The notes under the pieces: model-generated
The model's database searches: none
What the model was told of the DNA's origin: nothing
The model's input: only the letters and a program-made list of their open reading frames with translations
Virus record (IMG/VR): IMGVR_UViG_3300024432_000052
Coordinates: 1 to 29,976 of that record
From: a virus
Reading direction: 5' to 3' (one strand)
Length of the DNA: 29,976 bases
Program-made: the position numbers and the translations under genes
Shown here: positions 1 to 29,976 of the stretch, piece by piece
Layout: the number at the start of each line of letters is the position of its first letter
Numbering within the stretch: the stretch's first letter is position 1

Positions 1-80
1 TGAACAATCGTTATGACGATATAAAAATAGCTTTCATTAGACCATCCCCTCCCGGCGGTGTCCGAGTTCAATTATCGTGT

Positions 81-281
81 TCATTCTTCTTCGCTTTCCA
101 GATCATCAACTAAAGGATCAGGCATCCAACCGTCAAGCGGCGCACATTGCAAAACGGCTCTTATGAGCGTGGCCTCCCCCAGTGTCTCCGCTTGAGTTGT
201 AGCGACTATGTTAACACCATATTGAGTGGCCAATTTATTAAGCCCATCAAGAAATAGCTGGCGACGTTGTTCCCAAGTCAT
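81..281 (-). CDS. Small hypothetical protein, distal end of tail operon
   Basis: A 66-residue protein with an acidic C-terminus (ends ESEEE) that I do not recognise. Its start codon overlaps the stop of the tail fibre gene as TAATG, so it is probably translated by coupling to that gene. Its position, last in the tail module, suggests an accessory tail or assembly role, but nothing in the sequence proves this. The 80 bases to its left hold only a GGGAGGGG Shine-Dalgarno-like tract followed by very short reading frames, and no recognisable gene. Confidence 0.6.
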   Translation of the reverse strand: MTWEQRRQLFLDGLNKLATQYGVNIVATTQAETLGEATLIRAVLQCAPLDGWMPDPLVDDLESEEE

Positions 282-1879
282 TAGTATTCTACTCCTACTC
301 TCATGTTCATATACTCGATTGCATTGTTAGCGCTGCTAGAGATAAAAGCGATAATCCCATCTTGGGCGGAGCCAGTCACGACAGTAGAAAGCCCCGTCTT
401 CATCCAGGAAAAATGTTTACTGGCGGCCAGTTTATCATCTGTGGCATGGTCAGTTACCAAAGACGCGATTAGTTGATCCGCGTGCAACGGAGTAAACGCC
501 GCCGCACTATAGACCCATGTCCCATCAGGATCGTGATGGTATAATCGCACATCGAAATCATTATCAGCCGCCCCAGCTAATCCTCTGATGTGGACACTAT
601 CCACCGTGAAATCATTTTCCATGCACCGCTCATAGTTAGTCAGGCCATAGTTGAAGTCAAGGCTGTAGGTGGCCGGGGCACCGGCGGTGATATTCAATTC
701 AAATGTTACGACGCCCAACCATTTTTTGGTGGTCTCATAATAAGTGTCCTGTACAGCACCGGTGATGTCAGCAATGAGGGTTTCATTATCGCCCGGTGTG
801 CGACTACCTGCGTCGGTAATAGATGTTCCTGTCACCCGAATTTCTACTGTGCCACTAGCTGCTGCCCCCGCGCCACTCGGCACGATAAACGCCCGGCCAG
901 CATGAGATACATTGGCGTCCCCAAATGCCTGGGTCGTGCTTCCCTCATCCAGGTTTGCGTCCGCCGCCGAAAATTCGTAGAAACCAAACAGGTAAATATC
1001 TGGGTTAGCACCTAGTCCCTGCGTGCTGGCTACCTCAGTTAGGAAAATCGGGTTACCGTGTACAATGTGATTATTGCCATCGCCGTCTTGCCAACGGAGT
1101 TTATTGTCTGATTGTCCCCACATCTTGCAATAATCAGCGGTGGCTGTTGGTGCTCCGGCTTCTTCTTTAAAGCCCAGGTAGCCATCCTTATCCACAACCA
1201 TGTGGATACCGCCCCCACTATCACGCCACTCCGCAATAAAAGCCGTTTGCGAGCTATGGCCGTCTACTCGCAATTGAACCTCATCAGCACTACCATCAAC
1301 ATGAAACCGTGCTTGAGGAGAAACATTGCCCAACGATATGCGTGAATTGGAACGCTTGATAAAAAGAACATCTGTATCCAACCCACTACCAGCATCATTA
1401 AATGAGGCCAATTTCAAATCGGTGCCTACATTAGACCCGCCTTCGGCGCCATCAGTAGCTAATTCCCACCGGTTTTTGTCATCAGTCAACCAGTAAAGAT
1501 AATGGTTGTTTGCAGCCGGGGTCTTTAATATCAGCACAGGTTCAACATCGGTGGAATTGCCAAAGTCAATTTGACCTTCGTCTTCTACTCGAAAAACAGA
1601 ATTACCAGTACTTCGTTGAACATCAAAAATCTCAAGCGTGCTATCTGAAAAGGCCTTGAGTGTCAGAGCCGCTACATTGGCGCTAGGCACAATGGTATTT
1701 TGGGCGGCGGTGGCGGGGGTATTCCGTACCAGCATTGAAGACACACCAGAGTCATCTTCAATATAGAGGCCATCAGCTTTCATAAATGTACGGGAAAATC
1801 CCGCAACTGAGAGACCTGGTGCTGCCGCTTGTTCAGCAAAGCGCAAACTACTGATGTTAGCTAAAGATGCGTTAGGCAT
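281..1879 (-). CDS. Putative tail fibre / receptor-facing tail protein
   Basis: A 532-residue protein, rich in Ala, Gly, Ser, Thr and Asn with few Cys, as expected of an extended beta-structured virion protein. The N-terminal half has short fibre-like repeats with aspartate and asparagine turns, such as the FRVEDEGQIDFG and RFHVDGSADEVQLRVDG stretches. These resemble segments seen in phage and adhesin stalk proteins. The C-terminal third looks like a globular beta-domain. The start follows an AAGGTGA ribosome site, 9 bases after the hub gene. Its place right after the tape measure and hub genes is where siphoviruses keep tail-tip fibres. A receptor-binding role is inferred from position and composition; no catalytic motif is visible. 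Confidence 0.6.
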   Translation of the reverse strand: MPNASLANISSLRFAEQAAAPGLSVAGFSRTFMKADGLYIEDDSGVSSMLVRNTPATAAQNTIVPSANVAALTLKAFSDSTLEIFDVQRSTGNSVFRVEDEGQIDFGNSTDVEPVLILKTPAANNHYLYWLTDDKNRWELATDGAEGGSNVGTDLKLASFNDAGSGLDTDVLFIKRSNSRISLGNVSPQARFHVDGSADEVQLRVDGHSSQTAFIAEWRDSGGGIHMVVDKDGYLGFKEEAGAPTATADYCKMWGQSDNKLRWQDGDGNNHIVHGNPIFLTEVASTQGLGANPDIYLFGFYEFSAADANLDEGSTTQAFGDANVSHAGRAFIVPSGAGAAASGTVEIRVTGTSITDAGSRTPGDNETLIADITGAVQDTYYETTKKWLGVVTFELNITAGAPATYSLDFNYGLTNYERCMENDFTVDSVHIRGLAGAADNDFDVRLYHHDPDGTWVYSAAAFTPLHADQLIASLVTDHATDDKLAASKHFSWMKTGLSTVVTGSAQDGIIAFISSSANNAIEYMNMRVGVEY

Positions 1880-1888
1880 GGGTTCACC

Positions 1889-4687
1889 TTATATACTATC
1901 GAAGATGATGCTTTCGTCGTCATCCCAAATGGGTTCATCGTCATCGTCATAGATGGTTCTCAGTTCCGCCGGGGTAGGGTTGTCAGTTGATGTAATTAAT
2001 TGATGCTTGTTAATTTCCCTCTGGTTTTGGGCCAGAAAATCCTCGGTGATGGGCACATACGGCCCGGCTTCTACCCGGCACTTGACATACCCGCCACCTA
2101 GAAATTGCATAGCTACCCGTTGGATAATGAAATCATCGGCGGACAATCCCAGCGCCGTATCGGTAGCGGCAATCTTCGTACCGGGAAATAACCCCGGTTC
2201 ATAGGTCGTAAAGCTGATTTCTTTCAATTCGCTCCGGTTACCAAACTCGGCCATCGCCCGTGCGTGAGCATCGTTTTCACTGGTAATGGTATCATCGTAG
2301 AGGGTATCGACCAACACTACCCCTGTTGTGTCCTGGTCTACTTCGTCATCAATTGTAGCTTTGATGCGTCGCTTAAATCGCCCTACAACCCGGAAAGAAC
2401 GCTTGAGTAAAGAGGGTGCGGTCTGCCATTCCAACCAATGATCTTCAGCATCATACAAAACTGTCGCTGGTGAGAATGATCCTGTGTCTCTATCGGCTAC
2501 GGTTTGTGCCGTCCAAATGGGAGTAGCGTCAATGTAAATGTTTTTATAGATTACCGGAAAGGTGCTGCCAGAAGCCGGGTAATAGGTTTCTTGTAGATCG
2601 AAGTGGGTGTTTTGACCGTCGGCGGGGTATTCAAAATCAACATCCTCGTAGGTGGTACCCCCAATGACAATCAGGGAATTGATGCTATCGGCCCCCGACA
2701 CGTCAAATGATAGGTCTTCCATGTATTCATCCATGTTGCCGATGTCAATATCGAAGTCGGCAAGATCGGCGTCGGCGTTCCAGTTTAATTTTTGCGTCAC
2801 GATATATGATGTGCTACCGTCGGCGACACCATGCCACTCTGCCCCCGCCGAATTACCATCAAAATAGGGCCCTGGTGCTTGGGGAACAATATATAATTCC
2901 ATGCTAACATCGTCAATATTGCCGTCGAAATCAGTAGTCGGTATAAATTCTAAATCCACACCATCGGATGTGATTGTTTCGCTATAAGTATTATCAGTAC
3001 TCCTGGCCGTACCCAGATTACCTATTTTTGGGGTAATTGTCCCGGCGGTTCGGTTGGTAATAGTAAAAGTGATCCGATAATCTTCGCCAACATCCTCGGC
3101 TTCAATTATGTCATCTTGGGAAATCGGCTCAATTGATCCTGCCGTATGCGTAGCTACCCCATCGGCAATAGCCCAGTTGGCCCCCTTTGTCCAATCGCTA
3201 TCGGCAGCAAACCCGCCGTTCGTCACAATATCAGGGCCATAAGTCTCAGTGGTTGGTGGTATCCCCTCAACCTCTTTAATCGACACGTCGTCAATATCAC
3301 CGTCAAATAAATCTGATGGAATAAATACCAAGTCTTCCTCGCCCGCTTTGATAACTTCCGTGAACGTATCATTGGTATTTTGTTCGGTGCCGTTCTCGCC
3401 GATTATCGGTCTAATGGTTCCGGCAGTGCGATTAGATATGGTATAAGTCAACGAATAATTTTTACCAATAGTCAAAAACCCATCTTGCGATAAGGAGAAC
3501 GTATTCCCTGGTGTATGCGAAGCTACTCCGGCAGCAATGGCCCAACCCGCGCCAACATTCCAGGATGCAGGATTGCTCATATCACCATCGGTTACTAAAT
3601 CGGCGCCTAATTCGGTTTCACCACTGTATACGATCTCTACCATGCATTTATCAAATGACAAGGTATAAGCACCAGAGGCACGGACGGCGTGGATTGTAAA
3701 TTCAATATGCCCACTATCTGGAAATTGACTTTCATCACTTAAGTCCCAAGATTTGCCCCACGTTGTCCAGCTTGTTCCAAAGCCCGTTACCAAATTCGAT
3801 TCACCGCCAAAATATGTCCCACTTTCGTCATAAGTTCTGATATGAACAGAAACGGCGACATTAGCACCAGCATCTATCTTCATCCGAAAGCTAAGTGTTA
3901 CCCATGCGCCCTGAGAGCCGCGATGGAAGGGGATAGTATGTGTGCCATCTGGGGCCGTGCGCCCTACTCCTATATATGTATGGTCAGATACTACAATGCG
4001 TTGTGACGTAACTTGGTATCCGCCCCCCGATTCTCCAAAGCCTGCCCCCCATGAACCGCTACCAGGGGCCCATGCCCCTATTGCCCCATTAGGATCGTCA
4101 TTATAATAACTAGCGTCGTTGGTCAGGTTAGGATTTAAGATGAAATTCGTTCGTAAATCATCGACCGGCGGTAATCGCCAATTTGCCCCGACCCGTTGCG
4201 CCAATTCATACATCGCTTCTAGGATATTAGGGTTGCGAAACTCTTGGGTGATGTCTTCTGTGCTCAGCCCGGTGACGTTAGTAGAAAAATCAAATAGACC
4301 GGAGAGGTCGGGCACACCGTCGGTAAGCAAACTACCCAGTATTCCATCATCAGTGTCAATGTACACAGCATCTATATGGCTCTTTTGTAACCGCACTTTC
4401 AAGGATGAACAATTAATTGACATATCTAATTTAACGCCACGTTTCTTTTTGCTGTAATCGGTTATGTAGCCCCAGAAGTAGGTAATATCCGCTTTCAGAT
4501 CGATCACATAGATAATATCCCACCGATCTATGGAAAAATCTTCGGCGTCCTCAACAACCATATCGCAGGTGTCTATGCGCTGTTCGCTTTCCAGGTTGAT
4601 CCGAAGGCTTTCTTTAGGCACATGAGAAGTAACGTCCGCCCCGTTGACGACGATTTGCAGATGGGTTAACTGTGTTGGTGTCGGCAT
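1889..4687 (-). CDS. Tail hub / tail-tip protein with inserted beta-sandwich modules
   Basis: A 932-residue protein directly after the tape measure gene, sharing a TAATG stop-start overlap with it. Residues 1-180 (NGADVTSHV start, alternating beta strands, then an ILEAMYELAQRVGANWRL segment) and residues about 640-890 look like the two parts of a phage tail hub, the gp27/gpJ-like baseplate plug. Between them sit three probable beta-sandwich modules: about 185-355, 361-472 and 485-597. The last two are clear duplicates of each other; both carry WAIA.GVA.HT, NRTAGTI.P.IG and FDG.IDDVS motifs. Such modules often bind carbohydrate. The C-terminus ends in an Asp-rich stretch (YDDDDEPIWDDDES). Hub identity comes from gene order and fold-like features; glycan binding is inference. 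Confidence 0.7.
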   Translation of the reverse strand: MPTPTQLTHLQIVVNGADVTSHVPKESLRINLESEQRIDTCDMVVEDAEDFSIDRWDIIYVIDLKADITYFWGYITDYSKKKRGVKLDMSINCSSLKVRLQKSHIDAVYIDTDDGILGSLLTDGVPDLSGLFDFSTNVTGLSTEDITQEFRNPNILEAMYELAQRVGANWRLPPVDDLRTNFILNPNLTNDASYYNDDPNGAIGAWAPGSGSWGAGFGESGGGYQVTSQRIVVSDHTYIGVGRTAPDGTHTIPFHRGSQGAWVTLSFRMKIDAGANVAVSVHIRTYDESGTYFGGESNLVTGFGTSWTTWGKSWDLSDESQFPDSGHIEFTIHAVRASGAYTLSFDKCMVEIVYSGETELGADLVTDGDMSNPASWNVGAGWAIAAGVASHTPGNTFSLSQDGFLTIGKNYSLTYTISNRTAGTIRPIIGENGTEQNTNDTFTEVIKAGEEDLVFIPSDLFDGDIDDVSIKEVEGIPPTTETYGPDIVTNGGFAADSDWTKGANWAIADGVATHTAGSIEPISQDDIIEAEDVGEDYRITFTITNRTAGTITPKIGNLGTARSTDNTYSETITSDGVDLEFIPTTDFDGNIDDVSMELYIVPQAPGPYFDGNSAGAEWHGVADGSTSYIVTQKLNWNADADLADFDIDIGNMDEYMEDLSFDVSGADSINSLIVIGGTTYEDVDFEYPADGQNTHFDLQETYYPASGSTFPVIYKNIYIDATPIWTAQTVADRDTGSFSPATVLYDAEDHWLEWQTAPSLLKRSFRVVGRFKRRIKATIDDEVDQDTTGVVLVDTLYDDTITSENDAHARAMAEFGNRSELKEISFTTYEPGLFPGTKIAATDTALGLSADDFIIQRVAMQFLGGGYVKCRVEAGPYVPITEDFLAQNQREINKHQLITSTDNPTPAELRTIYDDDDEPIWDDDESIIFDSI

Positions 4688-7167
4688 TAGACATTACTCC
4701 GGGCAGAACCGCCACGTGTGCGCACTGTATTCTTGGCAATTAATCTCGACACTTCCCGCACGTGTTCCGCCGGGGTTCCTGGAGGCAAATGGAAATGGTT
4801 TTCTTGATGTTGGACAATTACCGCTCCGCCGCCCCGTCCTGTCGTCGGTGCGGTAATTCCTTGTGCCAATCCGGTGGTAATATCTTGACCTATCCCGGCC
4901 ATGACTTTCGAGGCGGAGGCGATACCAAGCGATTGCATCACACCTTGAATTAAGCTGTCACCGATAGTTACTCCTTGCTGCAAGGCTTGAGCACGAATAG
5001 CTTGCATGGCCTGAATAGACGCGGCGGCCTCTTGTCCCAGACGTTGCAGATGCGTACTCACTTGTCCGGTTTTGAGTACGTTAAGTAAGTCGCCGATCCC
5101 ACGCTTACCCTGTTGCCTCACTGCGGCAATAGGACTGCCGATAGACCGAGTAAGTCCTCCGGCTGTAGATGTGAGGGCGCGGATAATTGAGCTTGTCATA
5201 CCACCGCCGCCACGTCCCCTACCGCCAGCTTGCTGCATAACAGTATTGATTTGTTTGTTGGCCTGATTCACCCCAGCGATAGCCGCGTCTGCATAACCCT
5301 GTGCGAAACTGGCTCCAGCATTGTGACCGATCTCAGCCATGACTTTTGAGGACGACGATATACCGAGGACATCCTTCACGGCATTAACAGCTTTAGATGC
5401 CATGTCTATCGCCGCTTTTACCATTTTAACGATGAAATCTTTGACAGTTTCGATAATAGCATTTAATGACGCCTTGACCAATTCGAATATCGCCTTTGGC
5501 ACACTTGCCGCAAGATCGAAAACATTGCCAACTACCGCTTTGATTAATTCCCATAACCCCTCGAAAAAGTTGGTGAAATTATTCATTAAATCAGGCAATA
5601 ATTTTCCAATTCGCTCCCCTACGATTTCTACCCCTCGTTTGAAATCCTCCCAAATGCCCTGTACCTTTTCCCAACCTTTTGCCATACGATCATGAATAAA
5701 TTCAAACATGTCACCCAAATTTATCCAATTCTGTATGAATTTCTCAATGATAGAATTGAAAAATGCCGTCGCCTTATCCCAGTTATTGGCTAACCACCAG
5801 ATGGCAACCCCTAACGCAACCCCGGCGGCGACAACGGCGGCCCAGGGGAGAATAACAGCCCATGACGCGGCGGCAACTGCCGAAAGACCTCCAGTTAGAA
5901 TACCAAACCCCGCGGATAATCCTGGAATAAGTCCCATAGTAAAACTGAAGATTGTAGTAAGCGCTCCCCATGACATCATGATCTTGCCCACAATCCAAAG
6001 CACCGGCCCGGCGGCGGCCAACAATGCCAGAAAAGCAACTGCGATTTGCTGAATAGGCCCCGGCAAATTTGTAAATGCGTTGACGGCTTTAGTTAAAAAA
6101 ACTACCAACGGTTGGAGAATGTTCTCCACGAATGGGCCTATAACCACAATAGCTAGTGTCTGTAAACTACCCTTGAGTTGGTTTACGGCTCCGCTAAAAC
6201 TCTCCATTTGTTTGGCGGCGACTTCGTTAGCCGTAGCAGCTTCAACCATCTTTTCGTTCATTTCGGAAATACCACCAGCAGCAATAAGGGCGGCTAATCC
6301 CTTTTTGCCAAACTGTCCAGCAAGGTCTTGGATAATCAATAACTTTTCGGCTTGGGACATTCCTTCCATGCCCCTAACAATATTTTTAATAATATCGTCT
6401 AAGGGCAAAATGTTGCCTTGCGCATCCTTCCACGAAGTACCCAACATATTCCATGCTTCTATGGCCTTCGGCGTTTGGCGTGTTATATTCGAAATTATTG
6501 AACTAAGTTGAGTTCCTGCGTCACTACCTTTGATACCTGCCTCAGCCATAACAGCCAACGCCGCCGCCGTATCACGGGCATTGACCCCAAACACATTCGC
6601 ATTAACACCCGCGTTCACAAAAGCATCAGCCATGTCCTGAATTGTAGCTGATGATGAACCAGATGCTTGGGTAAGAATATTTACAACTTCGGTAGAATCT
6701 TCAACCCCTAACTGAAATTGATTCATAATATCCGTAACAATATCGGCAGCGTTACCAAGTCTCAGTGTGCCCGCAGCCGCAAGGTCTAATACATCAGTAA
6801 CAACTAAAAGCGATTCCTCAACGGTTGAGCCGGACGTAACTAATTCTAGCATTGCCTCCGCCGCTTGCGTGGCAGAAAACGCGGTATCGCGCCCCATTTC
6901 AATGGCCGCTTTTCGTACTGTTTCCATCTCTTTTGCGGTAGCGCCAGTACGCGCCTCGAAGTTAGTCAAGGTTTTGTCGAAGTCGGCATAGGTCTTTACG
7001 GCCACCGCGCCGATAGCAAGAATAGGCAACGTAAGACTACGGGTCATGGATTTACCCACGCGCTGCATAGTTTTACCCATGCTATCGGCGCTTACACCGA
7101 TTTTTTTCATAGCGCCAGATGCCTGGTCTATAGCTTTGATAATGATCTTCAGTGTTTCGGTTGCCAT
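4687..7167 (-). CDS. Tape measure protein (TP901 family)
   Basis: An 826-residue protein that sets tail length and is probably ejected with the DNA. Residues about 80-330 match the TP901-type core, with the typical run TAFSATQAAEAMLELVTSG and the DMADAFVNAGVNANV segment. Residues about 372-460 form a long hydrophobic stretch with several possible membrane helices, usual in this family. Two copies of a SKVMAEIG-like motif (near residues 607 and 753), each followed by a small-residue segment, also recur in many tape measures. The C-terminus holds a Gly-rich tract and an HQENHFHLPPG motif. The start codon overlaps the stop of the frameshifted chaperone frame as TAATG. By the usual 1.5 angstrom per residue rule the tail would be about 120 nm. 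Confidence 0.93.
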   Translation of the reverse strand: MATETLKIIIKAIDQASGAMKKIGVSADSMGKTMQRVGKSMTRSLTLPILAIGAVAVKTYADFDKTLTNFEARTGATAKEMETVRKAAIEMGRDTAFSATQAAEAMLELVTSGSTVEESLLVVTDVLDLAAAGTLRLGNAADIVTDIMNQFQLGVEDSTEVVNILTQASGSSSATIQDMADAFVNAGVNANVFGVNARDTAAALAVMAEAGIKGSDAGTQLSSIISNITRQTPKAIEAWNMLGTSWKDAQGNILPLDDIIKNIVRGMEGMSQAEKLLIIQDLAGQFGKKGLAALIAAGGISEMNEKMVEAATANEVAAKQMESFSGAVNQLKGSLQTLAIVVIGPFVENILQPLVVFLTKAVNAFTNLPGPIQQIAVAFLALLAAAGPVLWIVGKIMMSWGALTTIFSFTMGLIPGLSAGFGILTGGLSAVAAASWAVILPWAAVVAAGVALGVAIWWLANNWDKATAFFNSIIEKFIQNWINLGDMFEFIHDRMAKGWEKVQGIWEDFKRGVEIVGERIGKLLPDLMNNFTNFFEGLWELIKAVVGNVFDLAASVPKAIFELVKASLNAIIETVKDFIVKMVKAAIDMASKAVNAVKDVLGISSSSKVMAEIGHNAGASFAQGYADAAIAGVNQANKQINTVMQQAGGRGRGGGGMTSSIIRALTSTAGGLTRSIGSPIAAVRQQGKRGIGDLLNVLKTGQVSTHLQRLGQEAAASIQAMQAIRAQALQQGVTIGDSLIQGVMQSLGIASASKVMAGIGQDITTGLAQGITAPTTGRGGGAVIVQHQENHFHLPPGTPAEHVREVSRLIAKNTVRTRGGSARSNV

Positions 7168-7797
7168 TACTTCCTCGTTAGATTTGCTTTACGCTCAGCC
7201 TCTTTCTGCCCTATCCCCTCCCCCCAGAAATCCAAGAATAGCCGCTCGATAAACCAGGCGGGCTGTGATCGGAAGTCCTGGATTTTCCATCGCATTTTAC
7301 GACATAGATGGGTGACAGACATTCCCTCTGGGAGAGAAGAGTTTGTTTTATAGGCGACTTCAATCTGCGTCCGGAAATTCTTCGTCGGTTTCAGGATTGA
7401 GCCTGTCCAACACCTCCAGTATAAAGTCGGCGTCTTTCACACGCAGCTTCCCCAGATTGTCATTTGTTATAGGCAATGTCTTGCCATTTTTGCCTCGGAA
7501 TGTCCATGAGACAATCCCCATTGCCAGAGTTGAAACACGCAACAAACTGAAATTGGTATCCCGAACTTTGAAGTTTTGTCGCCTTTTTCCCCGGCGGTTA
7601 CTGGGCAATTCAGCCTCTTGCCGCAAGCCCAATTTCACCAACTCTTGCGCTTCGTTAAACGTTATCTCACGAACCGTAACCGTCATCCATTCAGGCCACC
7701 AATCGGCCTGAATAGTTTCAGTATCCAGATCAAACGGATTGTACTCTGCTGGCCTACTGCTTTCGGTAGCTTGCTCATCTTTGGCACTCACAATCAT
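7167..7797 (-). CDS. Tail assembly chaperone, +1 frameshifted long form (GT-like)
   Basis: The long product of the tail chaperone gene, read only if ribosomes shift frame. The first 141 codons are those of the short form. At GAA-UUU-CCG (minus strand, 7380-7372) a +1 slip lets the Phe tRNA move from UUU to UUC. Reading then continues as RTQIEVAYKTN and on to a TAA at 7169-7167 that overlaps the tape measure ATG. The extension is 68 residues, giving about 209 in total. It looks like real protein (basic, amphipathic, with a QPAWFIERLFLDFWGEG segment). An internal ATG at 7322 exists, but its Shine-Dalgarno tract abuts it with no spacing. The layout is that of lambda G/GT, although +1 is less common than -1. 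Confidence 0.7.
7360..7797 (-). CDS. Tail assembly chaperone, short form (G-like)
   Basis: A 145-residue protein between the major tail protein and the tape measure gene, the standard place for the chaperone that holds the tape measure protein during tail tube assembly. It has a compact N-terminal acidic part, then a TVREITFNEAQELVKLGLRQEAE segment in the style of gpG-like proteins, and ends in DEEFPDAD. The stop lies about 190 bases before the tape measure ATG, and that gap is filled by an open +1 frame described separately. The start is 7 bases after the stop of the major tail protein gene. Confidence 0.75.
   Translation of the reverse strand: MIVSAKDEQATESSRPAEYNPFDLDTETIQADWWPEWMTVTVREITFNEAQELVKLGLRQEAELPSNRRGKRRQNFKVRDTNFSLLRVSTLAMGIVSWTFRGKNGKTLPITNDNLGKLRVKDADFILEVLDRLNPETDEEFPDAD
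7372..7380 (-). other. Candidate +1 ribosomal frameshift site
   Basis: The minus strand reads GAA TTT CCG G. After pairing at UUU, a Phe tRNA can re-pair one base downstream at UUC, and the next codon becomes CGG. Influenza PA-X uses a comparable UUU-C slip. The +1 frame is open from just after a TGA about 60 bases upstream, so the site must lie in that interval. This is the only obviously slippery +1 heptamer I see there. A -2 shift would reach the same frame and cannot be excluded. Confidence 0.5.
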
Positions 7798-7803
7798 TCT
7801 CCT

Positions 7804-8847
7804 CTAGGCGCTTGGATAGTCATCGACATCGTTATACAGCTTCACACTGAAATCCTTTGATCCAGTAGCGTCATAGACGCTTTGGGCGCTGACAGTTTCC
7901 GTTACTGAACCATCTTCGTCGCCCGGCTCTGTCCAATCAAAATACCGGTAAGCACCGTCCAGGTAGATATAGGGAATATTAGCCTGCCCACTATCTATTT
8001 CTGTCTGGCCCAATATGGCAATGCGCAAGAAGGTCGTTGTACGAGCATTGTACTTATCCTTTTCCAGTTCGGAAGTAGCTTCCCGGTTATAGATCAATTC
8101 CAACTCAACGGCTTTCTTATCTTCATTCAGGCCGTAGAAATAGAGCGAACCATCGGCCCCAAAGCGAGGGGTAAATTGGGTTTCTAATGTCCAGGTGAAG
8201 CCCCGGAGCATACCTTTTTTCTCAGTAGTCCCCCAATTAGCCACACTCGAATCGACATAAAACTCTACCTGGTTAGAAACGGCATATTCTACCGCCACCA
8301 CCGACAATGCCCCTGTTATAGAAGTTTCTGTCAACTGCCGTCCGGTAATATCCCACGTAACCATCACCGGCTCGTTGGCCGCTCCGGTAATAGTCAGTGT
8401 CCGGGTAAACACAAACTCGGTTTCCAAGTTTTGGATACTGTCACCAAATTCCAGCGTGAATGTGTCAATCCCGTCGGTGATGTCCGGCGTGTTGGCAGTG
8501 GTTAGCCCCGGTTCAAATGTCCGCAAAAAAGCGAGGGGTTGGTTGCTTGCATCCGGCTGTGTCCGAGTGATATTCCCCCGAATGGAGTTGGAAAATAGCC
8601 ATAGGGCATGGCGAAAATTCAACGCCATTTCAATACTACCTTCAACCAACGTGCCTACGACAAAATCGTCGGCCAGATTACGCGACAGGCTATTCCTATC
8701 CTGCTCTAATTGGTGAATGACTTTATCGCCATAGGTGATATTGGCAGTAGCTCCCGTTAGAATTTCCTCGGCTGCCTCGGCGCTGCCGGGCGAATCCTCA
8801 ACGTTACTGATTTGAATGTGTTCAAATGCTTTTAGTCCATAGGCCAT
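7804..8847 (-). CDS. Major tail protein (tail tube)
   Basis: A 347-residue beta-rich protein placed between the neck/terminator genes and the tail chaperone. That is where siphoviruses encode the tube subunit that polymerises around the tape measure. It lacks Cys and is rich in Thr, aromatic residues and acidic residues. It has long alternating strands (for example LETEFVFTRTLTITG and RGFTWTLETQFTPRFG) typical of tail tube proteins. Its start codon follows the stop of the zinc-finger gene with a one-base overlap. I assign the function from position, size and composition; no short motif defines this family. Confidence 0.82.
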   Translation of the reverse strand: MAYGLKAFEHIQISNVEDSPGSAEAAEEILTGATANITYGDKVIHQLEQDRNSLSRNLADDFVVGTLVEGSIEMALNFRHALWLFSNSIRGNITRTQPDASNQPLAFLRTFEPGLTTANTPDITDGIDTFTLEFGDSIQNLETEFVFTRTLTITGAANEPVMVTWDITGRQLTETSITGALSVVAVEYAVSNQVEFYVDSSVANWGTTEKKGMLRGFTWTLETQFTPRFGADGSLYFYGLNEDKKAVELELIYNREATSELEKDKYNARTTTFLRIAILGQTEIDSGQANIPYIYLDGAYRYFDWTEPGDEDGSVTETVSAQSVYDATGSKDFSVKLYNDVDDYPSA

Positions 8848-9236
8848 TAGATATTACCTCCCAATGGTATGTTATCGTCTATCGGTTCTGGCTCAGGTTG
8901 TGGCATCTCTTCTTCAACCGGGGGTACCGTTTCCGGTGTGTGTTCTTTTAGGGTATGCCGGTGCAATCCATTCCAGGTAGTATATGGCTTACCACATACG
9001 CTACACTGATGGTCGTGACTGCGGCTATATAGTGGCTCCCCGGCGGTATTTTTTCGGCTACACAACAACTCAATAAATTCTTCCATCGATTTCTTTTGCT
9101 CAATCGCTAATGAAATCAATTCATGCAGACTCAAATCACGCGCCGGAATGCACATGATGTAGGGATTACCATTCTTGCCATGATAGGCCAGGCCAGTTGG
9201 TTGTCCTGGATGGTTAGGGGTTGTGTTCTTGGTCAT
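8847..9236 (-). CDS. C2H2 zinc-finger protein
   Basis: A 129-residue protein with one textbook C2H2 finger. CSVC is followed by 12 residues to His, then 4 residues to a second His (C-x2-C-x12-H-x4-H, around residues 80-101), with aromatic and Leu residues at the usual core positions. The N-terminal 70 residues contain an amphipathic helix (DLSLHELISLAIEQKKSMEEFIELL). The C-terminal 28 are Pro/Glu-rich and look disordered. Single C2H2 fingers are uncommon in bacteria and their phages and usually bind DNA or a partner protein. The gene is wedged between the glycosyltransferase and the major tail protein, overlapping the latter by one base, so it is made with the structural proteins. Function unknown. 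Confidence 0.78.
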   Translation of the reverse strand: MTKNTTPNHPGQPTGLAYHGKNGNPYIMCIPARDLSLHELISLAIEQKKSMEEFIELLCSRKNTAGEPLYSRSHDHQCSVCGKPYTTWNGLHRHTLKEHTPETVPPVEEEMPQPEPEPIDDNIPLGGNI

Positions 9237-9237
9237 C

Positions 9238-9864
9238 TCATTCTCCGTACAACTTCAATCGGACAGGTGTCTCCCGTTCATGGCACCGTTGCCGTTTCAC
9301 TCGTTTATCAGCCCAACGTTGTCGCCCACGCAACGGTTGCCGGTGTAACATATGAACACTATGCAGTATTGGCGTTACCCGATTATCACTGACCCATACC
9401 CCGTCACTATAGAGCGCGTCGTGAATTTCCCGGTACTCCATTTCCCCCTTGTGTTGGAATAACCGTTGGGGCCAGAACCTATGCCCGCCACCTAGCATAG
9501 TAAGCGACACCCTGAAGGCCGGAACGTCGGGTAACTGGTCTGGCCGGGGTAGGGGCGTCAGGAGCATTTCATCGGCGTCAATGATGAAATACCAGTCACC
9601 GTCATTGCCTATTAGATATTGATTACGCATGGTTTGTTCGTCTGGCCAGGGATGAGGGTTATGTTTAATATGGCAAGCGAAAGATTGTGCAATCTCTATC
9701 GTTCGATCTGAGCTTGTACCTAATTCACCCGGCATTTCGGCAATGCGTCCCTCTACCAAAACAATTTCATCCACATGGGACGCTATGCTCTCCAGGCAAC
9801 CGGGCAATAGTTCCTCTTCGTTATAGGCAATGATACAGGCTATCATGCGGCGCTTGGTACCCAT
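9238..9864 (-). CDS. Glycosyltransferase family 2
   Basis: A 208-residue GT-A fold enzyme that should transfer a sugar from a nucleotide-sugar donor. Visible family 2 hallmarks are the N-terminal IACIIAYNEEELLPGCLESI strand-loop-helix (nucleotide-binding region), a DEIVLVEG strand, a TIEIAQSF helix, and the metal-binding D-x-D as FIIDADEM near residues 93-100. The C-terminal half contains HRFWPQRLFQHKG and an EIHDALYSDG segment, close to what processive-type small GT2 enzymes carry. The acceptor cannot be told. The gene starts immediately after the stop of the preceding gene (TAA then ATG) and lies in an accessory block inside the neck-tail module. Candidate roles are glycosylating a virion protein or altering host surface glycans. 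Confidence 0.88.
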   Translation of the reverse strand: MGTKRRMIACIIAYNEEELLPGCLESIASHVDEIVLVEGRIAEMPGELGTSSDRTIEIAQSFACHIKHNPHPWPDEQTMRNQYLIGNDGDWYFIIDADEMLLTPLPRPDQLPDVPAFRVSLTMLGGGHRFWPQRLFQHKGEMEYREIHDALYSDGVWVSDNRVTPILHSVHMLHRQPLRGRQRWADKRVKRQRCHERETPVRLKLYGE

Positions 9865-10191
9865 TTATTCGCTACGTTCCGCTATGGGGCGCTCAGGCTG
9901 GTTTAGGCACCATTTTAGACATTCTGTATATGTGTTTCCTGTAAATAATACGCCATGGGTCTTGCCCTCTTTGATTTCACAATTGCATACATGATATGCG
10001 GGCAAAGAATCAACTCTCTTGATAATCGCCATTAGTCGAGTGTGATGCAAATAGTGCCAAAAAAATATTTCAGTCTCTTCCCACAGTACCGCTTTACGCG
10101 CCAATTCCATCAAACCGATTGATTGTGATTCTCTTGGTTTCTGCCATGTAGGTTGCAGTTCCCACGCACTTGCATCTGATGTGTTTTTCAT
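9865..10191 (-). CDS. Hypothetical protein, accessory block
   Basis: About 108 residues starting at ATG 10191, which has a GAGGG ribosome site inside the end of the preceding gene. A longer TTG start at 10215 is possible but less likely. It is rich in Trp, His and Cys (YHVCNCEI, ECLKWCLNQPE) and not recognised. It comes immediately before the glycosyltransferase gene with no spacer, so the two are probably translated together. Nothing in the sequence identifies a function. Confidence 0.65.
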   Translation of the reverse strand: MKNTSDASAWELQPTWQKPRESQSIGLMELARKAVLWEETEIFFWHYLHHTRLMAIIKRVDSLPAYHVCNCEIKEGKTHGVLFTGNTYTECLKWCLNQPERPIAERSE

Positions 10192-10195
10192 TTCG

Positions 10196-10696
10196 CTACC
10201 CTCTACTAAACTCAATCAATATCCGTTGGCCGATTTTCGTCGCCAGTCGCTTACCCTGGCCTTTGACTTCTTTCCATTCCTCTTCGAACATGTGTATGCC
10301 CGTCGTACCCTCTCTGGCAATCTTCCACAGCACGGCGTAGACGGGGATGTTGTGCCTATCCGCCCAGCCTTGCAAAGCTGCCCTCGGTGCCCAGTGGGGG
10401 CGGGTGTCTTTCTCTACAAATATGGCATAACGATCAGCCGTCTTCCCCGGATGGATAACAAACTCAGCCCTGACATGCGACGAACGATCTTTGGAACGCA
10501 TTCCTTTTAACAGTGTTCCCCTATCGACACGGGGGGCTTTTTCAATCCGTTCCTGAATGCCCTTTTTCGTGGCATCAGCAACAGGTTCTATTTCCTTTTT
10601 AGCCCACTTGACGATACGACCATCGGCGGCGCGGTCAAGTCTACGGTGCAATTCCTTGCCGCCGATGACGGTAATCGAAAACGCCTGTCCCGCCAT
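10196..10696 (-). CDS. HK97 gp10-like neck / head-tail joining protein
   Basis: A 166-residue basic protein. The sequence pattern VIGGKELHRRLDRA, a helix with KKEIEPVADATKKGIQERI, an RVDRGTLLKGMRSK segment and a beta stretch (RYAIFVEKDTRPHW.PRAAL) are characteristic of the HK97 gp10 family. That family sits at the head-tail joint. The last two segments correspond to the family's Y..fvE.GT....ahP.l region. Start and stop overlap the neighbours by a few bases. Unusually, it is transcribed after the probable tail terminator rather than before it. Confidence 0.75.
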   Translation of the reverse strand: MAGQAFSITVIGGKELHRRLDRAADGRIVKWAKKEIEPVADATKKGIQERIEKAPRVDRGTLLKGMRSKDRSSHVRAEFVIHPGKTADRYAIFVEKDTRPHWAPRAALQGWADRHNIPVYAVLWKIAREGTTGIHMFEEEWKEVKGQGKRLATKIGQRILIEFSRG

Positions 10697-11136
10697 TATG
10701 ACCCGGCCACGTAATGCGCGGTAATTTCGAATTCCTCAAACCGGTATTCAACGCTAGAGACGAAGACAAACCCGGTAGTACTGGGGCTATCTGGCACTTG
10801 CAGGTAATCCGCCCCAGCGATACTGCCTACATTGTCGCGTATCGTCTGGCGGAACACGCGGCCAAGTTCATCTAATTGATCCTCGGCTTCGTCGGCATTC
10901 CAACTGGCGGTATCATCCACAATAATATAACTAACCACTATAAAATGGTATGCGGTGGGGTTTGTATGTTGGCTCGCCATGCTCCATTGTGTGCCACCAC
11001 TTCGAATGGTCAATACACTGGCACGTTTGTTAAACGAGTTAGGCTGATAACCATAAACCTTATCCCATTTATTAGTACCCTCGAATAATGTCACCAGTGC
11101 ACCACGGGCAGTTTGGCGAGTAACAAATGTCGTCAC
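10696..11136 (-). CDS. Probable tail terminator / tail completion protein
   Basis: A 146-residue protein in the connector cluster. A central DEAEDQLDELGRVFRQTIRDN helix is flanked by beta strands (YHFIVVSYIIVDD, YRFEEFEITAHYVAG). This alpha/beta pattern matches the gpU/Tc1-type proteins that cap the tail tube. It overlaps the next upstream gene by 4 bases and the gp10-like gene by one base. The assignment rests on pattern and context, so another neck function is possible. Confidence 0.6.
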   Translation of the reverse strand: MTTFVTRQTARGALVTLFEGTNKWDKVYGYQPNSFNKRASVLTIRSGGTQWSMASQHTNPTAYHFIVVSYIIVDDTASWNADEAEDQLDELGRVFRQTIRDNVGSIAGADYLQVPDSPSTTGFVFVSSVEYRFEEFEITAHYVAGS

Positions 11137-11513
11137 GGTTTGTTCTCTTCCAATGAAATGCGCAGAAATCCGGTCAGATTGGTGATGGGCCAGTTAGCGA
11201 CAAAACTAACTTCGTATTCTGCGCTGCCATCCACCATAATATCACCCTCTCTGATGTCTGGTATCTGGGTCACCGTCACGCTATCGTCGGTATGTTCGTG
11301 GTTTTCGGTATAGGTTTCCCATTGTTCGATGGCCTGGCCCGGCAATCCTGAGCGTGTAGTCACCCGATCCCCACGACCACCTATATCAATCGGCATAATG
11401 GGAAAAACACTTACATTTTCCAAATGGGTTACCGGAGCGGCGCGTTTGCCCGCTACCACTGCTCCGGCGCGCTTGGTCGATACCGTGCTAGTCGCCAAGT
11501 CTGAAAAAGCCAT
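11133..11513 (-). CDS. Probable head closure (stopper) protein
   Basis: A 126-residue, beta-rich protein with no long helix, placed third from the end of the connector cluster. The segments THLENVSVFPIMPID and TQIPDIREGDIMVDGSAEYEV, an OB-like turn pattern with a -V-DG--Y-V- strand, resemble head closure proteins of the SPP1 gp16 / HK97 type. These seal the portal after packaging. It overlaps the adaptor-like gene by one base. Function is inferred mainly from size, strand pattern and gene order. Confidence 0.55.
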   Translation of the reverse strand: MAFSDLATSTVSTKRAGAVVAGKRAAPVTHLENVSVFPIMPIDIGGRGDRVTTRSGLPGQAIEQWETYTENHEHTDDSVTVTQIPDIREGDIMVDGSAEYEVSFVANWPITNLTGFLRISLEENKP

Positions 11514-11977
11514 TAGTTCCCCAATTCATCCACGTTTTCGTCGTCATGTTCGGCAAAATCGAGGGTGATTACACCCGCTTCGATAGTTGATGTACTAAAT
11601 CCATATTGAGATTGCAAGTCTTTCTTTTTGCGCTCCAATGTCTTCTCTAGCCGCGTTGCCAGTTGGCTCAATTTCTCATTGCGCGGCCCCACCTCTATAT
11701 CCACATTGGCAAGGTTGTCAATAATGGTTTGTAATAATCTGTATTCAGTCACGTCAAGAAACTCATCGTAATCGGCTTCTGTAACGGTAGCTACATCGAC
11801 ATCAGCCACAGTTGTCCTATCAGTAACTGTTCCCCCTACCGAAATAATGCCTACACTCATGGGATCATCCAGGTCGGCGTTTGTGCCGACAATGGTAACC
11901 GCTAATCCGGCGGCGGTCATGATGGCACTGGCACGGCGTACCATAATTTTCTCGACGTTTATGCGGGTTAGCGCCAT
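11513..11977 (-). CDS. Probable head-tail connector adaptor
   Basis: A 154-residue protein starting at ATG 11977, whose A is shared with the upstream TAA (TAATG). An earlier in-frame start at 11992 would add five residues and is less likely. The C-terminal half is strongly helical and charged (EYRLLQTIIDNLANVDIEVGPRNEKLSQLATRLEKTLERKKKDLQ), as in adaptor proteins that bind the portal. The N-terminal part includes INVEKIMVRRASAIMTAAGL. It precedes the stopper-like gene, which is the usual order. The assignment is tentative. Confidence 0.5.
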   Translation of the reverse strand: MALTRINVEKIMVRRASAIMTAAGLAVTIVGTNADLDDPMSVGIISVGGTVTDRTTVADVDVATVTEADYDEFLDVTEYRLLQTIIDNLANVDIEVGPRNEKLSQLATRLEKTLERKKKDLQSQYGFSTSTIEAGVITLDFAEHDDENVDELGN

Positions 11978-12384
11978 TATGCTTCCCCCCAAAACTCAGC
12001 CTCATTAGACAATACTTGCAACACTTCCTCAGGTGTTAACTTTTGCACTTCGAGTTTCGGCGGCGGAAAATCAATGCCTAAATATTCGCCTAGCGCCTCT
12101 GCTATCCCCGATCTAATCGCCGCGTCGTTAGGCCATCCCTCGTTGCTAAAATCGCCCGCCACAAGCCAATCAGTAGCCACTTCGTCTATACCAATTTCAT
12201 TCCCGCCTTCATCATAAAGATGGGTAGTCGGTACATTGGGGCGACCATGGGTAACCTGTGCCGGCTGCAATGCTGTTTGCAGGCCAATAGTCAGACAATA
12301 TCCCATCTGCATATCATGGTGTTGCGCTTTGGAAAGCCCAGGCGGGAAATCTGTGTTCAGGTGAATTAGGATATAATCTGTCAT
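11977..12384 (-). CDS. Hypothetical phage protein in the connector cluster
   Basis: A 135-residue protein starting at ATG 12384, which overlaps the stop of the lectin-like gene by one base. An in-frame start 36 bases upstream is inside that gene and unlikely. It is acidic, with a HTHL-type N-terminal strand (DYILIHLNTDFPPGLS), a GWPNDAAIRSGIAEALGEYLGI helix and a C-terminal LTPEEVLQVLSNEAEFWGEA helix. I do not recognise a family. Its location between capsid-associated genes and the connector genes suggests a structural or assembly role. Confidence 0.6.
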   Translation of the reverse strand: MTDYILIHLNTDFPPGLSKAQHHDMQMGYCLTIGLQTALQPAQVTHGRPNVPTTHLYDEGGNEIGIDEVATDWLVAGDFSNEGWPNDAAIRSGIAEALGEYLGIDFPPPKLEVQKLTPEEVLQVLSNEAEFWGEA

Positions 12385-13514
12385 CAGATTACCCCTCCGG
12401 CGCGGGCTATGTTTAACCATTCGCTATCAGATAATCCACTACTGAGTTGTATATTGAAAGCACGTTTACCCAGATGGACATTATTTGGCGTATCGTTTTT
12501 GGCTCCGTGTACCATTGTAGCGAAATTGCCAACGAACGTTCCGGCAACGGTCTCGGTTCCAATTACTGCACCGTTGTAAATGGCTTTCATCGCGCCACCA
12601 GTAACCTGAATGCCAATATGGAGTATTGCTGTCGGGGAGCCTGTAGCCAACAGAACTTGCTCAGGCGTGCCCCCTGCCCTAACTTCCCAGACCAATTGCC
12701 CGGCGGTTGACGTTCCGCCCATTCGTATCCAGTTGCTCGCGTCTACTGTATAGCTCAAGGAATATCGCTCCGCCGCATCCCACGTGCCTTTTTGGATAAA
12801 CATCGACAGCGCGAAGTCTGTCGGGTCAAGCATGGAATTGAATTCAGCGGACTTTACATCCGTATACGACGTTGATCCATCGTCGGTTATCATTACCGGA
12901 ATGCGGCTATTGCCGTTTGCACCTAGCACAACGCCGGTATGGGTGCCCGATAACGGGTTATTGGCCGGGTCTGCAAACGAGGCAGACGCGGCGATGTTGG
13001 TTTGTTGGCAAGCCATGACATTCAAGTCTATTTCGCCCACAAAATTAGCGTCAGCGAGAATACCGAATGAATTGCCAATGCCACCAGCGATGTTTTCTAC
13101 GTAAGTGCCGTTGGCGCTTCTGTTCGTACCTAGACTAACAGCGCCCAATCTCAACCTAACATTTCCGGCGCTATAATTTTGGATTTTAAGTGTCGTTTGC
13201 CATGTAATCCCTTGCGACCAGTTAGCTACATAAGTCTGGGCCAAAAAAGATTCGGCTTCTTGACTGCCATCACAAACAGCAATTTCACCGCCTCCATCTG
13301 ACCAACCGGCTTGCACAGTCCCATACTGTGCAAATGTTTGTCCTACAACATTCCGCCCCAACGCCAGCGCGGTATTCGTCGCCGGGGCAACTAAGCCGGT
13401 TAGTTCCTGGCTATCATGTCGTACTGCCCCATATTTGTTCATGAGGTTATTCAGGACAGAAAGAAGAGAGCGCCTACCCAATACGACAATCTTGCGATGG
13501 AATGATCGTGTCAT
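12384..13514 (-). CDS. LamG / concanavalin-like virion protein
   Basis: About 376 residues from ATG 13514, which is two bases past the upstream stop; the longer TTG start at 13523 is less likely. Residues about 55-170 resemble the duplicated beta-sandwich module of the tail hub, with an SAGNVRLRLG...GT-R--NGTYVENI segment and an F-G-IDL-V end. Residues about 195-375 look like a LamG/concanavalin-type jelly roll: repeated W/F-rich strands, RYSLSYTVDASNWIRMGG, a GAMKAIYNGAVIGTETV hairpin and a final LSDSEWLNIARAGGV helix. The last item is the common 'LSD.E...' tail of phage LamG proteins. It is probably a surface-displayed head or neck protein that binds glycans. Binding is not shown. Confidence 0.7.
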   Translation of the reverse strand: MTRSFHRKIVVLGRRSLLSVLNNLMNKYGAVRHDSQELTGLVAPATNTALALGRNVVGQTFAQYGTVQAGWSDGGGEIAVCDGSQEAESFLAQTYVANWSQGITWQTTLKIQNYSAGNVRLRLGAVSLGTNRSANGTYVENIAGGIGNSFGILADANFVGEIDLNVMACQQTNIAASASFADPANNPLSGTHTGVVLGANGNSRIPVMITDDGSTSYTDVKSAEFNSMLDPTDFALSMFIQKGTWDAAERYSLSYTVDASNWIRMGGTSTAGQLVWEVRAGGTPEQVLLATGSPTAILHIGIQVTGGAMKAIYNGAVIGTETVAGTFVGNFATMVHGAKNDTPNNVHLGKRAFNIQLSSGLSDSEWLNIARAGGVI

Positions 13515-13515
13515 C

Positions 13516-14022
13516 TTAGTCAATCCATATATGGTAGATCATAGTCAAATCATCAACTGCAACAGCATTATAGGTGGATTGGTCTACCAGATAGGCATAG
13601 AACGTGCTGGGTGTTCCACCACGCAAATCAAGGCCAATATTCAACTCATCCACAGTGGCAATTTCTACCGTCCCTTCGTCACCGGTTGTAAACGTTTCGT
13701 AGGTTCCGGTGTTAATATCAATGCCCTTATTGCCCGGTGGCATCTTTAGCAAATCTGCTATCACCGCCGTAGCCCAAGCTGCATCATTGGCAATAGTGGA
13801 GGGCAGTCGCTTGAATATATACAACTTGAACGGATTGGTTTGTACGCCAGCATCGATTAGAGAAATTGCACGCAAAACACAACCATGCCAGGCTGTACCC
13901 AACGCTTTCGTCACAGTCTGCAATCCACCAACCACATCATATTGGGTATAGGCGCTTAGGGTCACTGTCAAAGGAACTGATATATCATGCCCTTGATTAT
14001 AGATGTCATATCGTTTTGGCAT
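13516..14022 (-). CDS. Hypothetical virion-associated protein
   Basis: A 168-residue beta-rich protein preceded by a good AGAGGTGA ribosome site. It contains ISVPLTVTLSAYTQYDVVGG, FKLYIFKRLPSTIANDAAW and an LTMIYHIWID end, a pattern seen in small structural proteins encoded after capsid genes. Its stop is two bases from the lectin-like start. It may form a base or decoration partner for that protein, but this is inference. Confidence 0.6.
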   Translation of the reverse strand: MPKRYDIYNQGHDISVPLTVTLSAYTQYDVVGGLQTVTKALGTAWHGCVLRAISLIDAGVQTNPFKLYIFKRLPSTIANDAAWATAVIADLLKMPPGNKGIDINTGTYETFTTGDEGTVEIATVDELNIGLDLRGGTPSTFYAYLVDQSTYNAVAVDDLTMIYHIWID

Positions 14023-14078
14023 TTTGTTTCACCTCTTGATTATAGGCAAAAGGGAAGGTTACCCTTCCCTATTACGGT

Positions 14079-14327
14079 CTACGCTCGTTTCTTTGGCCGC
14101 CCTCTTTTGGGCTTCTCTTCAACCTCGGCCTCAACTGTTTCAGTTTCGACTTCAGTCTCAACCTCGGCCAATCTCAGATCATTATCGATTGTCAATACTA
14201 CCGGCGTAGATTGTTCGTCTGCTAGGTTCACCAGATAATCAATCTTTGTCTCTAGCGCCGTCATTCGCCCAACCAACGATTCTAAAGCCCTTTGGATTTT
14301 GACCATAGTTATACGAGTTGCTGCCAT
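14079..14327 (-). CDS. Small coiled-coil protein with AT-hook-like tail
   Basis: An 82-residue protein. The N-terminal 35 residues form a helix (MVKIQRALESLVGRMTALETKIDYL, here split in two heptad runs). A Glu/Val/Thr linker and the basic tail KPKRGRPKKRA follow, whose RGRP core is that of an AT-hook minor-groove binder. The start has a GGAGAGG ribosome site. It may be a small capsid-associated DNA-binding protein or a linker; no homolog is recalled. Confidence 0.6.
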   Translation of the reverse strand: MAATRITMVKIQRALESLVGRMTALETKIDYLVNLADEQSTPVVLTIDNDLRLAEVETEVETETVEAEVEEKPKRGRPKKRA

Positions 14328-14340
14328 GTTGATTTCCTCT

Positions 14341-14366
14341 CCGGACTTTCCGCGTCCGTTGCGTTA
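14341..14366 (-). repeat. Leader motif copy A (similar to 17855-17881)
   Basis: The minus strand reads TAACGCAACGG then ACGCGGAAAGTCCGG, covering the stop codon of the preceding gene and the region just before the ribosome site of the AT-hook gene. CGGAC and GTCCG can pair around the GCGGAAA loop. A closely similar 27-base stretch lies before the scaffold gene. Whether it is a processing site, a leader hairpin or coincidence is unknown. Confidence 0.4.
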
Positions 14367-14597
14367 GTTTTCAGATTCGTCATTCGTCGTTGCTTCCGAT
14401 TTGATAGGTTCATCAAATTCGGGGTTCATCGGAATTTCATCGAGTTGGGCTTGAGCAGCCTTCTCTCGATCAGATCGTTCCATCCACTCGAACAGTTCGT
14501 CAAGTGCGGCTCCAACGAACTCATCGTTTGCTATCACTTCTTCGACAACTTCCCGTTCAATTTCCCAGTCGTATGGTTGCTTTCTTTGCTTTGGCAT
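14364..14597 (-). CDS. Small acidic helical hypothetical protein
   Basis: A 77-residue protein with a long acidic helix (EREVVEEVIANDEFVGAALDELFEWMERSDREK) and an unstructured acidic tail. It follows the beta-helix gene by 10 bases and precedes the AT-hook protein. Not recognised. The opposite charge of this protein and the AT-hook tail may allow them to interact, which is only a guess. Confidence 0.6.
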   Translation of the reverse strand: MPKQRKQPYDWEIEREVVEEVIANDEFVGAALDELFEWMERSDREKAAQAQLDEIPMNPEFDEPIKSEATTNDESEN

Positions 14598-14607
14598 TTT
14601 GTCTCCT

Positions 14608-15570
14608 TTAGGTAATTACGAAGCCGTCGGCAGACATGCAGCCGATTGCCCGATTAGCGGCGTTATGCGTGAGTAGAATAGGGTCTGTGGCAAACAGATC
14701 ACAGCGTCGATAGATGATATGACCTACCGTTGCAAGCTCATTGATACCTATCGCACAAGTTTCACTACCCCAACCCATGTAACAATCCTTGAATTCCGAG
14801 TGATAACCGTTGATGGTGGTGGCTGCGATTTGAAGTGCAGCATCCGCACCGGTAATATGGCAATCATTGATCTTACACCTATGAAAATGCGTTCCCGTTA
14901 CTGAGAAACCAATATCAAAGTCATTGCCAATCGAACTTTGATTTAGCCAGTTGCAGTCTAGCATTTTTAGACCACCAGCTCTATCTACTTCAAAGCCGAC
15001 TGCGGGGGCACCACCAGGAGAACCATTCGATGCAAAAACAACGTTCTCAAGGACACTGCGGAAAATATCAGCCAACTGGAAGGGATAGTTACTCACACCC
15101 GCTTGGAATTGGATATTGGCCAGATAAAGGCCACGTGCTGAAGAGGTTCCCGTCAAGCCGCCACCAGAACCGGTATCCGCTCCAATACGCACGATACCCG
15201 CGCCATTGCCACCTGGATCAGCGCCAATACCAATTACATCACAGTAACTGGGCAGGGCGGTAATAGCCGCGTATGGCGTTGCCGTTCCCTGTATATAGAT
15301 TGTCCCACGCACATTTTGGTCATTGGTGGTCAGTGTTGCACGGTAAGCCTCCCACGCTGTAACAGCCGTAGAAAATTCATCCATGGCATTATTCCACGAA
15401 TTACCGGCATTACCTGAATTGCCCTGTACATTATTTACAAAGTAGGTCTCACCTTTGTAACCAGCGCCAGGGTAACCGCTGGCATATACCGGCCTACCTT
15501 GCAGTACTAACGAATTGACTACATCCAATTCATGAGCCTGTATCCTACGTTCTCTAAACCAACCCATCAT
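14608..15570 (-). CDS. Parallel beta-helix protein next to major capsid gene
   Basis: A 320-residue protein with the rhythm of a right-handed parallel beta-helix. Successive short strands and N/G turns (GLYLANIQFQAG, FRSVLENVVFASNGSPGG, GLKMLDCNWLNQ, HFHRCKINDCHITGADAAL, YHSEFKDCYMGWG, HIIYRRCDLFATD) repeat about every 22-28 residues, with aligned Cys in the core positions. The N-terminus has a GRPVYASGYPGAGYKGETYFVNN lead-in. Beta-helices in phages are usually fibres or depolymerases, but no pectate lyase active site is evident. Lying directly after the capsid gene, it may be a head fibre. GGAGGTGA sits at the start; ATG 15567 is an equally good start. Confidence 0.7.
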   Translation of the reverse strand: MMGWFRERRIQAHELDVVNSLVLQGRPVYASGYPGAGYKGETYFVNNVQGNSGNAGNSWNNAMDEFSTAVTAWEAYRATLTTNDQNVRGTIYIQGTATPYAAITALPSYCDVIGIGADPGGNGAGIVRIGADTGSGGGLTGTSSARGLYLANIQFQAGVSNYPFQLADIFRSVLENVVFASNGSPGGAPAVGFEVDRAGGLKMLDCNWLNQSSIGNDFDIGFSVTGTHFHRCKINDCHITGADAALQIAATTINGYHSEFKDCYMGWGSETCAIGINELATVGHIIYRRCDLFATDPILLTHNAANRAIGCMSADGFVIT

Positions 15571-15580
15571 TCACCTCCGT

Positions 15581-16669
15581 TTAGGTATATGCCGTGGGGA
15601 CGGTGTATGACGAACTGGCAACTAAATACATGGCAAAACCATTGAGACGGTTTCCCGCGCCAATACCAAAACGCGCCCGTTCGTACATTGTTTCCATTGG
15701 GAATTGTTCATCAGTGCTGATTAGCATGAAATCGCCAGTACCAAGCCCTGTGGTTAGTGGATCATGGCGCATCATTAGTGGCGGAGCTTCGTCCAAGTGA
15801 ATGCCCAATAGATAATTGGCAGGGATAAAGTCCCACTGAATTACCCAGGTTCCACTAGCACGCCCCAACACTTTGCCCGGTGCTGTCGGTAGTCCGAACG
15901 GAACGTCTACGTTGTCACCGGTTACGAGCCAATTATCTGGCACTTCGGTGAAATCAGTTAAGGCTTCTAACTGACTGCGTTGGGCACGATTATGGAAAAC
16001 GGCAATGTTATCGCCGCCGGTTGACGGCCCCTGATAATGATGGTCTAAGTCATCCCGGATTGTTTCAAGCGGGTTATTGGTATCATCAATATTGGCGGCG
16101 ATATAACCGCTGCCAACATAATGATCCTCAATCGCATCATCGGTTGGCTCACCTATGACAGGCGGGTATTTGTCAGTGTCACCATTGGCAAGCGGCTTGA
16201 TTGACAAACTGCCGTTATCGACATCAACCCATGTTTCAGTTACGTTATCCAGCAAACGATGCAAGATTTCCCAACGGAGGGTATTCTGATAGGCATTATG
16301 CCCTGTTTCGATATGGTTGCTTAATTCCTCTGCCGTCATGTAGGCGACATTGACATCTGTCCAGGTTTGCCCTTCCATGAAATCCTTCAATGGATAAGAC
16401 ACGTCCCATGAACCTGTGGCCTTGCGAGTGCCGGGGAGTGCCTGCGCTTTTGCATTGCGCTCTTGCATATAACCAGCGCCCGGCCTTTTGTATCGTGTGG
16501 TGAATTTCTCAGTCTTCCCTTGTATAAACAGGGCTGTAGTTAGCGCAAGCTCGGCATTGCGGTCAGCGATCCAACGCTGTGCCGTTTGCCAGGCCACCTC
16601 TTGCCCCACGGTACGAAGGAAACCATACTCATTGTCATTTTCGGCTATTGCGCCAAAGATCGTACCCAT
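15581..16669 (-). CDS. Major capsid protein
   Basis: A 362-residue protein of the right size and place for the shell subunit, after scaffold and decoration genes and before connectors. It has a helical N-arm, then an extended segment (residues about 50-95, FTTRYKRPGAGYMQERNAK) that could be the E-loop. Next come an acidic central region, a spine-like helix (ELSNHIETGHNAYQNTLRWEILHRLLDN), and a C-terminal region with MLISTDEQFPMETMYERARFGIG and YLVASSSYTVPTAYT. No protease maturation domain is visible. An HK97-like fold is likely but not proven by sequence. Confidence 0.85.
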   Translation of the reverse strand: MGTIFGAIAENDNEYGFLRTVGQEVAWQTAQRWIADRNAELALTTALFIQGKTEKFTTRYKRPGAGYMQERNAKAQALPGTRKATGSWDVSYPLKDFMEGQTWTDVNVAYMTAEELSNHIETGHNAYQNTLRWEILHRLLDNVTETWVDVDNGSLSIKPLANGDTDKYPPVIGEPTDDAIEDHYVGSGYIAANIDDTNNPLETIRDDLDHHYQGPSTGGDNIAVFHNRAQRSQLEALTDFTEVPDNWLVTGDNVDVPFGLPTAPGKVLGRASGTWVIQWDFIPANYLLGIHLDEAPPLMMRHDPLTTGLGTGDFMLISTDEQFPMETMYERARFGIGAGNRLNGFAMYLVASSSYTVPTAYT

Positions 16670-16678
16670 GATAGCCCC

Positions 16679-17104
16679 CTATGCCCAAATCCTGTTCCAA
16701 TTGGCGTCCACGTATAGAACCAGCGTCCTATCCTTGTCCGTCATTGCAACAACTCGCCCACAATTGACTGTCATCGTACCTACCGCCGTGCTTAACCGCC
16801 CGACAGTATTCGATAGATAAACAGGGTCGTCATTGCTCATGCCGCTAACAGTGAACCCTGCCACATAACCCGTCTTCAACAAATCGACTACTTGCCCGGC
16901 GGCAGCCGCCTGCAAAGCAATCCCTCTGAATTGCTCCTTGCCACTATCATCGGCATCGGCAATTCCTACATCATCAGTGGCCGCCACAAAATAAAGTGCC
17001 TGCCCCTGCGTCACCGCCTCCACTGTGTAAAAGGGATAGATCACTGCATATTCAGGATGTATCACCTCCACCTGTGCGGCGGTTAAGGCTATCTCATTAG
17101 CCAT
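16679..17104 (-). CDS. Head decoration / capsid-stabilising protein
   Basis: A 141-residue small beta-barrel-like protein placed just before the major capsid gene in transcription order. It has many Val, Ala and Gly in short strands (GQALYFVAATDDVGIADADD, GQVVDLLKTGYVAGFTVSG, TLVLYVDANWNRIWA) and no Lys-rich tail. This recalls DUF2190-type and lambda gpD-like proteins. A TAGGAG ribosome site is 9 bases upstream. Trimer formation on the capsid is inferred from family resemblance only. Confidence 0.7.
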   Translation of the reverse strand: MANEIALTAAQVEVIHPEYAVIYPFYTVEAVTQGQALYFVAATDDVGIADADDSGKEQFRGIALQAAAAGQVVDLLKTGYVAGFTVSGMSNDDPVYLSNTVGRLSTAVGTMTVNCGRVVAMTDKDRTLVLYVDANWNRIWA

Positions 17105-17116
17105 TGTTTTTTACTC

Positions 17117-17848
17117 CTATAGACTGGCTTTCCTTCCCCGCCAACCTTTCGACTTGTCTTCTGTCGCATCAGGTACGCGTTGCGTCTTCGTCTGGCGTGC
17201 TGTGTGCGGTGTCCCCTTTTTATCTTGCTTTTCTGCCAAGATAAGAAATGGGTTTGCCTCTATAGTCGCCTTGATAGCCGCTTCAACGCCTTCTACGGTA
17301 CCGTCCTTGACAGTTAGACTAGTCGTGTCCATCAACGTCAAGAGCGCGTCAAGCCGGTCTGGGGGGATTTCATGGGTCGGTGCTTGTACCATCACTGCGT
17401 TACGAATAAGCAACTGGTCATGTGCGGTCTTATCTTCAGCAGCACTGGTCTGCAACACGGCGATTTGTTCCTGCGCTTTTTCGAGATCGGTTTTCTTGGC
17501 TTCCTGTGCGGCTTTGTGTGCATCGAATACTTCCTTCAAAGTATCCATACTATCGACACCAAGCGCCTCCAAGATTTCTGTCTCTCTTGCGCTCTTCGCT
17601 TGCCGTGCCCGCGTTGCTAAGTGATGGTCATACGCCGATTGTGTGAATTGCAACTTCTCTTCGCTTTGTGTGTCACTCGGTTGCGTGTCACCCCCCTGTT
17701 GACCGGCGGGGTCACCGTCTGTTGCGGTGGTCTGTTGCTCTGTCTTGTCTTCTGGTTTGCCTTCTGTTTGGTCGTCTGGTTTGCCATCTGAAAACCACGT
17801 GAGCATCCAGATGATTAACGCGCCAATTATTGCAAACATGTTTCTCAT
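17117..17848 (-). CDS. Scaffold protein with hydrophobic N-terminus
   Basis: A 243-residue protein with a scaffold's features. Residues about 75-160 are a charged coiled coil (SARETEILEALGVDSMDTLKEVF, AAQEAKKTDLEKAQEQIAVL), and the protein ends in a basic capsid-binding-type tail (KSKGWRGRKASL). It sits two genes before the capsid gene. Unusually, residues 4-20 (MFAIIGALIIWMLTWF) form a strong single membrane helix followed by a Gln/Thr/Asp-rich linker. Scaffolds are normally soluble, so this may tether procapsid assembly to the membrane. The 105 bases between this gene and the preceding one hold only a leader motif and no gene. Confidence 0.7.
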   Translation of the reverse strand: MRNMFAIIGALIIWMLTWFSDGKPDDQTEGKPEDKTEQQTTATDGDPAGQQGGDTQPSDTQSEEKLQFTQSAYDHHLATRARQAKSARETEILEALGVDSMDTLKEVFDAHKAAQEAKKTDLEKAQEQIAVLQTSAAEDKTAHDQLLIRNAVMVQAPTHEIPPDRLDALLTLMDTTSLTVKDGTVEGVEAAIKATIEANPFLILAEKQDKKGTPHTARQTKTQRVPDATEDKSKGWRGRKASL

Positions 17849-17854
17849 TGTTTC

Positions 17855-17881
17855 CCGGCCTTTCCGTGTACCGTTACGTTA
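17855..17881 (-). repeat. Leader motif copy B (similar to 14341-14366)
   Basis: The minus strand reads TAACGTAACGG then TACACGGAAAGGCCGG, six bases before the scaffold ATG. It matches copy A at about 22 of 27 positions with a one-base indel, and both copies sit just before a start codon in this operon. Pairing inside this copy is weaker than in copy A. The gap from 17882 to 17953 shows nothing else of note. Confidence 0.4.
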
Positions 17882-17953
17882 GGTTAAGTGACATAAAGTC
17901 CTGGTAATAATCATTCTTCAATCTGCTCTATGATCCAATCTAGCAATCTCGAG

Positions 17954-18247
17954 TTATACCCCTGTTTGGTTATCATTATCTGGTGCGGTAAGTATATGAA
18001 TATCAAGTATCATTGCTCGTGGGATTTTAGTCAAATCCCCAGCGTTTTTATCCCCTACCGATGCGGCCAAAATTAACCAATCGTCGCCGTCATGTAGTAG
18101 CCAACCCACCGATTTCATCACCGACAATGGTGTTTGAATATAATCTTCAATGGTTAATAGATCATGCCACCCTGACATACTTTCACAGTCTTTCCAGGTC
18201 ACTTGAGCAATTCGCAAAGGACTTTCTAATAAATTATCACTTGTCAT
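17954..18247 (-). CDS. Hypothetical phage protein (after MuF cluster)
   Basis: A 97-residue protein with a mixed alpha/beta pattern: RIAQVTWKDCESMSGWHDLL, SVGWLLHDGDDWLILAASVGD and KIPRAMILDIHIL. This looks like a widespread small phage family encoded near virion genes, where a conserved IPR..I segment follows a GWLL-DG-D strand. Start and upstream stop overlap by 11 bases. Function unknown. Confidence 0.65.
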   Translation of the reverse strand: MTSDNLLESPLRIAQVTWKDCESMSGWHDLLTIEDYIQTPLSVMKSVGWLLHDGDDWLILAASVGDKNAGDLTKIPRAMILDIHILTAPDNDNQTGV

Positions 18248-18470
18248 TAACCGTACCCTTTAAATACCATATCGAGCATATGCCTGCCTGATTACACAAT
18301 TCGCAAAAACAGTCGTAGCACAATACATTACCATGTTTAATCGATGGACGAATAATAGCCCACGCCCAGTCAGGTGCATCGAAATCATGGACATTCCGGC
18401 CACAGATTTTGCAGAATGCCGGTATGCACTTAAACCGTCGCAACAACAGTTTCCAATATAGGCGAATCAT
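18237..18470 (-). CDS. Small Cys-rich (zinc-ribbon-like) protein
   Basis: A 77-residue protein starting 4 bases inside the MuF-like gene. It has a basic N-terminus (WKLLLRRFK) and CKICGRN plus a later CYDCFCELC cluster, giving two CxxC pairs about 30 residues apart, likely to bind one zinc. Such ribbons mediate RNA, DNA or protein contacts. It is one of three Cys-rich small proteins around the MuF-like gene. Confidence 0.65.
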   Translation of the reverse strand: MIRLYWKLLLRRFKCIPAFCKICGRNVHDFDAPDWAWAIIRPSIKHGNVLCYDCFCELCNQAGICSIWYLKGTVNDK

Positions 18471-19111
18471 CTCATAGGCCCCCAGGGGTTACCCGCTTCC
18501 ATGTCTAGGCAGGTACCACAACTTTCGGCGGCGGTTGGTATCCAGTCAATTCCCCTATCGTGATGACTGAGGAAGCACCGGCAGTTGCCCCGGCAGATCG
18601 TCGAGCCGTCACCAGGTATTCGTGGCAACGGTATCAAGTGGTCAAATTGCCGTCCCACCTGCTCAGCGGCCTGTTGATTCCATTGGTTCCAGTAAGATTG
18701 TTGACTAGCATTGCCGTACTGCCTGATACGATTGAGAGCTAATCCAGCGGTCAGTCCATCCACAATATCCCGGCTAAACCCTGACAGGAACGTCAATTGC
18801 CGGGTCAATGCGATAGAAACCGCTAATTGCGCGTCACCAGTTAAAAAGGCAAAACCCCCGGCGGCAAGAGCGGCTTGGGCTAGATGAGCGTCCTTGAGAG
18901 CTTGTGTATTTGCTTCTTCCCATTCATCAATCTGGATTTCTCCGGCATAGAGGTCTTCTGTCAGTTGGACTACTTCCTCTTCAGCCGCGTCTATCAGGCG
19001 ATTGATTTCCGCTATGATCGTTGCTGGTGGCACCGGTTGCCCTGTCTGCGTGTTGATCCACTGGTTGACAGTTTCGTCAAACTCAACTTGAGGAAGTAGG
19101 TCTGCGGTCAT
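18467..19111 (-). CDS. MuF / SPP1 gp7-like minor head protein
   Basis: A 214-residue protein shortly after the portal gene in transcription order. Residues about 30-75 are helical and acidic, and residues 78-160 are a helical bundle with LTRQLTFLSGFSRDIVDGL and NASQQSYWNQWNQQAAEQVG. The C-terminus has a STICRGNCRCFLSHHDRG stretch and a later CGTCLDMEAGNPWG. Cys pairs of this kind are the C-terminal signature of MuF head morphogenesis proteins (gp7, gpF), which sit at the portal and can be ejected. The order of the Cys pairs is reversed compared with the usual C..C...HPNCRC. Confidence 0.75.
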   Translation of the reverse strand: MTADLLPQVEFDETVNQWINTQTGQPVPPATIIAEINRLIDAAEEEVVQLTEDLYAGEIQIDEWEEANTQALKDAHLAQAALAAGGFAFLTGDAQLAVSIALTRQLTFLSGFSRDIVDGLTAGLALNRIRQYGNASQQSYWNQWNQQAAEQVGRQFDHLIPLPRIPGDGSTICRGNCRCFLSHHDRGIDWIPTAAESCGTCLDMEAGNPWGPMR

Positions 19112-19434
19112 TCGTTAGGTTCTATTATTTCTTGTAACAAATCAAGCGAATCGCGAATTTCATCTATGATAACTTGCGATGTTCGTGCCCCCATCATATC
19201 GTCCCAAAGCACATAGCCGCGCTCTACACCATGCCCACAACACACACTTTGCGCGCCAGGTATATGACCAATACACGCATCGTACCCCTCTTCTGTCGGC
19301 GGATTCCCGCATTGAGGGCATGGTCGCTTTTCATTTACTTCCTCACCAGTATCAATATATCGAAGTACGCCGCTAGTATATTCCGCCTTATGACCTCGAT
19401 GAAATACTACCATTGACAATACTGTTACTGCCAT
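19108..19434 (-). CDS. Small zinc-binding protein (CPQCG type)
   Basis: A 108-residue protein. The central segment KRPCPQCGNPPTEEGYDACI followed by GHIPGAQSVCCGHGVERGYV is a recognisable phage/prophage family in which CxxC, a single Cys and CC-H probably bind zinc. The N-terminus (VFHRGHKAEY) precedes a short beta hairpin. The start overlaps the preceding gene's stop by 10 bases and the stop overlaps MuF by 4. Its role is not known; neighbours suggest the late transcript. Confidence 0.7.
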   Translation of the reverse strand: MAVTVLSMVVFHRGHKAEYTSGVLRYIDTGEEVNEKRPCPQCGNPPTEEGYDACIGHIPGAQSVCCGHGVERGYVLWDDMMGARTSQVIIDEIRDSLDLLQEIIEPNE

Positions 19435-19658
19435 GTGTTTGCCTCGATTTCTTTTGCCATTCCTGGCCCCACTTCAATATCGTAATGGCCGCATTTAGGA
19501 CAAATACATGGTTCCATCCCAACTGGCGCAACCTCAATCCAAGAAAAGCCACATAGACATCGTGCTTCATACACCGCCCATTTGCCATTATAAGTAGCAC
19601 CATTAGGATGGCCAACTACATATACACCATCGCTATCCAGTCTTCTTTCCAGTTTCAC
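19425..19658 (-). CDS. Small zinc-ribbon protein
   Basis: A 77-residue protein with a GTG start overlapping the stop of the 53-residue gene (GTGA). The residues CLCG and CICPKCG, about 16 residues apart, form a zinc ribbon. The flanks (DSDGVYVVGHPNG, GHYDIEVGPG) are beta. No family name is recognised. Confidence 0.65.
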   Translation of the reverse strand: MKLERRLDSDGVYVVGHPNGATYNGKWAVYEARCLCGFSWIEVAPVGMEPCICPKCGHYDIEVGPGMAKEIEANTWQ

Positions 19659-19816
19659 AATTCCAACGCTCCCAAAAACAAATCGCTGGCGTGCAAGTCG
19701 AACCAGTCGGCGGCGCTATCCAGGTCGTCTGGGTCTATGGCGGCCTGCTCCAAGAGTTCGTCGAGGGGCATAGGTTCTCCGAAGTCGGGCAAGGCAGAGG
19801 TAGCATCTTCACTCAT
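19655..19816 (-). CDS. 53-residue acidic protein in the portal-MuF cluster
   Basis: A small gene that fills an apparent 150-base gap. ATG 19816 lies inside the end of the preceding gene (8-base overlap). The product starts MSEDATSALPDFG and ends in LGALEL. It is strongly acidic with DE-rich helices (LDELLEQAAIDPDDLDSAADW). Its stop is shared with the GTG of the next gene. It resembles a phage head-packaging accessory peptide only in size and charge. Its exact fit between overlapping neighbours supports it as real. Confidence 0.7.
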   Translation of the reverse strand: MSEDATSALPDFGEPMPLDELLEQAAIDPDDLDSAADWFDLHASDLFLGALEL

Positions 19817-20042
19817 GTTCTACCCACTTTCCATCTTCATACACGAACGTGCGTTTGCTGCCATCACGATCAACCAACGATAGGATATAGCCGTTGCGGG
19901 TTATGCACATGATAGCACCGTGTAAGTCATCCGCCTGTCGTAGATATTCAAGTACGGTATCGGTAGGGTATTCGCCTACCATTATCAACTGAGAACCTTG
20001 ACGAATAGCGCTCCCTATGCGAGTACGATAATCATCGCTCAT
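19809..20042 (-). CDS. Hypothetical protein
   Basis: A 77-residue protein of mostly beta structure, with QGSQLIMVGEYPTDTVLEYLRQADDLHGA followed by ITRNGYILSLVDRDGSKRTFVYEDGKW. Two beta hairpins are separated by a helix. ATG 20042 overlaps the upstream stop by 4 bases. I do not recognise a family. Confidence 0.6.
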   Translation of the reverse strand: MSDDYRTRIGSAIRQGSQLIMVGEYPTDTVLEYLRQADDLHGAIMCITRNGYILSLVDRDGSKRTFVYEDGKWVEHE

Positions 20043-20245
20043 GATTCACGCTTCATCACTTCTCTATGGATAGCCGCCATAACATCTGTAATGTCTCTGG
20101 CTGTGTATTTTGGGTTGCCGCGCTGTCGTTCTAATAACGGTATCAAAAAGTCCATAATCTCACTCATCGAATAGCAATATATTTCTCCGTTTCTTGTTTT
20201 AAATTCAACTATGGTGTGACTATCAAACCTAATCAGATCACTCAT
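20039..20245 (-). CDS. Hypothetical protein
   Basis: A 68-residue protein with a short beta N-terminus (IVEFKTRNGEIYCYSM) and a basic C-terminal helix (DITDVMAAIHREVMKRES). It directly follows the portal gene, overlapping by 4 bases (ATGA type). Unknown function; its place suggests a portal-associated or regulatory role. Confidence 0.6.
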   Translation of the reverse strand: MSDLIRFDSHTIVEFKTRNGEIYCYSMSEIMDFLIPLLERQRGNPKYTARDITDVMAAIHREVMKRES

Positions 20246-21858
20246 GCAATCACTTCCTCACTCTCTTCCGTTCCCGTCTCCAGCGCGGCAGATGTCCCTG
20301 GTTCCTCTTCCTCAGTGACGGCTTGTGCCCGGCGATTGCGAGTAGCGGCCCGGTTATTGCGCACAGCTTGCCGTTGCGCCGGTCTCACGACATCCCGTAT
20401 CTGCTCCGGCGTCCAACCTTGTGTTTCCAAATAGGCGGGTAAGGCAATCCCCGTCTTCTCAACGGCAATAGCCGCTGTTTCCCAAAACAGCTTGTTTTCT
20501 TCAGCCCGGTCTGCCTCAGTTTTGTCAAATACCGGACGCGGCCCAATGGTATGGTCTAAATCACCACGCTCAAAACTCTCTAGGCCAAAGCCCGCAAATA
20601 CATCGTCTACGTCCCTATCCCCGGCAATAGCAACACACATTTGCTGTATATCTCGCACACCCCGGTCATAAGGAACGCGGCGTTGTTCTACTTTTACGAC
20701 AGTAGGTTGGCGAGCAATCTGTAAAGCACGGCCTGATAAATCGCCAGTGGCAGCGACAATTTCAACGGTCAGTTCTGGATAATCACGTTCCAATTCTCGC
20801 AACAGATTGTTGATGTGTTCAGATACGCCCAGAATATCCAATGGCGCCACCAATGGAATCGCCTTAGCATTAGTATCAGGTGTCCATAGTCCCGGCAATT
20901 CTTCGCGCCCTGGTTCTGGTCTATCAGTAGAAGTCGCCGCTCCGCTTGTCGTGGGGGTTGTTGCTGGCTTTTTTGATCCAGTGAACAACCAGGGAACATC
21001 AACCGTTTTGCGTATTTGGTCGTCGAGCTTAGAAGTCAGGTCGTCAACTTCATGTACCTTGCTGCGAAACTTGTGTAGCTCCGACCATCCCCAGTCTATC
21101 CCTACATCGATATGGGATATGTGGACGAAGGGCACGAAACCATAATCCACTTCCCATTCGGCCTCTATGCCATTCCAGGGGTAGGGCGTCCCGTTTAGCG
21201 TTGTCAGAAAGTGGACTTGGCCATCGTCGGAGCGTGTTACAAATTCGTTATACTTAACCGCCGCCCGGTTGGGGTTGCGCGGATCTTCGCGCTCTTCCTC
21301 AAGCACATATGCCTTAACGTGCCCAAAATCATCTTTGGTAACCTCTTTAATCAGTCGGGGATGCACAACTTGGATGTAGACCTTTTGGCGTTCTACATCG
21401 TCAACTACACGCAAGCCTATATCCCCCATGCAGGAACCTAGCAGACTGGTCGTATCTTTCTTTTGTTGCCAATTTGACCATTGCCAGACTTGAGCTATGG
21501 CAGAGCGCAATGCTTCGTTTTCAGTGATAATAGGAAGGGCTGATGGCACAATCAACCCATCACCTGCCAACGGATCAAGAGCGCCACCTAGCAAGTGACC
21601 AACCCAAAAATCCACAATGCGCCCGGCGGGGTTATAGATATTGCGAATGTATTTGTAGAGGCCGTGAGCGGTCTTATAGCGTACAGCCCACGTATGCACA
21701 TGACGATAGGCAGTGTTCTCGTAGAATGCCCACCAGATGGCATAACGCATTTTCCGCGCTTCATAATCGGAAAAATTGCTATCGTCAAAAATATCCATAA
21801 CGATTTTGTTTTCACGAAAAGCGGTGACTGCGGCCACTATCCTACTCCATAAGGACAT
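20242..21858 (-). CDS. Portal protein
   Basis: A 538-residue protein immediately after the large terminase and its small inserted gene, where the dodecameric DNA channel is encoded. The N-terminal half carries portal landmarks of the SPP1 gp6 type: RIVDFWVGHLLGG, a central QWSNWQQKKDTTSLLGSCMGDIGLRVV segment that leads into KVYIQVVHPRLI, and a long stem-like helix region. A later GRALQIARQPTVVKVEQRRVPYDRGVRDIQQM segment is the usual crown helix. The C-terminal 40 residues are Arg-rich, then acidic (EEEEPGTSAALETGTEESEE). The start is 2 bases from the stop of the 79-residue gene. Confidence 0.9.
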   Translation of the reverse strand: MSLWSRIVAAVTAFRENKIVMDIFDDSNFSDYEARKMRYAIWWAFYENTAYRHVHTWAVRYKTAHGLYKYIRNIYNPAGRIVDFWVGHLLGGALDPLAGDGLIVPSALPIITENEALRSAIAQVWQWSNWQQKKDTTSLLGSCMGDIGLRVVDDVERQKVYIQVVHPRLIKEVTKDDFGHVKAYVLEEEREDPRNPNRAAVKYNEFVTRSDDGQVHFLTTLNGTPYPWNGIEAEWEVDYGFVPFVHISHIDVGIDWGWSELHKFRSKVHEVDDLTSKLDDQIRKTVDVPWLFTGSKKPATTPTTSGAATSTDRPEPGREELPGLWTPDTNAKAIPLVAPLDILGVSEHINNLLRELERDYPELTVEIVAATGDLSGRALQIARQPTVVKVEQRRVPYDRGVRDIQQMCVAIAGDRDVDDVFAGFGLESFERGDLDHTIGPRPVFDKTEADRAEENKLFWETAAIAVEKTGIALPAYLETQGWTPEQIRDVVRPAQRQAVRNNRAATRNRRAQAVTEEEEPGTSAALETGTEESEEVIA

Positions 21859-21871
21859 ATCATCCCCGATA
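21856..21871. repeat. 16-bp direct repeat, copy 1 (portal start junction)
   Basis: The plus strand reads CATATCATCCCCGATA. It covers the portal ATG and the stop region of the small gene. An exact copy is at 22097-22112, covering that gene's own ATG and the end of the large terminase. The two copies flank the 79-residue gene. Confidence 0.8.
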
Positions 21872-22099
21872 ACCTAGCATGGGCGCTGGCAACTCAGGCT
21901 CTTCATTGCGTCTCTTTGACAAAGTGTAGAATATACAATCCTGACTCGCTGCCATGCCCAATAATGTATAACCATCATCCAATGCTTTACCAAGATTAAA
22001 TAATGCTACATGTTCTTTTTCGCGTTCCAGCGTTCTATCTGAAGCAACACCGCGAAACCCTGAAATCCTGCATTTAATGACTTTGATTTCTGTGTTCAT
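21860..22099 (-). CDS. 79-residue inserted gene between terminase and portal
   Basis: A 79-residue protein starting at ATG 22099, two bases after the terminase stop, with the sequence NTEIKVIKCRISGFRGVASD, DGYTLLGMAASQDCIFYTLSKRR and a final PAPMLGYRG. A longer start inside terminase is unlikely. It looks like a small phage protein of alpha/beta type and is not recognised. Its start and end junctions are 16-bp identical to each other, so it may have been added by a recombination event that kept the reading phase of both neighbours. Confidence 0.65.
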   Translation of the reverse strand: MNTEIKVIKCRISGFRGVASDRTLEREKEHVALFNLGKALDDGYTLLGMAASQDCIFYTLSKRRNEEPELPAPMLGYRG

Positions 22100-22112
22100 A
22101 TCATCCCCGATA
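22097..22112. repeat. 16-bp direct repeat, copy 2 (end of terminase)
   Basis: Exact match to 21856-21871, on the same strand. It contains the stop codon of the large terminase and the ATG of the 79-residue gene. Confidence 0.8.
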
Positions 22113-23609
22113 CTCTCTGTAAGGGTTTTCGAACCATTCGGCGGTAAGTAATTCAGCGAACGGTGCATAGAGCGCCAGCAATACCGCGTCGGCGCTATCG
22201 GTAGAACGCCCTATCCTAGATCGTATGTCGTCTTTACTCTCCACCTTGATTAGTCCCCGGCTTGTGCGCGTATATTTAGGTGCTGTCAAATCACCGGTAA
22301 GTAAATCATCCGGTGGCAACGCAATAGGATTAGGATTACGTGGGTCAAGTAACTCTCGGCCATAACACCACCACAGCGCCGAACGTAGATTGATAAACCC
22401 CTGCTTCTCAGTTTCATCCATTAAGGTTGTCGCAGAGGCTACGTTTACCGGAATGGAATTGTACTTCAACTGTGCCAGACGGTCATGCACTCCGGCTCCT
22501 ACTCCGATAACATCCACTGCAATCGGTGTGTCTCTATCGTATCCCAGTTGTTCTACAACCTGATCTACCGTTTCCATCGTATCTTGCTTAGTGGCGTAGA
22601 GTAGTGGTTGGATTACATGACCTATTAGATGAGCGATGCAGGTCTGGTCTTCACCTTTATAGGCCGGGTCTACCCCATAGGATTGCTTACCTACGCCCTT
22701 GCCGTCACAAGCGTACCAACGCTCATTAGCCGCTTCAACCCATGATAAGGGAATTAACGTCTCTTCGCTTTCATCGGCGAAGTTACCCTCGACACGGTTC
22801 TGGTAGACCCCGGACTTTTCACCCCATTGCACCTTGCGTTTATTTGCCCAATCACGGGATATACGCCCGGCGGCAATAGCCTCTTCCAGAGTAATATGGC
22901 GTGTCCACCAATCCTCATAACCAGGACGTTTGCGATGAATGTCGTAGAACCTGCCAGAAGTTAGGCCGGGCGTGCTGATCGCCAGGGCATAGGCTTGACT
23001 GCCGGTATCATCCCCGGCTGATGAGAACGCGCCCTCGGCTGCATCCCACGTTTTGTTGTTGATTGCTTTGGCTTCGTCAAACACATAGAGCAGCGTGTTC
23101 GCATGGGCGCCCTCAATAGAGGAAGGATCACTGCTTGCCAGTGCGAACGCTTCACGACCACCAGGCAGTTTAAACGTTTGGTCTAATAGTTCTTTACCCC
23201 GGCGAACGGATAACCCCAATTTGCGCCAGTCTGCTTTACTTGCCCACTTGTGGATTTCTGGCCAGAGGAACTTGGTCAGTTGCCGCCATACACTGGCAGT
23301 AGTTGGCACCTTCACATCGTCTGTGAATGCTGTCATACCCCACAGCACAACCCACGCTGCCAATGCGGTCTTCCCCGCGCCATGTGGGGAGCGAACGCCT
23401 ACGCGCTTGTGGATCACTAGCGCTTGGAGAATCTCTTCCTGATAAGGCGCTATTGTCTCAACGCCCAGCACGTCCTGGGCAAAGGCGACAATCCCGTCGG
23501 GTGTGGTATAGTCAATAAAGTCTGGAGGGTCAAGCCCATCACGAAGCCCCGACAGTAATGAGTTTTCCAATACCGACGCTGATTCTTGCCAGGGTATCAC
23601 GGTCATCAA
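22101..23609 (-). CDS. terL: Terminase large subunit
   Basis: A 502-residue packaging motor. The ATPase domain shows Walker A SPHGAGKT (residues 74-81), Walker B LLYVFDEA (173-180, with DE catalytic pair) and a coupling STP motif near 212. The nuclease domain shows the RNase H-like acidic residues: D in GVDPAYKG (about 314), D in AVDVIGVG (about 366), and STDSADA (about 469-475). The length is typical. It overlaps the small terminase by 71 bases. It ends in YREYRG, and its stop is two bases before the next ATG. This is the firmest identification in the window. Confidence 0.97.
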   Translation of the reverse strand: MMTVIPWQESASVLENSLLSGLRDGLDPPDFIDYTTPDGIVAFAQDVLGVETIAPYQEEILQALVIHKRVGVRSPHGAGKTALAAWVVLWGMTAFTDDVKVPTTASVWRQLTKFLWPEIHKWASKADWRKLGLSVRRGKELLDQTFKLPGGREAFALASSDPSSIEGAHANTLLYVFDEAKAINNKTWDAAEGAFSSAGDDTGSQAYALAISTPGLTSGRFYDIHRKRPGYEDWWTRHITLEEAIAAGRISRDWANKRKVQWGEKSGVYQNRVEGNFADESEETLIPLSWVEAANERWYACDGKGVGKQSYGVDPAYKGEDQTCIAHLIGHVIQPLLYATKQDTMETVDQVVEQLGYDRDTPIAVDVIGVGAGVHDRLAQLKYNSIPVNVASATTLMDETEKQGFINLRSALWWCYGRELLDPRNPNPIALPPDDLLTGDLTAPKYTRTSRGLIKVESKDDIRSRIGRSTDSADAVLLALYAPFAELLTAEWFENPYREYRG

Positions 23610-24204
23610 CCTGTTCCTTTATAATACTAACCACGGCAGCCATGAGTAGCATAGCTCGTTCGGATGTTATCATCTGTTGCATTTCCACAAGGCGTTTACG
23701 CTCACTCTCTACAAGCCTGCGGCGCTTTTCGATATTACTAGTTATTTCGCTCCATACGGCGTACTGCCGCACGCCCGCCTTGATAAGGTTATCTAGCTCA
23801 GTTAGGCATAAGGCCATGCGCGCACCGTCTTTAGCGCTGTAGGCCATTTGGAAATCCCGGTAAACAACACGTACTGCTTGCCAGATACGACCAGACTCGC
23901 CAGTATCTATTTGCTTGATGAGTTCAATTGTTCGCGTATCGATAAGGGCAATCTCGGAGCGAAGATTCAGAAGCTCCGCGTCGGTCTGGGCTTCCTCATA
24001 CTTTCCGGCCAGTCGGGTAGGGAGATAAGAGCTATAGCGGCCATGCGTTGTATGTGGGGAATTGAGTCCACGCGGGGTCTTGCCTCCATGAACATGGCAT
24101 ACTTCATATCCATTCACCGGACTATTCCGACATCGCTTTCCAGTTGTTTTTGCTTTTGACTTACACCGTCCATGAGGTTTCCCATTATCCATGAGGTTTC
24201 CCAT
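23539..24204 (-). CDS. Terminase small subunit-like protein with HGGKT zinc motif
   Basis: A 221-residue protein directly before the large terminase gene, thus the probable DNA-recognition subunit. Residues about 13-45 form a Cys/His cluster (CKSKAKTTGKRCRN then YEVCHVHGGKTPRG), a metal-binding motif of the HGGxT type seen in some small terminase-like phage proteins. The rest is helical (ELLNLRSEIALIDTRTIELI, MQQMITSERAMLLMAAVVSII). The first 12 residues come from the 19-bp tandem repeats. ATG 24204 is the A of an upstream TAATG; ATG 24192 is an alternative in the same frame. Confidence 0.75.
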   Translation of the reverse strand: MGNLMDNGKPHGRCKSKAKTTGKRCRNSPVNGYEVCHVHGGKTPRGLNSPHTTHGRYSSYLPTRLAGKYEEAQTDAELLNLRSEIALIDTRTIELIKQIDTGESGRIWQAVRVVYRDFQMAYSAKDGARMALCLTELDNLIKAGVRQYAVWSEITSNIEKRRRLVESERKRLVEMQQMITSERAMLLMAAVVSIIKEQVDDRDTLARISVGIGKLITVGAS

Positions 24205-24274
24205 TATCCATGAGGTTTCCCATTATCCATGAGGTTTCCCATTATCCATGAGGTTTCCCATTATCCATGAGGTT
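24171..24274. repeat. 19-bp tandem repeat, five copies plus degenerate sixth, over the small terminase start
   Basis: Five exact copies of CATGAGGTTTCCCATTATC (24171, 24190, 24209, 24228, 24247), followed by a shorter degenerate copy from 24266. On the coding strand each unit contains TAATG and CTCATG. The repeats run from the stop of the upstream 70-residue gene into the first codons of the small terminase. The unit length is not a multiple of three, so each copy changes frame. No spacers are present, so this is not a CRISPR. Confidence 0.97.
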
Positions 24275-24452
24275 ATCCATATGGTTCTTCCACAATTTCG
24301 CGCCATTGCTCTTCATCCTTCACAAGTTCATTCAAAACCTGCGATAGATTATCAATCGCGCTACCATGTTTCTTCCGATATTCTTTCGCCAAACGAATAG
24401 CTTGTTTTTGCTTACGGCGCAAAGACGGTGTCAGTTTAGTTGGTCTAGGCAT
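24273..24452 (-). CDS. Small basic protein, DNA-binding candidate
   Basis: A 59-residue protein starting at ATG 24452, which overlaps the upstream stop by 8 bases. An earlier start at 24485 lies inside that gene and is less likely. The sequence is rich in Arg and Lys (MPRPTKLTPSLRRKQKQAIRL) and then has an AIDNLSQVLNELVKDEEQWREIVEE helix. The first part suggests a helix-turn-helix or AT-hook-like DNA contact. It lies right before the terminase pair and ends in the repeat array, so it may be part of packaging control. Not recognised. Confidence 0.6.
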   Translation of the reverse strand: MPRPTKLTPSLRRKQKQAIRLAKEYRKKHGSAIDNLSQVLNELVKDEEQWREIVEEPYG

Positions 24453-24687
24453 TGGTGTATTCTTTCCAAACCTTACGCACGGCATCCAAAACCAAATACC
24501 CTAACAAAGAATACACGAAAATTACCGGTATCGCGAAAAGGACAGGCGTGCCCAAATAGTAATCCTCAAGAAACGCCAGTGCTATATAGATAACACCGAT
24601 AAGAATTATCAAACCACCGCCATCATCAAACAGGGTGGGCTTTACCTTAACCCGCCAGAACCATTTTGGAAATCCTAATATCTTCAT
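24445..24687 (-). CDS. Two-helix membrane protein
   Basis: An 80-residue protein. Residues about 25-42 (GLIILIGVIYIALAFL) and about 48-70 (PVLFAIPVIFVYSLLGYLVL) are membrane helices with a short acidic loop between them. The basic KPKWF-like N-terminus and KEYTNA C-terminus lie on the same side if it is a hairpin. Size and topology match a class II holin but also many unrelated phage membrane proteins. It overlaps the methyltransferase gene by four bases. Confidence 0.7.
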   Translation of the reverse strand: MKILGFPKWFWRVKVKPTLFDDGGGLIILIGVIYIALAFLEDYYLGTPVLFAIPVIFVYSLLGYLVLDAVRKVWKEYTNA

Positions 24688-25913
24688 ATGGTAAGCCTCG
24701 GTGTTAGTCCCATGTCGGATAATCGTTGTAGAGTGATGGCCACATACTTCGGCTCAATCTCCATGCCTCGGCCTATGCGCCCAATCTGCTCACAGGCAAC
24801 AATAGTCGTGCCAGAACCGAGGAACGGATCAAAAATGACGCCCATCGCCTTAGTCTTTTCAATCGTCCATGCGACTACTGCAACGGGTTTTTGTGTTGGG
24901 TGCAGATATTCACCGCGCTCGCTTTCTCGTGTTATCCCACCCCATTCGTGCCGAATTGCATATACGCCCCGGCCACAATTCGTCCACGCCAATTCACAAT
25001 CAGATAAAAAAGTACCAAATCTATCATCGGGCTTTTTTAACCAAACGAAAACTCCGCCTGGTGGCAGCCTATCGCAAAAATGATTCATTCCCCATAAGAC
25101 AATAATGGGATACCCTAAATATGGAACAGGGTTAAAAGGCACATCATCCCCTATCACATCTTCACGTTCTCTTCCTCGTGGGTGATTGCCAAATTTGCCA
25201 CCAGAAAAACGGCTTGCGTCCGCATTCCAATTCATCCCATACGGCGGATCAGTCACTACCGCATCCGCCTTCTCCCCATCCATCAATCGCCCCACATCCT
25301 CTTCACACGTCGAGTCACCGCATAAAATCCTATGCGAGCCGTTTCCGGTTTTGCTTTCCACCTCCCACACCTGCCCCCGCTTCACCTGCCAAACTTCCTG
25401 CAATTCAGCGGCACGATCAACTTGCGCCCCTGGGTCTGGTGTTGGCTCTTGCCCCATTCCCAAATCACGCAAAAGTTCGTCAAGTGAATCCCCATCCCAT
25501 CCAGTAGCCTCCATCAATGCCGTATCCGTAGCAGCTAAGTCTTGCAGCAATTCGGCTAACTGCTCATCATGCCATCCCCCGGCCATTGTGAGATTATTAT
25601 CGGCCACGATGTATGCCTGTAATTGTTCTGGCGTATATTCGCTTCCCCGCACAACCGGCACAAGCCAGTTGCCGTTCTCCAGGGTAACCCCTAGCGGCAT
25701 AGGCATCTGTTGCTGTTGCATAGAAGCCAGCGCCTTGACCCGGCCATGCCCGGCGGCCAGATAACCGGATCGTTCATCAATCATCACCGGCATTCTGTAT
25801 TCTAGCTTGTCTATGGAAACGGAAATTGCCCCGACATCGTGGCTCTTCGGATTATCAGGATGAAACCGCTCAAGCAAATCGGAGAGCGGCATGTATTCAA
25901 TGCGGATGGTCAT
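24684..25913 (-). CDS. ParB-like / DNA methyltransferase fusion
   Basis: A 409-residue protein starting at ATG 25913, which overlaps the sulfotransferase end by 17 bases (longer start at 25970 possible). Residues 1-100 are a ParB/Srx-like domain with an AGHGRVKAL motif (about 54-62). Residues about 195-409 are a beta-class DNA methyltransferase: ILCGDST, then motif IV DPPYG (about 222-226), HPTQKP (about 338) and motif I as DPFLGSGTT (about 362-370), followed by RIGRGMEIEPKYV. The order IV before I is that of the beta class, which methylates the amino group of A or C. No restriction enzyme is nearby, so it is probably an orphan used against host restriction or as a regulator. Confidence 0.9.
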   Translation of the reverse strand: MTIRIEYMPLSDLLERFHPDNPKSHDVGAISVSIDKLEYRMPVMIDERSGYLAAGHGRVKALASMQQQQMPMPLGVTLENGNWLVPVVRGSEYTPEQLQAYIVADNNLTMAGGWHDEQLAELLQDLAATDTALMEATGWDGDSLDELLRDLGMGQEPTPDPGAQVDRAAELQEVWQVKRGQVWEVESKTGNGSHRILCGDSTCEEDVGRLMDGEKADAVVTDPPYGMNWNADASRFSGGKFGNHPRGREREDVIGDDVPFNPVPYLGYPIIVLWGMNHFCDRLPPGGVFVWLKKPDDRFGTFLSDCELAWTNCGRGVYAIRHEWGGITRESERGEYLHPTQKPVAVVAWTIEKTKAMGVIFDPFLGSGTTIVACEQIGRIGRGMEIEPKYVAITLQRLSDMGLTPRLTI

Positions 25914-26553
25914 TACTGTATCCATCCATATCGCCGTCTTCCATGTACATCCGAACCATCCGTTCCACATCTTCCCCCGCTTGCTTTTGGAATCGCGCTT
26001 CCACCAGATGAAATCCCCCCACCCCGATATGCGCCAATACCCGCTTCACTGTACCATGTTCATCAGCGCACATGTCTTCATAGGTGATTTCCAGGGGGGC
26101 GATACCGCGTGATTGAAAATAGTTGCGCCAGTTATCAGCCAAGAGTTGCAAGTAGCGGATTTTGTTGTCAATGCCTTGTCGGTTGTATTCTAGGGGAATA
26201 TCCACCCGTTCTCCCCGGCACTGTGACCAGGTGCCCCCGGCCCAGACCCGTTGTAACGATACCGCTTGCCGGAGTTTGTCCTTCCGATCCAGGAACACCC
26301 ATTGCAGAGGTTCCATCAACCTGGCATGGGCGTTCAAATAGGCCGCCGGATGAAGGTTAATTTTAGCGATATGATGCCAAAAGATTTTAACGGCCAAGAC
26401 ACCGTTGGCACTAGCTCGCCACATATGGGCAAACCAATCATGGTCGTAGCGCTCCAGGTATTCACGGGGCGTTCCGGCGTTGCAACTGCGCAACCAATGG
26501 CAGAGCCAATTACTGCCGGTACGGGGGGATGCAGCTATAATGTAGTTAGACAT
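25897..26553 (-). CDS. Stf0-like sulfotransferase
   Basis: A 218-residue PAPS-dependent sulfotransferase. The N-terminal strand-loop IIAASPRTGSNWLCHWL is the 5'-phosphosulfate loop of this fold. The GTPREYLERYD stretch that follows (E31) matches the G-x-P-x-E-F motif of mycobacterial trehalose sulfotransferase Stf0, whose Glu is the general base. The FLDRKDKLRQAVSLQRVW stretch (about 88-104) matches the 3'-phosphate loop with its Arg and Ser. YEDMCAD (about 158) is the usual C-terminal landmark. It sits in the late operon between small membrane proteins and the methyltransferase, sharing an 8-base overlap with the first. Its target cannot be deduced; candidates are a host envelope sugar or a phage glycan. 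Confidence 0.85.
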   Translation of the reverse strand: MSNYIIAASPRTGSNWLCHWLRSCNAGTPREYLERYDHDWFAHMWRASANGVLAVKIFWHHIAKINLHPAAYLNAHARLMEPLQWVFLDRKDKLRQAVSLQRVWAGGTWSQCRGERVDIPLEYNRQGIDNKIRYLQLLADNWRNYFQSRGIAPLEITYEDMCADEHGTVKRVLAHIGVGGFHLVEARFQKQAGEDVERMVRMYMEDGDMDGYSNDHPH

Positions 26554-26731
26554 TCAATATATGCCGCATACCTAAAGCTATGATAGCAATAACCAGGCCA
26601 TAGAAAACAGACTGGCTGATGCGGGGATGGTCAATACACCACACGACACCTCGATTTAAGACCACAACAACTCTAATCGTAGGTTGCCAATAATTCGCCC
26701 TAGACAAAAATCTGTTTATCATAATTTTCAA
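26546..26731 (-). CDS. Single-helix small membrane protein
   Basis: A 58- to 61-residue protein; ATG 26722 or TTG 26731 may start it. It has an N-terminal basic part (NRFLSRANYW), a hydrophobic VVVVLNRGVVWCI segment and a C-terminal helix (SVFYGLVIAIIALGM). It overlaps the sulfotransferase start as ATGTCTAA. It could be a holin or spanin-like partner of the next gene upstream, but nothing specific is visible. Confidence 0.55.
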   Translation of the reverse strand: MKIMINRFLSRANYWQPTIRVVVVLNRGVVWCIDHPRISQSVFYGLVIAIIALGMRHILNV

Positions 26732-26732
26732 T

Positions 26733-27002
26733 CTATCCCTTCTTCCTACGATTACACAACCGGATCAATTGTTCGCTACTGACACGAGTATCATGAGCCA
26801 TATGTACCAACATGCCCACACCTTCGCCTATAGCTGCCAACGCTATCGCCTGGAACGTCCCAGTGATGAATATCACTGCACCCAAAATAGGTGAATCTAG
26901 GGCTATCAAATAGGACAACACCACCACACCGACAAAAGCGAACCCGGCCAGTGATTTACAGGCCAGACTGAATACGGATAAAATAGGATAGGCTCTTAAC
27001 AT
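26733..27002 (-). CDS. Two-helix membrane protein, first gene of the late operon
   Basis: An 89-residue protein with two clear membrane helices (about 12-35, SLAGFAFVGVVVLSYLIAL, and about 37-60, PILGAVIFITGTFQAIALAAIG) and a basic cytoplasmic tail (NRRKKG). The form is holin-like. It starts 16 bases after the end of a terminator U-tract, with a GGGTGA ribosome site close to the ATG. There is therefore no room for its own promoter, and it must depend on read-through or on processing of upstream RNA. Confidence 0.7.
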   Translation of the reverse strand: MLRAYPILSVFSLACKSLAGFAFVGVVVLSYLIALDSPILGAVIFITGTFQAIALAAIGEGVGMLVHMAHDTRVSSEQLIRLCNRRKKG

Positions 27003-27018
27003 ATGTCACCCACAAACG

Positions 27019-27043
27019 AAAAAACCCGCCGGTATACGGTGGG
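27019..27043 (-). terminator. Intrinsic terminator before the late operon
   Basis: On the minus strand, CCCACCG and CGGCGGG can pair around a TATAC loop (one A-C mismatch), followed immediately by six T residues (27024-27019). The mismatch makes it imperfect, so partial termination is plausible. On the plus strand the same hairpin pairs fully with one G-U but has no good U-tract. Confidence 0.6.
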
Positions 27044-27110
27044 CCTTTCCGATCTGAAAGGAGAAACTACGAATGAAACGTCTTCTTGCCGTAGGCACGC
27101 ACCAATGCCT
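27019..27110 (-). ncRNA. Putative leader RNA (lambda 6S-like)
   Basis: About 92 nt from the predicted start near 27110 to the terminator. It begins with an AGGCA...TGCCT hairpin (27110-27093, 8-base loop). It then has a CCTTTC...GAAAGG hairpin (27061-27044, 6-base loop) and ends in the GC hairpin and T6. No reading frame with a ribosome site runs along this strand. The layout promoter - short structured RNA - terminator - first late gene is that of the lambda pR'/6S/tR' region. This is inferred from the sequence only. Confidence 0.55.
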
Positions 27111-27116
27111 ATGGGT

Positions 27117-27145
27117 AGCATAACAAACATAATAATGAAAGTCAA
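27117..27145 (-). promoter_or_regulatory. Strong sigma70-type promoter for the leader RNA / late operon
   Basis: The minus strand reads TTGACT at 27145-27140 and TATGCT at 27122-27117, with a 17-base spacer. The -35 box matches consensus at 5 of 6 positions and the -10 box at 4 of 6. No other promoter of similar quality lies upstream of the late genes. It lies in the gap after the 60-residue gene. Confidence 0.65.
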
Positions 27146-27169
27146 GAAAGTGGGCGCAAATTCAGACGC

Positions 27170-27352
27170 TTATCCTTTCTCTCCCCACCCAGCACAGTCC
27201 ATAATCAATTCCATTGCATCGCCTTGGGTTAAATGGGCATCGATAACACATATTGATGTAGTACCATCCTCTAGCAAAACAATTCTCAGCACAGCATAAT
27301 AGAGTACATCGTTTACCATATACCGGAATAATTTAAATTGAGGGTCACTCAT
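27170..27352 (-). CDS. Small hypothetical protein
   Basis: A 60-residue protein with a beta-rich sequence (FKLFRYMVNDVLYYAVLRIVLL) and a C-terminal helix (GDAMELIMDCAGWGEKG). ATG 27352 overlaps the stop of the zinc-ribbon gene by 4 bases, so it is translated with it. Unknown function. Confidence 0.6.
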   Translation of the reverse strand: MSDPQFKLFRYMVNDVLYYAVLRIVLLEDGTTSICVIDAHLTQGDAMELIMDCAGWGEKG

Positions 27353-27708
27353 CCTTTATCCCTTCGCCTATACCCTCTAGGCTTCGCCCCGATCCGTTCC
27401 TCATAATGCACCCTGCCCCGTCCATTTTTGCACCATTTGCACTGTGAATGCAATCCTTGTTTGCCATCCTGGTTACGGGAAAAGAATGCTGAGGTAGGGG
27501 GGAACCATTCACCGCAAGCACCACAGAATTTCAAGGTCTCTTGAAGAAGCTGTCCATCGCTATCATGCGATGTGCGCTTTTTCATCCACCGGGGCGCGAA
27601 ATATCGACTCTCTTCGAGGATGCAACCAGGAATATATTTTTTAATCATAAGGAAGACGGCGGCCCACTCGGTGAGACGCAGCTTATAGGGGATCATCTCT
27701 TCTTTCAT
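27349..27708 (-). CDS. Zinc-ribbon regulator-like protein, leaderless
   Basis: About 119 residues from ATG 27708 (a GTG start 6 bases upstream is possible). The C-terminal 60 residues hold CGACGEWFPPTSAFF and a GLHSQCKWC pair, a Zn ribbon with the P-T-x-FF insertion common in phage DNA-binding and HNH-type proteins. Then comes a very basic tail (RGRVHYEERIGAKPRGYRRRDKG). The N-terminal half (YKLRLTEWAAVFLMIKKYIPG) is helical. It has no Shine-Dalgarno site; a TATACT box sits 6 bases before the ATG, so the message seems to start at the ATG. A DNA-binding regulatory role is inferred. Confidence 0.7.
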   Translation of the reverse strand: MKEEMIPYKLRLTEWAAVFLMIKKYIPGCILEESRYFAPRWMKKRTSHDSDGQLLQETLKFCGACGEWFPPTSAFFSRNQDGKQGLHSQCKWCKNGRGRVHYEERIGAKPRGYRRRDKG

Positions 27709-27714
27709 GCCCAC

Positions 27715-27723
27715 AGTATACCA
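27715..27723 (-). promoter_or_regulatory. Extended -10 promoter for the leaderless regulator
   Basis: The minus strand reads TGG-TATACT, an extended -10 box. The start point would be 7 bases after it, which is the A of ATG 27708. The -35 region (GTAAAG) is poor and overlaps the -35 of the plus-strand promoter. Confidence 0.55.
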
Positions 27724-27738
27724 CAGAATTATTGGGGC

Positions 27739-27767
27739 TTTACAAATCGATCTATCTGTGAGACAAT
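27739..27767 (+). promoter_or_regulatory. Early promoter copy 1
   Basis: TTTACA (27739-27744), a 17-base spacer, then GACAAT (27762-27767) with an upstream TGA that gives an extended -10. The 17 bases TCTGTGAGACAATGTAG (27755-27771) are identical in copy 2. It reads into the NUMOD4-like gene. Confidence 0.6.
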
Positions 27768-27789
27768 GTAGTCATATCCGGGAGGCCAT

Positions 27790-28035
27790 ATGAAACCACC
27801 AAATCATGCTAAAATAATCGGCGTCTATAGGGGATACGATTTCCCTGATTATGCCATCGCGCCAGATAGCACAATCTACAGCCGTCGACAAAATCGTTAT
27901 GACTGGGACTCGATAACTCCCTATTTCCCCTCCCCAGGACACAAACAGGTCTATGTGCGGCTCTATCATAACGATGGTCATATCACAGTAAGGGTTCAGC
28001 GCCTATTAGCCTTTGTTAATATGAGAACCCCATGA
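27790..28035 (+). CDS. NUMOD4-like domain protein, possible homing endonuclease fragment
   Basis: An 81-residue protein with a GGGAGG ribosome site. The pattern YAIAPDSTIYSRRQNRYDW, then ITPYFPSPGHKQVYVRLYHNDG and VRVQRLLAFVNMRTP resembles the NUMOD4 / HNH-endonuclease N-terminal motif (YxVSxxGxVxS...GYxxVxL...HRLVAxAF). In those enzymes it is followed by an HNH nuclease. Here the protein stops immediately after the motif, so no nuclease domain is present. It could be a remnant of a homing enzyme or a stand-alone DNA-binding domain reused as a regulator. Confidence 0.6.
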   Translation: MKPPNHAKIIGVYRGYDFPDYAIAPDSTIYSRRQNRYDWDSITPYFPSPGHKQVYVRLYHNDGHITVRVQRLLAFVNMRTP

Positions 28036-28053
28036 GAGGGTGTCCAAAACCTA

Positions 28054-28082
28054 TTGACATTCTATTGGTTCTGTGAGACAAT
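28054..28082 (+). promoter_or_regulatory. Early promoter copy 2
   Basis: Consensus TTGACA (28054-28059), a 17-base spacer, and GACAAT (28077-28082) inside the shared 17-mer (28070-28086). It drives the coiled-coil gene, which begins 34 bases downstream of the -10 box with a TAGGAG ribosome site. Confidence 0.65.
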
Positions 28083-28115
28083 GTAGATAGAGAAAAACAC
28101 ATAGGAGTAAGCCGA

Positions 28116-28790
28116 ATGACCAACCAAGCCCCAAATACCCAAGAAACAGAAAAACAAGACGAAGCCGCGCGAATCAGAGCAGAGATGATGGAAGCACGCG
28201 CCGCCGATAATCTAGGACTTGCGAATGAGTTGGCACGCCAACTACGAGTACTAGAGGGCAATTACGATGAGTGGAAGCGCGCCAAATTACGCAAAGCGCG
28301 AATTGCTAAACGAAAGATAGAAGAGGAAAAAGCTAAAGAGCGGAAAGCTGAAGAACAACGGATGATCGAAGCCGGATACGTCCAGGTTACCACAGCCGAA
28401 TATGAGAAAGAGTGGGATGGTGAAGGCGGCGAAATGATTACTCGCACAGAATGGATGAAAAAGGACAACGAGGAAAATAACATCTATCAGAAGGCCGGGG
28501 CCGATGCCTACACAATCGAGCGCCTAACAGTTGTCAATGGCATAGTCACCGAAGCACAGTTACATGCCCTATTTACAGAGATTGAGGGTAACGACAGTTT
28601 ACCCCACTACATCGGGCTAACCGTCGCCGAGATCGAAGCACTCGGCTTTACTACCGGCTATGATCCCGACATCATTCGCATGTGCAACCAATATCAAACC
28701 GGCTCAACTTATCATGGTCTAGGAGTCGGGCATGGCAACGCAAATGTACCAGCGCAAGTTATCAAGGTCGATACAGGACGCAAGGTTTAA
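28116..28790 (+). CDS. Coiled-coil hypothetical protein
   Basis: A 224-residue protein. Residues about 10-90 are a charged coiled coil rich in Ala, Glu, Arg and Lys (AARIRAEMMEARAADNLGLA; KRKIEEEKAKERKAEEQRM). Residues about 90-224 appear globular (VQVTTAEYEKEWDG, LTVAEIEALGFTTGYDPDIIRM, HGLGVGHGNANVPAQV). It is the longest of the plus-strand genes and has its own promoter. No family is recognised. Long coiled coils at this position may reflect an early host-interaction protein. Confidence 0.75.
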   Translation: MTNQAPNTQETEKQDEAARIRAEMMEARAADNLGLANELARQLRVLEGNYDEWKRAKLRKARIAKRKIEEEKAKERKAEEQRMIEAGYVQVTTAEYEKEWDGEGGEMITRTEWMKKDNEENNIYQKAGADAYTIERLTVVNGIVTEAQLHALFTEIEGNDSLPHYIGLTVAEIEALGFTTGYDPDIIRMCNQYQTGSTYHGLGVGHGNANVPAQVIKVDTGRKV

Positions 28791-28799
28791 CCACCACCA

Positions 28800-28852
28800 A
28801 CCCTGAGCGAAGAGCGTCCCCGGCGTCGCGCCGGGGCAGGGTCTTGAGCGAA
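28800..28852 (+). repeat. Intergenic nested-hairpin element, copy 1
   Basis: ACCCTG (28800-28805) pairs with CAGGGT (28837-28842). Inside is a perfect 8-bp hairpin CCCCGGCG-TCG-CGCCGGGG (28818-28836). Outside are direct repeats TGAGCGAA (28804-28811 and 28845-28852). No T-tract follows, so it is not a normal terminator. It fills the gap before the 74-residue gene. Confidence 0.75.
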
Positions 28853-28877
28853 CGCACATAACAATAGAGCGAATGAA

Positions 28878-29102
28878 ATGACAGAAAAAACCTTCACCAT
28901 AAACGGCACCGAAATTATTTTATCTGGTTATCAAGCCGATGGAATTATTTTCATGGATGCTGCGCACAAAACGCAAGAAGAACTCATCATAATCCAGGCG
29001 GCACTTGAACAACTCGGTTGCACCGTAAAGTTACAACCGGTGATGGGATCAGATGGACAACCCATGTGCTGGAACTTAAACGCGGAACAACTAATCAGCT
29101 AA
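28878..29102 (+). CDS. Small hypothetical protein
   Basis: A 74-residue protein with a beta-alpha-beta form (TFTINGTEIILSGYQADGIIF, QEELIIIQAALEQLG, CTVKLQPVMGSDG). It has only a weak ribosome site (AGAG), and an extra ATG five bases upstream is out of frame. It follows element copy 1. Unknown function. Confidence 0.6.
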   Translation: MTEKTFTINGTEIILSGYQADGIIFMDAAHKTQEELIIIQAALEQLGCTVKLQPVMGSDGQPMCWNLNAEQLIS

Positions 29103-29109
29103 TCATAAC

Positions 29110-29161
29110 ACCCTGGCCAGAGCACACCCCGGTGCAACTCCGGGGCAGGATCTTGAGCAGC
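29110..29161 (+). repeat. Intergenic nested-hairpin element, copy 2
   Basis: ACCCTG (29110-29115) and CAGGAT (29146-29151), with the inner 19-mer CCCCGGTGCAACTCCGGGG (29127-29145) of the same length as in copies 1 and 3. Six G-C pairs are kept. It is the most diverged copy; the outer stem has one mismatch. It ends next to an alternative upstream ATG of the following gene. Confidence 0.65.
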
Positions 29162-29192
29162 AATGTGGCCGCGTAGGATAGGAGAAAACAGA

Positions 29193-29426
29193 ATGACAAT
29201 AGCATCATATCCAAGACCAGGAAAGCTCAGTCCTAGTGGCGAAGAGGTGGGTCCTTGTCTTAACGAAAACTGTGGACATGATTATTGTGAGTATATCCGC
29301 ACACAGACAGCAATGCGCTGCAATCATTGCACAGAAGCACTTGGCTATGAGATCAACTTCTACAACATTGAGGGACATTTTGTCCATGCGGCCTGTTTTG
29401 AGGAATGGGCAGATTGCAGGGTTTAA
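29193..29426 (+). CDS. Small zinc-binding protein (treble-clef/LIM-like)
   Basis: A 77-residue protein starting at ATG 29193 with an AGGAG ribosome site (an in-frame ATG at 29163 is also possible but lies against the hairpin element). CLNENCGHDYC is followed by CNHC and then HFVHAACFEEW, giving a treble-clef-like zinc-binding arrangement similar to small phage proteins with C-x2-C...VH-x2-C. The function is unknown. It may block a host protein. Confidence 0.65.
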   Translation: MTIASYPRPGKLSPSGEEVGPCLNENCGHDYCEYIRTQTAMRCNHCTEALGYEINFYNIEGHFVHAACFEEWADCRV

Positions 29427-29433
29427 TCCCCCT

Positions 29434-29486
29434 ACCCTGAGCGAAGAGCGCTCCCGGTATCGCGCCGGGGCAGGGTCTTGATCGAA
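29434..29486 (+). repeat. Intergenic nested-hairpin element, copy 3
   Basis: ACCCTG (29434-29439) and CAGGGT (29471-29476) flank the inner 19-mer TCCCGGTATCGCGCCGGGG (29452-29470). Compared with copy 1, the first and seventh bases change C to T, which keeps pairing as G-U. The flank reads TGAGCGAA and TGATCGAA. It lies before the acidic protein gene. Confidence 0.75.
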
Positions 29487-29515
29487 CGAATACACAGCAT
29501 AATGGAGCAAACCGA

Positions 29516-29815
29516 ATGAACAAACCACTGAGCAAATACCAACGCAAGAACATGACCCAGGAAGAGATCAAAGAGTATGAGTCTGAATATGATGAGGATG
29601 GCTATAAACTCATCGACACCGAAGACTATTGCGGTTATGTCATCGAAACATGGGAACACCCCACCGACTCTGATCCCTATAAAGTCTGGAATGATTTTGA
29701 TGATCGTACTGATTGGGTCGATACGCTTGAGGAAGTAGCCCGATCTATTGAAATCACTAAAGGCGACATCGATGATGAAATCGCGTACTATGATGAAGAA
29801 GAAGAAACCGAATGA
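29516..29815 (+). CDS. Very acidic small protein, possible DNA mimic
   Basis: A 99-residue protein with about 33 acidic against 10 basic residues (for example EEIKEYESEYDEDGY, NDFDDRTDWVD, YYDEEEETE). Many small phage proteins of this charge mimic DNA to block restriction, repair or transcription proteins. The sequence alone does not tell which. A GGAG site precedes the start by 8 bases. Its stop overlaps the next ATG as ATGA. Confidence 0.65.
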   Translation: MNKPLSKYQRKNMTQEEIKEYESEYDEDGYKLIDTEDYCGYVIETWEHPTDSDPYKVWNDFDDRTDWVDTLEEVARSIEITKGDIDDEIAYYDEEEETE

Positions 29816-29976
29816 GTCAAGACAAACAAGCTGATGCAATCCTAACCGTACTGATCGGCAAACCTAAGCCGTTCCAGGTTACGTTAGGACAATTAAAGGA
29901 TACCCTGGAGCGCCTGCATTACAGCGCGTTCTGGTTGTACCCTCCATTATCAGCTTACCAATTTCGCCCCGACGGG
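29812..29976 (+). CDS. Partial hypothetical protein at window edge
   Basis: An open frame of 55 codons that runs off the right edge; the product starts MSQDKQADAILTVLIGKPKPF and continues in a helix rich in Leu, Lys and Glu (LGQLKDTLERLHY). The start codon overlaps the preceding stop (ATGA), so translation is coupled. Too little is visible to assign a function. Confidence 0.65.
   Translation, partial: MSQDKQADAILTVLIGKPKPFQVTLGQLKDTLERLHYSAFWLYPPLSAYQFRPDG

Follow-up and report, generated by a model that had tools for sequence, protein, structure and literature searches.

In an uncultured virus, the run of late (structural) genes, ∼27 kb on the minus strand, is preceded by a strong candidate promoter, a predicted short RNA and an intrinsic terminator, set in that order and separated from the first late gene by a promoter-free gap of 16 nt. 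A similar module is present in two relatives, G001 and the more distant L053. On sequence grounds this segment is best read as a Q-type late switch or a leader attenuator, and it likely gates the late genes; for the more specific proposal, a late-gene leader that would act as a Q-type ‘start, stop, read through’ switch, we put the chances at about even. The window, by which we mean the whole stretch of DNA analysed, is a virus record from IMG/VR; it has 29,976 bases and lacks end repeats. It gave no megablast match to known phages. Some relatives of its terminase (48–55% identity) lie on contigs assigned by binning to Anaerolineales and other Chloroflexota, and the host is likely to be a Chloroflexota bacterium. 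Leftward genes occupy the minus strand from 27714 to the left end and rightward genes run from 27790 onward, while the early region lies beyond the right edge (29976), outside the record.

The candidate late promoter, TTGACT-N17-TATGCT with an extended −10 (TGTTATGCT), lies at 27117–27145 on the minus strand and is present as originally predicted, with TTGACT at 27145–27140, a 17-nt spacer, TATGCT at 27122–27117 and the TG of the extended −10. In an approximate sigma-70 matrix scan it was third-best on the whole minus strand with a score of 13.1; in the positive control, lambda pR′ ranked first in its own region with a score of 11.1. The predicted start site is ∼27111 on the minus strand. As to a Q binding element between the −35 and −10, a TTATG direct repeat (9 bp apart) occupies the spacer and −10; it is low-complexity, and none was seen in the G001 spacer. 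An exact-match scan of viral contigs for the promoter sequence returned no matches.

The terminator (27019–27043, minus strand) also proved to be as described, with a stem, CCCACCG-TATAC-CGGCGGG, that carries one A–C mismatch (27043–27025) and is followed by T6 (27024–27019). Its d-score of 10.2 is the best among the few hairpin/T-tract sites of the minus strand (the runner-up, at 8.8, has only T4), and it is the only such site with T5 or more; the segment alone folds with z = −2.7. The first gene begins 16 nt past it, as claimed, with an ATG at 27002. This ORF (26733–27002, minus strand) has a weakly positive codon score and encodes a predicted membrane protein of 89 aa, for which there was no family match and no relative in a single-sequence pattern search. 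The pairing of promoter and terminator at 27145–27019 is rare in shuffles: a promoter 20–150 nt ahead of a terminator appeared in four of 60 whole-strand dinucleotide shuffles (two of 60 with an extended −10), and reshuffling the gap itself gave the combination 5 times in 4000.

The claim that there is no room for another promoter is correct for the 16 nt between terminator and first gene; a weaker candidate, GTGACA-18-TATTTT (27009–26980, 9/12), nevertheless overlaps the start of that gene. The late genes might use this site, or a promoter inside the first genes, with the match at 27117–27145 being fortuitous and the terminator only insulating the genes upstream. Promoter-like sites are indeed common, 25 on the minus strand versus 24 in shuffles under the same rule. 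However, the module promoter ranks third on its strand whereas the overlapping candidate ranks 21st, and G001 and L053 carry similar modules; we consider this explanation improbable.

The RNA predicted to be made from this promoter is about 93 nt long (27018–27111, minus strand) and folds at −29.9 kcal/mol (z = −2.2 versus shuffles); an Rfam search of the whole window returned nothing at gathering score. Three hairpins were originally proposed. The 5′-terminal one, UAGGCAU-UGGUGC-GUGCCUA (27092–27111, minus strand), has 7 bp and a 6-nt loop and is located at the predicted start site; hairpins as stable occur at about 11% of random positions. We rejected it as a conserved feature of the group, as it was found in four of five modules, was missing from the fifth and has a substantial background rate. 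The middle hairpin, CCTTTC-AGATCG-GAAAGG (27044–27061, minus strand), is less certain, because its 3′ arm can alternatively pair with the U-tract, and in the minimum-energy fold this GGAAAGG pairing is preferred. The strand opposite the short RNA carries a 16-codon ORF, MKRLLAVGTHQCLWVA (27074–27124, plus strand), with a good Shine–Dalgarno sequence (GAAAGGAG); it is a possible gene, but was set aside with a codon score near zero. A 98-aa plus-strand ORF (27003–27299) was likewise dropped on codon score.

Competing pairings in the window RNA would suit a cis-acting leader in which the RNA itself decides, for example through pairing of GGAAAGG with CCTTTC or with the U-tract, or through a bound ligand or protein, and in which no polymerase-modifying factor takes part. 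In G001 the U-tract likewise pairs with an upstream arm. Nevertheless, neither alternative pairing disrupts the terminator stem itself, the downstream genes differ between the phages and so offer no common regulated gene, and the absence of an Rfam match also argues against such a leader, to which we give only a slight chance.

The nearest relative found, G001 (locus L092), is 46,825 bp long and is taken to be circular because of its 127-bp end repeat. Its capsid and tail proteins are mostly 30–62% identical to those of the window (portal 58%, capsid protein 48%, tail protein 62%, other structural genes lower). Its large terminase (L092 8634–9986, plus strand) is not detectably related to that of the window, whereas the two phages have portal, capsid and tail genes in common; the sequences indicate terminase exchange between otherwise related phages. 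The G001 module occupies a 328-nt gap ahead of a proteasome-like gene, the small terminase and the large terminase; the two modules precede different genes. Its promoter, TTGCAA-17-TATATT (L092 7411–7439), is fifth-best on its late strand. At the predicted start stands a hairpin, GCGGCGC-AAUCUC-GUGCCGU, with the same geometry of 7 bp and a 6-nt loop as in the window. The terminator hairpin, CGCCTGAT-GGTTA-ATCGGGCG-TTTT, ends at 7531; it is the weaker of the two by d-score (about 0), because its T-tract has only four bases. By the same measure, start and hairpin end lie 85 nt apart in both phages, and in G001 the next start codon follows 27 nt on. For the G001 module RNA the fold has z = −5.6. 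Between the window and G001 RNAs there is no significant sequence similarity, and the likeness is therefore one of layout and geometry rather than a demonstration of common ancestry. Elsewhere in G001, a leftward promoter candidate and a leftward terminator just past the zinc-ribbon gene (L092 5664–5573, minus strand) would yield an RNA of ∼50 nt that runs against the late direction.

L053 has the same arrangement inside its structural region, with a perfect TTGACA-17-TATAAT promoter and extended −10, 100 nt from start to terminator hairpin end and a gene beginning 24 nt beyond that. When 1.2 Mb of related loci were searched for complete modules (promoter score of 10.5 or higher, 60–130 nt, terminator, ORF within 10–45 nt), three were found on the late strand, none on the opposite strand and none in three shuffles; the rule was set after the window element had been seen, and without the window the count is two versus none. 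Another relative, L106, has a strong terminator just ahead of a small gene and TerS, with no intervening promoter detected. The module is absent from the relatives L104 and L107, which counts against the proposed switch, as do the lack of sequence similarity between the window and G001 modules and the different genes that these precede.

In the window the module stands ahead of the structural run, as had been claimed, but not at the head of the leftward unit, since two co-directional genes with a candidate promoter of their own precede it on the minus strand. Directly upstream is a 60-aa gene (27170–27352, minus strand), an ORF with a positive codon score. It is preceded by a gene for a zinc-ribbon (CxxC...CxxC) protein (27349–27714, minus strand), which has PHROG matches to endonuclease VII/HNH-like zinc ribbons and 46% identity to L092:5199–5546; the G001 homologue opens the late-direction unit, right after the divergent junction. 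The candidate promoter of the window gene (27715–27740, minus strand), with an extended −10 (TGGTATACT; −10 at 27720–27715), also sits at the divergent junction, and has the fourth-best score on the minus strand in the matrix scan. It is by its position and its sharing with G001 that the zinc-ribbon protein becomes a speculative candidate for the regulator (antiterminator). A single-sequence pattern search for its relatives found none, a two-sequence alignment recovered only G001, and the predicted structure was unusable (pLDDT 41). On the plus strand of this region, the third-best promoter candidate of that strand (26955–26984) and its top-scoring hairpin/T5 site (27551–27578, within the zinc-ribbon gene) might delimit a transcript antisense to both that gene and the 60-aa gene.

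The original prediction had suggested that a Q-like or other antiterminator gene be sought. None was found. The Q families PF03589, PF06530 and PF06576 had no member in the window, nor in any of five related records, circular G001 among them, although the E. coli control passed the cut-off. Q proteins are diverse. The window is a fragment that does not extend into the early region, so that a read-through factor may simply be absent from the record. Among 20 early-region proteins of G001, none matched an antitermination family. The ∼24 bases that follow the −10 were inspected by eye for a −10-like pause motif (derived from E. coli sigma-70), and no hexamer had A at position 2 and T at position 6. 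The lambda-like reading is partly supported: the layout of promoter, short RNA, terminator and late genes is borne out in the window, with similar layouts in G001 and L053.

The main rival to a late switch is that the late genes are fed by constant leakage, with no regulator. The terminator would then end the zinc-ribbon/60-aa transcript and trim transcripts from the module promoter, leaving the short RNA as a by-product. The presence of two co-directional genes upstream is consistent with this, as is the failure to find an antiterminator in the window or the five related records. Because the terminator is only moderate (−8.0 kcal/mol, with its single mismatch), it could simply leak, and its U-tract can be drawn into pairing with the upstream GGAAAGG. 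Yet a strong promoter ahead of the terminator instead of behind it, an order that recurs in G001 and L053, would be an odd design for mere leakage. We regard leakage without a regulator as rather unlikely, though less so than the alternatives considered above.

A strong promoter firing into a terminator just ahead of genes makes sense if read-through is regulated, and the switch that we favour would work as follows. Host RNA polymerase would start at ∼27111 from the sigma-70 promoter, make the RNA of about 93 nt with its 5′-end hairpin and mostly stop at the terminator, 16 nt ahead of the first late gene. The late genes would come on once polymerase is brought to pass the terminator, most probably by an antitermination factor that the phage encodes and makes at an earlier stage; one speculative candidate for this factor is the zinc-ribbon protein, whose gene lies just upstream. 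As neither a Q homologue nor a minimal pause motif was found, what we infer is control of read-through rather than lambda-type Q control. It is doubtful that a whole group of phages, probably of Chloroflexota, regulates its late genes through a promoter, a 5′-hairpin RNA and a terminator passed with the aid of an antiterminator unrelated to known Q, possibly the zinc-ribbon protein encoded at the divergent junction.

This would be a known kind of control in a new setting. If the proposed switch is real, ‘start, stop, read through’ late control extends from lambdoid phages to uncultured ones whose hosts are probably Chloroflexota, and there uses a different antiterminator. The layout, a strong promoter, about 85–100 nt, a terminator and a gene 20–30 nt on, can be searched for in other viral contigs, and the module is a defined DNA segment suited to reporter testing.

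Several other elements of the window were recorded. The late run includes a ParB-like domain fused to a DNA methyltransferase (24684–25970, minus strand), upstream of the terminase genes, and a Stf0-type sulfotransferase and a family 2 glycosyltransferase (25897–26553 and 9238–9864, minus strand). Its largest gap without an assigned gene, 192 nt at 7168–7359 (minus strand), is flanked by a small tail gene and a tape-measure-like gene, where a frameshifted tail-assembly chaperone would be expected. A terminator-like hairpin, GGGAAGGGTAACCTTCCC, with T4 (14052–14069, minus strand), lies inside the late run without a promoter, 29 nt ahead of the gene at 14022–13516. On the early side, two rightward promoters (TTTACA/TTGACA-17-GACAAT; 27739–27771 and 28054–28086, plus strand) share an identical 17-nt stretch over the −10, TCTGTGAGACAATGTAG, possibly an operator or a phage-specific promoter motif; an exact-match scan of viral contigs did not find this motif elsewhere. 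Farther right, a ∼60-nt hairpin element (CCCTGAGCGAAGAGCG...GCCGGGGCAGGGTCTTGAGCG) occurs in three copies (28794–28854, 29108–29158 and 29428–29488, plus strand) that fall in successive intergenic gaps of the early genes; it may serve in RNA processing or antitermination, or be a repeat element.

Among known systems, the closest comparison is with the lambda pR′–tR′/6S RNA switch and its Q protein (and that of phage 21), in which a strong constitutive-type promoter, a short RNA, an intrinsic terminator and the late genes follow one another as they do in the window. In both, the gap between terminator and first gene (16 nt in the window) is devoid of a promoter. The short RNA is about 93 nt in the window versus roughly 190 nt in lambda, and in the window, unlike lambda, two other genes separate the promoter from the divergent junction. 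Lambdoid Q binds between the −35 and −10 and joins polymerase paused at an early −10-like sequence (PMC6606751); unlike lambda, the window has no detected Q homologue, and its first ∼24 bases of transcript lack a −10-like pause motif. The window does have the defining order of a sigma-70 promoter and then an intrinsic terminator ahead of the first late gene; membership of the lambda pR′–tR′ family is not established, but a functional likeness is plausible, and we rate it at even odds. In Stx phages, a stable regulatory RNA, StxS, comes from between the late promoter and terminator (pR′–tR′; reviewed in PMC7873438), the likeness with the predicted short RNA of the window being one of position. 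In Pseudomonas aeruginosa, AlpA, which does not resemble Q in sequence, does a Q-type job (PMC7969949). It regulates lysis genes of a bacterium, unlike the phage setting of the window, but its alpB promoter and terminator tB (PMC7969949, PMC9371919) have the same arrangement as the module described here, a promoter and then, directly before the first gene, an intrinsic terminator.

Follow-up and report, generated by a model that had tools for sequence, protein, structure and literature searches.

A repeated element in three successive early gene gaps of a phage contig, and type-II hammerhead ribozymes in corresponding gaps of its closest relative

The sequence analyzed in this work is the IMG/VR record IMGVR_UViG_3300024432_000052, the full 29,976 bases of which are referred to here as the window; the record stops at position 29976, inside the early region. 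The right end of the window is formed by a rightward early operon, in which three copies of a small GC-rich element are found between the genes. The features of this region are as follows:

27739-27767, plus strand, promoter-like site before the gene at 27790-28035 (consensus match only)
27790-28035, plus strand, early gene following a promoter-like site; no element there
28054-28082, plus strand, promoter-like site TTGACA-17-GACAAT before the gene at 28116-28790 (consensus match only); no element there
28116-28790, plus strand, early gene (224 aa), upstream of copy 1
28800-28847, plus strand, element copy 1: ACCCTG / linker with mini-hairpin GC-GAAGA-GC / CCCCGGCG-TCG-CGCCGGGG / CAGGGT / CTTGA
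28878-29102, plus strand, early gene (74 aa, no assigned function), between copies 1 and 2
29110-29156, plus strand, element copy 2: ACCCTG / GC-CAGA-GC / CCCCGG-N7-CCGGGG / CAGGAT / CTTGA
29193-29426, plus strand, early gene (77 aa, Cys-rich, no assigned function), between copies 2 and 3
29434-29481, plus strand, element copy 3: ACCCTG / mini-hairpin AGCG-AAGAG-CGCT / TCCCGG-N7-CCGGGG / CAGGGT / CTTGA
29516-29815, plus strand, early gene (99 aa, acidic, no assigned function), after copy 3

The gene which comes after 29516-29815 overlaps it (ATGA) and runs off the end of the record, leaving neither a gap nor an element at that junction. For the gene following copy 2, the correct start is 29193 and not 29163. 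None of the early proteins produced an informative family match; the product of 28116-28790 has a weak PHROG tail-fibre match (E 0.0026), which probably reflects a coiled-coil. Peptide-pattern searches of IMG/VR identified no relatives of the proteins encoded by 28116-28790, 29193-29426 and 29516-29815, and for this reason the orthologous gaps could not be aligned. The two early promoter-like sites (27739-27775 and 28054-28092, both on the plus strand) have TCTGTGAGACAATGTAG in common, over and after the -10-like hexamer, which suggests a common promoter or operator sequence.

Three gaps in a row within the early operon are each occupied by a single element copy, always oriented as the genes are transcribed. 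From stop codon to ATG the gaps measure 87, 90 and 89 nt (copies 1, 2 and 3, respectively). The distance from the stop codon to the element is 9, 7 and 7 nt, and 35, 41 and 39 nt separate the end of its outer stem from the ATG that follows. Scanning the window for the pattern ACCCTG-N(25-40)-CAGGRT gave matches on the plus strand at 28800-28842, 29110-29151 and 29434-29476, with two further matches representing the reverse complements of copies 1 and 3. The chance expectation for this pattern was 0.09 matches in the whole window, and five matches were reached in no shuffle; scan and shuffles together confirm the original observation of three copies sharing the geometry ACCCTG...CAGGGT/CAGGAT-CTTGA, with the CTTGA directly 3' of the outer stem in all three. 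The claim that the copies are confined to gaps between plus-strand genes and absent at the two promoter-driven starts agrees with both the coordinates and the promoter scan. A covariance model of the three copies detected no fourth copy in the window, and no copy is present in its late-operon gaps of 56-192 nt. Divergence between copies reaches about 20%, copy 2 being the most diverged of the three and carrying a C-A mismatch in its outer stem. Copies 1 and 3 share 89% identity across 61 bp, and the genes flanking them have no detected relationship.

The alignment of the three copies comprises 50 columns, with 12 modelled pairs (24 paired columns) and 19 unpaired core columns. Just two of the 24 paired columns are variable, as against 14 of the 19 unpaired core columns (Fisher p = 1.5e-5, or 2.7e-4 when the conserved CTTGA tail is counted as unpaired), and the most variable part is the apical loop, where six of seven columns vary. 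Pairing is register-specific: 97% of cells pair as modelled, and shifting the partners by 1-3 columns lowers this to 33-56%. Among the 12 modelled pairs there is one change from C-G to U-G and one broken pair (C2-G42 to C-A, in copy 2), and none of these pairs is changed on both sides in any of the three copies. Where the inner stem of copy 1 has two extra pairs at its top, copy 3 has one wobble and one mismatch. The changes between the inner stems of copies 1 and 3 had been described as partly pairing-preserving; this is true of the C-G to U-G change, but the case is thin given one broken pair and no two-sided change. As there is no compensatory change, a single G-U and one broken pair, what is conserved is the sequence of the stems, and pairing is not proven; on the question, raised in the first-pass annotation, of whether sequence but not pairing is conserved, the stems are kept as sequence with compensatory changes at zero. 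The linker was said to be 11 or 12 bases long, which is correct for its length, but it is not plain single strand: a linker hairpin (GC-N4/5-GC) is present in the minimum-energy folds of all three copies, producing a predicted three-way junction in which this mini-hairpin joins the closing stem and the main hairpin. In total 12-14 pairs are predicted within the element, in two helices with the one-sided linker of 11-12 nt between them. Core fold energies lie below those of shuffles, though modestly, in copies 1 and 3 (z -2.7 and -2.1) and not in copy 2 (z -0.8), and with the flanks included the difference from shuffles is not significant. An RNA fold of the element is plausible from modelling, and covariation does not establish it.

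The distribution of the element was addressed by searching for further copies and known families. No Rfam family was at or above its gathering threshold for any copy, nor was any even suggestive, and the Rfam scan returned no ribozyme match for the three copies down to E 10. In IMG/VR a pattern of the exact structure had 0 matches and a looser pattern 60 single matches, of which few had a comparable hairpin and none was multi-copy, with covariance-model scores at chance level for a preselected set. The 85,000 bacterial and archaeal genomes of GTDB gave nine single chance-like matches with low covariance-model scores, none of them multi-copy, and blastn against phages (INPHARED) and plasmids (PLSDB) produced only matches of 24-38 bases with E > 0.1. 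The covariance-model search for more copies that had been recommended was run on about 160 contigs and produced only chance-like matches: over 80 terminase relatives the best match (L079, E 0.17) fell within coding sequence and had no inner hairpin, and no element copy was detected in 8 portal relatives. A lack of more copies in related phages, named as a refuting outcome in the first-pass annotation, is what these searches gave, but the pattern searches are insensitive to diverged copies, and as the searches require near-exact arms or contigs at hand, a diverged family could escape them. The element is real, repeated and orphan, and it has a well-defined place in the operon.

The closest relative of the window phage, identified by a portal search, is IMGVR_UViG_3300033480_000004 (L092; 46.8 kb), the portal of which is 58% identical; a capsid-profile search found the same single relative and no other. 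The two share synteny through the capsid and tail genes. The early operon of L092 extends from the equivalent place in the opposite direction, adjoining a homologue of the HNH-like gene of the window (27349-27714), and no homology links the early genes of one phage to those of the other. A covariance-model search of L092 found no element copy. Type-II hammerhead ribozymes were detected in two of its early gene gaps, and another in an unrelated terminase relative:

L092, 12906-12849, minus strand, type-II hammerhead ribozyme in the first early gene gap (28.2 bits)
L092, 12624-12563, minus strand, type-II hammerhead ribozyme in the second early gene gap (22.3 bits)
L069 (IMGVR_UViG_3300049846_002125), 3186-3245, plus strand, type-II hammerhead ribozyme (33.9 bits)

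The core of a type II hammerhead is composed of CUGANGA ... GAAA ... UH with three stems. All three scores are below the Rfam gathering score of 37 bits (RF02276), and the call in L092 is based on the intact cores (GAAA, GUC and CUGANGA in both), on there being two copies that resemble each other (0 of 500 shuffles as good) and on their position, each beginning 0-7 nt past a stop codon with the next start shortly downstream. After the next gene of L092 there is a gap with promoter-like sequence and no hammerhead, and the later genes mostly overlap. The L069 hammerhead, which likewise has the core, directly follows a stop codon and precedes the ribosome-binding site of the next gene. A role in processing long phage transcripts into mRNAs of gene length has been proposed for hammerheads found on the flanks of single genes, and cleavage by some phage hammerheads has been demonstrated both in vitro and in E. 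coli (Perreault et al., 2011; PMC3088659).

Other potentially structured sequences were noted in L092. A fluoride-riboswitch match at 4405-4482 on the plus strand (31.5 bits, gathering 34; E 2.5e-5) is antisense within a minus-strand ORF. Two long non-coding, GC-structured stretches of the early operon (8060-8395 and 7488-7678, minus strand) have no Rfam match, and one of these is located just upstream of an HNH-like gene (6822-7487).

Like type-II hammerheads (RF02276; PMC3088659), the element of the window is a small GC-rich fold with a predicted three-way junction, and it recurs from gap to gap along one operon, each time lying directly behind a stop codon and shortly ahead of the gene that comes next. 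Unlike them, it has no GAAA, no CUGANGA and no second large hairpin, and it has a 6-bp closing stem. A core-pattern search found no hammerhead core in the window and, judged from its sequence, the element is not a hammerhead. Comparison of the element with the L092 hammerheads revealed no significant sequence similarity, the best of nine comparisons giving p = 0.06; with no core, no Rfam ribozyme and no significant similarity, the functional link between the two is by position only. Other ribozyme classes were also considered. The cores of the hammerhead in any permutation, twister, twister-sister and pistol do not fit, in agreement with the Rfam scan, and in the case of an HDV-like topology parts of the linker could pair 3' of CTTGA in copies 1 and 2, but this pairing is not kept in copy 3 and Rfam gave no match.

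We tentatively propose, largely by analogy and with somewhat less than even confidence, that the element is a cis-acting RNA at early gene junctions which serves as an mRNA-processing and/or 5'-end-stability site. It would be transcribed within the polycistronic early mRNA and would fold at the gene junctions, where a cut at or near the structure would be made, probably by a host or phage RNase; alternatively, the structure may act by shielding the downstream message. The outcome would be an mRNA end of its own for each small early gene, with a stable fold 35-41 nt before the start codon, and the element and the L092 hammerheads may be functionally equivalent. The presence of hammerheads in the equivalent gaps of L092 lends support to this reading, and the processing or stability site suggested in the first-pass annotation is favored in this indirect way, through a link that is positional only. 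The fixed gap geometry, the sense orientation, the conservation of stems and CTTGA, and the register-specific pairing support processing; the zero compensatory changes, the modest fold energies, the sub-threshold hammerhead scores and the non-homologous early genes count against it. The broader claim of a cis-acting structured element is borne out by position, orientation and conservation confined to the stems and CTTGA. In the early genes of T7, RNase III processing sites are interrupted hairpins in successive gaps, upstream of the ribosome-binding sites. These resemble the element as hairpins in successive gaps of an early operon, but with 12-14 predicted pairs in two split helices the element would be a poorer double-strand substrate. 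It is extremely improbable that the element represents a new class of small self-cleaving or autonomous RNA, with a three-way junction, a 6-bp closing stem and a CUUGA tail, that replaced hammerheads in this lineage.

The stems and CTTGA are kept as sequence and not as mere pairing while the apical loop and linker vary, and this would also fit a phage or host protein which reads the GC-rich stem(s) and CUUGA in the nascent RNA and controls the translation or transcription of the downstream early genes, i.e., by operator-like repression or protein-dependent antitermination; the presence of copies at several genes of one operon fits a regulon. Conserved loops are, however, common in known phage RNA operators, whereas variation in the element is greatest in the apical loop (six of seven columns). 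No candidate binder was identified, and the early proteins lack informative family matches. We consider such a protein-binding hairpin rather unlikely. The high identity of copies 1 and 3 over 61 bp between genes with no detected relationship, their location exactly at module boundaries and the absence of compensatory changes could also be explained at the DNA level, by a recombination linker or a small mobile or REP-like repeat at gene-module boundaries with no RNA function. CCCTGAGCGAAG of copies 1 and 3 may resemble common bacterial palindromic repeats, and it is absent from copy 2. A passive linker would not be expected to show conservation confined to stems, nor does a DNA repeat account well for three copies in the same orientation at a near-equal distance from the stop codon, for the lack of copies elsewhere in the window, such as in the late-operon gaps, or for a set of 85,000 bacterial and archaeal genomes with only chance-like single matches; this explanation is unlikely. 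Inverted repeats that are particular to one lineage and occur at several early gene starts have their closest known precedent in the extended start-associated sequences (ESAS) of cluster K mycobacteriophages. In ESAS, a 4-13-bp spacer separates two half-sites of 17 bp, and these adjoin a 13-bp SAS (GGGATAGGAGCCC), which overlaps the ribosome-binding site and lies 3-7 bp away from the start codon; the variation among ESAS gives no support to hairpins in the RNA, and no function has been assigned to them (PMC3203893). Both the ESAS and the element are inverted repeats which have not been found outside their lineage and which, in a single orientation, precede several non-structural genes, but the element has two nested stems, lies 35-41 nt from the start and varies outside its stems, and the SAS is absent at the three starts downstream of the copies.

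With its strong GC hairpin, the stem of which has 6-8 bp, the element could act between genes as an attenuator, that is a weak or U-tract-less terminator lowering expression stepwise along the early operon. The terminator scan found no terminator-like site at the elements, and no T-run follows the hairpin, its place being taken by CTTGA; intrinsic terminators were rejected on these grounds, as the first-pass annotation had done for want of a T-tract. The hairpin is moreover nested in an outer stem and followed by the conserved CTTGA, neither of which a terminator needs, and attenuation is very unlikely. Through put RNA, RNA polymerase reads through terminators via the beta' zinc-binding domain. 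The element shares with it a cis-acting structured RNA in early phage transcripts and a predicted multi-stem fold, and the first-pass annotation had suggested an HK022 put-like role in antitermination, acting directly on RNA polymerase. In HK022, each early promoter has one put RNA downstream of it, formed by two long stem-loops and about 70-73 nt in length (PMC9378689). The element, by contrast, measures ~43 nt, has a nested architecture, recurs between genes and is missing from the promoter-proximal leaders; with size, architecture, copy number and position all different, the suggestion is not supported and is highly improbable. Mimicry of a CRISPR repeat, as a solitary repeat unit or RNA anti-CRISPR, is highly improbable: short GC hairpins in intergenic phage DNA would fit, but the match of copy 3 to CRISPR-DR10 (13.5 bits, gathering 39; E 8.2) is at chance level, the ~20% divergence of the copies is unlike mimics of one fixed repeat, and solitary CRISPR repeat units are typically single and adjoin their own promoter (PMC10651486).

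Should processing or 5'-end protection prove true, related phages would be able to fill one and the same gene-junction slot with different RNA devices, hammerheads in L092 and an unrelated fold in the window phage, and they would provide a simple test system for the purpose of intergenic phage hammerheads, a question which the literature leaves open. As a mere DNA linker the element would be of minor interest. The most useful new fact is the presence of hammerheads in the gaps of L092, and interest in the element itself is moderate since there are just three copies on one truncated contig with no covariation.

A repeat of a different kind was observed elsewhere in the window, where positions 24150-24299 contain ~7 head-to-tail copies of a 19-base unit (TCCATGAGGTTTCCCATTA on the plus strand). 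The array covers the start of the gene at 23539-24204 (minus strand), the product of which resembles proteins adjoining terminase in other contigs, and each unit has ATG codons on the minus strand, so that the start codon and frame are repeated.
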